In this document: positions 1 to 64,000 of the stretch, in pieces | Layout of the letters: each line of letters opens with the position of its first letter | How positions within the stretch are numbered: position 1 is the stretch's first letter | Source: Blastococcus sp. CT_GayMR16 | Lineage (GTDB): Bacteria; Actinomycetota; Actinomycetes; Mycobacteriales; Geodermatophilaceae | Direction of reading: 5' to 3' | Length of the DNA: 64,000 nt | NCBI RefSeq assembly: GCF_004570875.1 | Contig: NZ_SPQK01000005.1 | Span: forward strand, 124,001 to 188,000 | Notes under the pieces: generated by a model | The model's database searches: none | Told to the model about the DNA's origin: nothing | Seen by the model: only the letters and a program-made list of their open reading frames with translations | Program-made: the position numbers and the translations under genes

Positions 1-1646
1 AGGGAGACGTCGAGTCCGACGACGTCCAGCAGCTCGAACGGGCCCATCGGGTAGCCGCAGCCGACCTTCATCGCCGCGTCGATGTCGTCGGCGGTCGCGT
101 AGTGCGCCTCGAGCATCTTCACCGCGTCGTTCAGATAGGGGAACAGCAGTGCGTTGACGATGAAGCCCGCACGGTCGGTGCAGGAGACCGCGTGCTTGCC
201 CAGCTTCTCGCTGACCGCGTGCGCGGTGGCGGCGACGTCGGGCGCGGTGGAGATGGTGGACACCACCTCGACCAGCTTCATGACCTGTGCCGGGTTGAAG
301 AAGTGCATCCCGACGACGTCCTGGGGGCGGCCGCTGGCCTTGGCGCACTCGATGACCGGGAGGCTGGAGGTGGTCGTGGCCAGCACCGCGCCGGGCTTGG
401 CGATCTCACCGAGGTTGGCGAACAGCGCCTCCTTGACCGGCAGCGACTCGACGACGGCCTCGATGATCAGGTCGCGGTCGGCCAGCTCGTCGAGCGACGT
501 CGTCCCGGTGACCCGCGCCAGGATCTCCTCGCGGCCGGCCTCGTCCAGCCGGCCGCGCGCGACCTGCTTGTCCAGCGACTTCGTCAGGGCCTTGCGGACC
601 GCGTCGACCTTCTCCGTGGCCCGCGCGACGTAGCGCACGTCGTAGCCGCCCTTGGCGACGACCTCGATGATCCCGGTGGCCATCGTGCCCGAGCCGATGA
701 CGCCGACCGTCTGCACCGGACGCGCGCCCTCGGCGGCGCCACCGGCCGCCGGGGTGGCGGCGTCGTCCACGACCTCGGCGGAGCCCGGCTCGGCGTAGCT
801 GTAGAAGCCGCGGCCGTTCTTCCGGCCGAGCAGCCCCGCGGTGACCATCTGCTTGATGATCGGGCTCGGCGCGTGCAGCCGGTTGCGCGACTGCTTGTAC
901 ATCGTGTCGAGGATCTCGTAGGCGGTGTCGATGCCGATGAGGTCCATCAGGGCGAGCGGGCCCATCGGCAGGCCACAGCCGAGCCGCATGGCGGCGTCGA
1001 TGTCCTCACGGCTGGCGTAGCGGTTCTCGTACATCGAGACGGCGTGGTTGAGGTAGCCGAACAGCAGGGCGTTGGCGATGAAGCCGGCCTTGTCGCCGAT
1101 CGTGACGTCGACCTTGTCCAGGCGGGCGGCCAGTGCCTCGATGTCGTCGACGACCGACTGCTCGGTGACGACGCTGCGCACGACCTCGACCAGCTTCATG
1201 ACCGGCGCCGGGTTGAAGAAGTGCATGCCGATGACCTTGTTCGGCCGCCCGGTCGCGACGGAGAGCTCGGTCACCGAGAGGCTCGAGGTGTTGGTCGCCA
1301 GGATGGTGTCGGGCGGACAGATCTTGTCCAGCTGCGCGAAGATCTCGGTCTTCAGCTCCATGCGCTCGGGCACGGCCTCGATGACGAGCTCGGCCGAGGC
1401 GAGGTCCTCCATCGAGCTGCTGAACCGGATCCGCTCGAAGATCGCGTCGCGGTCGGCCGGGTCGAGCTTGCCGCGGCTCACGGCGCGCTCGGTGGACTGC
1501 TCGACGTGCGCGCGGCCACGGGCCACCGCCTCGTCGTTGATCTCCACGGCGGTGACCGACAGGCCCGCCCGCGCGAGCACCTCGGCGATGCCGGCACCCA
1601 TGGTGCCCAGCCCCACGACGCCGACCTCGTTCAGTTCTCTGGCCAC
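1..1646 (-). CDS. tandem two-unit 3-hydroxyacyl-CoA (3-hydroxybutyryl-CoA) dehydrogenase, 3' end beyond window
   Basis: NAD(P)-dependent oxidation/reduction of 3-hydroxyacyl-CoA, most likely 3-hydroxybutyryl-CoA/acetoacetyl-CoA. Two homologous copies lie in one chain. The first has a Rossmann motif GLGTMGAGIAEV near residue 12; the second has GSGTMATGIIEV near residue 312. Each unit has the catalytic-His segment GMHFFNPA followed by VMKLVEVV, and each has the family's C-terminal helical domain (CGLPMGPLALMDL, CGYPMGPFELLDV). The reading frame runs off the left edge after about 548 residues, so it is a partial gene. The start is GTG with a GGAGGAG ribosome-binding site just upstream. Long actinobacterial proteins of this double architecture are known. 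Substrate chain length is inferred. Both units keep their motifs, so I see no sign that one is decayed. Confidence 0.9.
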   Translation of the reverse strand, partial: MARELNEVGVVGLGTMGAGIAEVLARAGLSVTAVEINDEAVARGRAHVEQSTERAVSRGKLDPADRDAIFERIRFSSSMEDLASAELVIEAVPERMELKTEIFAQLDKICPPDTILATNTSSLSVTELSVATGRPNKVIGMHFFNPAPVMKLVEVVRSVVTEQSVVDDIEALAARLDKVDVTIGDKAGFIANALLFGYLNHAVSMYENRYASREDIDAAMRLGCGLPMGPLALMDLIGIDTAYEILDTMYKQSRNRLHAPSPIIKQMVTAGLLGRKNGRGFYSYAEPGSAEVVDDAATPAAGGAAEGARPVQTVGVIGSGTMATGIIEVVAKGGYDVRYVARATEKVDAVRKALTKSLDKQVARGRLDEAGREEILARVTGTTSLDELADRDLIIEAVVESLPVKEALFANLGEIAKPGAVLATTTSSLPVIECAKASGRPQDVVGMHFFNPAQVMKLVEVVSTISTAPDVAATAHAVSEKLGKHAVSCTDRAGFIVNALLFPYLNDAVKMLEAHYATADDIDAAMKVGCGYPMGPFELLDVVGLDVS

Positions 1647-1736
1647 GCTGCCACTCCTCCAGGTCAGGGATCGCAGGGAAGTCTCTCACCTCGGCGCGCC
1701 CGCGGCCCGTCTGGGGTTACCGGCCGGTAACCGGCG

Positions 1737-2516
1737 TCAGAGGCCGAGGGCGCCGTCCAGTCGTTCGATCGCCTCGGGCGTCGCCGTCCGCTCGGCGAAC
1801 CGGACCACCTGGAGCGCGGCCGGGACCGGGAAGGGCGGCGCCAGGACGCCCCGGGCGAGACCGGAGGCGTAGCGGTCGAGCATCCGCACCGTGACCTGCC
1901 GGGCCTCCGGGGTCTGCTCCGCCAGCAGGACGGCGGCCTCCCACGCCTCCGCACGGGCCCGCTCCACCGCGAAGCCGAGGATCTCCTCGTCGATCCGGCC
2001 GAGCACCACGTCGAGCCCACCGAAGATCGGGGAGAGCTGGTTGAGGGCGCCCTGCAACCGGCAGAGGACGTCGAGGAGGACGTCGTTGACGCGCCCGAAA
2101 TCGTCCGCCAGCCCGCCGATCTCCGCACCCGGGGCCGTCTCCGCCGCCGCGACCGCCAGGTCGAGATTGATGTGGGCGTTCACGCCGAGCAGCACGTGCT
2201 GGACGAGCACGAGGTCGGCGTCCTCGGTCGCCCGGAAGGCCAGCCGCCAGCTCCGTCCGCAGTCGCGCCCGTCGCGCCAGGCCGACAGCGCGGTCAGGTA
2301 GCGGCCCGCGAAGACGGCGTCGAATCGGCTCAGCCGGTCGGCGTCGTCGAAGAACCCGTCGGCTGTCCGCCGGGCGACCTCGGCGGTCACCTGCCGGTAG
2401 ACCGCGGCGAACAGCCCGATCCGGTCGCCCGCCCGGGCCGCGTCGTCCACGACAGTGCGCAGCGCGGCGAGCACCTCGTCGATGGTCCGGGGCGGCGCGG
2501 CGGGCGCGACGGTCAT
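1737..2516 (-). CDS. DUF5995 family protein
   Basis: 259-residue soluble protein of unknown function. The segment FDAVFAGRYLTAL (about residue 82), a WR motif and the block LLGVNAHINLDLAVA (about residue 115) are hallmarks of DUF5995. The conserved His/Asn/Asp in the AHINLDL block could bind a ligand, but no reaction is established. No signal peptide or membrane helix is visible. The ATG start follows a long upstream stretch without homology. The gene stands alone between the dehydrogenase and a divergent kinase-like gene, so context gives no functional hint. Family assignment is from motif recognition. Confidence 0.75.
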   Translation of the reverse strand: MTVAPAAPPRTIDEVLAALRTVVDDAARAGDRIGLFAAVYRQVTAEVARRTADGFFDDADRLSRFDAVFAGRYLTALSAWRDGRDCGRSWRLAFRATEDADLVLVQHVLLGVNAHINLDLAVAAAETAPGAEIGGLADDFGRVNDVLLDVLCRLQGALNQLSPIFGGLDVVLGRIDEEILGFAVERARAEAWEAAVLLAEQTPEARQVTVRMLDRYASGLARGVLAPPFPVPAALQVVRFAERTATPEAIERLDGALGL

Positions 2517-2670
2517 GCACCCACCCTGGCGCGCCCCGGGGCGGTCGGGCCAGGGGTCCGTGCGCCCGGGCTCAGAACAGGGGTGCAGGGGCGGCCCGTG
2601 TCCCGACGACGCCCGTGAACGATGACGCTGCCGCCAGGCACCGCGCTCGCGCCCCGGATACGGTCCCGCC

Positions 2671-3165
2671 GTGGTCGCGATCCTCGTCACCGGCATGTCG
2701 GGAACGGGCACCTCGACGGCACTGGCCGAGCTGGCCCGACGGGGGTTCCGCGTCGTGGACACCGACTACGACGGTCTCAGCGTCGAGTCGTGGTGTGCCG
2801 AGGAGTCCCGGCCGGAGCAGTTGTGGCGCGAGGACAAGATCGACGCGCTGCTCGCCCGGCACGAGAACAGCAGTCCCGAGGAGCCGCTGTTCGTCGGGGG
2901 CTGCGTCTCGAACCAAGGACGGTTCTATCGTCGGTTCGCAGCCGTCGTGCTGCTCAGCGCCCCGGTGGACGTGCTGCTCGAACGACTGACCACCCGGACC
3001 ACGAACGCCTTCGGCAAGAGCAGTGACGACCGCGACCGCGTGCTGGCCGACCTCGCCGCCGTCGAGCCGCGCCTCCGTGCCGGGGCGGACGCGGAGATCG
3101 ACACCCGCGCTCCCGTCGCCGAGGTTGCCGACCGGCTCGTTCGGATCGCTCGGGGGGCCAGCTAG
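2671..3165 (+). CDS. small P-loop AAA/kinase-like protein
   Basis: 164-residue protein with a Walker A motif GMSGTGTST at residues 8-16 and an early DTDYDG acidic motif like those of shikimate, adenylate and dephospho-CoA kinases. The later [19 protein letters not shown] segment matches the substrate-lid region of small nucleoside/metabolite kinases. The substrate cannot be read from the sequence. Start is GTG. A TACGGT hexamer sits 6 nt upstream and no Shine-Dalgarno is visible, which suggests a leaderless mRNA. The stop codon overlaps that of convergent nucS by 3 bases. Actinobacteria commonly annotate such proteins only as AAA family ATPase. Confidence 0.75.
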
Positions 3166-3833
3166 AAGAGGCGGGCGCTCGGGTCGTCGGTGCCCTTGAG
3201 GACGGCGTAGTCGACGGTGACGCAGTCGATCCCGCGGTCGGCGGCGAGCACGCGCGCCTGCGGCTTGATCTCCTGCGCGGCGAACACACCCTTGACCGGG
3301 GCGAGCAGCGGATCGCGGTTGAGCAGCTCGAGGTAGCGGGTGAGCTGCTCGACGCCGTCGATCTCGCCGCGGCGCTTGATCTCCACGGCGACCACCGCAC
3401 CAGCGGCGTCGCGGCACAGCAGGTCCACCGGGCCGATCGCCGTCGGGTACTCCCGGCGCACCAGCGACCAGCCCGCGCCGAAGGTCTCCACGTGCAGGGC
3501 CAGCAGCCGCTGCAGCTCCGCCTCCACGCCGTCCTTCTGCAGGCCGGGGTCGACGCCGAGCTCGTGCGAGTGGTCGTGCAGGACCGACTCGATGGTCAGG
3601 ATGAGCTGCTCACCGGCCTTGTTGGTCACCGTCCAGGTGCCGGCACCGTCGACCAGCTCGTCCCTGAGGGTGCAGGGCGGGCTCATCCAGTTCAGCGGCT
3701 TGTAGGCGCGGTCGTCGGCGTGGATGGAGACCGAGCCGTCGGCCTTGACCAGCAGCAGACGGGTCGCCATCGGCAGGTGGGCGGTGAGCCGCCCGATGTA
3801 GTCCACGGAGCAGCGGGCGATGACCAGACGCAC
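3162..3833 (-). CDS. nucS: mismatch-specific endonuclease NucS/EndoMS
   Basis: DNA-mismatch endonuclease that replaces MutS/MutL repair in Actinobacteria and cuts both strands at G-T, G-G or T-T mismatches. The 223-residue protein starts with the conserved [15 protein letters not shown] and continues [16 protein letters not shown] in the N-terminal dimerisation/DNA-binding domain. The RecB-like nuclease core shows GPVDLLCRD and [15 protein letters not shown] (Asp, Glu-x-Lys catalytic set). The C terminus ends DDPSARLF; family members use such a terminal Leu-Phe tail to bind the sliding clamp. The GTG start matches the N terminus known for mycobacterial NucS. It converges on the kinase-like gene. 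Its presence predicts the absence of mutS/mutL in this genome. Confidence 0.95.
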
Positions 3834-3887
3834 GGGCGACGACGCTACCGGGTGGAACCGATCGGGCATCGGTCGCGTCCTAGGGGC

Positions 3888-4745
3888 ATGACGATCCTGG
3901 GTGCACTGCGTCCGGCGGTCGCGGGCGCCGTCCTGCTGGGGCTGGTGTCCTGCGGCGAGCAGGGCGGGGCGGCCACACCGTCCACGCCGACGACCGTCGT
4001 GCCGGCCGCCGCCGAGGGGCTGGTGCTCCGCGTCGAGTACACCGGCGGCTTCATCAGCCCGCAGGTGCTTGTCTCCCGCCTGCCGATCGTGAGCGTCTAC
4101 GCCGACGGGCGGGTGCTCTCCGAGGGCCCGGTCGCGGCCATCTATCCCGGCCCGGCGCTGCCCAACGTCCAGGAGCAGCAGATCGACCAGGGCGCCGTGC
4201 AGGACCTCGTCGACCGGGCTCTGGCGGCCGGGGTCGCGGAGACCTCCGACCTCGGCTCTCCCCCGGTCGCCGACGCACCGAACACCCGCTTCACCGTCGT
4301 CACGGCGTCGGACACCTACGTCCGCGAGATCTACGCCCTCTTCGAGACGCCGCTGGAGAACAGCGGCCTCACCGCCGATCAGGAGGCCGCGCGCGCGAAG
4401 CTGAGCGACTTCCTCGCCACCGTGACCGACCCCTCCGGAACGCAGTCGCACGCCTACGAGGCGGACACCGTCGCGGCCATCGCGTCCCCCTGGATCGACC
4501 CGGAGGACGGCCTCGAGCAGCCGGAGGTCGCCTGGCCCGGCCCTGCCCTGCCGGGGGAACCGACCGGCGGCCCCTTCGAGATCAGCTGCGTGATCGCGTC
4601 CGGCGACCAGGCGCGGGCAGTTCTCGAGGCCGCGGGCTCGGCCAACGGCGCAACCCCGTGGGTCACCGCCGACGGGGCCCGATGGTCGGTCGTCCTCCGG
4701 CCGTTGCTGCCCGACGAGTCCGGCTGCGCCGACCTCACCGACTGA
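3888..4745 (+). CDS. putative secreted lipoprotein, unknown function
   Basis: 285-residue protein with a short N-terminal hydrophobic stretch ending in the lipobox LVSC (Cys about residue 22), so probably exported and lipid-anchored. A Ser/Thr/Pro/Ala linker follows and then a folded region with [17 protein letters not shown] and AIYPGPALP segments, resembling secreted beta-rich proteins that recur in Geodermatophilaceae. There is a possible Cys pair (EISC and SGC near the C terminus). No enzymatic motif is recognised. Its end overlaps convergent PPOX by 11 bp. Function unknown; the lipoprotein call rests on the signal peptide only. Confidence 0.7.
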
Positions 4746-5235
4746 ACGTCCAGCGGGTAGGGCTGCCGGTGAAGTCGTCGTGGCTGAGCGCCACGACCCG
4801 CTCCGGACGGACGGCGAACGTGCCGTTGACCGTCGGGTCGAGGAACTCGACGGTCATCCCGGCCCGGTACTTGGCGTTCATCGCGTCGAGGAAGGCGGCG
4901 ATCCCGCCGGGGTCGGTCACCTGCCGGGCGACGCCGTCGACGACGACCGGGTTCTGCGCGTCGTCGGTCGTGAGCGTGCAGCGCGCCTCGACCGCGAGGT
5001 CGCGGGCCTTGCGGGACCGCATCCCGCTCGAGAACCAGACCCCTCCGTCGAGCCACACGCCCCAGACCGGCATGACGTGCGGTGCACCGTCGGGCCGCAC
5101 CGTGGCGCACCAGTAGTCGTGCGAGACGGTCAACCGGCGCTCGGCCTCGGCCCAGCCGATGAGGCCGCTGCCCTCTTTCGCCGGCAGCACGCCGTAGCCC
5201 GGCATGAACGGGCGATCGGCGGCCGGCTGGACCAT
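4735..5235 (-). CDS. pyridoxamine 5'-phosphate oxidase / F420-type split-barrel family protein
   Basis: 166-residue flavin- or F420-binding split-barrel protein. Recognisable blocks are [20 protein letters not shown] (typical beta-strand pair), [12 protein letters not shown] (phosphate-contact region) and the [10 protein letters not shown] strand. The cofactor (FMN, F420 or haem) and substrate cannot be settled from sequence. It is the last gene of a coupled operon: its ATG overlaps the TGA of the crotonase-like gene in an ATGA. A role alongside that acyl-CoA module is possible but not shown. Confidence 0.8.
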
Positions 5236-6008
5236 CAGTCGGGCCAGACCGGGCGGCGCTTCTCGAGGAAGGACGCCATGCCCTCGCGGGCGCCGGGGAT
5301 CTGGCTGGCCGCCGCCATGACCTCGATCGCGGTGTCGTAGGCGTCCCGCTCCGGCCGGTCGAGCTGGGCGTACATCGTCTGCTTGCCCCAGGCCTTGCTG
5401 GCCCGCGAGCCCCGGGTCGCCCGCGCCATCAGGTCGTCGACCGCGGCGTCGAGCTCGGCGTCGGGCACGACCCGGTTGACCAGGCCCCAGTCCAGCGCGG
5501 TTGCCGCGTCGATGACGTCGCCGGTGAGCGCCAGCTCCATCGCCCGCTTCCGGCCCACGTTGCGGGCGATCGCGACCATCGGGGTGTGGCAGAACCAGCC
5601 GCCCTTGCCACCGGGCGCCGCGAACCCGGCCGACTCCGCGGCGACCGCCAGGTCGCAGGAGGCGACGAGCTGGCAGCCTGCGGCCGTGGCGAGCGCGTGC
5701 ACCCGCGCCAGCACGACCTGCGGCACGTCCTGCACCGTCTGCATGAGCTCGGTGCAGAGCTTGAGCAGGCTGCGCACCTCGGGCAGCTCCGCCCCGGCGA
5801 CGTCGGCGAAGTCGTGCCCGGCACTGAAGACCGGCCCCTCGCCGGCGAGCACGATCCCCGCGGCGTCGCTCGCGCCGACGTCCGTCACGGCGGCGAGCAG
5901 CTGGGTCAGGTGCTCGCGGGACAGCGCGTTCCGCTTGGCCGGCCGCGTCATCGTGATGCGGACGACGTCGCCGTCCCGCTCGACCCTCGGTGCGCCGTCC
6001 CCGCTCAT
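5235..6008 (-). CDS. crotonase-fold protein, ECHDC3-like, lacking hydratase glutamates
   Basis: 257-residue enoyl-CoA hydratase/isomerase superfamily member. The CoA-binding/oxyanion-hole features are present: ITMTRPAKRNALS near the N terminus and FSAGHDFADV. The two Glu residues that activate water in true hydratases are missing: the usual GGGCE reads AAGCQ and the usual PE reads APG (segment GFAAPGGKGGWFCHTP). This pattern, with the following VGRKRAMELALTG, matches the ECHDC3-like branch whose reaction is uncertain. Its start overlaps the stop of the upstream mutase gene (ATGA), so translation is probably coupled. The name enoyl-CoA hydratase would therefore overstate its function. Confidence 0.85.
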   Translation of the reverse strand: MSGDGAPRVERDGDVVRITMTRPAKRNALSREHLTQLLAAVTDVGASDAAGIVLAGEGPVFSAGHDFADVAGAELPEVRSLLKLCTELMQTVQDVPQVVLARVHALATAAGCQLVASCDLAVAAESAGFAAPGGKGGWFCHTPMVAIARNVGRKRAMELALTGDVIDAATALDWGLVNRVVPDAELDAAVDDLMARATRGSRASKAWGKQTMYAQLDRPERDAYDTAIEVMAAASQIPGAREGMASFLEKRRPVWPD

Positions 6009-8050
6009 GCCGGCTCGGGGACCTTCTCGGCGGGGAGATCATTCGCCGCGCGGATCACGTCGACGACGGCGCCCATGATCTCGGTCAGCCCGAAGTCCTT
6101 GGGTGTGAAGACCTGCGCGACCCCCTGCTCGCGCAGCCGCCGCGCGTCGCTGTCGGGGATGATCCCGCCGACCACGACCGGGACGTCGTCCAGGCCCGCC
6201 GCACGAAGCCCTTCCAGCACCGCCGGCACGACCTGCAGGTGCGAGCCGGACAGCACCGACAGGCCCACGACGTGGACGTCCTCCTCGACCGCGGCCGACA
6301 CGATCTGCGCCGGGGTCAGCCGGATGCCCTGGTAGATGACCTCGAATCCGGCGTCGCGCGCCCGGACGGCGATCTGCTCGGCGCCGTTGGAGTGCCCGTC
6401 GAGCCCCGGCTTGCCGACCAGGAACCGCAGTCGGCCGCCCAGCTCCTCGCCGGTCGCCCGCACCCGCTCCCGGATCTCGATCAGGGTGTCGTCGGCCTCG
6501 CCGCCGCCGCTCGCGGCGGCAACCCCGGTCGGCGCCCGGTACTCGCCGAACACCTCCCGGAGCACCCCGGCCCACTCCCCCGTGGTCACGCCCGCGCGGG
6601 CGCAGTCCAGGGTCGCGGCCATCAGGTTGGTGTCGGTGCCGGCCGCCTCGCGCAGGGCGTCGAGGGCCTTGTCGCACCGCCCCTGGTCCCGCTCGGCCCG
6701 CCACTTCCGGACGGCCTCCTGCGCCGCGTTCTCCACGGCGGGGTCGACCGTCATGATCGCGGTGTCGAGGTCGGCGAGCAGCGGGTTGGGCTCGGTGGTC
6801 TCGAAGCGGTTGACGCCGACGACGACGTCCTCACCGCTCTCCATGCGCCGGCGCTTCTCCGCCAGCGAGCCGACGAGCTCGCCCTTCATGTAGCCGGACT
6901 CGACGGCCGGCACCGCACCGCCCATCTCCTGCACGCGGGCGATCTCCGCCCGGGCGCCCTCGACGATCTCGGCGACCTTCTGCTCGACGACGACGGAGCC
7001 GGTGAACAGGTCGTCGTACTCCAGCAGATCGGTCTCGAACGCCAGCACCTGCTGCAGCCGCAGCGACCACTGCTGGTCCCAGGGGCGGGGCAGGCCCAGC
7101 GCCTCGTTCCAGGCCGGCAGCTGCACCGCGCGGGCGCGGGCGTCCCTGGAGAGGGTGACCGCGAGCATCTCCAGCACGATCCGCTGGACGTTGTTCTCCG
7201 GCTGCGCCTCGGTGAGGCCCAGGGAGTTGACCTGCACGCCGTAGCGGAACCGCCGGTGCTTGGGGTCCTCGACGCCGTACCGCTCCTTCGTCAGCTCGTC
7301 CCAGAGCTGGGTGAAGGCGCGCATCTTGCACATCTCCTCCACGAAGCGGACACCGGCGTTGACGAAGAAGGAGATCCGGGCGACGACCTCGCCGAAGCGC
7401 TCCTGCGGCACCTGACCGGAGTCGCGCACGGAGTCCAGGACGGCGATGGCCGTGCTGATCGCGTAGGCGACCTCCTGGACCGGCGTCGCGCCGGCCTCCT
7501 GCAGGTGGTAGCTGCAGATGTTGATCGGGTTCCACTTCGGCATGGCCGTCACCGTGTAGGCGACCATGTCGGTGATCAGCCGCATCGAGGGCGCGGGCGG
7601 GAACACGTAGGTGCCCCGCGACAGGTACTCCTTGATGATGTCGTTCTGCGTGGTGCCGGCGAGCTTCTGGAGGAGTTCGTCCACATCGGCGCCCGTGCGC
7701 TCTGCTTGTTCGATGGCGACCGCCTGGTAGAGCGCGAGCAGCCACATCGCGGTGGCGTTGATCGTCATCGACGTGTTCATCTCGTCGAGCGGGATGCCGT
7801 CGAAGAGCGCGCGCATGTCGCCGATGTGGGTCACCGGGACGCCGACCTTGCCGACCTCACCGACGGCGAGCTCGTCGTCGGGGTCGTACCCGGTCTGCGT
7901 GGGCAGGTCGAAAGCGACCGACAGGCCGGTCTGTCCCTTCGACAGGTTGTTGCGGTACAGGGCGTTGGACTCGGCCGGCGAGGAGTGGCCGGCGTAGGTG
8001 CGCATGACCCAGGGGCGGTCGCGCTCCAACGGATTCGAAGGGAACGGCAT
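6005..8050 (-). CDS. meaA: MeaA-type coenzyme B12-dependent acyl-CoA mutase (probable ethylmalonyl-CoA mutase)
   Basis: 681-residue single-chain mutase. The N-terminal TIM barrel binds the acyl-CoA (VAFDLPTQTGYDPD, NTSMTINATA, RGTYVFPPAPSMRLITDM). The C-terminal Rossmann domain binds adenosylcobalamin through the lower-ligand motif DGHSNGAEQ near residue 550, followed by GLSVLSGSHL. Family knowledge places MeaA proteins as ethylmalonyl-CoA mutase, converting ethylmalonyl-CoA to methylsuccinyl-CoA; methylmalonyl-CoA mutase is the alternative. A hydroxybutyryl-CoA dehydrogenase nearby fits the former, but no crotonyl-CoA carboxylase/reductase is in view. It heads an operon with the crotonase-like and PPOX genes. 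TAGACT lies 8 nt before the ATG, with no Shine-Dalgarno: likely leaderless. Confidence 0.88.
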   Translation of the reverse strand: MPFPSNPLERDRPWVMRTYAGHSSPAESNALYRNNLSKGQTGLSVAFDLPTQTGYDPDDELAVGEVGKVGVPVTHIGDMRALFDGIPLDEMNTSMTINATAMWLLALYQAVAIEQAERTGADVDELLQKLAGTTQNDIIKEYLSRGTYVFPPAPSMRLITDMVAYTVTAMPKWNPINICSYHLQEAGATPVQEVAYAISTAIAVLDSVRDSGQVPQERFGEVVARISFFVNAGVRFVEEMCKMRAFTQLWDELTKERYGVEDPKHRRFRYGVQVNSLGLTEAQPENNVQRIVLEMLAVTLSRDARARAVQLPAWNEALGLPRPWDQQWSLRLQQVLAFETDLLEYDDLFTGSVVVEQKVAEIVEGARAEIARVQEMGGAVPAVESGYMKGELVGSLAEKRRRMESGEDVVVGVNRFETTEPNPLLADLDTAIMTVDPAVENAAQEAVRKWRAERDQGRCDKALDALREAAGTDTNLMAATLDCARAGVTTGEWAGVLREVFGEYRAPTGVAAASGGGEADDTLIEIRERVRATGEELGGRLRFLVGKPGLDGHSNGAEQIAVRARDAGFEVIYQGIRLTPAQIVSAAVEEDVHVVGLSVLSGSHLQVVPAVLEGLRAAGLDDVPVVVGGIIPDSDARRLREQGVAQVFTPKDFGLTEIMGAVVDVIRAANDLPAEKVPEPA

Positions 8051-8149
8051 GTCCGCGGAGTCTAGGGCGGTTACCGGCCAGTAGCAGCGTGGTCCCCGAA
8101 GCAGAGGCGGTGGCACACTCGATCGGCGTACGGACGGGAGGAGACGACG

Positions 8150-8482
8150 GTGCCGATCAACGCGGGCAGTCTGCACTTCCTCGTGGGCCCGGCCATTGCG
8201 TTCGTCGTCCTCGGGCTGCTGGCGTTCTTCATGCGCTGGGCGTTCGGCAGCGGTTACGGCCGGGAGCGGCCGCCGGCGGTCCCTGCGGAGGACGGCCTGC
8301 TCACCCTGATCGCCACGCTCTCCCGCCGGGAGTCCGCGCTCGCCCTGCGCGCGGTGCTGTCCGACGCCGGTATCCGCTCGACGATCCGCATCCCGGCGCC
8401 GCACCGGGCCGACGTCCTGGTGTTCCCCGAGGACGCCGAACGCGCCCGCACGCTCGCGGCGATCTTCCCCGGGCGGGAGTGA
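8150..8482 (+). CDS. small membrane-anchored protein with DUF2007-like domain
   Basis: 110-residue protein. Residues about 9-30 form one transmembrane helix (FLVGPAIAFVVLGLLAFFM). A soluble domain follows with an SRRESALALRAVLSDAGI helix and a VLVFPEDAERARTLA helix, the layout of DUF2007-type putative signal-transducing proteins. No catalytic residue is seen. GTG start with a good GGGAGGAG ribosome-binding site. It is transcribed toward murA, ending 1 nt before the murA stop. Domain assignment is tentative and function unknown. Confidence 0.7.
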   Translation: MPINAGSLHFLVGPAIAFVVLGLLAFFMRWAFGSGYGRERPPAVPAEDGLLTLIATLSRRESALALRAVLSDAGIRSTIRIPAPHRADVLVFPEDAERARTLAAIFPGRE

Positions 8483-8483
8483 C

Positions 8484-9764
8484 TCAGCCGGGCCGCTGGG
8501 TCCGCTCGACCTGCGCCCCGAGGCCCCGCAGCTGCTCCACGAAGTCGGGGTAGCCGCGGTCGACGTGGTGCACCTCCTGCACCTCGGTGACGCCGTCGGA
8601 CACCAGTCCGGCGAGCACCAGCCCGGCGCCCGCGCGGATGTCGGTGGCCACGACCGGCGCGCTGGAGAGCTTCTCCCGGCCGCGGACGACGGCGTGGTGG
8701 CCGTCGATGCGGACGTCGGCGCCGAGCCGCACCAGCTCGTTGACGAACATGAACCGGCCCTCGAAGACGTTCTCGGTGATCAGCGCGGTACCGGTGGAGA
8801 CCGCGGCCAGGGCCACCGCCATCGGCTGCAGGTCGGTCGGGAAGCCGGGGAAGGGCAGCGTGACGACGTCGACGCAGCGCGGGCGCCCCTCCATCGCGAC
8901 CCGGATGCCGTCGGGCAGCGACTCCACCTGCGCGCCCGCGTCGGTGAGCTTGTCCAGCGCGACGGCGAGGTGCCCGGCCACGGCCCGCTCGATGACGACG
9001 TCCCCGCGGGTCATCACCGCACCGATCGCCCACGTGCCCGCGACGATCCGGTCGGGGACGGTCGTGTAGGTCACCGGCGCGAGGCCGTCCACGCCCTCGA
9101 TCGTGATCGTGGAGGTGCCGGCGCCGTCGATCCGCGCGCCCATGGCGCCGAGCATCGTGCAGAGGTCGACGATCTCCGGCTCGCGGGCGGCGTTGTCGAT
9201 GACGGTGGTGCCCTGGGCCAGCACCGCCGCCATGACCAGGTTCTCCGTGGCGCCGACGGAGGGGAAGTCCAGCCAGATCGACGTGCCGGTCAGCCGGGGT
9301 GCCGTCGCGACGAGGAAGCCGTGCTCGCTGACGATCGTCGCGCCCAGCCGCTCCAGGCCGGAGATGTGCATGTCCAGCCCGCGCGAGCCGATGGCGTCGC
9401 CGCCGGGCAGCGCCACCCGCGCGGTACCGCAGCGGGCCACCAGCGGGCCGAGCACGCTGATCGAGGCCCTCATCCGGCGCACCAGGTCGTAGTCGGTCTC
9501 GGTCGAGGGCTTCTCGGGCACGTCGACGACGACGCGGCCTCCGCCACCACCGCCGGCCGTGCGCTCGTAGGTGACCTCGCAGCCCAGCCGCCGGAGCACC
9601 TCGCTCATGATGGCGACGTCGAGGATGTCCGGGACCTCCTCGATGGTGGTCACCCCGGGGGCCAGCAGCGCGGCCGCCATGAGCTTGAGCGCGCTGTTCT
9701 TGGCGCCCGTGACCCGCACCCGGCCGGTCAGGGCCGCGCCGCCGGTCACCTCGAAGCACTCCAC
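8484..9764 (-). CDS. murA: UDP-N-acetylglucosamine 1-carboxyvinyltransferase
   Basis: First committed step of peptidoglycan synthesis in the cytoplasm: enolpyruvyl transfer from PEP to UDP-GlcNAc. The 426-residue protein has the family start [17 protein letters not shown] with the Lys-Asn PEP site, then the loop [16 protein letters not shown]. The residue aligned with E. coli Cys115 is Asp123 (codon GAC at 9396-9398). In MurA enzymes this Asp keeps activity but blocks alkylation by fosfomycin, as in Mycobacterium. An unusual run of six Gly (residues 71-76) sits in a surface loop. GTG start. It is the last gene of the long minus-strand housekeeping run, downstream of atpC and DUF2550. Confidence 0.97.
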
Positions 9765-9803
9765 CCGGCCACCCTAGGCGGGGCACGACATAGGCTCGCG
9801 GCC

Positions 9804-10418
9804 ATGGTCCGGCTGACGCGCATCTACACCAGGACCGGCGACGCCGGTGAGACCCACCTCGGCGACATGAGCCGGGTGTCCAAGGCCGATCCGCGCGTGG
9901 TGGCGTTCGCCGACGTCGACGAGGCCAACAGCGTCATCGGCGTCGCGCTCGCGCTGGCCCCGCCGGAGCCGGCGATCGCCGACCTGCTGCGCAGCATCCA
10001 GAACGACCTCTTCGACGTCGGTGCCGATCTGTGCACCCCGGTCATGGCCGACCCGGAGTTCCCTCCGCTCCGGGTGACGGCGGCGTACACGGAGCGGCTC
10101 GAGGCCGCCTGCGACGAGTACAACGAGGCGCTGCCCACGCTCAACAGCTTCATCCTGCCCGGGGGGACGGCAGGGGCGGCGCTGCTGCACCAGGCGCGGG
10201 TGGTCGCCCGGCGGGCCGAGCGCAGCATCTGGACCCTGCTGGCCGCCGACGCCGAGCGCACCAACCCTGAGACCGCCCGCTACCTCAACCGGCTCTCGGA
10301 CCTGTTGTTCATCCTGGCCCGCACCGCGAACCCCGGCGGGGACGTGCTCTGGGAGCCGGGTGCCCACAGCGGGGCGCACGCCCAGCGGGCGGCAGGGAGC
10401 AGCACCGCCTCCCACTGA
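9804..10418 (+). CDS. cob(I)alamin adenosyltransferase, PduO type
   Basis: ATP-dependent adenosylation of cob(I)alamin to coenzyme B12. The 204-residue protein starts with the family signature YTRTGDAGETHLGD (ATP-binding loop) and has DEANSVIGVAL, IQNDLFDVGADL, RRAERSIW and the C-terminal YLNRLSDLLFILAR helix, all typical of PduO/MMAB trimers. It is the only plus-strand gene inside the atp-mur segment and converges on DUF2550. TAGGCT lies 7 nt before the ATG without a Shine-Dalgarno, suggesting a leaderless transcript. It probably supplies cofactor for the MeaA-type mutase 1.8 kb away; that link is inferred. Confidence 0.95.
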   Translation: MVRLTRIYTRTGDAGETHLGDMSRVSKADPRVVAFADVDEANSVIGVALALAPPEPAIADLLRSIQNDLFDVGADLCTPVMADPEFPPLRVTAAYTERLEAACDEYNEALPTLNSFILPGGTAGAALLHQARVVARRAERSIWTLLAADAERTNPETARYLNRLSDLLFILARTANPGGDVLWEPGAHSGAHAQRAAGSSTASH

Positions 10419-10424
10419 ACGGCG

Positions 10425-10823
10425 TCACCCCGGTGGGGCCGACTCCACCCAGGACAGGAAGCCGGTCACCGTCGAGCTGTCCATGGCGAGCTCGCGGGGT
10501 CCCTCCGGGGTGCTGATGGTGAGGACGACGACGTCCGAGGGCAGCGCGAGGTCGTCGCGGCCGGGGCTGCGCTGCGACTGCACCTGGAGCTCCCCGCGGC
10601 CGAGCCGCTCCTGGGGGCGCACCGACAGCGACAGCCCGCGGTACCAGAGCAGCATGTCGCCGCCGTACCAGGCGACGCCGACCGACCAGCGCGGTGACCG
10701 GACCGGCCGCAGCCACACGGTGACCGCGCCGAGGCCGGAGAGCAGGAAGCGCCGGCGCAGCAGGAACGCCACGGTGACCGCGACCAGACCGACGCCGAGC
10801 AGGACGAGCAGGACCGTGGTCAC
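10425..10823 (-). CDS. DUF2550 family membrane protein
   Basis: 132-residue protein with one N-terminal transmembrane helix (TVLLVLLGVGLVAVTVAFLL) and a basic RRRF stop-transfer sequence. A small beta-rich domain follows with WSVGVAWYGGDMLLWYRGLSL and a VVVLTIS strand. This is the actinobacterial DUF2550 family, nearly always found directly downstream of atpC, as here (37-bp gap). Function unknown; synteny suggests a role tied to the membrane or cell envelope. I chose the GTG at 10823, which places the helix at the N terminus; an upstream in-frame start would add 26 residues with no similarity and run into atpC. Confidence 0.85.
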   Translation of the reverse strand: MTTVLLVLLGVGLVAVTVAFLLRRRFLLSGLGAVTVWLRPVRSPRWSVGVAWYGGDMLLWYRGLSLSVRPQERLGRGELQVQSQRSPGRDDLALPSDVVVLTISTPEGPRELAMDSSTVTGFLSWVESAPPG

Positions 10824-10860
10824 GGGCGTCCGGGTGCCGGCGGTCGGATCAGCGGATGGC

Positions 10861-11247
10861 TCAGGCGGTCTCGCCGGCCGCCCGCAGTCGGGACTGGGCA
10901 CGGCGGGCGGCGTCGAGAGCCTCCGGCTCGTCGGAACCCTCCGCGCGGCTCAGCGCCTCGCGGGCGCGCGCCACGTCGATCTCTCCTGCGATCTCCGCGG
11001 TCTCGGCGAGGATGGACACCCCGCGCTCGGTGATCGACAGGAACCCGCCGTGGGCCGCGACGATGACGTCCTCACCGGACTCGGTGCGGATCGTCACGAC
11101 GCCGCCCTCGGCGAGCTGGCCGAGCAGGGGCGCGTGGCCGGGGAGGACACCCAGCTCGCCCTCGGTCGTGCGGGCGATGACCATCGTGGCCTCGCCGGAC
11201 CAGATCTTCTGCTCGACGGCCACCAACTCGACCTGCAGGGTCGCCAC
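10861..11247 (-). CDS. atpC: F-type ATP synthase epsilon subunit
   Basis: 128-residue central-stalk subunit that contacts gamma and the c-ring and restrains ATP hydrolysis. The N-terminal beta-sandwich is clear ([43 protein letters not shown]), followed by a helical hairpin ([13 protein letters not shown]). GTG start. Unlike the other atp genes it is not joined to its neighbour: a 564-bp insert with a terminator-like hairpin separates it from atpD. It may therefore depend on readthrough or on its own promoter. Downstream DUF2550 and murA follow the usual actinobacterial order. Confidence 0.96.
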
Positions 11248-11308
11248 GACACTCCTCGGGATCCACGGAACGGACCCCCAGCCTAACCGCGGGGCGATCG
11301 TCTGGAAC
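11248..11308. other. proximal part of the atpD-atpC intergenic insert
   Basis: The whole atpD-atpC gap (11248-11811) is the only gene-poor stretch above 300 bp. From atpC outward it holds this short leader with a CGAGGAG ribosome-binding site for atpC, a structured repeat, a small ORF, about 140 bp in which I see nothing definite, and two overlapping hairpins behind atpD. I cannot identify a confident atpC promoter here. Confidence 0.5.
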
Positions 11309-11368
11309 GGCCACCCTGCAGGGGCCCGCGCCGAGCCTGCGAGGCGTGGGGGGAAGGGTGGTCCTCTT
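11309..11368 (-). repeat. structured dispersed repeat, copy C
   Basis: Degenerate copy of the repeat also found at 53832-53887 and 60751-60807. Read on the minus strand it starts directly after the TGA of the small Trp-rich ORF. Outer arms are GGGTGG (minus reading of 11311-11316) and CCACCC (11356-11361), extendable by two G-C pairs across one bulged base. An inner stem GGCUCG/CGGGCC has a G-U pair that forms only in minus-strand RNA. The shared core is CCTCGCA-G-GCTCGG. It lies between the small ORF and atpC. Confidence 0.5.
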
Positions 11369-11566
11369 TCAGGCCGAGCGGCGGTACAGCAGTGTCCAGC
11401 GGCCGACGCGGACCCAGGGGTGGCGGACGCTGGAGGCCGGGGCCCATTCCTCGGTGCCGAACCGCGGTCCTTCAGCCCATTCCACCGGCGCGTACGGCGG
11501 CCAGGTCCAGTCGCCTTCGTCGCTGCTCGGTGATGCGGCGTTCAGGTCCACGTCGTTCCTCAGCAC
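11369..11566 (-). CDS. small Trp-rich hypothetical protein between atpD and atpC
   Basis: Open frame of 65 codons (GTG at 11566) or 60 codons (GTG at 11551, preceded by AGGA at good spacing). The product has a hydrophilic N terminus, then [15 protein letters not shown] and EEWAP, and a basic end [14 protein letters not shown]. Five Trp in about 60 residues and mostly G/C third bases are unlike random shadow frames. No signal peptide or helix. Its stop codon abuts a structured repeat, as does the sodN stop elsewhere in the window, which supports it being a real gene. I do not recognise a family, and its position inside the atp operon is unexpected. Confidence 0.45.
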
Positions 11567-11706
11567 GGTGCCCGTGGCTCGGGCGGATCTCTGTGATGGT
11601 CGGCAGGTGGAGCGCCGACCACGAGGGACCGTAGCGGTGATCCACCCACTCGGGTGACGGATTCGTCCCCCGGACGAGATTTTGTCGGGGATCCGGCCCA
11701 AAGGAA

Positions 11707-11748
11707 GGCCGGCACGACGCCGGCCGGGCCTCCCGGAGGGAGACCCGG
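11707..11748 (-). terminator. double hairpin downstream of atpD
   Basis: Two adjoining stems lie about 65 bp beyond the atpD stop. The first is a perfect 7-bp stem GGCCGGC/GCCGGCC with a 5-nt loop (11707-11725). The second is an 11-bp stem with one C/A mismatch and a GGA loop (11724-11748). They share two bases and so are mutually exclusive at their edges. There is no strong U-tract, as is common in high-GC actinobacteria. Could terminate or attenuate the atp transcript before atpC. Confidence 0.55.
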
Positions 11749-11811
11749 CCGCGGTCGGGCCCCTGCGTGGTCCCGCCGCAGACGTGCGAGCGGCGGGGGC
11801 AGGGTGTCCGG

Positions 11812-14302
<2,491 letters not shown>

Positions 14303-14305
14303 GGG

Positions 14306-15943
<1,638 letters not shown>

Positions 15944-16001
15944 GGGTCTGAGTCCTCTTCCCTGCGGGGTCGTGTCTGGAGTGGTCGGTCGGTGGGGGCG
16001 G

Positions 16002-16877
16002 TCAGCCGGCCAGTCGCCGTTCGGCGGCTTCCAGGCGGTGGGCGATGCTGCCGTCGATGACCTCGTCGCCCACCTGGACGATCAGGCCGCCGAGCACGCT
16101 CGGGTCCACGGTGATCTGCAGACCGACGGTCCGCCCGTAGATCCGTCGGAGCACGTCGGTCAGCCGCTGCTCCTGCGCGGCGGTCAGCGCCACGGCGGTG
16201 GTCACCCGGGCCACGGACTGGCCGCGGCGCCGGCTGGCCACGTCGGAGAGGCGCTCGACGGCGTTCTCCGCGGTGCCGAGGTGCGGGCCGGTCAGCACGT
16301 TGCGCAGGAGCTGCTCGGTGACGGGGCTGACCCGCCCGGAGAGCAGCCGGTCCAGCAGCGCGGTCTTGCCCTCGGCCGAGGCCTTCCGGTCGCTGAGGAT
16401 GCGGCCCAGCTCTCGGTCGCCTCCGACGATCCGGCCGAAGCGGAAGAGCTCGTCCTCGACGGAGTCGAGCTCGCCGCGGGCGTCCGCGGCGTCCAGCGAG
16501 GCCTCGATCGCGAGCGCCTGGAAGGCATCGACGAGGTCGATCGGGTGCGACCAGCGCTGGCGCGCGACGGTCTCGATCAGGTCGAGCGCGGTGTCGGACA
16601 CCTTCGAAGCGAAGAGCCGCTGGGCCAGACCCGCACGGTCCTCCGGCCGGCCCGCCGGGTCCGACAGCGCGCGGCGCAACGTGAGCTGGCCGTTCAGCAG
16701 CCGCGCGACGGAGAAGAGCTCGTCGGCCAGCGCCAGCAGCTCGGGTCCGGTGGCCGCGCGCGACGGCTGCCCAGTCAGGCGGTCCTTGGCCCTCTCCAGG
16801 ACGCCGGAGGCCGGACGACTGAGCTGCTCGAGGCGCTCGCGCGCCTCGGCCATCGCCGCCCGGCTCGAGGCCTCCAT
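16002..16877 (-). CDS. atpH: F-type ATP synthase delta subunit
   Basis: Peripheral-stalk subunit linking b to the top of F1 (OSCP homologue). 291 residues, longer than the roughly 180-residue E. coli protein, as is usual in actinobacteria. The C-terminal signature [20 protein letters not shown] is clear, as is [15 protein letters not shown]. The N-terminal third is helical and Arg/Glu/Leu-rich (coiled-coil-like, [20 protein letters not shown]), consistent with contact to subunit b. Its ATG overlaps the atpF stop by one base, so translation is coupled. Confidence 0.95.
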
Positions 16878-17440
16878 CAGCGGGAGCCCTTTCGTGCGCC
16901 GACCGCGCCGTCGCCGGCTGCCGCCATGCCGTCGAGTTCGGCGAGGAAGCGATCGACGGTGCCGCTGCGCCGGGCGTCCTCGGCGAGGGACTCGCCCACG
17001 ACCTGACCGGCCAGCTGGACGGCGAGCGTCCCGATCTGGCCACGCAGCTCGTTGACCACCTGCTGCCGCGCGGTCGCCAGCTGCTCCTCGCCGCGGGCGA
17101 CGATCCGCGCCGACTCTTCCTGCGCCTGGACCCGCAGCCCCTCGAGGATCTGCTGGCCCTCGGCGCGGGCCTGGTCGCGGATCTGCGCGGCCTCGCTCCG
17201 GGCCTCGGCGAGCTGGGCACGGTACTGCTCCAGCGCCTCCTTGGCCTCCGCCTGCATTGCTTCGGCCCGCTCGATGCCACCCTCGATCGCCTCGCGGCGG
17301 GCCCGGAAGACCTGCTCGAACCGCGGGGCGACGAACTTGAACATCACCAACAGCACGATCCCGAAAGCGATCAGGCCGATGATGATCTCGCCCAAGGGCG
17401 GAAGGAGCGGGTTCTCGCTTTCCGCGGCCAGGATGTTCAT
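16877..17440 (-). CDS. atpF: F-type ATP synthase b subunit
   Basis: Membrane anchor of the peripheral stalk. 187 residues: one N-terminal transmembrane helix (GEIIIGLIAFGIVLLVMF, about 17-34), then a long charged coiled coil (AEAMQAEAKEALEQYRAQLA, EARSEAAQIRDQARAEG) and the conserved LRGQIGTLAVQLAGQVVGE segment. A short Gly/Ala-rich tail follows. It starts 53 bp after atpE and overlaps atpH by one base. Confidence 0.96.
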   Translation of the reverse strand: MNILAAESENPLLPPLGEIIIGLIAFGIVLLVMFKFVAPRFEQVFRARREAIEGGIERAEAMQAEAKEALEQYRAQLAEARSEAAQIRDQARAEGQQILEGLRVQAQEESARIVARGEEQLATARQQVVNELRGQIGTLAVQLAGQVVGESLAEDARRSGTVDRFLAELDGMAAAGDGAVGARKGSR

Positions 17441-17493
17441 GCGCTCAGTGTCCCTGTCTGGAGTGGGTGTCCGGACTCGTCAACGAGTTCCGG

Positions 17494-17721
17494 TCAGGTG
17501 CCGAAGACGAAGGGGACGACGAAGCCGATCAGGGCCAGCGCCTCGGAGAGCGCGAAGCCAAGGAAGGCGTACGTACGCGTCAGGCCGGCCGATTCGGGCT
17601 GCCGGGCGGTCGCCTGGATGTAGGCGGCCCACACGATGCCGACACCGATACCGGGGCCGATCGCGGCGAGGCCGTAGCCGACCGAGCCGATGCTTCCGGT
17701 CAGTTCTGCCAGAACGTCCAT
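17494..17721 (-). CDS. atpE: F-type ATP synthase c subunit
   Basis: 75-residue proteolipid that forms the rotor ring. Helix 1 contains the Gly-rich packing motif GPGIGVGIVWAAY; the cytoplasmic loop is R40-Q41-P42; helix 2 carries the essential proton-binding Glu60 in FALSEALALIGFV. In mycobacteria this Glu region is the bedaquiline site. The Gly-rich face and lack of the sodium-site residues suggest proton coupling. Lies between atpB and atpF. Confidence 0.98.
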   Translation of the reverse strand: MDVLAELTGSIGSVGYGLAAIGPGIGVGIVWAAYIQATARQPESAGLTRTYAFLGFALSEALALIGFVVPFVFGT

Positions 17722-17812
17722 TGCGGGGTATTCCTCCTCTGTCGTCGCCCGGCGGGTGCCGGGCGGCTGGCGGGGTGGTGCGGGTGGTGCAGTCTGAAGG
17801 GTGCAGTCGCGC

Positions 17813-18637
17813 TCAGTGCTCGGCTTCGATCGACCCGTTGAGGTAGGTGCCCATCAGCACGGTGAAGACATATGCCTGCAGGAAGATGACCAGCAACTCG
17901 AAGAACGTCATCACGATCGCCATCAGCGCCGAGATGGGTCCGAAGACGACCGAGTAATTGCCCACCTGGAACAGGTAGACGGCGCCGAGAGAGAAGACGA
18001 CCAGCAGCATGTGGCCGGCGAACATGTTGGCGAAGAGACGGACGGCGAGGGTGAACGGCCGAACGACGAAGTTCTGCAGAATCTCGATCGGCGTCACCAG
18101 GATGTACATCGGCTTCGGGACGCCGGGCAGGAAGAGGATGTCCTTGAAGTACTTCCCCGCCCCCTGCTCGCGGATGCCGATCCAGATGTACATGACCCAG
18201 CAGATGGCGGCGAGCACCAGGGGGAACGCGAACTTCGACATCGGCGAGATCTGGGCGAGCGGAACGATCGCCATCAGATTGTTCGCCAGGATGAAGAAGA
18301 AGAGCGCGCCCAGGAACGGCGCGAAGGGCAGCCCCTTGGGGCCGACCACGTCCCGCGCGATGCCGTCGCGCACCAGCGAGTAGCCGGACTCCCCGACGAA
18401 CTGCAGCTTGCCGGGCACCATCTGCGGGTTACGCACCGCCGCGATCAGGAACGCCACGAGGGCGAGCGTCGCGATCCACAGGATGATCGTGATCCGGGTG
18501 ATCTCGAAGTCGATGCCGAGCACCGAGAAACTGGCGACCACCTCCGGATAGAACTCACCGAGGCCGGGGGCCTGAAAACCGTCGCCGGATCCTTCGGCAG
18601 CGAGCACGCCGCCGAGCGCGAGGGCGCTGGAGGTCAC
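17813..18637 (-). CDS. atpB: F-type ATP synthase a subunit
   Basis: Stator proton-channel subunit. 274 residues with several transmembrane helices. The essential Arg is in FTLAVRLFANMFAGHMLL; PKGLPFAPFLGALFFFILANN is the conserved helix with the channel Asn pair. The N terminus lies in the periplasm in family members. I take the GTG at 18637, whose GTGA overlaps the atpZ stop, giving the start TSSALALGG; an upstream in-frame ATG would lengthen the protein with sequence belonging to atpZ. C terminus IEAEH. Confidence 0.97.
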   Translation of the reverse strand: MTSSALALGGVLAAEGSGDGFQAPGLGEFYPEVVASFSVLGIDFEITRITIILWIATLALVAFLIAAVRNPQMVPGKLQFVGESGYSLVRDGIARDVVGPKGLPFAPFLGALFFFILANNLMAIVPLAQISPMSKFAFPLVLAAICWVMYIWIGIREQGAGKYFKDILFLPGVPKPMYILVTPIEILQNFVVRPFTLAVRLFANMFAGHMLLVVFSLGAVYLFQVGNYSVVFGPISALMAIVMTFFELLVIFLQAYVFTVLMGTYLNGSIEAEH

Positions 18638-18972
18638 CGTTGTCCCTTCTGCGTCCTGGGCTGGCTCCGTCGTCCGCCCGGGGTCTTGCTCTTGCTCTGC
18701 CCGTCCCCTGACGAGGGGGCAGCGCCATACCGGGCGACCACGAGGTAGATCGCCACCGTCATGCCGAAGATGATGCCGACCGGGAAGAACACTCGAGTGT
18801 CCAACCAGCGGTCGAGCAACCAACCCGCCCCGCCCCACACGGCCATCCCGGAGATCAACGTCCCGATGACGGCATAACCCGTCTCGGCACCACTGCCCTG
18901 CCGAGCCGGACTCGCGGGTCGAGGTCGAGCGGCCCCGCGTGCAGGGCTGTCCTCGGCCATCGCGTCGGACAC
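18634..18972 (-). CDS. AtpZ/AtpI-family membrane protein
   Basis: 112-residue protein encoded just before atpB. Two transmembrane helices (YAVIGTLISGMAVWGGAGWL and VGIIFGMTVAIYLVVARY) joined by LDRWLDTRVFF match the AtpZ family, whose members assist c-ring assembly or divalent-cation handling in some bacteria. Both termini are polar and basic/Ala-Pro-rich. GTG start at 18972; an ATG at 18960 is equally possible. Stop overlaps atpB start (GTGA), so the two are coupled. Confidence 0.8.
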   Translation of the reverse strand: MSDAMAEDSPARGAARPRPASPARQGSGAETGYAVIGTLISGMAVWGGAGWLLDRWLDTRVFFPVGIIFGMTVAIYLVVARYGAAPSSGDGQSKSKTPGGRRSQPRTQKGQR

Positions 18973-18976
18973 TATC

Positions 18977-19453
18977 TCAGCCCCGTGGAGCAGGCTTTTC
19001 CGGGTCCAGGTGCGAGGCCGATGCGGCCCCTGCCGGCGGGGCCGGAGGGGGCACGTAGTACAGCTGGCGAGTCCAGACCCATCGCAGCTGGATTCCGCTC
19101 CACAGCAGCGCCCCGGCGACGACCGTGAACGCCAGCGTCCGCACGTCCAGCCACCTGTCGTCGGGCAGCGCGGAGAGGAACGCGAACAGGATCAGCGCCT
19201 TGACCAGGAAGGTTCCCAGCGCCGCGGGCAATGTGAAGGTGTCGTCGATGCGACCGGCCCACGCGACCACGATGCTCGAGACCGAGAAGAACGCGGTCAC
19301 GATCGCGGCGCCCACGAGCACTGCCATGGCGTCCGCCCATCCCAGCAGGAGACCGGTGATCACGGCGGCCACGACGGCCACCGCCGCGGTGATCAGGGCC
19401 CCCACCCGGAGGAAGGAGATGTCCCAGGGGACCTGGCTGCGGGGCGGGGTCAC
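18977..19453 (-). CDS. atpI: AtpI-like ATP synthase operon membrane protein
   Basis: 158-residue protein with four predicted transmembrane segments: about 17-38, 43-65, 76-98 and 104-122 (for example TAAVAVVAAVITGLLLGW and LGTFLVKALILFAFLSAL). The layout and position ahead of atpZ-atpB match the actinobacterial form of ATP synthase subunit I, thought to aid assembly of the c-ring. The C terminus is Pro/Ala-rich and cytosolic-looking. GTG start overlaps the stop of the upstream glycosyltransferase gene (GTGA). Confidence 0.75.
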   Translation of the reverse strand: MTPPRSQVPWDISFLRVGALITAAVAVVAAVITGLLLGWADAMAVLVGAAIVTAFFSVSSIVVAWAGRIDDTFTLPAALGTFLVKALILFAFLSALPDDRWLDVRTLAFTVVAGALLWSGIQLRWVWTRQLYYVPPPAPPAGAASASHLDPEKPAPRG

Positions 19454-20691
19454 GGGACCACCTGTCGGTCGGCCGGCTGGCGCGGAACCGGGCCGGAGGT
19501 CGGGTCGGTGACGCGCAGCGCGCGGGCCGTGGGGTGCTCGGCGCGGCTGCGCTCCCGCTGGGCGGCCAACTCGGCGGCGCGCGCCTCCCGCGCCGCCCGA
19601 CGGGCCCGCGGACTCAGGACGACGACCACGCCGACAACCAGCAGCACGGCGATGGCGACGAGCAGCTCGGCCTGACCCCCGGTGATCGACAGGGCGACGG
19701 CGCCGAAGGAGAGCAGGGCCGCCCAGAAGTACATGACGAGGACGGCGCGACGGTGGGAGTGCCCGATCGACAGCAGCCGGTGGTGCAGGTGCATCTTGTC
19801 CGGCGAGAACGGCGACTGGCCCTTGCGGGTGCGCCGGATGACGGCCAGGACGAGGTCGATGAACGGGATGAAGAGCACCGCGATCGGCACGAGGAGGGGC
19901 AGCGCGAGGGGCAGCAGGCTCGCCGCGGAGTCGAACGACTGCGCGTCCACTCCCCCGGTGGCCGTCACCGCCGCCGCCGAGAGCATGAGGCCGACGAGCA
20001 TCGAGCCGGAGTCACCCATGAAGATGCGGGCCGGGCTGAAGTTGTGCGGCAGGAAGCCCAGGCAGGCACCGGCGAGCACCGCCGTGATGAGCGCCGGGGC
20101 ACTCGCGACGTCGTCGTAGCCGGTGAGTCCCAGGTGGTAGCTGTAGGCGAAGAAGGCCAGGGCGGCGATCGCCGAGACCCCCGCGGCGAGCCCGTCCAGG
20201 CCGTCGATGAAGTTCAGCGCGTTCACCGTGAGGACGGTCAGCAGGATCGTCAGGGGGACGCCGGTGTCGGGGCCGAAGGAGATGGTGCCGATGTCGGCGA
20301 CCGGCAGGAACAGGAACGCCAACTGGACGCCGAGCAGCACCATCACGCCGGCCGCGGCGATCTGCCCGGTGAGCTTGGTGAGCGCGTCCAGGCCCCACTT
20401 GTCGTCGAGCACGCCGAGCAGGCAGATCAGCCCGCCGGCCACCAGCACGGCGTAGGTCTGGGAGTCGTCGAACGTCCGCTGCAGCGCCGGGAGGCGGCTG
20501 GCGACCAGGACGGCGGCGGCCACCCCGAGGTACATGGCCACGCCGCCGCCGCGCGGGGTCGGGATGACGTGCACGTCCCGGTCCCGGGGAGCGGCCATCA
20601 TCCGGAAGCGGATCGCCACCATCCGCACCACGGGGGTGGCCAGGAAGGTGACCACTGCCGCGGTGAGCAGGACGACGGCGTACTCGCGCAT
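19450..20691 (-). CDS. wecA: undecaprenyl-phosphate GlcNAc-1-phosphate transferase (WecA/TagO, MraY family)
   Basis: Polytopic membrane enzyme that transfers a sugar-1-phosphate, probably GlcNAc-1-P, to undecaprenyl or decaprenyl phosphate, initiating cell-wall linkage or polysaccharide synthesis. 413 residues, about 11 helices. Signature segments: RDVHVIPTPRGGGVAM, LGVLDDKWGLDALTKL (DDxxD), NALNFIDGLDGLAAG, RIFMGDSGSMLVG and the cytosolic SPDKMHLHHRLLSIGHSHR, which is specific to WecA/TagO rather than MraY. The C-terminal 60 residues are a charged tail. Start ATG at 20691, 4 bp after glyA. Placement between prfA/glyA and atp genes matches mycobacterial rfe. Confidence 0.92.
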   Translation of the reverse strand: MREYAVVLLTAAVVTFLATPVVRMVAIRFRMMAAPRDRDVHVIPTPRGGGVAMYLGVAAAVLVASRLPALQRTFDDSQTYAVLVAGGLICLLGVLDDKWGLDALTKLTGQIAAAGVMVLLGVQLAFLFLPVADIGTISFGPDTGVPLTILLTVLTVNALNFIDGLDGLAAGVSAIAALAFFAYSYHLGLTGYDDVASAPALITAVLAGACLGFLPHNFSPARIFMGDSGSMLVGLMLSAAAVTATGGVDAQSFDSAASLLPLALPLLVPIAVLFIPFIDLVLAVIRRTRKGQSPFSPDKMHLHHRLLSIGHSHRRAVLVMYFWAALLSFGAVALSITGGQAELLVAIAVLLVVGVVVVLSPRARRAAREARAAELAAQRERSRAEHPTARALRVTDPTSGPVPRQPADRQVVP

Positions 20692-20695
20692 CAGG

Positions 20696-22015
20696 TCAGC
20701 CGGCGCGCTGAGTCTGGTCGCGAGCGGGCTGGGGATGAGCAGTCGGTCGGGTCGGGTGGGGATAGGCAGGGTGCGCGCCGACCAGCTCACGGACGCCGGC
20801 GGCCACCTCGGCGGTGCGGCTGCCGTCGGCGTCGCGGATCGCGGTCCCGATGAGCGAGGCGATCGACTTCATGTCGGTCTCGACCATGCCCTGCGTGGTG
20901 ACGGCCGGGCTGCCGACACGGATGCCGGAGGCGATCGAGGCCGGCTGCGGGTCGAAGGGGATGGCGTTCTTGTTGAGCACGATGCCGGCGGCGTCGCACC
21001 GCTTCTCGGCGTCCGCGCCGCTCACCCCGGTCTCCCGGAGGTCGAGGAGCGCCAGGTGCGTGTCGGTGCCGCCGGCGACGGGGCGGAGGCCCTCGGCGGC
21101 CAGGCCCTCGGTCAGCGCCTGGGCGTTCGAGATGACCTGCCGGGCGTAGGACTGGTACTCCGGCTGGAGGCACTCCTTGAGGTTCACCGCCTTGGCCGCG
21201 ACGGCGTGCATGAGGGGGCCGCCCTGCATCATCGGGAAGACGGCCTTGTCGATGGCCTTGGCGTGCTCGCTCCGGCAGACGATCGCGCCGCCGCGGGGAC
21301 CACGCAGCACCTTGTGGGTGGTGAAGGTGACGACGTCGGCGTAGGGCACGGGGCTCGGGATGGCCTTGCCGGCGACGAGGCCGATGAAGTGCGCGGCGTC
21401 GACCATCAGGACGGCGCCGACCTCGTCGGCGATCTCGCGGAACGCGGCGAAGTCGATCAGCCGCGGGATGGCCGAACCGCCGCAGACGATCATCTTCGGC
21501 CGGTGCTCCCGGGCCAGGTCACGGACCTGGTCGTAGTCGATGTGCTCGGTGTCGGTCCGAACGCCGTACTGCACGGCGTTGAACCACTTGCCCGAGAAGG
21601 AGACCTTCGTCCCGTGGGTGAGGTGACCGCCGTGCGGCAGCGCCATGCCCAGCAGGGTGTCGCCGGGCTGGAGGAACGCCCCGTAGGCCGCCAGGTTGGC
21701 ACTGGCGCCGGAGTGCGGCTGCAGGTTGACGTGGTCGGCGCCGAAGAGCTCCTTGCCCCGCGCGATGCCGATCTCCTCCGCGCGGTCGACGACCTCGCAC
21801 CCGCCGTAGTAGCGGCGGCCGGGATATCCCTCGGCGTACTTGTTCGACAGCGTGCTGCCCAGCGCGGCGAGCACCGCGGGGCTGGTGAAGTTCTCGCTGG
21901 CGATCAGCTGCAGGCCGTTGCGCAGGCGGTCGAGCTCGTCGACGACGACACCGGCGATGTCGGGGTCGAACGCGGCCAGGGCGTCGAAGTCCGGGCCCCA
22001 GTAGGGGGTGCTCAT
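20696..22015 (-). CDS. glyA: serine hydroxymethyltransferase
   Basis: PLP enzyme that converts serine and tetrahydrofolate to glycine and methylene-THF. 439 residues. The N-terminal LIASENFTSPAVLAALGS, the YAEGYPGRRYYGGCE block, HGGHLTHG and the Schiff-base site VTFTTHKVLRGPRGG are all conserved. The C terminus is extended by about 20 residues (Pro/His/Thr-rich) beyond the usual end. ATG start. It sits between tsaC and wecA, so this one-carbon enzyme is embedded in the translation/ATP synthase run. Confidence 0.98.
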   Translation of the reverse strand: MSTPYWGPDFDALAAFDPDIAGVVVDELDRLRNGLQLIASENFTSPAVLAALGSTLSNKYAEGYPGRRYYGGCEVVDRAEEIGIARGKELFGADHVNLQPHSGASANLAAYGAFLQPGDTLLGMALPHGGHLTHGTKVSFSGKWFNAVQYGVRTDTEHIDYDQVRDLAREHRPKMIVCGGSAIPRLIDFAAFREIADEVGAVLMVDAAHFIGLVAGKAIPSPVPYADVVTFTTHKVLRGPRGGAIVCRSEHAKAIDKAVFPMMQGGPLMHAVAAKAVNLKECLQPEYQSYARQVISNAQALTEGLAAEGLRPVAGGTDTHLALLDLRETGVSGADAEKRCDAAGIVLNKNAIPFDPQPASIASGIRVGSPAVTTQGMVETDMKSIASLIGTAIRDADGSRTAEVAAGVRELVGAHPAYPHPTRPTAHPQPARDQTQRAG

Positions 22016-22083
22016 CTCGGGGCGCTCCAGGTTGCTCGGCGCGGGGGTCGCCCCACGGTATCGCCTGGCGCCGGCGGACCCGG

Positions 22084-22725
22084 TCAGTCGGTGATGTCCG
22101 GGACGACGTCGCGGAGGGTGTCGACGGGGATCGCGCCGACGCGCAGCACCCTCAGGGTGGGACCGGTGCAGTCGACGATCGTGCTGGCTGCGGACCCGGT
22201 TCTCGGGCCGCCGTCCAGGACGACGGACGCGTGGGTGCCCAGCTGGTCGACCGCCTCCTGGGCGGACGTCGCGGCCGGCCGTCCCGACCGGTTGGCGCTG
22301 GAGACGGCGAGCGGCCCGGTGCGGCGGAGCAGGTCGCGGGCGACCTCGTCGTCGGGCAGCCGGACGGCGACCGTCCCCTCGGCGTCCCCGAGGTCCCAGG
22401 CCAGTGACGGGGCGTGCTCGAGGACGAGGGTGAGCCCGCCCGGCCAGAACGCCTCGGCGAGCTGGTGGGCTGCCGGCGGCAGGTTCACCACGAGCCCGGC
22501 GATGGTCGACGCCTCCCCGATGAGCACCGGGACGGGCATCGTCCGGCCCCGGTTCTTGGCCGCGAGCAGGCCGGTGACGGCGGCGGGGGTGAACGCGTCG
22601 GCCGCGACGCCGTAGACGGTGTCGGTCGGCAGCAGCACGAGCTCACCGCGGCCGATCGCGGCGGTGGCCGCGTCGAGGCCGGCGGCGCGGGCGGCGGGGT
22701 CCGAGCAGTCGAAGAGGTCAGCCAC
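22084..22725 (-). CDS. tsaC: L-threonylcarbamoyladenylate synthase
   Basis: Makes threonylcarbamoyl-AMP from threonine, bicarbonate and ATP for the t6A37 modification of ANN-decoding tRNAs. 213 residues of the YrdC fold: LLPTDTVYGVAADAF, AAKNRGRTMPVPVLIG (KxR), AVRLPDDEVARDL and SSANRSGRPAATSA with its SxN motif. GTG start. Lies 27 bp downstream of prmC, as in many actinobacteria. Confidence 0.94.
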   Translation of the reverse strand: MADLFDCSDPAARAAGLDAATAAIGRGELVLLPTDTVYGVAADAFTPAAVTGLLAAKNRGRTMPVPVLIGEASTIAGLVVNLPPAAHQLAEAFWPGGLTLVLEHAPSLAWDLGDAEGTVAVRLPDDEVARDLLRRTGPLAVSSANRSGRPAATSAQEAVDQLGTHASVVLDGGPRTGSAASTIVDCTGPTLRVLRVGAIPVDTLRDVVPDITD

Positions 22726-22752
22726 GGGGCAGTAGTCTCCCCCACCGCCGGT

Positions 22753-23592
22753 TCACCGACGGCGGGCGGTGGTGAAGCGGGGCCGGCCGGCCAGGTCGGG
22801 ATGGTCCTCGACCTCGGTGAACGCACCGTGCGCACGGACGACGGCCGGGAGCGCGCTGCCCTGCTGGTCGGCGTGCTCGATGCCGAGCCACCCGCCGGGT
22901 CGCAGCAGCCGCGCGGCGGTGACGAGCAGGCCGCGCACGACGGCGAGGCCGTCGGGTCCGCCCCACAGCGCCAGCGGCGGGTCGTGGTCGGCGACCTCGC
23001 GCGGCACCCCCGCGCCGTCGGGCACGTAGGGCGGGTTGGAGACGACGAGGTCGACGGCGCCGTCCAGCTCGCGCAGCAGGCCGGGGTCGGTCATGTCGCC
23101 GTCGAGCACCTCGACCGCGGGGTCACCCGCCTCGGCGCGGGCCGTGGCGTTGTGGCGGGTCCACTCGATCGCGCCGGGGTCCCGCTCGACGGCGGTGACC
23201 CTCGCCGCCGGGAACTCGTGCGCCAGCGACAGCGCGATCGCGCCGGACCCGGCTCCCAGGTCGACGACGACGGGCGCGTCGGACCCGGCCAGCCGCTCCA
23301 GTGCCCAGCCGGTGAGCTGCTCGGTCTCGGGCCGGGGCACGAAGACGCCCGGTCCGACGGCGAGCTCCAGGAACCGGAAGGGCGCGCGGCCGGTGAGGTG
23401 CTGCAGCGGCACCCGGTCGGCCCGCTGGTCGACGAGCGTGCCGAACCGGACGGACACGTCGTCCGGGACGGTCACCAGCGTCAGCAGCCGGCCGCGGGTG
23501 ACGCCGAGCACCGAGGCGAGCAGCAGCTCGGCGTCCACCCGCGGGGACTCGACGCCGGCATCGGTGAGCCGACGGGCCGCGTCACCCAGCAT
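22753..23592 (-). CDS. prmC: peptide chain release factor N5-glutamine methyltransferase
   Basis: SAM-dependent methylation of the Gln in the GGQ motif of release factors. 279 residues: a helical N-terminal substrate-recognition domain (LEHLTGRAPFRFLELAV), then a Rossmann fold with DLGAGSGAIALSLA (SAM site) and the glutamine-binding motif VVSNPPYVP. It follows prfA by 11 bp, so enzyme and substrate are produced from one transcript. ATG start at 23592. Confidence 0.95.
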   Translation of the reverse strand: MLGDAARRLTDAGVESPRVDAELLLASVLGVTRGRLLTLVTVPDDVSVRFGTLVDQRADRVPLQHLTGRAPFRFLELAVGPGVFVPRPETEQLTGWALERLAGSDAPVVVDLGAGSGAIALSLAHEFPAARVTAVERDPGAIEWTRHNATARAEAGDPAVEVLDGDMTDPGLLRELDGAVDLVVSNPPYVPDGAGVPREVADHDPPLALWGGPDGLAVVRGLLVTAARLLRPGGWLGIEHADQQGSALPAVVRAHGAFTEVEDHPDLAGRPRFTTARRR

Positions 23593-23603
23593 CTCGCGAA
23601 CGT

Positions 23604-24677
23604 TCAGGAGCCGGCCGCCAGCAGCTCGGCCGTGTGCGCCGCCATCAGGGCGTCGATGACCGCGTCGAGGTCGCCGTCGACGACCTGGTCGAGGTTGTAG
23701 GCCTTGTAGCCGACCCGGTGGTCGTTGATCCGGTTCTCCGGGAAGTTGTAGGTGCGCACCCGCTCGCTGCGGTCCATCGTCCGCACCTGGCTGCGCCGCT
23801 GGTCGCTGGCCAGGGCGTCGGCCTCCTCGCGGGCGGCGGCCAGCAGGCGGGAGCGGAGCACGCGCAGCGCGGACTCGCGGTTCTGCAGCTGGCTCTTCTC
23901 GTTCTGCGAGCTGACGACGATGCCGCTGGGCAGGTGGGTGATCCGGACGGCGGAGTCGGTCGTGTTCACGCTCTGGCCGCCGGGACCCGACGAGCGGAAG
24001 ACGTCGATGCGGAGGTCGTTGGGGTCGACGCTGACGTCGACGTCCTCGGCCTCCGGCAGCACGAGGACGCCGGCCGCGGAGGTGTGGATGCGGCCCTGGC
24101 TCTCGGTGACCGGCACCCGCTGCACGCGGTGCACGCCGCCCTCGAACTTCAGCCGCGACCAGATCCCCTCGTCCGCCCGCGACTTCACCGCGACCGCGAC
24201 GTCCTTGTATCCCCCGAGGTCGGACTCGACGGCGTCGAGGATCTCGGTGGACCAGCCGCGGCGCTCGGCGTAGCGGAGGTACATGCGCAGCAGGTCGCCG
24301 GCGAACAGCGCGGACTCCGCGCCCCCCTCCCCCGCCTTGATCTCGAGGATGACGTCCTTGTCGTCGTCGGGGTCCTTGGGCAGCAGCTGCTCGCGCAGCC
24401 GCCCCGACAGCTGCTCGACCTGGGTCTCGAGCGTGCGGGCCTCGGCCGCGAACGAGGCGTCCTCCCCGGCCAGCTCGCGAGCGGTGGCGAGGTTGCCGCG
24501 GGCCTCGTCCAGTGCCCGGGCCGTCTCGACGAGCGGAGCGAGCTGGGCATAACGACGGCCCAGCCGTCGGGCCCGCGACTGGTCGGTGTGCACGGCGGGG
24601 TCGGCCAGCTCCCGCTCCAGGGAGGCGTGCTCGCCGAGCAGGTCGGTCAACATGTCGGTGCCGTCGGTGCTGCTCAT
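23604..24677 (-). CDS. prfA: peptide chain release factor 1
   Basis: Reads UAA/UAG and triggers peptide release. 357 residues: N-terminal helical domain, the stop-codon tripeptide PVT in [16 protein letters not shown], and the peptidyl-hydrolysis motif GGQ in [17 protein letters not shown]. Start ATG at 24677 preceded by GGGAG; a longer in-frame extension would read through the rpmE terminator and is rejected. Coupled to prmC downstream. Confidence 0.97.
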
Positions 24678-24716
24678 GGGAGGACTCCCCTCGTGGGTCG
24701 TGGGCCGGACATGCGA

Positions 24717-24760
24717 ACGGCGCCCGTCCCGCCCCTCGAGAGGGGCGGCACGGGCGCCGT
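24717..24760 (-). terminator. strong hairpin between rpmE and prfA
   Basis: Near-perfect 44-bp inverted repeat: outer arms ACGGCGCCCGT/ACGGGCGCCGT (11 bp), a CC/GC internal mismatch and an inner CGCCCCTC/GAGGGGCG stem (8 bp) closing on GA. It begins 8 bp past the rpmE stop on the minus strand. There is no U-tract, as is common in GC-rich actinobacteria. Likely terminates or attenuates rho-rpmE transcription ahead of prfA. Confidence 0.75.
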
Positions 24761-24768
24761 CGGGATGG

Positions 24769-25014
24769 CTACTTGTCGGCGGACTCGCCGGCAGCGGCAC
24801 CGGCCGTGGCGCGCTTGCCGAACCGCTTCTCGAAGCGGGCGACGCGGCCACCGGTGTCGAGGATCTTCTGCTTGCCGGTGTAGAACGGGTGGCACGCGGA
24901 GCAGACCTCGACGGTCAGCTGACCGGTCGGGGACGTGCTGCGCGTGGTGAACGTGTTCCCGCAACCACAGGTCACCGTGGTCTCGTGGTACGCGGGGTGG
25001 ATGTCGGGCTTCAT
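24769..25014 (-). CDS. rpmE: 50S ribosomal protein L31, zinc-binding form
   Basis: 81-residue large-subunit protein. It keeps the zinc-ligand cysteines in [10 protein letters not shown] and [15 protein letters not shown], so it is the C+ (Zn-containing) paralogue rather than the zinc-starvation form. The C terminus has a short Ala-rich extension after [12 protein letters not shown] start. Sits between rho and prfA, a standard actinobacterial order. Confidence 0.97.
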
Positions 25015-25095
25015 GCCTGTCGCCTCTTCCGAGAAAGTCTGTGTGTTCGTGTGGTGGAACGCCCACGGCCGGTCGTTATTCCGGCCCGCACAGCG

Positions 25096-25132
25096 GGGCT
25101 CGACGCGCCAGTATTCCTGACGCCCCGAGCCC
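25096..25132 (-). terminator. possible terminator after rho
   Basis: 7-bp stem GGGCTCG/CGAGCCC enclosing about 23 nt, 18 bp beyond the rho stop and upstream of rpmE. The stem is good but the loop is long and there is no U-tract. Weak call; it could instead belong to the rpmE leader. Confidence 0.35.
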
Positions 25133-25149
25133 GCCGGCGAGCGGTCCTC

Positions 25150-27336
25150 TTACTCGTTGCCCGGGCCCAGCGTCGTCTTCTGGATCTGCATCAGGAACTC
25201 GACGTTGTTGCGGGTCTTCTTCAGCTTGTCGAGCAGCAGCTCCAGCGCCTGCTGCGGCTCGAGCGCGGCGAGCACCCGGCGCAGCTTGATGACGATGGCG
25301 AGTTCCTCGGGGTTCATGAGGATCTCTTCCTTGCGGGTGCCCGACGCGTTGACGTCGACGGCCGGGAAGACGCGCTTGTCCGCCAGGCGGCGGTCGAGCT
25401 TGATCTCCGCGTTACCGGTGCCCTTGAACTCCTCGAAGATGACTGTGTCCATCGTGGAGCCGGTCTCGACCAGCGCCGAGGCGATGATCGTGAGCGAGCC
25501 GCCGTTCTCGATGTTGCGGGCAGCACCCAGGAAGCGCTTGGGCGGGTACAGCGCCGTGGAGTCGACACCACCGGAGAGGATGCGCCCGCTGGCGGGGGCC
25601 GCCAGGTTGTAGGCGCGGCCCAGGCGGGTGATCGAGTCCAGCAGGACGACGACGTCGTGGCCCATCTCGACCAGGCGCTTGGCCCGCTCGATGGAGAGCT
25701 CGGCGACGGTCGTGTGGTCTGCCGGCGGCCGGTCGAAGGTCGAGGCGATGACCTCGCCCTTCACCGAGCGCTGCATGTCGGTGACCTCTTCCGGACGCTC
25801 GTCGACCAGGACGACCATCAGGTGGCACTCGGGGTTGTTCGTCGTGATCGCGTTCGCCAGCGCCTGCAGCACCATCGTCTTACCGGCCTTGGGCGGGCTG
25901 ACGATGAGCGCGCGCTGCCCCTTGCCGATCGGCATGACCAGGTCGAGGACCCGGGTGGTCAGCACGTTCGACTCGGTCTCCAGCCGCAGGCGCTCCTGCG
26001 GGTAGAGCGGGGTCAGCTTGGTGAACTCGGGCCGGTTCTTCGCCTGCTCGGGGTCGAGGCCGTTGACCGTGTCGAGGCGGACGAGCGCGTTGTACTTGTC
26101 CTTCCGCTCGCCCTCGCGCGGCTGGCGGACGGCGCCGGTGATGGCGTCACCGCGGCGCAGGCCGTGGCGGCGCACCTGGGACAGCGAGACGTAGACGTCG
26201 TTCGGGCCGGTCAGGTAGCCCGACGTCCGGACGAACGCGTAGTTGTCCAGCACGTCGAGGATGCCCGCGACGGGCAGCAGGACGTCGTCCTCGCTGACGG
26301 TCGGCTCGCCCTGGTCGAAGCGCTCGCGGCCTCCACCGCCCCCGCCCTGGGCGGTACCACCGCGGCGGTTGCGGTCGCGGTAGCGGCGGCCCCGGCGGCC
26401 GCGGCCGCCCTCGAAGTCGTCGTCGTCCTCGTCGTTGTTGGGGTTGTTCCGGTCACTGGTGTTGCGGTCGTTCGGATTGCGGTCGTTCGTGTTGCGACCG
26501 TCGTTGCGGTTGTCGGGCCGTCCGCCGCGGTCGTTGCGCTCGCCGCGGTCGGGACCGCGGTTCCCGCCGTCACGGTTGGCGGTGCGGTCGTTGCCACCGT
26601 CACGGTTGGCGGTGCGGTCGGAGCCACCGTCGCGGTTCGCGCTGCGGTCGTTGCCACCGTCGCGATTGACGGTGCGGTCGTTGCCACCGTCGCGATTGAC
26701 GGTGCGGTCGGAGCCACCGTCGCGGTTCGCGCTGCGGTCGCGGCCGGCGCGCTCGCGGTTGCGCTGGGGACGGTCACCGTCGGTGCGCTCGCCGTCGGCG
26801 GGGGCACTCGCGGTGTCGCTCTCGCCGGCGGAGGCGGCAGTGAGGTCGGCGTCGGAAGAACCGGCGTCCGGGGAGCTCGCGTCCGAGGGGGCGTCGGCGG
26901 ACGGCGAACCGGCCGGTCGACTGGCCCCACGACGGGTGCGCAGCGGGCGGGTGGCCTCGGGGGTGTCGCCGGCCGAGCCGTTCAGCGGGCCGCTGTTGGC
27001 GCCGCCGCTGACGGGGGCCTCGAGCGGCTCGACGGCAGCCGGGGCTGCGACGGGGGCGGAGGCGGTGGTGCCGTTGCTCGCGGAGGGGGCGTCCGCGGAG
27101 GCGGACCCGCCCACCTGGCGGGCGGAGATGGCGGCTACGAGGTCGCCCTTGCGCATGCGGCCGGTGCCGGCGATGCCCAGTTCGCCCGCGAGACGCTGCA
27201 GCTCGGGCAGCAGCATCCCGGACAGGCCGTTGCCGCGGCGCCGGGCGCTGCCCGTCGTCCCAGAAGCGGCAGGTGCCTCGGTCGTGCCGGCGGCGTCGCG
27301 CGCGCCGGTCTCGCCGAGGTCGGTGGTTTCACTCAC
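25150..27336 (-). CDS. rho: transcription termination factor Rho with long disordered insert
   Basis: Hexameric RNA-dependent ATPase that ends transcription. 728 residues against 419 in E. coli. Rho_N helical domain ([16 protein letters not shown], about 42-57) is followed by about 250 residues of Ala/Ser/Pro/Asp and then Arg/Asn/Asp/Gly-rich low complexity. RNA-binding domain ([18 protein letters not shown]), Walker A PPKAGKT near 480, [25 protein letters not shown] and the R-loop region are intact. Inserts between the N-terminal helices and RNA-binding domain are common in actinobacterial Rho and add RNA affinity; this one contains perfect decapeptide repeats. GTG start with GGGAAGG upstream. 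Confidence 0.97.
26561..26740 (-). repeat. 30-bp tandem repeats inside rho
   Basis: Five full 30-bp units at 26581-26730 and partial units on both sides. Each encodes a decapeptide of the form DR-(T/S)-(V/A)-NRDGG-(N/S), about residues 199-258. Units at 26641-26700 are nearly identical, indicating recent duplication or conversion. As a multiple of three, gain or loss of a unit keeps the frame. Confidence 0.9.
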
Positions 27337-27359
27337 GTACAGGTCCTTCCCTGCGGTGA

Positions 27360-27379
27360 CCTGCGCGTTCCAGCGCAGG
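27360..27379 (-). promoter_or_regulatory. hairpin in the rho 5' leader
   Basis: Perfect 7-bp stem CCTGCGC/GCGCAGG with a 6-nt loop, 24 bp upstream of the rho GTG and close to its ribosome-binding site. rho is autoregulated by leader attenuation in other bacteria; whether this hairpin takes part is not shown. The rest of the 244-bp rho-thrB interval shows only the hairpin at 27521-27543. Confidence 0.35.
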
Positions 27380-27520
27380 GGGTGCCCCGGTCCCCGACGG
27401 TCCGGCCCGGAGGCGGGAACGCACAGGGGAACAGGTCGAAAAGATGCGAGGCGGATCAGCGGCGAAGAGAGATCGTCTGCTTCGGCCCCGCGCGAGGCTC
27501 GCCCGAGTGGGCGGCTACGC

Positions 27521-27543
27521 CGTGAGCCTAGACGCAGCTCACG
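27521..27543 (-). terminator. hairpin downstream of thrB
   Basis: Perfect 7-bp stem CGTGAGC/GCTCACG with a 9-nt loop, 38 bp beyond the thrB stop. No U-tract. Plausible terminator of the argS-thrB operon, separating it from rho. Confidence 0.45.
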
Positions 27544-27580
27544 GACTGGACAACACCGATGGGTACCGGCGTGTTCCTCG

Positions 27581-28495
27581 TTACCGAGAAGATACCTCAG
27601 GCGCCCCCACCAGCACCTCTGCCCCGACCGCGTCGACCTCGAGTGCGAGGACCGACCACCCCGACGGAGTGAGAGCGGCGACCGCGTCCGGTCCGTCCGC
27701 GGCTCCGGCGCTCAGCACGAGGACGCTCGGCCCGGCACCGGACACGACCGCCGCGAGACCCTCGGCCCGCAGCGCGTCGATCAACGCGATCGTCGCGGGC
27801 ATCGCCGCGGCCCGCTGGCGCTGGTGCAGTCGGTCGTCGGTGGCCGCGAACAGCTGCGTCGTGTCGCGGGTCAGCGCGTGCACCAGCAGCGCGGACCGGG
27901 CGGCGTTGAAGGCGGCGTCGTCGTGGGGCACGACATCGGGCAGCAGGCCCCGCGCGACGTGCGTCGACAGGGTGGCGTCGGGCACGAGGACGACGGGCCG
28001 GAGGTCCGCCGCGACGGCCAGCCGCACGGCCCGCGCTCCCCCGGGCTCGGTCCAGGAGAGGGTGGCCCCGCCGAGCAGGCACGGGGCGACGTTGTCGGGG
28101 TGCCCCTCCAGTTCGCTGGTGAGCCGGAGGACCGCCTCCTCGTCGATGCCGTCGACGTCGGGACACAGCGCCCACGCCCCCACCACGCCGGCGACGACCG
28201 CGGCCGCCGAGGAACCCATCCCCCGGCCCTGCGGGATGCCGTTGTCGGCGAGCACGCGCAGGCCCGGCGGCGTCCAGCCGAGCTGCGCGCAGGCGGCCCG
28301 GAAGGCGCGGACGACCAGGTGCGACTCGTCGGTGGGGAGCTCCCCCTCGCCCACGCCCGAGATCGACACCTCCAGGCCCGACGGCAGGACGGCGAACTCG
28401 AGGACGTCGTGCCGGGACAGTGCCAGGCCGGCGCAGTCGAAGGCCGGCCCCAGGTTGGCGCTCGTCGCCGGGACGCGGACCTGGACCGAGGTCAC
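27581..28495 (-). CDS. thrB: homoserine kinase
   Basis: ATP-dependent phosphorylation of homoserine, the penultimate step to threonine. 304-residue GHMP kinase: N-terminal [20 protein letters not shown], the ATP loop [14 protein letters not shown] near residue 85, and C-terminal [16 protein letters not shown] start whose GTGA overlaps the thrC stop, so the two are translationally coupled. Last gene of the hom-thrC-thrB set. Confidence 0.96.
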
Positions 28496-29565
28496 AAGCC
28501 GAGCAGGGACGCGGCCGCGGCCGAGTCGACCGGGATGGTCCGGGGCGCGGGCGCGCCGGAGATGGCCCACTCCGGGTCCTTGAGACCGTTCCCGGTGACC
28601 GTGCAGACGACCCGCTGGCCGGGCTCGAGCTCGCCGGCCGCGGCGACCTGCAGCAGGCCGGCGACCGAGGCGGCCGAGGCAGGCTCGACGAAGACCGCCT
28701 CGCTGCGGGCCAGCAGCCGGTAGGCGGCGAGGATCGCCCGGTCGGTGACGGCGTCGATGCGGCCACCGGAGGTGTCGCGGGCGTCGAGCGCCTTGGTCCA
28801 CGACGCGGGGTTGCCGATCCGGATGGCGGTGGCGATCGTCTCCGGGTGCTCGACCACCTGGCCGGTCACGATCGGCGCCGCACCCGCGGCCTGGAAGCCC
28901 CACATGCGCGGGGTGTGCGAGGCGATGCCGGGGGCGGGGCTGTCGTGGCAGTACTCCTGGTAGCCCTGCCAGTAGGCGGTGATGTTGCCGGCGTTGCCGA
29001 CCGGGAGGCAGTGGATGTCGGGGGCGTCGCCGAGGACGTCGACGATCTCGAACGACGCGGTCTTCTGGCCCTCGATGCGGAACTGGTTGACGCTGTTGAC
29101 CAAGCTGACCGGGTAGTCGATCGCCAGCTTGCTGGCCAGCGCGAGGCAGTCGTCGAAGTTGCCCTCGACCTGCAGCAGCTGCGCGCCGTGCACCAGCGCC
29201 TGGGCCAGCTTGCCCATGGCGATCTTTCCCTGCGGGACGAGGACGGCGCAGGTGATGCCGGCCCGCGCGGCGTAGGCGGCCGCACTGGCGCTGGTATTGC
29301 CGGTCGAGGCGCAGATGACCGCCTTGGCCCCCTCTTCGACGGCCTTGCTGATGGCCATCGTCATGCCGCGGTCCTTGAACGAACCGGTCGGGTTGGCGCC
29401 CTCGACCTTGAGGTAGACGTCGCATCCCGTACGGCGGGACAGCTCCGGGGCCGGCAGCAGCGGGGTGTTGCCCTCCTGCAGCGTGACCACCGGGGTGCTG
29501 TCACTCACCGGCAGCCGCTTCCGGTAGGCCTCGATCAGCCCCGGCCAGCCCGGCGACACGCTCAT
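28492..29565 (-). CDS. thrC: threonine synthase
   Basis: PLP enzyme forming threonine from O-phosphohomoserine. 357 residues, short actinobacterial form. [17 protein letters not shown], Schiff-base site [15 protein letters not shown] near residue 62, [18 protein letters not shown] and the phosphate-cup segment [13 protein letters not shown] are conserved. ATG at 29565 overlaps the hom stop (ATGA). Confidence 0.97.
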
Positions 29566-30866
29566 GAGAGTCCCTCCACCCGCAGGACGCTGGTGACGCC
29601 CCGGACGGCGGGCATGTCCCGCAGCGCCGCAATAGTGGCCGACAGCGCCGCGTCGGGGGCGCTGTGGGTGACGATCACCAGGGTCGCCGCGTCGCCGCTG
29701 CCGTCCTGCCGGACCGTCGAGATGCTGACGTCGTGGACGGCGAACTCGTGCGCGACCGTCGCCAGCACACCCGGCTTGTCGGCGACGTCGAGGCTCACGT
29801 GGTACCGGGTCGGCGTCTCGTCCATCGGCCGGACGGCGAGGTTCGCGTACCCGGTGCTCGACTGCCCCGCCGCGCCGGCCAGCCGGTTGCGGGCGACCGC
29901 GACGAGGTCACCCAGGACGGCGCTGGCGGTCGGCTCGCCCCCGGCGCCCTGGCCGTAGAACATCAGTTGCCCGGCGGCCTCGGCCTCGACGAAGACGGCG
30001 TTGAAGGCACCGCCGACCGCGGCCAGCGGGTGCGAGGTCGGGATCATCGCCGGGTGCACCCGGACGGCAACGGTATCGGACATGGCATCGCCGTTCGGCC
30101 CGGTGACCCGCTCGCAGATGGCCAGGAGCTTGACCGTGCAGCCGATCTCGGCCGCGCGCGCCACGTCGGTGGCCGACACGGCGGAGATGCCCTCGCGGTG
30201 CACGTCCGACGCGGTCACCGGCGTGTGGAAGGCCAGCGACGCGAGGATCGCCGCCTTGGCCGCGGCGTCGAACCCGTCGACGTCGGCGGTGGGGTCGGCT
30301 TCGGCGTACCCGAGCTCGGTGGCCTCCGCCAGCGCCTCGGCGAACCCGGCACCGGTCTCGGCCATGCGGGACAGGATGTAGTTGGTCGTGCCGTTGACGA
30401 TCCCGACGACGCGGCGGATCTGGTCACCGGCCAGCGACTCCCGCAGGGGGCGCAGCAGCGGGATGGCACCGGCGACGGCGGCCTCGTAGTACAGGTCCAC
30501 GCCCGCCTTCGCCGCGGCTGCGTGCAGCGCCACGCCGTCCTCGGCCAGGAGTGCCTTGTTGGCGCTGACCACCGACTTGCCGGCCTCGAACGCGGCCAGC
30601 ATGAGCGTCCGGGCGGGCTCGATGCCGCCGATCACCTCGACGACGAGATCGACGTCGTCCCGGGTCACCAGGGCGTGCGCGTCCGTGGTCAGCAGGTCCG
30701 CGGGGACGTCGGCGTGGTGGGCCGGACGCCGGACGGCGATCCCGGCCACCTCGACCCGCCGGCCGATGCGCGCGGTCAGGTCGTCGGACTGCTCGGAGAT
30801 CAGCCGGAGGACCTGGCTGCCGACGGTTCCGCAGCCCAGCAGCGCGACCCGCAGCGGCGCCGTCAC
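29562..30866 (-). CDS. hom: homoserine dehydrogenase
   Basis: NAD(P)H reduction of aspartate semialdehyde to homoserine, branch point to threonine and methionine. 434 residues: nucleotide fold [14 protein letters not shown], catalytic segment [46 protein letters not shown], and a C-terminal ACT domain ([17 protein letters not shown]) that in this family mediates feedback inhibition by threonine. ATG overlaps the lysA stop (ATGA). Confidence 0.97.
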
Positions 30867-32356
30867 GACCGCACCCCCACGGCGTGCTCGGGGGCGGGCT
30901 GGGAGGGCGCCGGGGAGGGTGCGGGCAGGTCGGCGAGGACCGCGTCGAGGGCGAACACGTCGGACAGTGTCTGACGGCGGACGATCTCGGTGGCGGCGCC
31001 CTCCCGCACGGCGACCACCGGGGGCTTGAGCAGGTAGTTGTAGTTGCTCGCCATCGACCAGCAGTAGGCCCCGGTCGCGGCCACGGCGAGCAGGTCACCG
31101 GGCTGCACGTCCGACGGCAGCCAGAGGTCGCGCACGAGGATGTCGCCGCTCTCGCAGTGCTTGCCCACGACCCGGCACAGCGCCGGAGGGGCGTCGGAGC
31201 TGCGGTTGGCCAGCACGCAGGTGTAGCTGGCGTCGTAGAGGGCGGTGCGGATGTTGTCGCTCATCCCGCCGTCCACGGACACGTAGTTGCGCACCAGCGG
31301 CGTGCCCGGCGCACCGCTGGCCCCGAGCCGGACCGGCTTGATCGTGCCGATCTCGTAGAGCGTCACGGTGCCGGGGCCGGCGATCGCCCGGCCCGGCTCG
31401 ACCGCGAGGCGCGGCACCGGCAGGCCCAGCTCCGCGCACTCGGACGCGATGACGGTGCGCAGCTTCGCGGCGATGTCGGACGGGCTGACCGGGTCGTCCT
31501 CCGACAGGTAGGCGATGCCGAAGCCGCCGCCGAGGTTGAGCTCCTCGAGGGTCTGTCCGGTGGCCTCCCGGACGGCGCCGAGCAGGCCCACGATCCGGTG
31601 CGCGGCCGCCTCGAAGCCGGCCGTGTCGAAGATCTGCGAGCCGATGTGGCTGTGCAGGCCGGCCAGGTGCAGCCCCGGCTCGGACACCACCCGGCGGGCG
31701 GCCGCCAGCGCATCGCCGGTGGACAGCGAGAACCCGAACTTCTGGTCCTCGTGCGCGGTGGCGATGAACTCGTGGGTGTGCGCCTCGATGCCGACGGTCG
31801 CGCGGATCAGCACCGGCACCGGCGAGCCCCCCGCGGCGACGCGTGCGGCGCCGAGCGGGACCAGCCGGTCGATCTCGTCGAAGGAGTCGACGACGACGTG
31901 GCCGATGCCCGCGTCGACGGCCAGTTGCAGCTCGACCAGCGACTTGTTGTTGCCGTGCAGGGCGATCCGTTCGGCGGGGAAGCCGGCGGCCAGCGCGAGG
32001 GACAGCTCGTTGCCGCTGCAGGCGTCCAGGTGCAGGCCGTCGTCGGCGATCCAGCGGGCCACCTGACCGCAGAGGAACGCCTTCGACGCGTAGTGGACGT
32101 CCGCGCCGTCGAACGCGTCGGCGAAGTCGCCGGCCCGGCTGCGGAAGTCGCCCTCGTCGAGCACGAACAGCGGCGTCCCGTGGGTGCGGGCCAGCTCGGT
32201 CACCGGGAGCCCGCCCAGGTGCAGCTCACCGCCGATCCGCTCGGCCGACCGCGGCCACACGTGCGGGTCCAGCGCGCCGAGCTCCTCCGGCGGCGCGCCC
32301 GCAGCCGTCGGCGGGGTGATGTTGCCGTGGAGCGGCCCCGCCGGGTGCGCCCTCAC
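30863..32356 (-). CDS. lysA: diaminopimelate decarboxylase
   Basis: PLP enzyme for the last step of lysine synthesis. 497 residues. Schiff-base Lys in [10 protein letters not shown] near residue 88, [12 protein letters not shown] after the Gly-rich loop, and HCESGDIL supplied across the dimer. The C terminus has a Pro/Ala-rich extension. GTG start overlapping the argS stop (GTGA); a longer in-frame upstream ATG lies inside argS and is rejected. The order argS-lysA-hom-thrC-thrB is a common actinobacterial operon. Confidence 0.97.
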
Positions 32357-34014
32357 ATCCGCTCCGGGGCGCTCACGCCGAGCACGGTGAGGCCATTGCG
32401 CAGCACCACCGCGGTCGCCGAGCACAGCCACAACCGCGCGGTCGTCAGCGTCGTCGGCTCCTCGTCACCGCGCGGCAGCACCCGGCAGGCGTCGTAGAAG
32501 CGGTGGTAGGTGCCGGCGAGCTCCTCCAGGTACCGGGCGACCCGGTGCGGGGCCCGCAGCTCGGCGGCAGCGGTCAGGACCCGCGGGAACTCCCCGATCG
32601 CCCGCAGCAGGTCGGTCTCCCGCTCGTGGCCGAGCAGCGCGACGTCCACGTCGTCGGGCTCTCCGAGGGAGAGCCCCAGCTCGGCCGCGTTGCGCAGGAG
32701 CGAGGAGATCCGGGCGTGGGCGTACTGGACGTAGAAGACCGGGTTGTCGTTGGTCTTCCGGCTCCAGAGGTCGAGGTCGATGTCGATCTGCTGATCCACC
32801 GAGGCCCGCGCCAACGCGTACCGGGCGGCGTCGATCCCGATCGCCTCGACCAGGTCCTCCATGTTGACCACGGTCCCGGCCCGCTTGCTCATGCGGACCG
32901 GCTCGCCGTTGCGCAGCAGGTTGACCAGCTGGCCGATCAGGATCTCGAGGTGGGCGGCGGGGTCGTCGCCGGCGGCCGCCACCAGCGCCTTGTACCGGCC
33001 GACATAGCCGGAGTGGTCGGCCCCCAGCATGATCACGACCTTGTCGAAACCGCGGCCCCGCTTGTCGAGGTAGTAGGCGCAGTCGGCGGCGAAGTAGGTC
33101 GGCTCGCCGTCGGCCTTGACCAGGACGCGGTCCTTGTCGTCGCCGAAGTCCGTCGTCCGGAGCCAGACGGCGCCGTCGGCGTCGAACACGTGACCGTGCT
33201 CCCGCAGCCGCGCGACCGCCTTCTCCAGGGCGCCCGACTCGTGCAGGCTCGTCTCGGAGAAGAAGACGTCGAACCGCACCCCCAGCGCGTCCAGGGAGCT
33301 GCGGATCTCGGCGACCATCAACTCGACGCCGCGGGTCCGGAACACCCGGAGCTGGTCACCGGCCGGGAGCTCGAGCAGGCCGGGCTCGGCGGCGAGCACT
33401 TCGGCGGCGATCTCCGCGATGTAGCTACCGGCGTAGCCGTCCTCGGGCACCGGCTGCCCGAGGGCGGCGGCCTGCAGGCTCTGGGCGAACCGGTCGATCT
33501 GCGCCCCGGCGTCGTTGAGGTAGTACTCCCGCGTCACGTCGGCGCCGCTGGCCTCCAGCAGGCGGCCGAGCGCGTCGCCGACGGCGGCCCAGCGGGTACC
33601 GCCGATGTGCACCGGCCCCGTGGGGTTGGCCGAGACGAACTCGAGGTTCAGCTTCTGCCCGGCGAGCACGTCGGTGTGGCCGTACGCGTCGCCCGCGGTC
33701 ACGGCGTTGACCGCGATCTGCCCGAGCGCGCCCTGCGCGAGGGTGATGTTGAGGAAGCCGGGACCGGCCACGTCGACGCGGGCGATCCCCGGCTGCGAGC
33801 GCAGCTCCCCGGCCAGCACCTCGGCCACCTCCCGCGGCGGCCGGCCGGCGGCCTTGGCCAGCCGGAGGGCGATGTTGGTGGCGTAGTCGCCGTGCTCGCG
33901 GTTCTTGGGGCGCTCGACGACGACCCCGTCGGGCACCTCGACGGCGAGCACGCCTCGGTCGACGGCCCCGCCCACGGCGGTCCGTACGACGTCCTGCAGC
34001 TGCTCGGGTGTCAC
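32353..34014 (-). CDS. argS: arginyl-tRNA synthetase
   Basis: Class I synthetase charging tRNA-Arg; a tRNA-Arg(CCG) gene lies 1.7 kb away. 553 residues: N-terminal Add1 domain, HIGH-type motif [20 protein letters not shown] near residue 130, [13 protein letters not shown], the KMSK-equivalent [11 protein letters not shown] and the anticodon-binding DALR domain ending [10 protein letters not shown] use the GTG at 34014 ([10 protein letters not shown]); longer in-frame starts lie in DNA that belongs to the divergent gene. First gene of the long minus-strand run. Confidence 0.97.
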
Positions 34015-34089
34015 CGCACGAGCGTACTGACCCGCCTTCCCGGCACCCCGGGGCTGCCCGGCTCCCGGGGTTCGTACAGGAGCCCGACC

Positions 34090-34095
34090 TAGACT
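34090..34095 (+). promoter_or_regulatory. -10-like TAGACT upstream of the DUF3105 gene
   Basis: TAGACT, a typical actinobacterial -10 hexamer, 51 bp before the TTG start. A convincing -35 is not visible. A GAGGAGAGG ribosome-binding site follows at 34136-34144. Low-confidence promoter. Confidence 0.35.
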
Positions 34096-34146
34096 CGGGC
34101 ACCGACGGGGTGCCCTGCGCCCGACCCCCAGCATCGAGGAGAGGCC

Positions 34147-34953
34147 TTGGCCAAGGACCGCACGCCCCCGCGCAGCAAGCCCGGTGGCAAGCCCGGCGGG
34201 AAGGGCAGCACCGCGGCCGGCAGTTCGGGCAGGGGTCGCACGCGGCCGCCGGCGAACGTGGTGACCCCGCAGCGGCCCTGGGGCCTGATCGCCGCGGCGA
34301 TCGCGGTCGCCCTCTTCGCCGCCGCGGTCCTCACCTACGCCGTCCTCAAGGTGAACGAGTCCAACGCCGACAAGGTGCAGTCGGCCGACGAGATCGCCGA
34401 CCTGCAGACCTTCGAGTACGCGGCCGGCCAGGACCACGTGACGACGCCGGTCCAGTACGAGCAGTCGCCGCCGGTCGGTGGGCCGCACGACGGCAACTGG
34501 GCCGACTGCACCGGAACCGTCTACGACGTCGACATCCGGCACGAGAACGCCGTGCACAGCCTCGAGCACGGCGCGGTGTGGATCACCTACAACCCCGACG
34601 AGCTGTCCGACGACGACGTCGCGACGCTGGCCGAGCTGGTCGACGGCGAGTCCGGCCGGATGCTCTCGCCCTACGTGGGGCTGGACTCCCCCATCAGCCT
34701 GCAGGGCTGGAACCACCAGCTGACGGTCGACTCCGTGGACGACAAGCGGATCAAGCAGTTCGCCGACTTCTTCACCCGCAACGGCGACTTCTACCCCGAG
34801 GTCGGCGCCAGCTGCGAGAACCCGGCCTTCAAGGCGAGCCCGCTCATTGCCGGTGATGCGAGCGCGCCGGTCGGCCCGAGCGACGTGCCGACGACCACGA
34901 CGCCGGGGGCCGAAGCCACCGAGAGCGCACCGGCGGAGACCACCGCTCCCTGA
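34147..34953 (+). CDS. DUF3105 family membrane-anchored protein
   Basis: 268 residues. Basic N terminus ([10 protein letters not shown]), one transmembrane helix ([20 protein letters not shown], about 47-66), then an extracytoplasmic DUF3105 domain with conserved His residues: [28 protein letters not shown] and GWNHQLTV. The His-rich pattern suggests metal binding, but function is unknown. Two Cys (ADC, ASC) may form a disulphide. The C terminus is a Thr/Pro/Ala linker. TTG start is supported by an upstream GAGGAGAGG. Followed by a DUF305 gene after 44 bp, so the two are probably one operon. Confidence 0.88.
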
Positions 34954-34997
34954 CCAGGCATCTACCTGATCATGCATCGACGACCGAGGTGACTCCC

Positions 34998-35657
34998 GTG
35001 ACCGACACCGCTCCCGCCGGGCGCGGCCTGCTGCGACCGGCGCTGATCGCCGTCATCGCCGTCGCGCTGGTGCTGCTCGGCGGCGGGCTCGCGGTGGCCC
35101 TCGGCATCGGCCGGACGACGGAACCGTCGGCGGACTCGGTCGACGCGGGCTTCTCCCGGGACATGTCGCGGCACCACCTGCAGGGCGTGGAGATGGCCAA
35201 TCTCGCGCCCGACCGCAGCACCGACCCCGAGATCCGGCAGCTGGCCTTCGACATCTCCTCGACCCAGACCAACCAGGCGGGGCGCATGGAGGGCTGGTTG
35301 TCGCTGTGGGGGCTGCCCCCCTCCGGGGGCGAGACCATGGCCTGGATGGAAGGCACGGGTCACAGCGGCCACACGATGGAGATGGGCGAGAACGACCTCA
35401 TGCCGGGGATGGCAACCGAGGACGAGCTGACCGCCCTGCGCGACCTGTCCGGCACGGCGTTCGACGTCGAGTTCCTCCGGCTGATGATCCGCCACCACCA
35501 GGGCGGCAAGGAGATGGCCGTCTACGCGGCCGAGCACGCCGAGACGGCGACCGTCCGGCGGCTGGCCGGCACCATCGCCGACACCCAGACGGCGGAGGTC
35601 ACGACGATGGCGCGGATGCTCTCGGCGCGCGGCGGCAGTCCCCTCCCGGCGCCCTGA
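34998..35657 (+). CDS. DUF305 family membrane-anchored protein
   Basis: 219 residues with one N-terminal transmembrane anchor ([21 protein letters not shown]) and an exported four-helix DUF305 domain, marked by [16 protein letters not shown] and a second copy [12 protein letters not shown]. Between them is a Met/His-rich stretch ([18 protein letters not shown]) that could bind copper or another soft metal. The family is often linked to metal stress, but no activity is established. GTG at 34998 is preferred over 34989 because GAGGTGA is correctly spaced before it. Confidence 0.88.
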
Positions 35658-35666
35658 GGCCCTCCG

Positions 35667-35683
35667 TCCGGGAGACGCCCGGA
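35667..35683 (+). terminator. hairpin after the DUF305 gene
   Basis: Perfect 6-bp stem TCCGGG/CCCGGA with loop AGACG, 9 bp past the stop and followed by GACTGATAGCGTTTCC. Plausible terminator upstream of tRNA-Arg. Confidence 0.5.
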
Positions 35684-35715
35684 GACTGATAGCGTTTCCT
35701 CTGCAACACGGACGA

Positions 35716-35787
35716 GCCCCCGTAGCTCAGGGGATAGAGCACTGCCCTCCGGAGGCAGGGGCGCAGGTTCGAATCCTGCCGGGGGCA
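35716..35787 (+). tRNA. tRNA-Arg (anticodon CCG)
   Basis: 72-nt cloverleaf: acceptor GCCCCCG/CGGGGGC, D arm GCTC/GAGC, anticodon stem CTGCC/GGCAG with loop CTCCGGA (anticodon CCG), T arm GCAGG-TTCGAAT-CCTGC, discriminator A. The genomic 3' end is ACT, so CCA is not encoded. Decodes CGG, a frequent Arg codon here. Stands alone. Confidence 0.97.
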
Positions 35788-35818
35788 CTCTTCCGCACGT
35801 GGCCGGTACGGCTGTTGC

Positions 35819-36160
35819 TCACGCCAGCACGGCGATCGCGTCGACCTCGACCATCAGGTCGGGCTCGGCCAGCGCCGCGACGCTGATGAGCGTCGTCGGT
35901 CGCAGCGGTTGGACACCCAGCCGCTCGGCGGCCCGCCCGACGCCCTCTCCGAGTCCGGCCAGCTTCGACTCGTCCCAGTCGACGACGTACAGCGTCACCT
36001 TGGCGACGTCGTCGAACGTGCCGCCCACGGCCGCGAGTGCCGTCGCGACGTTGAGGTAGGCCTGCTCGACCTGGGCCGCCAGATCACCCGCGCCGACGGG
36101 TTCGCCGTCCGCCGTCCGGGGAAGCGGGTGCGGGGCAGGTGCACTACCGTCCCCGCGCAT
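35819..36160 (-). CDS. RidA-family protein, apparently N-terminally truncated
   Basis: RidA/YjgF proteins hydrolyse reactive enamine/imine intermediates. This frame (113 residues from ATG 36160; 118 from ATG 36175) matches from PRTADGEPVGAGDLAAQVEQ through VTLYVVDWDE to LISVAALAEPDLMVEVDAIA. The usual first 20-30 residues with the YSQAV and SGQ strand are absent. The Arg near the C terminus of catalytic RidA members (position before the final beta strand) is not obvious either. The 5' end abuts the divergent hydrolase start. It may be a decayed gene or a divergent short family member. Confidence 0.6.
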   Translation of the reverse strand: MRGDGSAPAPHPLPRTADGEPVGAGDLAAQVEQAYLNVATALAAVGGTFDDVAKVTLYVVDWDESKLAGLGEGVGRAAERLGVQPLRPTTLISVAALAEPDLMVEVDAIAVLA

Positions 36161-37046
36161 GACGAGCGGGGACATCCAGCAGGCACAGGTCGGCGATCTC
36201 CAGATCGCCTACGAGACGTTCGGACGACGCGAGGACCCGCCGGTCCTGCTGGTCATGGGCCTGGCCACGCAGATGATCGGCTGGCCCGACGACTTCTGCC
36301 GGCAGCTCGCCGATCACGGCTACTTCGTCGTCCGCTTCGACAACCGCGACATCGGCCTGTCCACCCACCTGCACGACGCCGGCGCACCGGACGTGATGTC
36401 CGTGCTCGGCGGTGACCTGTCGTCGGTGGCCTACGGGCTCACCGACCTCGCCACCGACACGGTCGGCCTGCTCGACGCGCTGGGCCTGGACAGCGTCCAC
36501 CTCGTCGGCGCCTCGATGGGCGGGATGATCGCCCAGCTGGTGGCCCTGCAGGCGCCCGAGCGGGTGCGCACCCTGACCTCGATCATGTCGACGACCGGTG
36601 AGCCCGCCGTCGGCGGTCCGTCCGACGCAGCGCTGGCACTGCTGCTCACTCCCCCTGCCGGCGATCGCGACGGTGCCGTCCAGCGCGTGGTCGACACCTA
36701 CCGCGTGATCGGGTCCCCGGGGTTCGAGTTCGACGAGCCGGCCCTGCGGGACCGGGCCGGACTGTCCTTCGACCGCGCGTACGACCCGGCCGGCGTCGCC
36801 CGCCAGCTCGCCGCGATCCTCACGACGCCCGACCGCACCGGCGACCTGACGTCGGTGTCCGTGCCGTGCCTCGTCATCCACGGCGCCCAGGACGCACTCG
36901 TGAACGTGAGTGGCGGCCACGCGACGGCCGCGGCCATTCCGGACGCAGAGCTGCTGATCGTCGACGGGATGGGCCACGACCTGCCCCGCGCGGTGTGGCC
37001 GCAGCTCATCGACCGGATGACGGCACTGTTCGGCCGCGCGGCCTGA
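36159..37046 (+). CDS. alpha/beta hydrolase
   Basis: 295-residue alpha/beta hydrolase. Oxyanion/HG-like region VLLVMGLATQM, RFDNRDIGLS, nucleophile elbow GASMGGMIAQL (Ser about 117), acid region IHGAQDALVN and catalytic His in VDGMGHDLP. The FDNRDIGLS motif is shared with a hydrolase branch near epoxide hydrolase/proline iminopeptidase and aclacinomycin methylesterase-like enzymes; substrate unknown. TACCGT lies 8 nt before the ATG and no Shine-Dalgarno is visible, suggesting leaderless expression. Confidence 0.88.
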   Translation: MTSGDIQQAQVGDLQIAYETFGRREDPPVLLVMGLATQMIGWPDDFCRQLADHGYFVVRFDNRDIGLSTHLHDAGAPDVMSVLGGDLSSVAYGLTDLATDTVGLLDALGLDSVHLVGASMGGMIAQLVALQAPERVRTLTSIMSTTGEPAVGGPSDAALALLLTPPAGDRDGAVQRVVDTYRVIGSPGFEFDEPALRDRAGLSFDRAYDPAGVARQLAAILTTPDRTGDLTSVSVPCLVIHGAQDALVNVSGGHATAAAIPDAELLIVDGMGHDLPRAVWPQLIDRMTALFGRAA

Positions 37047-37056
37047 GCCCGCGCGC

Positions 37057-37827
37057 TCAGCTGGTCAGCATCCCGCCCTCGACCGGGATGGTCGTGCCGG
37101 TCACGTAGCCGCCCGCGTCGCTGACGAGGAACACGAGCGCGGCGGCCAGCTCGTCGGGATCGCCCTTGCGGCCCACCAGCACGCGCGCGAGCTGGGAGTC
37201 GATGTAGCCCTCGGGATAGGTGTCGGTCATCTCCGACTCGAAGAAGCCCGGCGCCAGCGCGTTGACCCTGATGCCCTTGCGACCGGTCCACTGCTGCGCG
37301 AGGTCACGGGTCAGCCCGATCAGCCCGGCCTTGCTCGCCGCGTACGCCGCCTGCGGCAGGCCGGCCGTGGTCAGGCCCAGGACGCTGGAGATGTTGACGA
37401 TCGAACTGCCCGGCTGCATCACCCGGCCACACGCCTGGGCCATCCAGTAGCAGCCGTTGAGATTGATGTCGATGACCTGCCGGAACTGCTCGGGCGTCTC
37501 CCGGGTGGCCGGGGTCGCGGTGCCGATCCCGGCGTTGTTGACCAGGATGTCGACCCGGCCGAACTCGGCCACCGTGGCGTCGACCAGGCCCTGGCAGTCC
37601 TCGGGCAGTGCCACGTCGGTGCGCACGGAGATCGCGCGCCGGCCCGCCCGCTCCACGGCCTGCTGGGTCTCGGCCAGCCGGTCGGTGCGCCGGGCCCCGA
37701 GGGCGACGTCGGCCCCGGCCTCCGCCAGCGCCCGGGCGAACACCGCGCCGAGCCCGGAGGACGCCCCCGTCACGATCGCCACCCGGCCGTCCAGCCGGAA
37801 CATGTCAAGGATCGTGCGGTCTGCCAC
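37057..37827 (-). CDS. SDR-family oxidoreductase
   Basis: 256-residue classical short-chain dehydrogenase/reductase. TGASSGLGAVFARAL (NAD(P) loop), DILVNNAGIGT, active-site Ser in NISSVLG, YAASKAGLIGLTRDL (Tyr-xxx-Lys) and the C-terminal GYVTGTTIPVEGGM are all present. The Arg pair in ALGARRTDRL favours NADP(H). Substrate unknown; an acetoacetyl-CoA reductase role beside the divergent PHA-synthase operon is possible but unproven. GTG start at 37827. Confidence 0.88.
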   Translation of the reverse strand: MADRTILDMFRLDGRVAIVTGASSGLGAVFARALAEAGADVALGARRTDRLAETQQAVERAGRRAISVRTDVALPEDCQGLVDATVAEFGRVDILVNNAGIGTATPATRETPEQFRQVIDINLNGCYWMAQACGRVMQPGSSIVNISSVLGLTTAGLPQAAYAASKAGLIGLTRDLAQQWTGRKGIRVNALAPGFFESEMTDTYPEGYIDSQLARVLVGRKGDPDELAAALVFLVSDAGGYVTGTTIPVEGGMLTS

Positions 37828-37941
37828 GGGTCGGCTCCTGTCGTTGGTGAACGGTCGGACCGACGGTAACGAAGACGTGGGGTAGGTCACCTCTCGAACG
37901 GGTAGGCCGCTGGCCGGACCTCGACGGGGAGGAACCCCACC

Positions 37942-39444
37942 ATGACCAATCTGGCTCAGAACCTGATCGACACCGCGGCGAAGGAAGGGCCCCATCCGGC
38001 GCTCCGGATGGACGAGGCACACCTGAGCTACGACGAGTTCCGGGACGCCGCGCTGCGGGTCGCCGCGTCGCTGCAGTCGCGCGGGATCCAACCGGGCGAC
38101 CGCGTCGGCATGGTCCTGCCCAACGTCCTGTCCTTCCCGATCGTGTTCTACGGGGCGCTCCTCGCCGGCGCGGCCGTCGTGCCGATGAACCCGCTGCTGA
38201 AGGCGCGCGAGGTCGAGTACTACCTGCGCGACTCCGGCGCCAGGATCGTCGTCACCGGTGAGTCGTCGGCCGAGGCGGTCGGCGAGGCGGCCGGCACTGT
38301 CGGCATCGAGTCCGTGACCGTCGGACCGGCCATGCCCGATGCGCTGATGGCCGACGAGGGCCTGTCCGCGCCGGTCGAGCGGGCCGACGACGACACCGCG
38401 GTGATCCTCTACACGTCCGGGACGACCGGCCAGCCCAAGGGCGCCGAGCTCACGCACGCCGGCCTGAACAGCAATGCCCGGACGACGCAGGAGACGCTGC
38501 TGGAGGGCACTCCGGACGACGTGATCATGGGCTGTCTGCCGCTGTTCCACGTCTTCGGCCTGACCTGTTCGCTGAACGCCGGCGTCCTCGCCGGGTCCAC
38601 CCTCACGCTCATCCCGCGGTTCGACGGCGGCAAGGCCCTGTCGGTGGTGGAGCGCGACGGCGTGACGGTCTTCCAGGGCGTCCCGACGATGTTCTCCGCG
38701 ATGCTGCACTCCCCCGACGCCGGCAGCACCGACGTCGCCAGCCTCCGGCTGTGCGTCTCCGGTGGATCCGCCATGCCGGTGGAGGTCATGCGCTCCTTCG
38801 AGGAGACCTTCGGCTGCATCGTGCTCGAGGGATACGGGCTGTCGGAGACCTCGCCGGTCGCGTCGTTCAACCACCCGCACGCCGAGCGGAAGCCCGGATC
38901 CATCGGCACGCCCATCCGCGGTGTCGAGATGCGACTGGTCGACGACGACGGCAAGGACGTCGCCGGTGCCGAGGTCGGGGAGATCGCGATCCGCGGCGAG
39001 AACGTGATGAAGGGCTACTGGGAGCGCCCGGAGGACACCGCGAAGGCGATCCCCGACGGCTGGTTCCGCACCGGCGACCTCGCCCGCCAGGACGAGGAGG
39101 GCTACTTCTTCATCGTCGACCGCAAGAAGGAGATGATCATCCGCGGCGGTTACAACGTCTACCCGCGCGAGATCGAGGAGGCGCTCTACGAGCACCCCGC
39201 GGTGGCCGAGGTGGCGTGCATCGGCATCAGTCACCCCGACCTCGGCGAGGAGGTCGTCGCCGCCGTCGCGCTGAAGCCCGGCGCCAGCGCCGATCCCGCG
39301 GAGCTCCAGGCGTTCGTGAAGGAGCGGGTGGCCGCCTACAAGTACCCGCGGCACGTGTGGCTGGTGGACTCTCTCCCGAAGGGGCCGACGGGCAAGATCC
39401 TGCGCCGGTCGGTGGAGGTGCCCGAGGAGGTCGGTCGCCGATGA
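37942..39444 (+). CDS. long-chain fatty-acid--CoA ligase (AMP-binding)
   Basis: ATP-dependent acyl-CoA synthetase, 500 residues. AMP-binding motif [17 protein letters not shown] near 155, [19 protein letters not shown], and the C-terminal lid with [40 protein letters not shown] and the catalytic Lys in [14 protein letters not shown] preceded by GGGAGGA. First gene of a tight operon: its TGA overlaps the ATG of the PhaE-like gene. May supply acyl-CoA for polyhydroxyalkanoate synthesis or for beta-oxidation; chain length is inferred from family. Confidence 0.92.
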
Positions 39445-39881
39445 GCGCCCCGGACGGACCGGCGAAGAGACCCGCTCCCCCGGCGCCCCCGCTGTGGCGG
39501 CAGGTCTTCGACACAGCCGAGCGAGCCGTCTCGCCCCGGGCCGAGACCTTCGTGCGTACCCCGGGCTTCCACGTCGGGGTCGCACTGCTCCGGCGAGCGG
39601 AGGACGCGGTGCGCGGCACCGTCCGGGGCGCGACCGCCCGCGCCTGGCACCTGGTGAACCTTCCTGCCGGGAGTGACGTGAGCCGGCTGAGGGCGCAGAT
39701 CGGGGCGCTCGACCGCGAGGTGCGGCGGCTGGGACTGCAACTGGAAGCCGAACGGCGCCGTGCGGCCGGGCGGACGACGTCAACGACGACGGAGGACAGC
39801 GATGCCGACGGTGCCCAGCCCACAGACGGTGCTCGACCGCGTCCGGCGCGACGTCGAACGCAACGCCCTCCGGGCTCGTAA
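39441..39881 (+). CDS. small PhaE-like putative PHA synthase partner
   Basis: 146-residue protein encoded between the acyl-CoA ligase (ATGA overlap) and phaC (80-bp overlap). The segment [20 protein letters not shown] followed by [15 protein letters not shown] resembles the C-terminal motif of PhaE/PhaM-type proteins (leucine-rich segment, Pro, then Asp-Val and a coiled coil). The N terminus is Pro/Ala-rich, the middle helical and the last 35 residues Thr/Arg/Asp-rich and disordered. Class III synthases need PhaE with PhaC; this one is far shorter than the roughly 350-residue PhaE of Allochromatium. Function is inferred from motif and position. Confidence 0.65.
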
Positions 39882-40905
39882 CGGCATCAAGCTGGTCGCC
39901 GGCGTCGACCGGCCCGGCGTGGGCCAGACCCCGAAGGACGTCGTCTGGCAGCGCGGCCGGACCCAGCTGTGGCACTACCGCAACGAGGACGTCCGCTACG
40001 GGCCGCCGCTGCTGATCGTGTTCAGCCTGATCAGCCGCAGCTACATCCTCGACCTGACACCGGGGAACAGCTTCGTCGAGCAGCTGCTCGAGGCGGGCTT
40101 CGACGTCTACCTGCTCGACTGGGGCGAGGCGGACGAGCGCGACGCGGGGAACGGCCTCGAGGACTACGTCGACGACTACATCCCGGCCGGCATCGACCGC
40201 GTGCTCGAGCTCTCCGGGGCCGACGAGGTCAACCTCTTCGGCTACTGCTTCGGCGGCAACCTCACGCTGCTCTACGCCGCGCACCATCCGGACGCCCCGC
40301 TGCGGAGCCTCACGGTGCTCGCGACGCCCGTCGACTTCCGGCACATGGGGCCGCTCGCCGACGTGTTCTCTGTCGGCCGCATGGAGGTCGAGTCGGTGCT
40401 GAGCGCCGACGGCAACGTGCCGCCGTCCGTCGTCGTCCAGGGGTTCCGCAGCCTGACCCCGACGGCCGAGGTGACCCGCTACGTCACCCTCTGGGAACGG
40501 CTCTGGAACGACGAGTACGTCGCCTCCTACCAGGCGATGACCGGCTGGTCGGACGACCACGTGCCCTTCCCGGGGGCGGCGGCCCGCCAGACCGCCGAGA
40601 TGCTCGTGCGCGCCAACGGGATGGTGAACGACCGGCTCACCGTCGGCGGGGACCCGGTGCACCTGAGCGACGTCCAGGTGCCGTTCCTCACGGTGCGGGC
40701 CAACCGGGACCACATCGTGCCGCCGGAGGCGACGGCCCCGCTGATCGACCTCGTGGGCTCACCGGACAAGCACGAGCTGTGCCTGGACGCCGGCCACATG
40801 GGGCTGGTCGTCGGGCGCACGGCAGCGAAGACGACGGTGCCGACGATCATCGACTTCATCCGCCGCCGCAGCGACGAGATCTCTCCCAGCGCGCAGGAGG
40901 CCTGA
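39802..40905 (+). CDS. phaC: class III-type poly(3-hydroxyalkanoate) synthase catalytic subunit
   Basis: Polymerises (R)-3-hydroxyacyl-CoA into storage polyester on granules. 367 residues, the size of class III/IV PhaC. Lipase-like nucleophile box GYCFGGN (Cys about residue 149), IFSLISRSYILDLTPGNSF-type N-terminal block, DVYLLDWGEAD, catalytic Asp region VPFLTVRANRDHIVPP, and His in DAGHMGLVVG. I choose ATG 39802, preceded by GGAGGA at 39791-39796, which begins at the usual family N terminus. It overlaps the PhaE-like frame by 80 bp. Confidence 0.92.
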   Translation: MPTVPSPQTVLDRVRRDVERNALRARNGIKLVAGVDRPGVGQTPKDVVWQRGRTQLWHYRNEDVRYGPPLLIVFSLISRSYILDLTPGNSFVEQLLEAGFDVYLLDWGEADERDAGNGLEDYVDDYIPAGIDRVLELSGADEVNLFGYCFGGNLTLLYAAHHPDAPLRSLTVLATPVDFRHMGPLADVFSVGRMEVESVLSADGNVPPSVVVQGFRSLTPTAEVTRYVTLWERLWNDEYVASYQAMTGWSDDHVPFPGAAARQTAEMLVRANGMVNDRLTVGGDPVHLSDVQVPFLTVRANRDHIVPPEATAPLIDLVGSPDKHELCLDAGHMGLVVGRTAAKTTVPTIIDFIRRRSDEISPSAQEA

Positions 40906-40906
40906 G

Positions 40907-41452
40907 ATGCCGGTGGTCGAACTCGGCCCGGAGCGCTGTGACGCGCTCCTGGCGTTCTTCGCCGCGCTGCCCGAGGGGGATCTGACCTTCATCAAGGAGG
41001 AGGTCCACGACCCCGACACCGTCCGGTCGTGGGCGGCCGGCCCGGCGTCCGGCGGACGGTGGGTGGCCGTGGACGACAGCCGGGACGGCGCGGTGACCGG
41101 ATACGTCGCCGTCCGGCCGCTCCCCGGCTGGTCCGACCACGTCGGCGAGGTGCGGCTGGTCGTCGCGCCGACTTCCCGCGGGACCGGCCTGGGCCGGGAA
41201 CTGGCCCGGCACGCCCTGGTGCAGGCCGTGGAGTCCGGACTCTCGAAGCTGGTGGTCGAGATCGTCGCCGAGCAGGGCGGGGCGCTGGCCCTGTTCACCG
41301 AACTCGGTTTCACCGGCGAGGCGCTGCTGGTCGACCACATCCGCGACCGGAACGGGGACCTGCGCGACCTGATGGTGCTGGCCCACCACGTCCGCGACAC
41401 CTGGGCCGGGATGGACACCGTCGGCGTCGCGGACGAGCTCAGCTCTCGATGA
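40907..41452 (+). CDS. GNAT-family N-acetyltransferase
   Basis: 181-residue acetyltransferase fold: acetyl-CoA pyrophosphate loop VAPTSRGTGLGRELARHAL near 85, preceded by beta4 GEVRLVV, and LFTELGFTGEALL near the C terminus. It begins 1 nt after the phaC stop, so it belongs to the ligase-phaE-phaC operon; substrate and reason for this association are unknown. Its 3' end overlaps the convergent ABC-F gene by 14 bp. Confidence 0.85.
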   Translation: MPVVELGPERCDALLAFFAALPEGDLTFIKEEVHDPDTVRSWAAGPASGGRWVAVDDSRDGAVTGYVAVRPLPGWSDHVGEVRLVVAPTSRGTGLGRELARHALVQAVESGLSKLVVEIVAEQGGALALFTELGFTGEALLVDHIRDRNGDLRDLMVLAHHVRDTWAGMDTVGVADELSSR

Positions 41453-43076
41453 CCTTCCCGTCGGACACCTCGAGCCGGCGGGTGGTCTCGACGGACTCGA
41501 GCATCCGCCGGTCGTGGGTGACCAGCAGCAGCGTGCCCGTGTAGGCGGCCAGGGCCTCCTCGAGCTGCTCGATCGCGGGCAGGTCGAGGTGGTTCGTCGG
41601 CTCGTCGAGGACCAGCACGTTGATCCCCCGCGCCTGCAGGAGTGCCAGGGCCGCCCGCGTGCGCTCGCCCGGTGAGAGCGTCTCGGCCGGCCGGAGCACG
41701 TGGTCGGCGGTGAGCCCGAACTTCGCGAGCAGGGTCCGCACCTCCGACGTCGGCCAGTCCGGCACCTCGGCGGAGAACGCGTCCATCAGCTGCTCGGGCC
41801 CGAAGAAGCGTCCGCGTGCCTGGTCGATCTCCCCGACCTTCACGGCCGGGCCGAGCGACGCCGTCCCCTCGTCGAGCGGGATCCGGCCGAGCAGGGCGCC
41901 GAGCAGCGTCGACTTGCCAGAGCCGTTCCCCCCGGTGATGGCCAGCCGGTCGCCCCAGTCCACCTGCAGGTCGACCGGGCCGAGCGTGAAGTCGCCGCGG
42001 CGCACGACCGCCCCGCGCAGGGTCGCGACGACGGCGCCTGCCCGCGGGGCCGTGGCGATCTCCAGCCGCAGCTCCCACTCCTTGCGCGGCTCCTCGACCA
42101 CCTCGAGCCGCTCGATCCGGCGGTCGGTCTGCTTCGCCTTGGCGCCCTGCTTCTCCGACGACGCGCGGTTCTTCGCCTTGATGTGCTTGTCGCCGTCCTT
42201 GGACTTCTTGATCGAGTCGCGCACGCCCTTGGCCAGCCAGTTCCGCTGCATCCTGGCTCGCGCCTCCAGGCCCGCCTTCGTGTCGGCGTAGTCGTCGTAG
42301 GCCTCGCGGGCATGCCGCCGGGCGACGTCGCGCTCCACCAGGTAGGCGTCGTAGCCGCCGTCGTGGACGCGGACGAGCTGCTGGGCGAGGTCGAGCTCGA
42401 CGACCCGCGTGACCGTCTGCGCGAGGAACTCACGGTCGTGACTGACGACGACGATGCCGGCGCGGGAGTTCTCCACGAAGCGCTCCAGCTGGTCGAGCCC
42501 GGCGAGGTCGAGGTCGTTGGTGGGCTCGTCGAGCAGGAGGACGTCGTAGCGGGACAGCAGCAGTGCGGCCAGGCCCACCCGCGCCGCCTGCCCACCGGAC
42601 AGGCCCGTCGTGACGGCGTCCAGGGCGACGCCGGGGGCGACGTCGGCGACGACCTCGTCGGCCCGCTCCTCGAAGTCGGCGCCACCGAGGGCGAGCCAGC
42701 GCTCGAGCGCGTCGCCGTAGGTGTCGTCGGCGCCGTCCTCGCCCTCGGTGAGCCGGTCGGTGGCGTCGTCCATCGCGGCCTGGGCCGCGGCCACGCCGGT
42801 GCGGCGGGCCAGCGCGGCGAGCACGGTCTCCCCCGGTCGCCGCTCGGGCTCCTGCGGCAGGTAGCCGAGGGTGGCCGACGGCGGGCTGACGACGACGGTG
42901 CCGTCCTCGGGTGACAGTTCACCGGCCAGCGTGCGGAGCAGCGTCGACTTGCCCGCACCGTTGACGCCGACCAGGCCGACGACGTCACCGGGGGCGACGA
43001 CGAGATCCAGGCCGGAGAAGAGCACGCGGGCGCCGTGACCGGCCGCCAGTCCGCGCGCGACAAGAGTGGCACTCAC
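41439..43076 (-). CDS. ABC-F family ATPase
   Basis: 545-residue soluble protein with two ABC domains and no membrane region. Walker A GVNGAGKST (about 37-45) and GGNGSGKST; signatures LSGGQ and LSPGE; Walker B LLLDEPTNDLDL and LVLDEPTNHLDL. The linker is Lys-rich (KKSKDGDKHIKAKNRASSEK), resembling the P-site tRNA interaction motif region of ribosome-acting ABC-F proteins. Such proteins act in translation or give ribosome protection against antibiotics; which applies cannot be told. GTG start. Confidence 0.92.
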   Translation of the reverse strand: MSATLVARGLAAGHGARVLFSGLDLVVAPGDVVGLVGVNGAGKSTLLRTLAGELSPEDGTVVVSPPSATLGYLPQEPERRPGETVLAALARRTGVAAAQAAMDDATDRLTEGEDGADDTYGDALERWLALGGADFEERADEVVADVAPGVALDAVTTGLSGGQAARVGLAALLLSRYDVLLLDEPTNDLDLAGLDQLERFVENSRAGIVVVSHDREFLAQTVTRVVELDLAQQLVRVHDGGYDAYLVERDVARRHAREAYDDYADTKAGLEARARMQRNWLAKGVRDSIKKSKDGDKHIKAKNRASSEKQGAKAKQTDRRIERLEVVEEPRKEWELRLEIATAPRAGAVVATLRGAVVRRGDFTLGPVDLQVDWGDRLAITGGNGSGKSTLLGALLGRIPLDEGTASLGPAVKVGEIDQARGRFFGPEQLMDAFSAEVPDWPTSEVRTLLAKFGLTADHVLRPAETLSPGERTRAALALLQARGINVLVLDEPTNHLDLPAIEQLEEALAAYTGTLLLVTHDRRMLESVETTRRLEVSDGKVIES

Positions 43077-43144
43077 ACGACCCAGGGTCCCAAGCCTGTC
43101 ATCCGAGTTCCCGCCCGGGCTCAGTCGTGGGGTGCGGCGGTGTC

Positions 43145-44230
43145 CTAGTCGACCGTGCCCTGGTCGACGGGGTCCTTGTCGACGGTGTCCTCGTCGAAGG
43201 AGCCCTCCTCGTAGCCGCTCTCGTCGCGGGCGTCGTCGGTGGGGCGGCGGCGGACCAGCCACGGCTGCAGGTGGTCGTAGCCGCGGACCGACACCCGGTG
43301 CAGCGGGCGCACCTTGTAGCCGGGGCGGTCGCGCAGCCGCTCGGCGAGCTCCCGGTCGACCAGCAGCGTGTTCGGCCGGGCGAGCGACGTCAGCCGGCTG
43401 GCCAGGTTGACCACCGGTGAGTACACGTCCCCGAGCCGGGTGAGCACCGCGCCGTAGGCGGCACCGACGCGCAGCGGCGGCCGCTCGTCGGCCGCCCACA
43501 CCTCGGGCAGCTCGAGCCCGATCCCGACCGCGTCCTCGGCGCTCGCCGCGGTGAACAGCACGCCGTCCCCGACCGTCTTCACGACCCGGCCGTGGTGCCG
43601 GGCGATCACCTCGGCGGCGATGCTCTCGAAGTCCTCGATCATGGCGCCGAGTTCGCGCCCGCCCATGCCGCGGCTGCGGAAGGTGTAGCCGACCAGGTCG
43701 GCGAACCCGACCGCGAGCTCCCGGCGGTCGCCCTGCCCGGACGTGGCGGCGAGCAGCCGGTCGGCGTTGGCCGCGAGGTGCCGCCGCCAGACGTAGTCCT
43801 GCACCTCGCGCAGCCGCGGCAGCAACGCCTGGGCGGCCTCGACCGCTTCCTCCGCCGTCGCCCCTCTGCCGTCGGGGCCACCGGCGCGGAAGAGGGCGTC
43901 GGCGAGCATGTCGGTCTGCCAGTCGGCCAACCGCGACAGGGACTGCCCCATCGCGCGGGCGATGGACGCCTCGGACTCCGGCCCGACGAACCCGGAGTCG
44001 ATGAGGGTGGAGAGCACCCCGAGCGCCTCGACGTCGGCGTCGGTGAACGCGGGGTCGTCGTCCGCGGCGTCGGGGAAGCCGAGGGCACGCCAGAGCCGCT
44101 GGGTGCGCTCGGGCGCCATGCCGGCCAGCTCCGCGATCTGCAGCCGGGTATAGCGCCGGGGCCCGTGGAGCAACAGCCGCTCGAGCGCCTCGCGGGCGTC
44201 GGCGACCGCGCCCGGGTCGGGCTCCGTCAT
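43145..44230 (-). CDS. class III adenylate/guanylate cyclase with N-terminal regulatory domain
   Basis: 361 residues. The N-terminal half (1-170) is helical with a helix-turn-helix-like RYTRLQIAELAGMAPERTQR, resembling the regulatory domain of mycobacterial Rv1264-type cyclases. The C-terminal catalytic domain has VGFADLVGYTFRSR (first metal Asp), HGRVVKTVGDGVLF (second metal Asp), and DVYSPVVNLASRLTSLARP (Asp for base selection; Asn/Arg for transition state). Probably makes cAMP; Rv1264-like enzymes respond to pH, which is only an analogy here. The C-terminal tail is acidic with repeated VD pairs. Confidence 0.88.
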   Translation of the reverse strand: MTEPDPGAVADAREALERLLLHGPRRYTRLQIAELAGMAPERTQRLWRALGFPDAADDDPAFTDADVEALGVLSTLIDSGFVGPESEASIARAMGQSLSRLADWQTDMLADALFRAGGPDGRGATAEEAVEAAQALLPRLREVQDYVWRRHLAANADRLLAATSGQGDRRELAVGFADLVGYTFRSRGMGGRELGAMIEDFESIAAEVIARHHGRVVKTVGDGVLFTAASAEDAVGIGLELPEVWAADERPPLRVGAAYGAVLTRLGDVYSPVVNLASRLTSLARPNTLLVDRELAERLRDRPGYKVRPLHRVSVRGYDHLQPWLVRRRPTDDARDESGYEEGSFDEDTVDKDPVDQGTVD

Positions 44231-44243
44231 GCCGCCGTCGGCC

Positions 44244-44708
44244 TCAGCCGGTGGTGTGCACGACGAGGACGTCGCACTGGGAGCGGCGGGTGGCGTCGGC
44301 CGGCACCGAGCCGAGCAGGCGCCCCTTGATGCCCGCCAGGCCGCGGTTGCCGACCACGAGCAGGTCGGCGTTCTCACGGCGGACGACGTCCAGCAGCGCC
44401 TCGACCGGCGAGCCCTGCACCGCGACCGTCTTCACGTCCTTTGCGCCTGCCTGGGAGGCCCGCTCATGGGCGGTGCGCACGGTGTCCTCGGCCGGATGCG
44501 AGCCGACGACCTGGTAGGCCTCGTCGCGCAGGGTGTCCTGCGCCTGGGCCAGCTCGCGGTCGTCGGTGTCCGGGGGCAGGTACGCGCACGCGATCACGAG
44601 GGTCGCGCCGCAGGCTCCGGCCAGGGCGCCCGCGCGGGCCACGGCCCGCAGGGACGACTCCGACCCGTCGGTGCCGACGACGATCGTGCGGTACGCGCTC
44701 TCGCTCAC
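44244..44708 (-). CDS. universal stress protein (single UspA domain)
   Basis: 154 residues. IVVGTDGSESSLRAVARAGA at the N terminus and VVGNRGLAGIKGRLLGSVPA at the C terminus; the latter is the GxxG(x9)G(S/T) ATP-binding pattern, so this is probably an ATP-binding USP. GTG at 44708 with TAGAGT 7 nt upstream and no Shine-Dalgarno: probable leaderless transcript. Adjacent cyclase on the same strand (13 bp) suggests joint stress signalling, an inference. Confidence 0.92.
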   Translation of the reverse strand: MSESAYRTIVVGTDGSESSLRAVARAGALAGACGATLVIACAYLPPDTDDRELAQAQDTLRDEAYQVVGSHPAEDTVRTAHERASQAGAKDVKTVAVQGSPVEALLDVVRRENADLLVVGNRGLAGIKGRLLGSVPADATRRSQCDVLVVHTTG

Positions 44709-44832
44709 GGCGCGCACTCTATGTGACCGTGTGCCGGGAGACACCCCGAGATCATCGACGTCCGGGCATGCCCGCCGCAGTGGGAACCGCCCAGGTCCGA
44801 CGCCCGCCGCTTCGCGAACAGGACACGCCCGC

Positions 44833-46056
44833 ATGCCCGAACCCGGCACGAGTTCCCCCAGCGCGCTCCTGCGCCGTGCCCGGTTCGCGGTGGGCGCGTG
44901 CTTCTTCGTCAACGCGGTCCTCTACGCCAACCTGGTGCCGCGGTTCCCGGAGGTGAAGGCCGAGCTGGGGCTGTCGAACGTCTCCCTCGGCACCGCCCTG
45001 GCCGCTCTCCCGCTGGGGGCGCTCCTGGCCGGCCTGTCCTCGGCCGTGTTCATCCGCCGGTTCGGCTCGGCTCGGGTGGCCTCCTACGGGCTCCTCCTGC
45101 TCGCGGCGGCGGTGTGGGCGGCGGCCGCGGCGCCGAACTGGCTCCTGCTGGCTGCGGCGCTCCTGTGCGCCGGCGCGCTCGACGCCGTGGTGGACGTGGC
45201 GCAGAACGCCCACGGGCTGCGCGTCCAGCGGCTCTACGGGCGCTCGATCCTCAACGCCTTCCACGGCATCTGGAGCATCGGCGCGGTCACCGGAGGCCTG
45301 CTCGGTTCGGCCGCCGCCGGGCTGGGCGTGCCGCTGGAGGTGCACCTCGCCGTCGTCGGGGTGGTGTTCGGCGTGCCGGCGCTGCTCGGCCCCCGGGCGC
45401 TGCTCGCCGGGCCCGACGACGCCGACCGCGACGGCCCGGAGGGGGACGCCGCCGACCCCGGAAGCGGCCGACCGGCCGCGTCCCGGCCGGTCCGGCGGGC
45501 AGCCTTCGGCGCCATGGCGGCCCTCGGCGTCCTGGCCATCTGCGGCGCGTTCGTCGAGGACGCCGGCGCGTCCTGGAGCGCGCTGTACCTCCGCGACGAA
45601 CTCGCCGCCGGGGCGGCCCTGGCCGGTCTGGGCTTCGTGGCCCTGCAGGCCGCGATGACGCTCGGCCGGCTCACCGGTGACCGGGCCGTCGACCGGTTCG
45701 GCCAGCGCCGGGTCGTGCGGGCGGGCGGCGCACTGACCGCCGCCGGCATGGGGCTCGCACTCGCCGTGCCATCGATCCCCGTCACGCTGCTGGGTTTCGC
45801 TCTCGCCGGACTCGGCGTGGCGACGCTCGTGCCGGCCGTCTACCACGCCGCCGACGAGCTCCCGGGCCTCCCCCGGGGGCTGGGACTGGCGGTCGTGAAC
45901 TGGCTGCTGCGCATCGGCTTCCTGGTGTCGCCGCCGCTCATCGGCTTCGTCGCCGACGCCACGAGCCTGCGCGTCGCCCTGCTGACCGTCGTCGTCGCCG
46001 GGGTCGGCGCGCTCACGTTCGGGCGGGTCCTCCCGCGCACGGTGAATTCCGGCTGA
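44833..46056 (+). CDS. MFS transporter
   Basis: 407-residue membrane transporter with about 12 helices (for example YGLLLLAAAVWAAAAAPNWL and a SIPVTLLGFALAGLGVATLV helix), a central hydrophilic loop rich in Asp/Gly and the second-half motif TGDRAVDRFGQRRVVRAGG between helices. NAFHGIWSIGAVTGGLLGS fits the fucose permease-like MFS branch often annotated as drug or sugar transporters; substrate unknown. ATG start in a weak context. Confidence 0.88.
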   Translation: MPEPGTSSPSALLRRARFAVGACFFVNAVLYANLVPRFPEVKAELGLSNVSLGTALAALPLGALLAGLSSAVFIRRFGSARVASYGLLLLAAAVWAAAAAPNWLLLAAALLCAGALDAVVDVAQNAHGLRVQRLYGRSILNAFHGIWSIGAVTGGLLGSAAAGLGVPLEVHLAVVGVVFGVPALLGPRALLAGPDDADRDGPEGDAADPGSGRPAASRPVRRAAFGAMAALGVLAICGAFVEDAGASWSALYLRDELAAGAALAGLGFVALQAAMTLGRLTGDRAVDRFGQRRVVRAGGALTAAGMGLALAVPSIPVTLLGFALAGLGVATLVPAVYHAADELPGLPRGLGLAVVNWLLRIGFLVSPPLIGFVADATSLRVALLTVVVAGVGALTFGRVLPRTVNSG

Positions 46057-46109
46057 ACACCGGTCGACCACGCCGCGCCGGCGGCACGCCACGGCCCCGG
46101 GGGCTCCCG

Positions 46110-47183
46110 ATGGGCGGCCCCGGTGCGCTTGGATGGGGCGAGCCACCCGATGCGACGACCCTATTCGACGACCCTATTCGACGACGAGGAGTTCCCATTC
46201 CCACGGCCAGCACCGCCCTCGGCAGCAAGACGGCCGGCTCAGGCCGGCTCGAGGTCCGCGGACTCAGCAAGTCCTTCGGGTCCGTCCAGGCCGTCTCCGA
46301 CCTGAGCTTCACCGTGGAACCCGGGTCGGTGACCGGCTTCCTCGGCCCCAACGGGGCCGGGAAGACCACGACCCTGCGCATGGTCCTGGGGCTCATGCAC
46401 CCCGACGCGGGGACGGCGACCTTCGACGGCACGCCCTACGCGCACCTGCCCGCGCCGCTGCGCACCGTCGGCGCCGTCCTCGAGACCGCCTTCCACCCCG
46501 CGCGCTCGGGCCGCAACCATCTACGCGTCTACTGCCGCGCCGCGGGTTTCCCGCTGTCCCGCGCCGACGAGGTGCTCGTCCAGGTCGGCCTCGCCGAGGC
46601 GGGCAAGCGCCGCGCCGGCGGCTACTCCCTCGGCATGCGCCAGCGGCTGGCGCTGGCCACCGCCCTGCTGGGCGACCCCGCCGTCCTCGTCCTGGACGAG
46701 CCGGCGAACGGCCTGGACCCCGAGGGCATCCAGTGGCTGCGCGGGTTCCTCCGCCACCTGGCCCACGACCAGGGCCGGACGATCCTGGTGTCCAGTCACC
46801 TGCTGTCGGAGGTGGAGCAGACGGTCGACCGCGTGGTCATCGTCGGCGCCGGCCGGCTCGTGCGTGAGGGCTCGATGGAGCAGCTCCGCTCGGGTGCCGA
46901 CGGGGCGGGCACGGTGCTCGTCCGCAGCCCCGAGATCGCGCGGCTGGCCGAGGTGCTGACCTCGGGCGGCAGCAGCGTCAGCCAGGCGGACGGCGCACTC
47001 ACCGTCACCGGCTCCACGCCCGCGGAGGTCGGCCACCGCGCCTTCACCGCCGGCATCGAGCTGCACGAGCTTCGCCCGCACACCAGTGGTCTCGAGGAGA
47101 TCTACTTCCAGCTCACCAGCGGCCGGGAGCAGTTCGCCGCCCCGCCCGCCGGTACCCCTGTCGCCCCGGAGGCCACCCGATGA
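46110..47183 (+). CDS. ABC transporter ATP-binding protein (drug/ABC-2 type), start uncertain
   Basis: ATPase of an ABC-2 exporter: FLGPNGAGKTTTLRM (Walker A), GYSLGMRQRLALA signature, LVLDEPANGLDPEG (Walker B) and VSSHLLSEVEQT (H-loop), plus a C-terminal regulatory extension. Homology begins near LEVRGLSKSFGSVQ. The only standard in-frame start upstream is ATG 46110, giving a non-homologous leader of about 45 residues without a good ribosome-binding site. An AGGAG lies 5 nt before an in-frame ATT at 46197, which would be a rare start. A 13-bp tandem repeat between them puts the ATG at 46150 out of frame. Overlaps the permease by ATGA. Confidence 0.88.
   Translation: MGGPGALGWGEPPDATTLFDDPIRRRGVPIPTASTALGSKTAGSGRLEVRGLSKSFGSVQAVSDLSFTVEPGSVTGFLGPNGAGKTTTLRMVLGLMHPDAGTATFDGTPYAHLPAPLRTVGAVLETAFHPARSGRNHLRVYCRAAGFPLSRADEVLVQVGLAEAGKRRAGGYSLGMRQRLALATALLGDPAVLVLDEPANGLDPEGIQWLRGFLRHLAHDQGRTILVSSHLLSEVEQTVDRVVIVGAGRLVREGSMEQLRSGADGAGTVLVRSPEIARLAEVLTSGGSSVSQADGALTVTGSTPAEVGHRAFTAGIELHELRPHTSGLEEIYFQLTSGREQFAAPPAGTPVAPEATR
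46153..46185 (+). repeat. 13-bp tandem repeat at the 5' end of the ABC ATPase gene
   Basis: CGACGACCCTATT occurs twice in tandem (46153-46165, 46166-46178) and then the first seven bases again. 13 is not a multiple of three, so unit number changes the frame joining ATG 46150 to the ATPase. With the two units present ATG 46150 is out of frame; three units would bring it in frame. Confidence 0.85.
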
Positions 47184-47935
47184 TCCGCCTGGTGCGCGCG
47201 GAATGGACCAAGCTCTTCACCACCAAGGTATGGATCGGCCTACTGCTCGGGGCCTGCGTCCTGGTGGGCGGTTTCGCCGCGCTGCTGACGGGCTTCGCGG
47301 GCAACGCCGACAGCGGTATCCCACCGGTCGGCACCGAGGGGTTCGAGGAGATCGCCCTCGCCCAGGCCACCAACGCGACCGTGCTGGCGCTGATCCTGGG
47401 CATCATCGGGATGACGCAGGAGTACCGGCACCGGACCGCCACGCCGACGTTCCTGGCCGAGCCCCGCCGGTGGCGGGTCGTGGTCGCCAAGATCATCGCG
47501 TACGCGCTCGCCGCCGTGCCGTTCGCGCTCGTCGCACTGGCCGTGAACGTCCTGGTCGTGAGCGTCTACGCCGGCGCCCGGGGTGCCGCGCCGTCGCTCA
47601 CCGGACACAACCTCGAGGTGCTCTCCAGCTCGGGCCTGGCGCTGGTCATCTACGCACTGATCGGTGTCGGGATCGGCGCCCTGCTGCGCAACCAGGTGGG
47701 CGCGATCGTCGGAGGGCTGGTGTACCTCTTCGTCGTCGAGCCGGTGATCCGGTCGATCCCCGCGACGTCGGGTGCCTACAAGTGGATGCCCGGGGGTGCG
47801 CTGGAGGCCATGACGGCGACGTTCCAGGGACCCGACCTGCTCGGCGCCTGGGAAGGCGGCCTGCTGCTGGTCGGTTACGGTCTGCTGGCTGCCCTGCTGG
47901 GCACGCTCCTGGCGGTCCGGCGCGACGTCGTCTGA
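47180..47935 (+). CDS. ABC-2 type transporter permease
   Basis: 251 residues with six hydrophobic segments, e.g. WIGLLLGACVLVGGFAALL, ALAAVPFALVALAVNVLVV, AGHDQGD-free loop, ALVIYALIGVGIGALL and VGGLVYLFVVEPVI. It starts with an amphipathic MIRLVRAEWTKLFTTK, typical for ABC-2 permeases of the Streptomyces/Mycobacterium type. ATG overlaps the ATPase stop, so the two form a heterodimeric exporter. Substrate unknown. Confidence 0.9.
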   Translation: MIRLVRAEWTKLFTTKVWIGLLLGACVLVGGFAALLTGFAGNADSGIPPVGTEGFEEIALAQATNATVLALILGIIGMTQEYRHRTATPTFLAEPRRWRVVVAKIIAYALAAVPFALVALAVNVLVVSVYAGARGAAPSLTGHNLEVLSSSGLALVIYALIGVGIGALLRNQVGAIVGGLVYLFVVEPVIRSIPATSGAYKWMPGGALEAMTATFQGPDLLGAWEGGLLLVGYGLLAALLGTLLAVRRDVV

Positions 47936-47980
47936 ACGAGGACGCCGTCCCCCCATCGCACTCCAGGACAGGATTTCCGC

Positions 47981-48790
47981 GTGACCACTCGCATGACCGT
48001 CCAACGACTGGGCCGGCTCATCGCCGCCGGCGACGTCGACGCCGTCCGGACCGCCGTGCAGTCCTCCCCCGCCCTCCTCACCCGCACCGTCGAGCGGGAC
48101 GGGCAGGGCGGCTGGACGCCGCTGCACGTCGCCGTCGCCGAGGGACAGCCGGACGTCGTCCGCGTCCTCGTGGAGGCCGGCGCAGACCTGACCGCGCACA
48201 CGGAGTTCAACCGGACGCCGCTGCACGTGGCCCTGCAGCTCCACCCGGAGCTGATGCCCGTCCTGCGCGAACTCGGGGCCCAGGTGGACGCGCCGAGCGC
48301 TGCCTACCTCGGGGACGTCGACCAGCTCACCCGCCACCTCGACGAGGGCGCCGACCCCGGCAGCCGCACCAGCGGCGCCGACCTGCTGTCGTGGGCCGCG
48401 TTCGGGGGAGCCGAGACCACCGCGAAGCTCCTCCTCCAGCGGGGCGCCGACGCCAACACCGGCGCGCTGCACTTCGCCGCCGGCGGCGCACGGCTGGACC
48501 TGGTGCGCCTGCTGCTGGATGCGGGCGCCGACGTGAACCGCCGCGACCCCACCACTGGCCGCACCCCGCTGCACGCAGCGGTGGCCGCCGGGTCCGCCGG
48601 CGACGCGCCGGAGATCGTGAAGGTGCTGCTCGAGACCGGCGCCGACGTGAACGCGACGACCCACGACGGCGCCAGCGCCCTGGACATGAGCCACGTGGCC
48701 GCAGCGCTGCATCGCCGGAACGACGCCGGTCAGGCCACCGGCCACGACGCCCTCGCCGACCTGCTCGTCGCCCACGGCGCCAAGGAGTAG
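47981..48790 (+). CDS. ankyrin-repeat protein
   Basis: 269 residues of about eight ankyrin repeats; clear units are GGWTPLHVAVAEGQPDVVRV, TPLHVALQLHPELMPVLREL, ALHFAAGGARLDLVRLLLDA and TPLHAAVAAGSAGDAPEIVK. No signal peptide and no other domain, so a cytosolic protein-interaction module. GTG start. It follows the ABC-2 permease by 45 bp in the same direction; co-transcription is possible but its partner is unknown. Confidence 0.9.
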   Translation: MTTRMTVQRLGRLIAAGDVDAVRTAVQSSPALLTRTVERDGQGGWTPLHVAVAEGQPDVVRVLVEAGADLTAHTEFNRTPLHVALQLHPELMPVLRELGAQVDAPSAAYLGDVDQLTRHLDEGADPGSRTSGADLLSWAAFGGAETTAKLLLQRGADANTGALHFAAGGARLDLVRLLLDAGADVNRRDPTTGRTPLHAAVAAGSAGDAPEIVKVLLETGADVNATTHDGASALDMSHVAAALHRRNDAGQATGHDALADLLVAHGAKE

Positions 48791-48861
48791 TGCTCCGGGC
48801 GCCGTGCCCGACCGCACCCGCGGGCGTCCCGGCGCACCCGGTCTGCAGGGCGGACCGGGCG

Positions 48862-48867
48862 TAGACT
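48862..48867 (+). promoter_or_regulatory. -10-like TAGACT upstream of kgd
   Basis: TAGACT 88 bp before the kgd GTG, in a short non-coding interval. No clear -35. The implied leader is about 80 nt. Low-confidence promoter. Confidence 0.4.
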
Positions 48868-48955
48868 CGACACCCGGTTGAGCCGTGCCGTCACGGCCCC
48901 GCCACCCGATGCACTGACGACGCAGCCCACAGAGACGAAGAAGGCACTCCACCCC

Positions 48956-51900
48956 GTGTCAAGCGCGAGCTCATCCCGGCCCTCATCCGCCTCCTCGTCC
49001 TCCGTGGCGGGGTTCGGCACCAACGAGTGGCTGGTCGAGGAGATGTACCAGCAGTACCTCGCCGATCCCGCGAGCGTCGACCAGGCCTGGCACGAGTTCT
49101 TCGCCGACTACCGGCCGGGCAGCCCCGTCGGCGGCGGTGACCGTGAGCAGCCGGTCGCGTCCTCCAACGGCGGCCCGGCCACGCAGAAGGCGGCCGCGGC
49201 GACGTCCTACGCCGGCCCGGCCCCCGAGCGCGAGGTGACGCCGGAGGTGCAGACCCCGAAGGCCGCCGCGCCAGCACCGGCCCAGCCCGCACCGGCCAAG
49301 CCGGCCGAGGCCAAGCCCGCCGAGGCCAAGCCCGCCGAGGCCAAGCCCGCCGAGAGCAAGCCGGCCGAGGCCAAGCCGGCCGAGAGCAAGCCGGCCGAGA
49401 GCAAGCCGGCCGCCAAGACCCCGGCTCCCCCGGTCGCCGCGGGCAAGCAGTCGCCGCTGCGTGGTGCCGCCGCCGCCGTCGTCAAGAACATGAACGTCTC
49501 GCTGACCGTCCCGACGGCGACGAGCGTGCGCGCGGTGCCGGCCAAGCTGCTGGCCGACAACCGCATCGTGATCAACAACCACCTCGCCCGCTCCCGCGGC
49601 GGGAAGATCTCGTTCACCCACCTGATCGGTTACGCACTGGTCCGGGCGCTGGACGACTTCCCGAACATGAACAGCGCCTTCGCCGACGTCGACGGCAAGC
49701 CGGTCCTGGTGCAGCCCGAGCACGTGAACTTCGGCCTGGCCATCGACCTGCCCAAGCCCGACGGCTCCCGGTCGCTCGTCGTCGCCTCGATCAAGGGCGC
49801 CGAGGAGATGGACTTCGCCCAGTTCTGGGCGGCCTACGAGGACATCATCCGTCGCGCCCGCGCCAACAAGCTCACGATGGACGACTTCACGGGCACCACG
49901 ATCAGCCTCACCAACCCGGGCACGCTCGGCACCAACCACTCGGTGCCGCGGCTGACCGCCGGCCAGGGCGCGATCCTCGGTGTCGGCGCGATGGAGTACC
50001 CGGCCGAGTTCCAGGGGATGAACCCCGACGCGCTCACCGAACTGGCCGTGTCGAAGATCATCACGCTCACCTCGACCTACGACCACCGGATCATCCAGGG
50101 CGCTGAGTCCGGCGACTTCCTGCGCCGGCTGCACGGCCTGCTGCTCGGTGACGACGGCTTCTACGACAAGGTCTTCCGCTCGCTGCGGATCCCCTACGAG
50201 CCGGTGCGCTGGATGCCGGACGTGCGGATCAGCCACGAGGGGCAGATCGACAAGGAAGCCCGGGTCATCGAGGTCATCGAGTCCTACCGGCGCAACGGCC
50301 ACCTCATGGCCGACACCGACCCGCTGGAGTTCAAGGTCCGGACCCATCCCGACCTCGACATCCTCGAGCACGGGCTGACCCTCTGGGATCTCGACCGCAA
50401 GTTCCCGGTCGGCGGTTTCGCCGGTGAGCGGCTCATGCCGCTGCGCGACATCCTCGGCGTCCTGCGCAACTCCTACTGCCGCACCGTCGGCGTGGAGTAC
50501 ATGCACATCACCGACCCCGAGGAGCGCGAGTGGCTCCAGCAGCGGGTCGAGGTCAAGCACGAGCAGCCCGACCGGGAGAAGCAGAAGCACGTCCTCGGCC
50601 GGCTGAACGCCGCCGAGGCCTTCGAGACCTTCCTGCAGACGAAGTACGTCGGGCAGAAGCGGTTCAGCCTCGAGGGTGGCGAGTCGGTCATCCCGATCCT
50701 GGACGAGGTGCTGATCGCCGGCACCGACCACGGCCTCGACGAGGTCGCCATCGGCATGGCCCACCGCGGCCGGCTCAACGTCCTCGCCAACGTGCTGGGC
50801 AAGAGCTACGCCAAGATCTTCGGCGAGTTCGAGGGCAACATGGACCCCGGCAGCGTCCAGGGGTCCGGTGACGTCAAGTACCACCTCGGGGCCACCGGCA
50901 CGTTCCGCAACCCGTTCCGCACCGAGGCGGAGATCGCGGTCTCCCTGGCCAGCAACCCCAGCCACCTGGAGACGGTCAACCCGGTGCTCGAGGGCATCGT
51001 CCGCGCGAAGCAGGACATGATCGACAAGGGCGAGCAGGGCTTCACCGTGCTGCCCGTCCTGCTGCACGGCGACTCCGCGTTCGCCGGCCAGGGGGTGGTC
51101 GCCGAGACCCTGAACCTCTCCCAGCTGCGCGGCTACCGCACCGGCGGCACGGTCCACGTGGTCATCAACAACCAGGTCGGCTTCACCACGAGCCCGGCCG
51201 CTGCCCGGTCGAGCCTCTACTCGACCGACGTCGCCCGGATGATCGGTGCGCCGGTCTTCCACGTGAACGGCGACGACCCCGAGGCCTGCGTCCGGGTGGC
51301 GCGGCTGGCCGTGGAGTACCGCCAGTCGTTCAAGAAGGACGTCGTCATCGACCTCGTCTGCTACCGCCGGCGCGGGCACAACGAGGGCGACGACCCCTCG
51401 ATGACCCAGCCGCTGATGTACGACATCATCGACCGCAAGCGTTCGGTCCGGAAGCTCTACACCGAGGCGCTGGTGGGCCGTGGCGACATCACGCTGGCCG
51501 AGGCCGAGGAAGCGCTGAAGGACTACCGCGGGCAGCTCGAGCGGGCCTTCGCCGAGACCCACGACGCGCAGGAGACGTCCAAGCCGCGGCCGGTCATGGA
51601 CCCCCGCACGCCGCAGGAGGCCACGGTCCGGACGGCGATCACGCCCGAGGTCCTCAAGACCATCGGCGACGCGCACGTCTCCTTCCCGCCGGACTTCACC
51701 CCGCACCCGAAGCTCCAGAAGATGCTGGAGAAGCGTGCGGCGATGGCCAGCGAGGGCGGCATCGACTGGGCCATGGGCGAGCTACTCGCCTTCGGGTCGC
51801 TGCTGATGGAGGGCGTGCCGGTCCGGCTCGCCGGTCAGGACTCCCGGCGCGGCACGTTCGTGCAGCGCCACTCGGTGCTCATCGACCGGGAGACCGCCGG

Positions 51901-52801
51901 GGAGTACACGCCGCTGGCCAACCTGACGCCGGACCAGGCCAAGTTCTTCGTCTACGACTCGCTGCTGAGCGAGTACGCCGCGCTCGGCTTCGAGTACGGC
52001 TACTCGGTGGCCAACCAGAAGGCGCTCGTCCTCTGGGAGGCGCAGTTCGGCGACTTCGTCGACGGCGCCCAGATGGTGATCGACGAGTTCATCAGCTCCG
52101 GCGAGGCCAAGTGGGGCCAGCGCTCCGGCGTGGTCATGCTGCTCCCGCACGGCCTGGAAGGTCAGGGGCCCGACCACTCCAGCGGCCGGATCGAGCGGTT
52201 CCTGCAGCTGTCGGCCGAGAACAACATGACCGTGGCCAACTGCTCGACCCCCGCCAACTACTTCCACCTGCTCCGCCGCCAGGCCCTCTCGGACGTGCAC
52301 CGGCCGCTGGTCGTGTTCACGCCGAAGTCGCTCCTGCGGGCCAAGGCCGCGGTCAGTGCGGTCGCCGACTTCACCGAGGAGAACTTCCGGCCGGTGCTGC
52401 CCGACACCGGGGTCGGCGGGGAGCCGCTGGACGACAGCGCGGTGCGTCGCGTCCTCCTGTGCAGCGGGAAGGTCGCCTACGACCTGATGGCTCACCGGGA
52501 GTCCGAGGGCACCGCCGACGTCGCGGTCGTCCGGGTCGAGCAGCTCTATCCGCTGCCGACCGAGCAGATCAACGAGCAGCTCGAGCGCTACCCGAACGCC
52601 ACCGACGTCGTCTGGGTGCAGGAAGAGCCGATGAACATGGGCGCGTGGCAGTTCATGGCCGTCAACCTGCCGGAGGACCTGCCCGAGGGCCGCACCTTCC
52701 GCCGGGTCAGCCGCAAGGCGTCGGCCAGCCCGGCCGTCGGGTCGGCCAAGGTGCACGAGGTCGAGCAGCGTCAGCTGGTCGCCGAGGCCTACGCGGACTG
52801 A
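48956..52801 (+). CDS. kgd: multifunctional 2-oxoglutarate dehydrogenase E1 / 2-oxoglutarate decarboxylase (Kgd)
   Basis: TCA-cycle thiamine-diphosphate enzyme of actinobacterial type, joining an E2-like acyltransferase domain to an E1o domain in a 1281-residue chain. N-terminal [19 protein letters not shown] (about 20-38); then a low-complexity linker of [10 protein letters not shown] repeats (about 112-156). E2-like region contains [16 protein letters not shown] and [20 protein letters not shown]1 part: [32 protein letters not shown] (ThDP region) and the C-terminal [19 protein letters not shown]. In mycobacteria the N terminus mediates GarA inhibition; that is family knowledge. GTG 48956 matches the known N terminus. 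Confidence 0.97.
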
Positions 52802-52807
52802 CGGCGC

Positions 52808-52990
52808 ATGTACTTCACCGACCGCGGGCTGGAGGAGCTGGCGAACCGGCGGGGCGAGGAGCAGGTCACCCTCGCCTGGCTGGCCGACCAGATGCAGGCC
52901 TTCGTCGACGAGTTCCCCGACTTCGAGGTCCCGGTCGAACGGCTGGCCACCTGGCTGGCCCGCGGCGGTACCGACGACGTCGACGAGTGA
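52808..52990 (+). CDS. DUF6104 family small protein
   Basis: 60-residue protein, start MYFTDRGLEELANRRGEEQV, acidic end GTDDVDE, mostly helical with an FPDFEVPVERLATWLAR segment. Matches the small actinobacterial family regularly encoded immediately after kgd, as here (6-bp gap). Function unknown; it may act on the dehydrogenase complex or merely be co-transcribed. Its stop overlaps the ATPase GTG (GTGA). Confidence 0.75.
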   Translation: MYFTDRGLEELANRRGEEQVTLAWLADQMQAFVDEFPDFEVPVERLATWLARGGTDDVDE

Positions 52991-53715
52991 CCCCTGAGCT
53001 GCCGCTCGCGCGGGTGACCGTGCGATCTGCCGTCCGCGATCCGGACGAGTGGTACTGGCAGCTCCCCGCCGTCGCCCAGTTGCGGGACGAGGGCATGGCC
53101 CTGGCGCCGGTCACCGTGCTGGTGGGCGAGAACGGCAGCGGGAAGTCCACGCTCGTCGAGGGGATCGCCCGGGCCTGGCAGGAGCTGCTGACCGCGCAGG
53201 TGCACCACTGGGCGCCGGAGCCGTCGGCGGAGGACGCCGCCCTGTGGCGGGCCCTGTGGTTGGAGACGGCCTACCCGCGGCCGCAGGGCGGCATCTTCCT
53301 TCGGGCCGAGTCGATGCACGAACTGTTCGCGTCCGTCGACCGCACGGCGTTCGAGCTGCGTGCTTTCGACGGCGTCCCGCTCAACACCCGCTCCCACGGG
53401 GAGGGCTTCCTCGCCTTCCTCGAATCACGGGTCACCGAGCGCGGGCTGTGGATCCTCGACGAGCCCGAGTCGGCACTGTCCTTCCGCTCGTGCCTGCGAC
53501 TTCTCGCGCTGATGCACGGGATGACCGCCGCCGGCTCCCAGGTGCTGCTCGCCACCCACTCCCCGGTGCTCGCGGCGCTCCCCGGCGCGACGGTGTACGA
53601 GCTCGACGGGTCGGGCTTCGCACCGCGGCAGTGGGGCGACCTCGATCTCGTGCAGGACTGGCAGGCGTTCTTCGACGACCCGGCGCGGCTCCTGCACCAC
53701 CTCCTGGACGACTGA
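52987..53715 (+). CDS. predicted ATPase (COG3910-like AAA/ABC fold)
   Basis: 242 residues. Walker A VLVGENGSGKSTLVEG near 46-60, Walker B RGLWILDEPESALSF, and ATHSPVLAALPGA (H-loop). A signature motif like that of ABC proteins is present only weakly (NTRSHGEGFLAFL). No transmembrane region. This matches single-domain ABC-fold ATPases annotated as AAA family; role unknown. GTG start overlaps the DUF6104 stop, so kgd-DUF6104-ATPase are likely one operon. Confidence 0.82.
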   Translation: MTPELPLARVTVRSAVRDPDEWYWQLPAVAQLRDEGMALAPVTVLVGENGSGKSTLVEGIARAWQELLTAQVHHWAPEPSAEDAALWRALWLETAYPRPQGGIFLRAESMHELFASVDRTAFELRAFDGVPLNTRSHGEGFLAFLESRVTERGLWILDEPESALSFRSCLRLLALMHGMTAAGSQVLLATHSPVLAALPGATVYELDGSGFAPRQWGDLDLVQDWQAFFDDPARLLHHLLDD

Positions 53716-53831
53716 GAGCCACGCCCGACGGCCGACCACGCGTGCCCCTCCCCCGGCAGCAAGGCGGGCCCTGTGGCTCGGCGTGCTCCCGGCCGCCCGC
53801 GCCCTGGTCGCCCGGCGACTGCCCGGTGAAG

Positions 53832-53887
53832 AAGGGGCCCCTCCTCCCCACCCTTCGCACGCTCAGCGCAGGCCCGGGACGGGCCAC
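53832..53887 (+). repeat. structured dispersed repeat, copy B
   Basis: About 57-bp copy sharing the core CCTTCGCACGCTC and GGGACGGGCCAC end with copy A (60751-60807). Arms GGCCC (53836-53840) and GGGCC (53881-53885) pair. A second hairpin, GTGCGC/GCGCAC with flanking CACCT/AGGTG, follows at 53885-53918. It lies 116 bp behind the ATPase gene, in a 221-bp interval that otherwise shows nothing. Confidence 0.6.
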
Positions 53888-53936
53888 CTCGGTGCGCCTC
53901 CCTCGCGCACGGCAGGTGTAGCGGGACCCTCTGTGC

Positions 53937-54650
53937 GTGCTCGGTCACTCGCATGCCCTCTCGGGTCTCGCCGCGGGCGCCGCGACGCTGCCCTGGGCGC
54001 CCGTGCACGGCACCGTCTCCCAGGTCGCCTGGGTCGCCGCCGTCGGCGGGTTCGCCATGCTCCCCGACCTCGACCACTCGGGCTCGACGGTCTCCGACAT
54101 GTGGGGTCCGGTCACCGACGTCCCCTCCGGCGCCATCGGCCGGCTCGCACAGGGCCACCGGTGGGGCACGCACGACGCCGTCCTCGGTCCGCTCGCGTTC
54201 GGGGCACTGGCGGTCGCCGCCGCCGGCGCCTTCTGGTCCAGCCTCCTGCTCATGGCTCTCGCCATCGGCCTGGCGTTGCGCGCCCTGAACTTCGCCATCC
54301 CGGGGCGCGTGGAGAACACCGTCGTCGGCAACCTCGTGCTGTCCTGGGGAGGCGCGTGGCTGCTGCTCGACCACAGTCCCAACCCTGGCTGGCTGCCCTG
54401 GGCCGTGGCCCTCGGCTGTCTCACCCACATCGCGGGCGACGCGCTGACCACCGCGGGCATCCCGGTGCCCCTGATCTGGATCGTCAGGCGCTGCCGGCTG
54501 AAGCTGCTGCCCATCCGGACCGGCAACATCGTGGAGAAGGCTTTGCTCGTGCCGCTCTTCCTGGCAGCCACGGTCCTGTGCATCTACCTCAACACCGAAG
54601 CGCGCACGGCGCTCGACCCGCTGGTCGAGCGCATCCTCAGCCTCGGATAA
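53937..54650 (+). CDS. YdjM-like putative membrane-bound metal-dependent hydrolase
   Basis: 237 residues, about five transmembrane helices. Metal-ligand motifs typical of the YdjM/DUF457 family: N-terminal GHSHALSGLAAG, AMLPDLDHSGST, AQGHRWGTHDAVLG and THIAGDALTTAGIP. In Gram-negatives such a gene is SOS-induced; no LexA-like box is evident here. GTG start, TTG and weak RBS nearby, so the N terminus is somewhat uncertain. Substrate unknown. Confidence 0.8.
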   Translation: MLGHSHALSGLAAGAATLPWAPVHGTVSQVAWVAAVGGFAMLPDLDHSGSTVSDMWGPVTDVPSGAIGRLAQGHRWGTHDAVLGPLAFGALAVAAAGAFWSSLLLMALAIGLALRALNFAIPGRVENTVVGNLVLSWGGAWLLLDHSPNPGWLPWAVALGCLTHIAGDALTTAGIPVPLIWIVRRCRLKLLPIRTGNIVEKALLVPLFLAATVLCIYLNTEARTALDPLVERILSLG

Positions 54651-54691
54651 CCCGTTCGCCGGAACCGGCCGCTCCCCCGCAGACTCGTGGT

Positions 54692-55879
54692 GTGGAACGC
54701 CTCTCCGACCGGCTCCTGAACTGGGCCAGCATCCTTGACGACGTCACTCTCCGGCAGGCTGAGAACACCGCCTCGTTGCCCTTCATCCATCCGCACGTGG
54801 CGCTGATGCCCGACGCCCACCTGGGCAAGGGTGCGACTGTCGGCTCGGTGCTGCCGACCCGCGCGGCGATCATCCCCGCGGCGGTCGGCGTCGACATCGG
54901 CTGCGGCATGATCGCCGTCCGCACGCCCTGGTCCGTGGACGAGGTGCGCGCCCGTGGCTCCCTGGCGCCGCTGCGCGGGGACATCGAGCGCGCCGTCCCG
55001 CTGTCGGCCGGGAAGTACAACCGGAAGCTCACCGCATCCGCGCGACGGCGCGTGGACGAGCTGGAGGACGTCGCCGACGAGCTCGGCACCCACGTGCTCC
55101 CGGCGGTCATCGGGGCCACCCCGAACTGGCAGCTGCAGCTGGGCAGCCTCGGCTCGGGGAATCACTTCATCGAGGTCACCGCCGACGAGCAGGACCGGGT
55201 GTGGCTGTTCCTGCACTCCGGCAGCCGCGGCGTCGGCAACAAGATCGCCATGCGGCACATCGCGATCGCGCGGAAGCGGGCCGAGCGGGACCGGCTGGAC
55301 CTGCCCGACCGTGACCTCGCGTGGCTCGACGAGGGGACGGCGGAGTTCGACCAGTACATCGCCGAGCTGCGGTGGGCGCAGCACTTCGCCCTGCTCAACC
55401 GCGACGAGATGATGGACCGCGTCGCCGGGTGCCTCGCCGTGCACATGCGCGTCGGGGAGACGCCCGAGCTCGAGCGGATCCAGTGCCATCACAACTTCAC
55501 CCAGCGCGAGACGCACGACGGTGTCGACCTGTGGGTGTCGCGCAAGGGTGCGATCGAGGCGAGGAAGGGACAGGACGGCTTGATCCCCGGTTCCATGGGG
55601 ACGGCGAGCTACGTCGTCTCAGGCCTGGGCAACCCGCTGTCGCTGAACTCCTCCCCGCACGGGGCGGGCCGCGCGTACTCGCGCAGCAGGGCGCGGAAGA
55701 CCTTCACCCGGGCCCAGCTGGAGGAGTCGATGGCCGGGATCGAGTGGCGGCACAGCGACGTCTTCCTGGACGAGAGCCCCGCTGCGTACAAGCCCATCGA
55801 CACCGTGATGGAGGACGCGAAGGACCTCGTCGAGGTGCGGCACACGCTGCGGCAGCTGGTCAACGTCAAGGGCGACTGA
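54692..55879 (+). CDS. rtcB: RtcB-type RNA ligase (3'-phosphate/5'-OH)
   Basis: GTP- and Mn-dependent ligation of RNA 3'-phosphate or 2',3'-cyclic-phosphate ends to 5'-OH. 395 residues. Metal/GTP sites: LMPDAHLGKGATVG, GVDIGCGMIAVRT (Cys ligand), FLHSGSRGVGN, CHHNFTQRE, GSMGTASYVVSG and the guanylated His in SPHGAGRAYSR. GTG start. No archease, rtcA or rtcR neighbour is present, so its repair partner and regulation are not visible here. Confidence 0.95.
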   Translation: MERLSDRLLNWASILDDVTLRQAENTASLPFIHPHVALMPDAHLGKGATVGSVLPTRAAIIPAAVGVDIGCGMIAVRTPWSVDEVRARGSLAPLRGDIERAVPLSAGKYNRKLTASARRRVDELEDVADELGTHVLPAVIGATPNWQLQLGSLGSGNHFIEVTADEQDRVWLFLHSGSRGVGNKIAMRHIAIARKRAERDRLDLPDRDLAWLDEGTAEFDQYIAELRWAQHFALLNRDEMMDRVAGCLAVHMRVGETPELERIQCHHNFTQRETHDGVDLWVSRKGAIEARKGQDGLIPGSMGTASYVVSGLGNPLSLNSSPHGAGRAYSRSRARKTFTRAQLEESMAGIEWRHSDVFLDESPAAYKPIDTVMEDAKDLVEVRHTLRQLVNVKGD

Positions 55880-55904
55880 GCGCGCCCACTACGGTGCCTT
55901 CCTT

Positions 55905-57242
55905 GTGACGGCCGTCTCCGCATCGCCCCGGCTCGGGCGCGGTACGCATGTGGGCTACGCGCTGGGGTCGATCGGGACGGCGGCCTTCGGCACCGTGCCG
56001 GGGCTGCTGCTCCTCTACTACCTGACCGACGTCCTCGGCGTCGCCGCGGGGATCGCCGGGCTGGTGGTGTTCGCCCCGAAGGCCTGGGACGTCGTCCTCA
56101 ACCCGTGGATCGGCAACCGCTCCGACCGCACGGAGAGCCGCTGGGGTCCCCGGCGGCCGTGGATGCTGGCCGGGGGGCTCGCCCTGCCGCCGCTGTTCGT
56201 GCTGGTCTTCGCCGGCCCGAGCACTCCACCGGCGCTGGCGGCTGTCTGGGTCGCGGGCACCTTCCTCCTGGCGGCGACCGCTTACGGCTGCTTCCAGGTG
56301 CCCTACGTCGCGCAGCCCGCGGAGATCACCGACGACCCGGGCGAGCGGGCGACGCTGATGTCCTGGCGGGTGGCCGCCCTCGCACTCGGCATCCTGCTGG
56401 CCGGCGCGGGTGCCCCGGCGGTCGTCGACGCGTTCGGGAGCGGGCGCGGCGGCTACCTGGCCATGGCGGTGTTCGTCGCGCTCCTGCTGGCCCTCGGGAT
56501 GCTCGGCGCGGTGGTCGGCACCCGCTCCGCCGCGACGCTGACCCGGACGCGGAGCGAGGGCCGGCTGCTCGAGACCCTCGCCGTGGCCTGGCGGGTGCGT
56601 CCGTTCCGGGTGCTGCTGATCGGCTTCGTCGTCCAGGCCCTGGGCATCGGCGTGATGCTCGCCGGCGTCCCGTACTACTCCGAGCAGGTCCTGGGAGACC
56701 CCGACGCCGGGACGCTCCTGTTCGTCGCCCTCGTGGCGCCGGCCATCCTCGTCATGCCGTTGTGGCTGCGCTTCAGCCGGCGGCGGGGGAAGCGGACCGG
56801 CCTCCTGGCCGCGTCCCTGCTGTTCGCCGCGGCCGCGGGTCTGCTCCTGGTCGTGCAGCACGGCCAGACGGCCGCGGCGATCCCGCTCGTGGTCGTGGTG
56901 GGGATCGGTTACGCCGGGATGCAGATGTTCCCGCTGGCGATGCTCCCCGACGTGATCGCCGCCGACGAGGCATCCTCCGGCGCACGCCGGGCGGGTGTCT
57001 TCACCGGCGTGTGGACGGCGGCCGAGACCCTCGGGCTCGCCGTCGGGCCCGGCCTCCTCGGTGGACTTCTCGCCCTGGCCGGTTACGTGTCCTCCACCGG
57101 GGACGACGTCGCCCAGTCCGGCACCGCCGTGACGGCCGTGCGCATCGGCTTCACGGTCCTCCCGGCCCTGCTGGTCCTGGCCGCGGTGCCCGTGTTCGCC
57201 CGCTACCGGCTCGACCCCGTCCCCGAGGAGGACCACGCGTGA
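55905..57242 (+). CDS. GPH-family sugar/cation MFS transporter
   Basis: 445 residues, about 12 helices. The glycoside-pentoside-hexuronide hallmark DVVLNPWIGNRSDRTESRWG follows helix 2, and CFQVPYVAQPAEITDDPGER is typical of the family's helix 4-5 loop. Family members carry glycosides or hexuronides with a cation. Here it is coupled by GTGA overlap to a PLP-dependent decarboxylase, so the natural cargo may be an amino-acid-like or lipid-like compound; that is inference. Confidence 0.88.
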   Translation: MTAVSASPRLGRGTHVGYALGSIGTAAFGTVPGLLLLYYLTDVLGVAAGIAGLVVFAPKAWDVVLNPWIGNRSDRTESRWGPRRPWMLAGGLALPPLFVLVFAGPSTPPALAAVWVAGTFLLAATAYGCFQVPYVAQPAEITDDPGERATLMSWRVAALALGILLAGAGAPAVVDAFGSGRGGYLAMAVFVALLLALGMLGAVVGTRSAATLTRTRSEGRLLETLAVAWRVRPFRVLLIGFVVQALGIGVMLAGVPYYSEQVLGDPDAGTLLFVALVAPAILVMPLWLRFSRRRGKRTGLLAASLLFAAAAGLLLVVQHGQTAAAIPLVVVVGIGYAGMQMFPLAMLPDVIAADEASSGARRAGVFTGVWTAAETLGLAVGPGLLGGLLALAGYVSSTGDDVAQSGTAVTAVRIGFTVLPALLVLAAVPVFARYRLDPVPEEDHA

Positions 57243-58687
57243 GTCCGCAGGACGTCCTGACCGAGCTGACCGCGCTGCAGGCCGGCGACGTCCCGACCCA
57301 CGGCGGGGCCACCATGGCCTACGTCTACGACTCCGGACGCGTCGACATCGAGGAGCTGGCGGCGGCCGCCCAGGCCGCCTTCCAGTGGACCAACGCCCTC
57401 GACCCCACCGCCTTCCCGAGCGTCGCGCGCATCGAGAACGACCTGGTCGGTGCGGCACTGGCGCTGCTCGGCGGCGGACCCACCGCCGTCGGCTCGCTGA
57501 CCAGCGGCGGCACCGAGAGCTGCCTGCTTGCCGTGCTCGCCGCCCGGGAGAGGTGGCGCGCGAACGGCGGCGCCGGCCGCCCACGCCTCCTCCTGCCGGT
57601 CACGGCGCACGCCGCCTTCCGCAAGGCCGCCCACCTGTTCGACCTGGAGGTGGTCGACGTCCCGGTGGACCCGGTCACGTGCCGGGCGGACGTCGCCGCG
57701 GTCGGCGACCGCCTGGACGAACGGACGGCGCTGGTGGTGGTGAGCGCCCCGTCGTACCCGCACGGCGTGCTCGACCCGGTCGGCGAGGTCGCCGCGCTGG
57801 CCGCCGCGGCGGGGGTGCCCTGTCACGTCGACGCCTGCATCGGCGGCTGGATCCTGCCGTTCCTGGACGACGTCCCGGAGCCCTTCGACCTGTCGGTGCC
57901 CGGCGTGACGTCGCTGTCGGTCGACCTGCACAAGTACGGCTACGCCCCCAAGGGCGTCTCGGTGCTCCTGGCCGCCACCCCGGAGCTGCGGCAGGCCCAC
58001 TGGTTCTCGACCGCCGGCTGGCCCGGCTACCCGGTGGTGAACCCGACGCTCGCGGGCACCCGGCCGGCCGGGGCCATGGCCGCCGCCTGGGCGGTCCACC
58101 GGCTGCTGGGCACCGACGGCTACCGCGAGCTGGCGGGGCAGGCGCACGAGGCGACGCTGGCGCTGGTGCGCGGCATCGCCGACATCCCCGGGATCCGGGT
58201 GGTCGGGCAGCCCGTGGCGACCCTCGTCGCGGTGGCCGAGGACGGTGCGGACGGGGTCGACGTGCTGAACCTCGCCGACGAGATGACCGCTCGCGGCTGG
58301 TTGCTGCAGCCCCAGCCGCCGTTCGCCCAGCCCGGCGGAGACCTGCCCGCGACGCTGCACCTGACCGTGACCGGGGCGACCGCCGGCCGCGTTCCCGCGC
58401 TGCTCGCCGACCTGACCGCGGCCGCCCGGGCCGCCGCGGCGCTCCCCCGGCCGGTCGCCGATCCGGAGCTCGTGGCCGCCGCCGCGACGATCGACCCGGC
58501 GACGCTGACCGTGGCGGAGGTCGACGCCCTGCTGGAGGTCGCGGGGGTGGGCGGCGGCCGGCTGCCCGAACGCATGGCGCCGGTGCACGCCCTGGTCGCC
58601 GCACTCCCCCGTCCCGTGGCCGAGCGGCTGCTCTCCGGCGTCCTCGACCTGGTCTACCGGCCCGCGGTCGAACCGACTAGACCGTGA
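57239..58687 (+). CDS. PLP-dependent decarboxylase/aldolase of the group II / sphingosine-phosphate-lyase-like family
   Basis: 482 residues. LTSGGTESCLLAVLAARERW binds PLP phosphate; HVDACIGGWILPFLD supplies the ring-stacking Asp; Schiff-base Lys in SVDLHKYGYAPKGVS. The sequence lies closer to sphingosine-1-phosphate lyase and related amino-acid decarboxylases than to glutamate decarboxylase. A sphingolipid source is not evident in this organism, so the true substrate is open. The C terminus has a 60-residue Ala-rich extension. It converges on malic enzyme with an 11-bp overlap. Confidence 0.85.
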   Translation: MSPQDVLTELTALQAGDVPTHGGATMAYVYDSGRVDIEELAAAAQAAFQWTNALDPTAFPSVARIENDLVGAALALLGGGPTAVGSLTSGGTESCLLAVLAARERWRANGGAGRPRLLLPVTAHAAFRKAAHLFDLEVVDVPVDPVTCRADVAAVGDRLDERTALVVVSAPSYPHGVLDPVGEVAALAAAAGVPCHVDACIGGWILPFLDDVPEPFDLSVPGVTSLSVDLHKYGYAPKGVSVLLAATPELRQAHWFSTAGWPGYPVVNPTLAGTRPAGAMAAAWAVHRLLGTDGYRELAGQAHEATLALVRGIADIPGIRVVGQPVATLVAVAEDGADGVDVLNLADEMTARGWLLQPQPPFAQPGGDLPATLHLTVTGATAGRVPALLADLTAAARAAAALPRPVADPELVAAAATIDPATLTVAEVDALLEVAGVGGGRLPERMAPVHALVAALPRPVAERLLSGVLDLVYRPAVEPTRP

Positions 58688-59876
58688 CGCCCTGCCGGCG
58701 TGCGCACGCGCCCACGGCGGCGGCGACGGCCTCGGCCACGCGCCGGTCGAGCGGGCTCGGCACCACGTAGTCCGCGCGCACCTCGTCACCGACGACGTCG
58801 GCGATCGCGGCCGCCGCAGCCAGCTTCATCTCCTCGGTGATGCTGTGTGCGCCGGCGTCGATGGCGCCGCGGAAGATGCCCGGGAACGCGAGCACGTTGT
58901 TGATCTGGTTCGGCAGGTCGCTGCGCCCGGTGGCGACGACGGCCGCGTACTTGGCCGCCATCTGCGGATCGACCTCGGGAATGGGGTTGGCCAGGGAGAA
59001 GACGATGCAGTTCGGCGCCATCGCGGCGATCGCCGACTCCGGCACCGATCCGCCCGAGAGACCCAGGTAGACGTCGGCCCCGCGGAGCGCGTCCACCATC
59101 GTCCCGGCATTGCCCGTGCGGTTGGTGTTCTCGACCAGCCACTGCTTGGTGGGGGTGAGGTCGGCGCGGCCGGCGTGCAGGATCCCCTGCGAGTCGGCCA
59201 CGGCGATGTCGCCGACGCCTGCCTCGAGCAGGATCTTGGTGCACGCGACGCCGGCGGCTCCGGCGCCGGCGACGACGACCCGCAGGTCCGCCAGTTCGCG
59301 GCCGACCACCTTCATCGCGTTGCGCAGTGCGGCCAGGACGACGATCGCCGTCCCGTGCTGGTCGTCGTGCATGACCGGGATGTCGAGCCGCTCCCGCAGC
59401 CGCGCCTCGATCTCGAAGCAGCGCGGGGCGCTGATGTCCTCGAGGTTGATCCCGCCGAAGGACGGCGCGATCGCCACGACCGTCTCGACGATCTGGTCGA
59501 CGTCGTTGGTCGACAGGACGATCGGGACCGCGGACAGCCCGCCGAACTCCGCGAACAGGCAGGCCTTGCCCTCCATCACCGGCAGGGAGGCGGCCGGTCC
59601 GATGTTGCCCAGGCCGAGGACCGCCGAGCCGTCGGAGACCACCGCGACGACGCGGGGCGCCCAGGTGAAGCGGCGCGCGAGTTCCGGCTCGGCGGCGATG
59701 GCGCTGGAGACGCGGGCGACACCCGGCGTGTAGGTCAGGGCGAGGTCGGCGATCGACTCGATCGAGCGGGTCGGCACCACCGACAGCTTGCCGCCCTCGT
59801 GGACCGCGAACGCCGGGTCGTCGGCGAATCGGTCGGCGCGCTGGTCCGTCTCGGTCTGGTTGCCGCCCATGGTCAT
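58677..59876 (-). CDS. NAD(P)-dependent malic enzyme
   Basis: Oxidative decarboxylation of malate to pyruvate. 399-residue short bacterial form. [27 protein letters not shown], catalytic Lys in MEGKACLF, metal ligands in [13 protein letters not shown] and [13 protein letters not shown], and the [13 protein letters not shown] nucleotide loop. Asp/Glu after beta2 of the Rossmann fold (VADSQG) hints at NAD preference. Start ATG 59876; ATG 59870 is equally possible. Confidence 0.95.
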
Positions 59877-59911
59877 CGCAGCGTAATCGCGGTGCCCTGC
59901 GGTGCGCGTGG

Positions 59912-60295
59912 TCAGGTCTCCGGGAAGGGTTGCGAGGGCAGCCGGCCGGGGCGCGGGCGCAGCCGGCCGACCACCTTCCCCACGACGACGGCGACACCGA
60001 AGGCGCGGCTGTCGTCGGTGATCAGCCGGTTGTCCCCCTCGACCCAGTGACCACCGGGAACGGCCCGGCGCACGCGCTTGACGACCAGCAGGTCCGGCCG
60101 CGAGGGGAACCGGGCGAGGACGACGTCCCCGGGGCGCACCGCGGCGGTCGAGCGCACCCGGCGCACGAGCAGCCGGTCACCGGAACGAACGGTCGGGACC
60201 ATCGACGGGCCGGTCACCCGGGCCATCGCCCAGGCGCTCGGCAGGGGCGGGACCGGCTCCGGGCCCGCTTCTCCCACTCTGTCGCTGTCGATCAC
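59912..60295 (-). CDS. sodX: nickel-type superoxide dismutase maturation protease
   Basis: Signal-peptidase-like S26 protease that removes the SodN leader to expose His1 for nickel binding. Nucleophile Ser in VTGPSMVPTVRSGDRLL; general-base Lys in LLVVKRVRRAV; then the GHWVEGDNR box of the family. No obvious N-terminal transmembrane anchor from either possible start (GTG 60295, 127 residues; ATG 60226, 104 residues). Divergent from sodN, the expected partner. Confidence 0.88.
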   Translation of the reverse strand: MIDSDRVGEAGPEPVPPLPSAWAMARVTGPSMVPTVRSGDRLLVRRVRSTAAVRPGDVVLARFPSRPDLLVVKRVRRAVPGGHWVEGDNRLITDDSRAFGVAVVVGKVVGRLRPRPGRLPSQPFPET

Positions 60296-60300
60296 CGCGG

Positions 60301-60306
60301 GTAGGG
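60301..60306 (+). promoter_or_regulatory. -10-like TAGGGT upstream of sodN
   Basis: TAGGGT 40 bp before the sodN ATG, followed by a leader ending in a CGGAGG ribosome-binding site. A clear -35 is not visible. It lies inside the 51-bp sodX/sodN divergent region, so both genes may share control; no nickel-repressor (Nur) box is evident. Confidence 0.4.
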
Positions 60307-60346
60307 TCGCAGACGACCCAACCCCACGACATCCGGAGGCACGTCC

Positions 60347-60748
60347 ATGCGTTTTCCCCGCATGTTCTCCGCCGTGGAGGCCACCGCTCACTGCGACCTC
60401 CCGTGCGGCGTCTACGACCCGGCTCAGGCCCGCATCGAGGCCGAGTCCGTCAAGGCGATCCAGGAGAAGTACCAGGGCAACGAGGACCCGGTCTTCCGTA
60501 CCCGCGCGATCCTGATCAAGGAGCAGCGGGCGGAGCTGGTCAAGCACCACCTGTGGGTGCTGTGGACCGACTACTTCAAGCCCCCGCACTTCGAGAAGTA
60601 CCCGCAGCTGCACGAGCTGTTCAACAAGGCCACCAAGCAGGCCGGTGCGGCCGGCGGCAAGGGCAGCATGGACCCGGCGGAGGGGCAGAAGCTCCTCGAC
60701 CTGATCGCCGAGATCGACAAGATCTTCTGGGAGACCAAGGCCGCCTGA
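60347..60748 (+). CDS. sodN: nickel-containing superoxide dismutase precursor
   Basis: Ni-SOD, removes superoxide in the cytosol. 133 residues. Propeptide MRFPRMFSAVEATA (1-14) is followed by the nickel hook HCDLPCGVYDP; His15, Cys16 and Cys20 of the precursor become His1, Cys2 and Cys6. The rest is the four-helix bundle (IQEKYQGNEDPVFRTRAILI, HHLWVLWTDYFKPPHFEKYP). Canonical length. CGGAGG ribosome-binding site. Stop codon abuts a structured repeat and terminator. Confidence 0.98.
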   Translation: MRFPRMFSAVEATAHCDLPCGVYDPAQARIEAESVKAIQEKYQGNEDPVFRTRAILIKEQRAELVKHHLWVLWTDYFKPPHFEKYPQLHELFNKATKQAGAAGGKGSMDPAEGQKLLDLIAEIDKIFWETKAA

Positions 60749-60750
60749 TG

Positions 60751-60807
60751 AAGGACCCCGTCCTCCTCACCCCTCGCACGCTCGGGGCGAGCCTCGGGAC
60801 GGGGCCA
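60751..60807 (+). repeat. structured dispersed repeat, copy A
   Basis: Best-formed copy. Perfect outer arms CCCCGTCC (60756-60763) and GGACGGGG (60797-60804), and inner stem GCTCG-GGG-CGAGC (60780-60792). The sequence TCACCCCTCGCACGCTCGG fills the left half of the loop. It begins 2 nt after the sodN TGA. A 27-codon frame through it is not thought to be a protein because frames differ between copies. Confidence 0.7.
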
Positions 60808-60850
60808 CGGCGCTGTCGGGTCACCCATTGACGGGGACCCGGCAGCGCTG
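60808..60850 (+). terminator. probable sodN terminator
   Basis: 15-bp stem (60808-60822 with 60836-60850) containing two G-U pairs in plus-strand RNA, extended by CCC/GGG around loop ATTGAC, followed by CCGTGTGTGACCTGTTCG. The wobble pairs favour plus-strand function, consistent with sodN termination. Confidence 0.7.
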
Positions 60851-60905
60851 CCGTGTGTGACCTGTTCGATCCCGGCGAGTTCGCGCACGCGCCTAGGGTC
60901 TGCCT

Positions 60906-62156
60906 ATGCGCGGCTCGGAGAGTCCCTTGATCGACGTCGGCGCACTTCTGGAGAAGGTCGAGGCGGCCGCACCGATCGACTCGGTGCCCGCTGTGGCGGC
61001 CGCCCTCGGGGACATGGTCGGCGCCCGCGAGGTGAATCTGCTGATCGCCGACTTCAGCGGGCGGGCGCTCGTCCGCCTCACCTCCGCCGCACGGGTGGAC
61101 GGCGCCCGTAGCCAGGGCAGGGACGAGCAGGCCGAGACGCTGCCCCTGGCGGGCACGCACTACGACCGGGTGCTGCGGACGCAGCAGCCCGACGTGCAGG
61201 CGCTCGACGACGGCGCGCGGATGACGGTTCCGGTCACCGACCGCGGCGACGCCATCGGTCTCCTCGAGCTGGTCCTCCCCCGGCACCCCTCCCCGGAGGA
61301 GGTCGCCGACATCAGCAGCGCCGCCCACGCCCTGTCCTACGTCGTCATCGCCGCCCGCCGGCACACCGACGTCTTCGAGTGGGGCCAGCGCTCGTCGCCC
61401 TTCGCCCTGGCGGCGGAGATCCAGCGGCGGCTGCTGCCGGCCTCCTACACGTGCGAGGCGGGCCAGTTCACCCTCGCGGGATGGCTCGAGCCGGCCAGCT
61501 CCGTGGGCGGCGACACCTTCGACTACACGCTGGACCGCGACTCCCTGCAGATCTCCATCACCGACGCCGTCGGCCACCAGGTGGCGGCAGCTCTGCTGGC
61601 GACGCTGCTCGTCGGCGGGCTTCGCAACGGCCGGCGGAAGGGCCTCGACCTCGGGGAGCAGGCCCGCTACGCCAACGACTCGCTCGCCGAGAACGCAGGC
61701 GCCGGCCAGTTCGTCACCGGCCAGCTGATGCGCGTCGACCTGCACGACGGGACCGCGGCGATCGTCAACGCGGGCCACCCGTTCCCGCTGCGGCTGCGGA
61801 AGGGGAAGGTCGAGGAGGTGCAGTTGCGCATCGAGGCGCCGTTCGGCGTCCTTCCCGGCAAGCGCTTCGACGTCCAGGAGTTCCCGCTGGAGCCGGGCGA
61901 TCGGATCGTCCTGCTGACCGATGGCATGCAGGAGCGCAACGCGGTCAACCTCGACGTCGCCGACGCGCTCGCGAAGAGCGCCGACCTCCACCCTCGGGAG
62001 GTGGTCCACGAGCTCGGCGCGGCCGTCCTGGACGCCACCGGTGGCGACCTGCGCGACGACGCGACGATGGTCTGCCTCGACTGGTACGGCGGCCCCCCGC
62101 GCGGCCGCACGACCGCGTACGGAGCCGATCCCGAGCGCGCGTCGGGACCGGCCTGA
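60906..62156 (+). CDS. PP2C-family (SpoIIE-type) serine/threonine phosphatase with N-terminal sensor
   Basis: 416 residues. The N-terminal 150 residues form a GAF-like sensor (LLIADFSGRALVRL, VTDRGDAIGLLELVL), no helix of membrane length. C-terminal SpoIIE/RsbU phosphatase domain: SSVGGDTFDYTLD (metal Asp), ITDAVGHQVAAALLATLL, VNAGHPFPLRL, VLLTDGMQERN and DDATMVCL. Such proteins activate sigma-factor regulators (anti-anti-sigma) by dephosphorylation; target not in window. TAGGGT 6 nt before the ATG suggests leaderless expression. Confidence 0.9.
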   Translation: MRGSESPLIDVGALLEKVEAAAPIDSVPAVAAALGDMVGAREVNLLIADFSGRALVRLTSAARVDGARSQGRDEQAETLPLAGTHYDRVLRTQQPDVQALDDGARMTVPVTDRGDAIGLLELVLPRHPSPEEVADISSAAHALSYVVIAARRHTDVFEWGQRSSPFALAAEIQRRLLPASYTCEAGQFTLAGWLEPASSVGGDTFDYTLDRDSLQISITDAVGHQVAAALLATLLVGGLRNGRRKGLDLGEQARYANDSLAENAGAGQFVTGQLMRVDLHDGTAAIVNAGHPFPLRLRKGKVEEVQLRIEAPFGVLPGKRFDVQEFPLEPGDRIVLLTDGMQERNAVNLDVADALAKSADLHPREVVHELGAAVLDATGGDLRDDATMVCLDWYGGPPRGRTTAYGADPERASGPA

Positions 62157-62206
62157 CCCCGGACGCCCGGACCGCCCCAGACGCGGGCCGGTACCGTTTG
62201 GCCACC

Positions 62207-62872
62207 ATGCGCATCGACCGGGCCGGGTGGCCTTTCATCACCGGACCCTTGGCCCCTGCGGCCCTCCTCGCCATCGCCGGGCGCGCGAGCGGCCGCCGCT
62301 GGCCGCGGACGCTCGCCTGGCCGTTCCTGGGCCTCTCGGCCTACATGGCCCTCTTCTTCCGCGACCCCGACCGGCGCTGCGACACCACCCCACCGGCAGC
62401 CGACGAGGTCCTCTCCCCCGCCGACGGCGTGGTGATGGTGGCCGGGGAGCCGCAGGCCGGCGTCGCCCCCGAGGGCGACTGGCAGCAGGTCAGCGTCTTC
62501 CTGTCCGTCGTCGACGTGCACGTCAACCGGTCGCCCTACCGGGGCGAGGTCGTCGAGAGCTCCTACCGGAAGGGCAGCTTCCTCGCCGCCTACCGCAAGG
62601 AGTCCGCGCACCGGAACGAGCGCAGCGAGCTGTGGATGCGCGACGGTGACCGGACCGTCGTCTTCCGGCAGATCGTCGGCGTCCTCGCCCGGCGGATCGT
62701 GACCCGTACCGGTCCCGGTGACGAGCTGGCCACCGGGGAGCGTATGGGCCTGATGAAGTTCGGCTCCCGGATGGACGTGTTCCTGCCGCCCGAGTGCACG
62801 ATCACCGTGACGAAGGGCCAGCGCGTGCGCGGCGGCGAGACCGTCATCGCCCGCTGGCCCGCGGCCGGCTGA
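62207..62872 (+). CDS. psd: phosphatidylserine decarboxylase, short type
   Basis: Forms phosphatidylethanolamine from phosphatidylserine. 221 residues, short archaeal/actinobacterial form. An N-terminal membrane segment (WPRTLAWPFLGLSAYMALFF), VFLSVVDVHVNRSPYRG with the catalytic His105 region, and the autoprocessing site GLMKFGSRMD where Gly186-Ser187 would be cut to give the pyruvoyl group. Followed 7 bp later by pssA, which makes its substrate. Confidence 0.93.
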   Translation: MRIDRAGWPFITGPLAPAALLAIAGRASGRRWPRTLAWPFLGLSAYMALFFRDPDRRCDTTPPAADEVLSPADGVVMVAGEPQAGVAPEGDWQQVSVFLSVVDVHVNRSPYRGEVVESSYRKGSFLAAYRKESAHRNERSELWMRDGDRTVVFRQIVGVLARRIVTRTGPGDELATGERMGLMKFGSRMDVFLPPECTITVTKGQRVRGGETVIARWPAAG

Positions 62873-62879
62873 GCCGGCC

Positions 62880-63677
62880 ATGCCCTCGACCCGGCGCACG
62901 ACCACCGAGTTCGTCCGCGGCTCCGTCCGCGGGAGCCGCCGGCGCGCCCTGGCGACGCTGCCCAGCCTCTTCACCCTCGGCAACATGTTCTGCGGGTTCT
63001 TCGCCATCCTGGTGTCGATCCGGGGGCAGTACAGCCTGGCCGCCGTCCTGATCGGGCTGTCGGTGGTCTTCGACATCACCGACGGCGCCGTGGCGCGTCT
63101 GGTGGGCGCGGTGACCCCCTTCGGCCTCCAGTTCGACTCCCTCGCCGACCTGGTCTCCTTCGGGCTCGCCCCGGCACTGCTGGCGTTCACCCTGTTCTCC
63201 CAGGGCCAGGACGAGTGGGACCCGCTGGGCTGGGTGGTGTGCTTCATCTGGGTGGCGTGCGCGGCGATCCGGCTGGCGCGCTTCAACACCACCATCGACC
63301 CGACCGCCGACAAGCGGTACTTCATCGGCATGCCCAGCCCCGGGGCCGCGGGCGTCGTCCTGGCGTCGGTCTTCGCGTTCGGCGACCAGATGCAGGGCCG
63401 CGACCGCCTGTGGGTGCTGCTCGTCGTCCTCGTGCCGGCGCTCCTGATGGTCACCAACATCCGGTTCCGCTCGTTCCGGTCGCTGGTCAGCCCCAAGAGC
63501 GGGCGGCCCTACGTGCTCATCGCGACCGCCGTCGTGCTGGTGATCGGCTTCGCGACGGTCCCGGTCGTCACCGGGATCCTCGTCGCCTACGGGTACCTGT
63601 TCGCACCGGTCCTCGTCCCGATCGTGGCGCCGCTGGCCCGCCTTCTCCCGGACCGCCTCAAGGAGGCCCTCTCATGA
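62880..63677 (+). CDS. pssA: CDP-diacylglycerol--serine O-phosphatidyltransferase
   Basis: Integral-membrane CDP-alcohol phosphatidyltransferase that makes phosphatidylserine. 265 residues, about eight helices. The metal/CDP motif DITDGAVARLVGAVTPFG then LQFDSLAD fits DxxDGxxAR(8)GxxxDxxxD. ATG overlaps nothing upstream; stop overlaps the next gene's ATG (ATGA). psd-pssA-GNAT form one operon. Confidence 0.95.
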   Translation: MPSTRRTTTEFVRGSVRGSRRRALATLPSLFTLGNMFCGFFAILVSIRGQYSLAAVLIGLSVVFDITDGAVARLVGAVTPFGLQFDSLADLVSFGLAPALLAFTLFSQGQDEWDPLGWVVCFIWVACAAIRLARFNTTIDPTADKRYFIGMPSPGAAGVVLASVFAFGDQMQGRDRLWVLLVVLVPALLMVTNIRFRSFRSLVSPKSGRPYVLIATAVVLVIGFATVPVVTGILVAYGYLFAPVLVPIVAPLARLLPDRLKEALS

Positions 63678-64000
63678 CCGTGCGGCCCGTCCGGCCCGAC
63701 GACGTCCCGGCGGTCGTCGGCCTCGTCCGGGAGCTGGCCGACTACGAGAAGGCGCTGCACGAGGCACGCCTCACCGAGGAGCAGCTCACCGGCGTCCTCT
63801 TCGGCGACGCCCCTGCCTTGTTCGGCCACGTCGCCACCGGTGAGGACGGCGAGATCGTCGGGATCGCGCTGTGGTTCCTGAACTTCTCCACCTGGCGCGG
63901 CACCCACGGCATCTACCTCGAGGACCTCTACGTCTCACCGCGGCACCGCGGCGCCGGCCTGGGCCGGGAGCTGCTGCGCACGCTGGCTGCGGTCTGCGCC
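63674..64000 (+). CDS. GNAT-family N-acetyltransferase, 3' end beyond window
   Basis: First 109 residues of an acetyltransferase resembling diamine/spermidine acetyltransferases: VRPVRPDDVPAVVGLVRELA, then FSTWRGTHGIYLEDLYV and the acetyl-CoA loop SPRHRGAGLGRELLRTL. The LEDLYV and WFLNFSTW segments are typical of the SAT1-like (diamine N-acetyltransferase) group. Incomplete here. ATGA overlap with pssA suggests co-translation. Confidence 0.85.
   Translation, partial: MTVRPVRPDDVPAVVGLVRELADYEKALHEARLTEEQLTGVLFGDAPALFGHVATGEDGEIVGIALWFLNFSTWRGTHGIYLEDLYVSPRHRGAGLGRELLRTLAAVCA

Follow-up and report, generated by a model that had tools for sequence, protein, structure and literature searches.

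The window, i.e. the whole stretch of 64,000 nucleotides analysed here, contains three copies (A, B and C) of a short palindromic element (Table 1). An earlier note on this DNA had described three dispersed repeats whose outer arms differ and still pair. The three copies were recovered at the same positions and on the same strands, and all three pairs of arms are present. Two of the copies had been said to adjoin stop codons. This is correct for copy A (ORF ending at 60748, forward strand) and for copy C, whose start lies directly past the stop of an ORF ending at 11369 on the reverse strand, a weak gene call (score 9.3). For copy B, the most degenerate of the three, the closest stop called upstream is 116 nt away. 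The earlier note does not list a fourth, weak copy, D, which falls under the genome-wide cut and stands outside the 139 copies considered below.

Table 1. Positions of the repeat copies and of neighbouring features in the window.
Feature	Position	Strand	Description
Copy A	60751..60806	+	core AAGG...GGCC; 76.3 bits in the covariance model, A itself in the model
Copy A, outer stem	60756..60763 and 60797..60804		GG + CCCCGTCC (60756-60763) pairing with GGACGGGG (60797-60804) + CC; one bulged A
Copy A, inner stem			CTC/GAG + CCCC/GGGG
Copy A, loop	60774..60783		TCGCACGCTC
TGA stop, ORF ending at 60748	60746..60748	+	2 nt upstream of copy A
GC-rich hairpin	60810..60848	+	GCGCTGTCGGGTC...GACCCGGCAGCGC; 3' of copy A; by reading
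Copy B	53832..53887	+	arms GGCCC/GGGCC; 52.9 bits, B itself in the model
Copy C	11309..11368	-	arms CCACCC/GGGTGG, tail GTTCCA; 76.8 bits, C itself in the model
Copy D	11750..11813	-	26.5 bits (window search, E 0.00026); located at the stop of ORF 11812-13254 (-)
Terminator-like hairpin, T-rich tail	11707..11725	-	3' of copy D; terminator scan

The evidence is carried by the family, not by any one copy. The short core CTCGCACGCTCG, taken as a ground in the earlier note, occurred 15 times in the window at 2 mismatches where 39 occurrences were expected; it is not above chance. Single copies folded weakly better than their shuffled counterparts (z between -0.07 and -2.40, both strands). In an Rfam search of the window alone a tRNA was the sole match, and the repeat belonged to no Rfam family above the gathering score.

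A 20-base core pattern, allowing up to 2 mismatches, gave 65 matches in the whole CT_GayMR16 genome compared with 1 for a reversed-pattern control. A covariance model was then built from 37 CT_GayMR16 copies and returned at least 139 copies in this genome at E <= 0.01. As A, B and C are among the 37, their bit scores are high by construction. The element is about 57 bp long with the layout AAGG(A)CC...GGCC. It folds into a two-stage hairpin: GG/CC, one bulged A and 8 further pairs make up the outer stem, 3 + 4 pairs the inner stem, which encloses a highly conserved loop of 10 nt, TCGCANGCTC. In 105 distinct ungapped CT_GayMR16 copies seven of the ten loop positions were 97-99% conserved, a T 93% and an A 88%, and one position was free; because the copies were found via their core, this conservation is partly a selection effect. 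For the loci of relatives, the selecting pattern kept part of the inner stem constant as well. All-against-all comparison revealed nothing consistent past the element save a further 3' tail, GTTCCANCACGTCACCA, in some copies. No two model matches in CT_GayMR16 were closer than 270 nt, and 16 of the 139 listed copies shared more than 15 nt with a called ORF.

Most of the Geodermatophilaceae genomes tried contain the family, which is almost absent elsewhere. At E <= 1e-6, matches were obtained in 22 of 41 genomes: in 15 of 16 from the genus (CT_GayMR16 included), in 7 of 9 other Geodermatophilaceae and in 0 of 16 from other families. The number of matches per genome ranged from 2 to at least 128 in this set and from 25 to at least 128 in the 15 positive genomes of the genus; the remaining one, G015, had no match at this threshold. 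For G018 the count was 4 at E <= 1e-4. When 200 genomes were drawn from the order, 30 had matches, 27 of which were Geodermatophilaceae. The other three (G130, G139 and G214) had one or two copies each, and either transfer or contamination may account for these. At least 120 named loci belonged to Geodermatophilus, Blastococcus, Modestobacter, Trujillonella or unnamed Geodermatophilaceae, with three exceptions, a pair of MAG loci labelled 'Frankiales bacterium' and a 'Bacillus' record that is flagged as unverified. The element was found neither in viral contigs with the exact pattern nor, with copy A as blastn query, among phage and plasmid records. The copies outside the family (G130:C17, G139:C6, G214:C132 and C165) are on draft contigs, some of them near a contig end.

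Orthologous sites in related genomes were often empty. Of the 16 genomes of the genus, 2 had a filled site A and 14 an empty one. By reading, each empty allele carries a GC-rich hairpin after the stop, similar or different, and in the filled allele of CT_GayMR16 a GC-rich hairpin is situated behind the element. Twenty-four further sites were chosen and tried on three relatives, G010, G014 and G015. Orthologs were available for 11 of 12 stop sites and for 11 of 12 non-stop or nested sites, and in both groups the copy was absent from at least one relative in 11 of 11, i.e. 22 of 22 together, where 'empty' denotes that no element follows the junction and the downstream flank of some relatives did not match. 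Conversely, a 57-base stretch matching copy A without any difference was present at unrelated loci in G010 and G008. Five sites (C43:236514, C43:7307, C12:47518, C2:24683 and C45:40517) were filled in CT_GayMR16 and G010 and empty in the closer G014; therefore, repeated insertion or precise loss is needed. The ORF before site A (60737-60748; L166) has one GCC codon fewer in the filled alleles (CT_GayMR16, G001) than in the empty ones.

Some copies also lie within other copies. Site C47:152941 exists in three states: no element in G015, a plain copy in G010 and a copy within a copy in CT_GayMR16. Further nests were recognized by reading in relatives (L224, L230, L235, L240, L244, L260, L274 and L285). 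An automatic finder of nested copies was discarded as noisy, several of its matches being chance inverted repeats, and nests are named from reading only. At C1:13227 of CT_GayMR16 a copy seemingly lies within another copy of opposite orientation. At L278:24-191, L232:3325-3420, L286:3486-3586 and L250:1335-1431, in Modestobacter and Geodermatophilus, copies stand in tandem or are interleaved at spacings of about 50-100 nt, and some seem truncated.

The placement of the copies was narrow. With stop distances based on a simple gene caller, the start of 93 of the 139 listed CT_GayMR16 copies fell between -3 and +5 nt relative to a stop on the same strand, mostly at +2 or +3. In relatives this applied to 101 of 178 copies in at least 120 loci, compared with 0.4% for positions drawn at random and 3.7% for random intergenic ones. 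The stops at copies were TGA, TAG and TAA in 68, 18 and 7 cases, at other genes in 329, 58 and 14; the preference was not significant (p 0.09). Stop codons are not the only sites, however. Nine CT_GayMR16 copies are located between divergent genes, and six of these have their start 17-19 nt away from the opposite-strand gene's start codon. These six abut a TAG which, in the other direction, opens a -10-like TANNNT box; in our own reading of the sequence these are putative promoter boxes. At 7 of 10 non-stop, non-nested sites with orthologs (C43:193933, C9:81922, C12:47518, C42:69702, C34:232020, C4:52437 and C45:40517) a copy-free allele already bears TAG or TAA at the junction. At C2:24683 and C4:61279 an empty allele had no TRR (T-purine-purine) at the junction, and at C42:17521 the flanks had diverged.

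Within an 11-nt junction window TRR occurred in 32 of 46 non-stop copies of CT_GayMR16 (control mean about 4, range 1-7) and in 31 of 69 of relatives (control mean about 9, range 5-21), although part of this window is the A-rich foot of the element itself. Restricted to the bases outside the model, the counts were 16 of 46 (control 3.8) and 17 of 69 (control 10.2), respectively, i.e. the excess was clear in CT_GayMR16 only, with little in relatives. Eleven of the relatives' 178 matches, near a locus end, were left out of these tests. In 11 of 123 CT_GayMR16 copies TRR near the junction was missing. We infer that the element follows a sequence and not the stop function, and that in a GC-rich genome stop codons and promoter boxes are where TRR and CTAG sequences would lie.

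The position right behind same-strand stops, together with strong and covarying pairing, would also suit a transcription terminator or an RNA hairpin that stabilises 3' ends and is selected at gene ends; for REPs of other organisms an action as RNA has been suggested (PMC3733652). Yet none of the 139 listed copies had TTTT in the 25 nt behind it, and the terminator scan called none of A-D although it did call a hairpin 3' of D. Copies are located before a gene that we take, from its protein sequence, to be rpmI, behind a presumed rplT and on both sides of presumed rplK and rpoA genes, hardly places for a terminator; one is behind a presumed groEL, named in the same way. Of the 123 copies clear of called genes, 28 have their upstream gene on the opposite strand. 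The empty orthologous sites also argue against a role at transcript ends, as does the observation, by reading, that at some sites the GC-rich hairpin which follows the stop in the empty allele sits behind the element in the filled one. A hairpin was present behind 23 of 89 stop-adjacent copies compared with 12 in one shuffle. This excess is modest, so that survival of the native terminator is judged from the sites compared by eye.

The arms of the element were kept complementary. Over 15 pairs, Watson-Crick pairing in 105 CT_GayMR16 copies was 91.4% compared with 71.6% for shuffled partners (73.2% in the top of 200 shuffles). The covariation score was 0.304 in the 37 model copies (0.088 shuffled) and 0.289 in 115 copies of named relatives (0.090 shuffled; alignment A3, itself fitted to the model), and in neither set did any of 500 shuffles reach it. 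Sliding the partner by 1-3 columns in the 115 relatives' copies lowered the score to 0.021-0.061. Thus the genome-wide covariation and stop-codon enrichment asked for in the earlier note were both confirmed, the former by shuffles and slides in place of R-scape. Pair counts leave out gapped or repeated model matches and cover 105 of 139 copies in CT_GayMR16 and 79 of 115 and 127 of 178 in relatives.

Does the pairing reflect RNA? A single G-U pair had been taken earlier as a hint to an RNA orientation. On the mRNA-sense strand of the CT_GayMR16 copies G-U was rarer than A-C mismatches (10 vs 54), and likewise in 127 copies of relatives (19 vs 43; 19 vs 22 without column pair 24-37). G-U is not in excess on this strand; therefore, wobble pairs are not being kept there. 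The idea that the A-C excess signals a structure of the complementary strand was dropped in view of the relatives' 19 vs 22 without pair 24-37. With G-U not favoured, orthologous sites often empty and TTTT absent, we consider a terminator or 3'-end RNA hairpin very improbable. Hence, of the identities proposed in the earlier note, the REP-like mobile unit is supported whereas a 3' UTR element and a terminator are unlikely.

The compensations were mostly flips of C-G to G-C with few G-U, and such flips also distinguish the CT_GayMR16 and G010 copies at C12:47518 and C2:24683. These could arise without selection on structure, namely by template switching which copies one arm of a quasi-palindrome into the other. 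Hairpins are reportedly generated and maintained by this process (PMC8794818), and the two sites would bear on it, assuming a single shared insertion at each. Template switching is compatible with mobility, but leaves copy number, empty sites, nesting and the conserved loop unexplained; as the source of the compensation it is possible, if rather doubtful. The arm flips fit template switching or replacement by mobile copies equally well as selection. A 'selected RNA' does not follow from arm compensation.

Filled and empty alleles were compared at the junctions by reading. No consistent target duplication was evident, and TGA or TGAGG-like repeats occurred in single copies only. TRR at the right junction was slightly in excess, with 8 of 133 copies at each of the first two offsets and about 2 farther out (6 of 139 CT_GayMR16 copies with ends not placed by the pattern were left out). 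A minority of target duplications is possible. Target bases behind TRR were often missing, roughly 7-19 nt by reading: a 7-10 nt spacer at C43:7307, about 15 nt at site A and about 19 nt at C47:152941 relative to G010. Several nested copies lack about 9-12 host nucleotides, judged against the family consensus. At C2:98974 there was no target loss and about 7 extra bases (by reading).

These junctions bear on the question whether the element is a MITE of a DDE insertion sequence with a CTAG- or TNA-type target. CTAG was present at the left junction of 14 of the 139 listed CT_GayMR16 copies and in none of the left-flank control windows. The slight TRR excess on the right would agree, and by eye the 5' sequence TGAAAAGGACC weakly resembles the 3' tail TGGAACGGCC read in reverse. 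However, no consistent target duplication of fixed length was seen, and the right-junction TRR never exceeded the above count at any offset. A MITE is improbable.

The closest known relatives in behaviour are the REPs and REPINs of gamma-proteobacteria, short high-copy extragenic palindromes. REPs mostly follow ORFs, at distances of up to 20 bp in the two species shown (PMC3733652), usually exceed 100 per genome (PMC2817692) and, as REPINs, commonly have compensatory changes in their hairpins (PMC3116915). GTAG REPs are tied to the RAYT transposase, TnpA_REP (PMC2817692, PMC8266576), of the IS200/IS605 type, which acts on single strands (PMC8266576), and their GTAG ends often supply a TAG stop (PMC3733652). 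The term 'Actinobacteria' is absent from the text of PMC3733652, yet REP-like sequences of M. tuberculosis are mentioned. The high copy number, the extragenic position near ORF 3' ends and the compensated arms (PMC3733652, PMC3116915) would make the present family an ordinary REP/REPIN moved by a RAYT, and GTAG was indeed found near the foot of 15 of 123 copies (those with a readable foot; 16 of 139 unplaced by the pattern were left out). Yet 108 of the 123 lack it, and the element is longer and two-staged (about 57 bp vs 20-40 bp of a REP). Unlike REPINs, the CT_GayMR16 copies form no head-to-head pairs, no two model matches lying within 270 nt, though some copies are nested.

Furthermore, the Pfam domain Y1_Tnp, which marks the RAYT family, was detected in 0 of 76 Geodermatophilaceae genomes at E <= 0.001, whereas the control was positive in 5 of 14 genomes, E. 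coli and four others. An ordinary RAYT-driven REP is thus unlikely. Spread as a retroelement by a resident reverse transcriptase was considered as well; RVT_1 was absent from CT_GayMR16 and from the copy-rich G002, G005 and G006. RAYT and reverse transcriptase were rejected as mobilisers on these grounds. An autonomous unit flanked by copies was likewise rejected, as the proteins encoded between neighbouring copies look ordinary by reading. The family works like a REP yet does not pass as one by the two defining tests, the GTAG tag and RAYT; therefore, we file it as a variant of the REP kind and not as an ordinary REP.

The copies are very probably non-autonomous mobile palindromes of about 57 bp, some with a 3' tail, REP-like and nearly confined to the Geodermatophilaceae. 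They are numerous, present or absent at orthologous sites, identical at unrelated loci across species, and nested; their arms stay complementary, and they sit tightly 3' of T-purine-purine, i.e. of TGA, TAG or TAA and in some cases of the TAG or CTAG of a reversed -10-like box. How might such an element move? With the loop conserved and the arms varying in a compensated manner, a trans-acting enzyme may recognise the hairpin, perhaps as single-stranded DNA. It would join the element behind (Y)TRR with no consistent target duplication and often with loss of a short target stretch. Mobility would then depend on complementary arms, which template switching between the arms of the palindrome may restore as well. 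As TRR and CTAG in a GC-rich genome would mostly be stop codons and promoter boxes, and as insertion right after a stop would do little harm, copies would pile up there with no need of a role in ending transcripts. Tentatively, and with somewhat less than even confidence, we propose spread without a RAYT-type transposase, by an enzyme that reads TRR or CTAG, puts the element in place of a short target stretch and also takes the loop of the element itself as a target, which would produce inward growth like nested dolls. If true, RAYT-free spread of palindromes is a new mobilisation route for REP-like DNA.

Here, then, is an actinobacterial family with dozens to more than 100 REP-like copies in many genomes in which no Y1_Tnp was found. 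The filled and empty alleles, the nests and the match-free G015 make the question of how RAYT-less REPs move directly testable. A caution also follows: stop adjacency and covariation, easily taken for a 3'-UTR RNA, can come from mobile DNA, and annotators of Geodermatophilaceae genomes may take the repeats for terminators. In the open-access literature, and by a term search of PMC6006769, no earlier report of this repeat was found, subscription journals and preprints being mostly outside the scope of the search.

Two other repeat systems invite comparison. The mycobacterial MIRU is an actinobacterial intergenic repeat that inserts at TGA-type sites between genes; the present element would differ from MIRU in sequence and structure. 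The CGTC-tagged REPs (dRS3, rickettsial RPE) resemble it in their location near ORF 3' ends and, like it, have no known dedicated transposase (PMC3733652). They differ in having stems of 8-9 bp and loops of 4-5 bp compared with 10 outer and 7 inner pairs and a 10-nt loop here. A tail subfamily of the present element contains CACGTCACCA, probably a coincidence. Finally, the loop variants TCGCTCCGCTC or TCGCTTCGCTC were observed in CT_GayMR16 at C46:92965, C46:97473, C46:97997, C19:33697 and C14:7879, three of them with the tail GTTCCANCNCNTCACCA.
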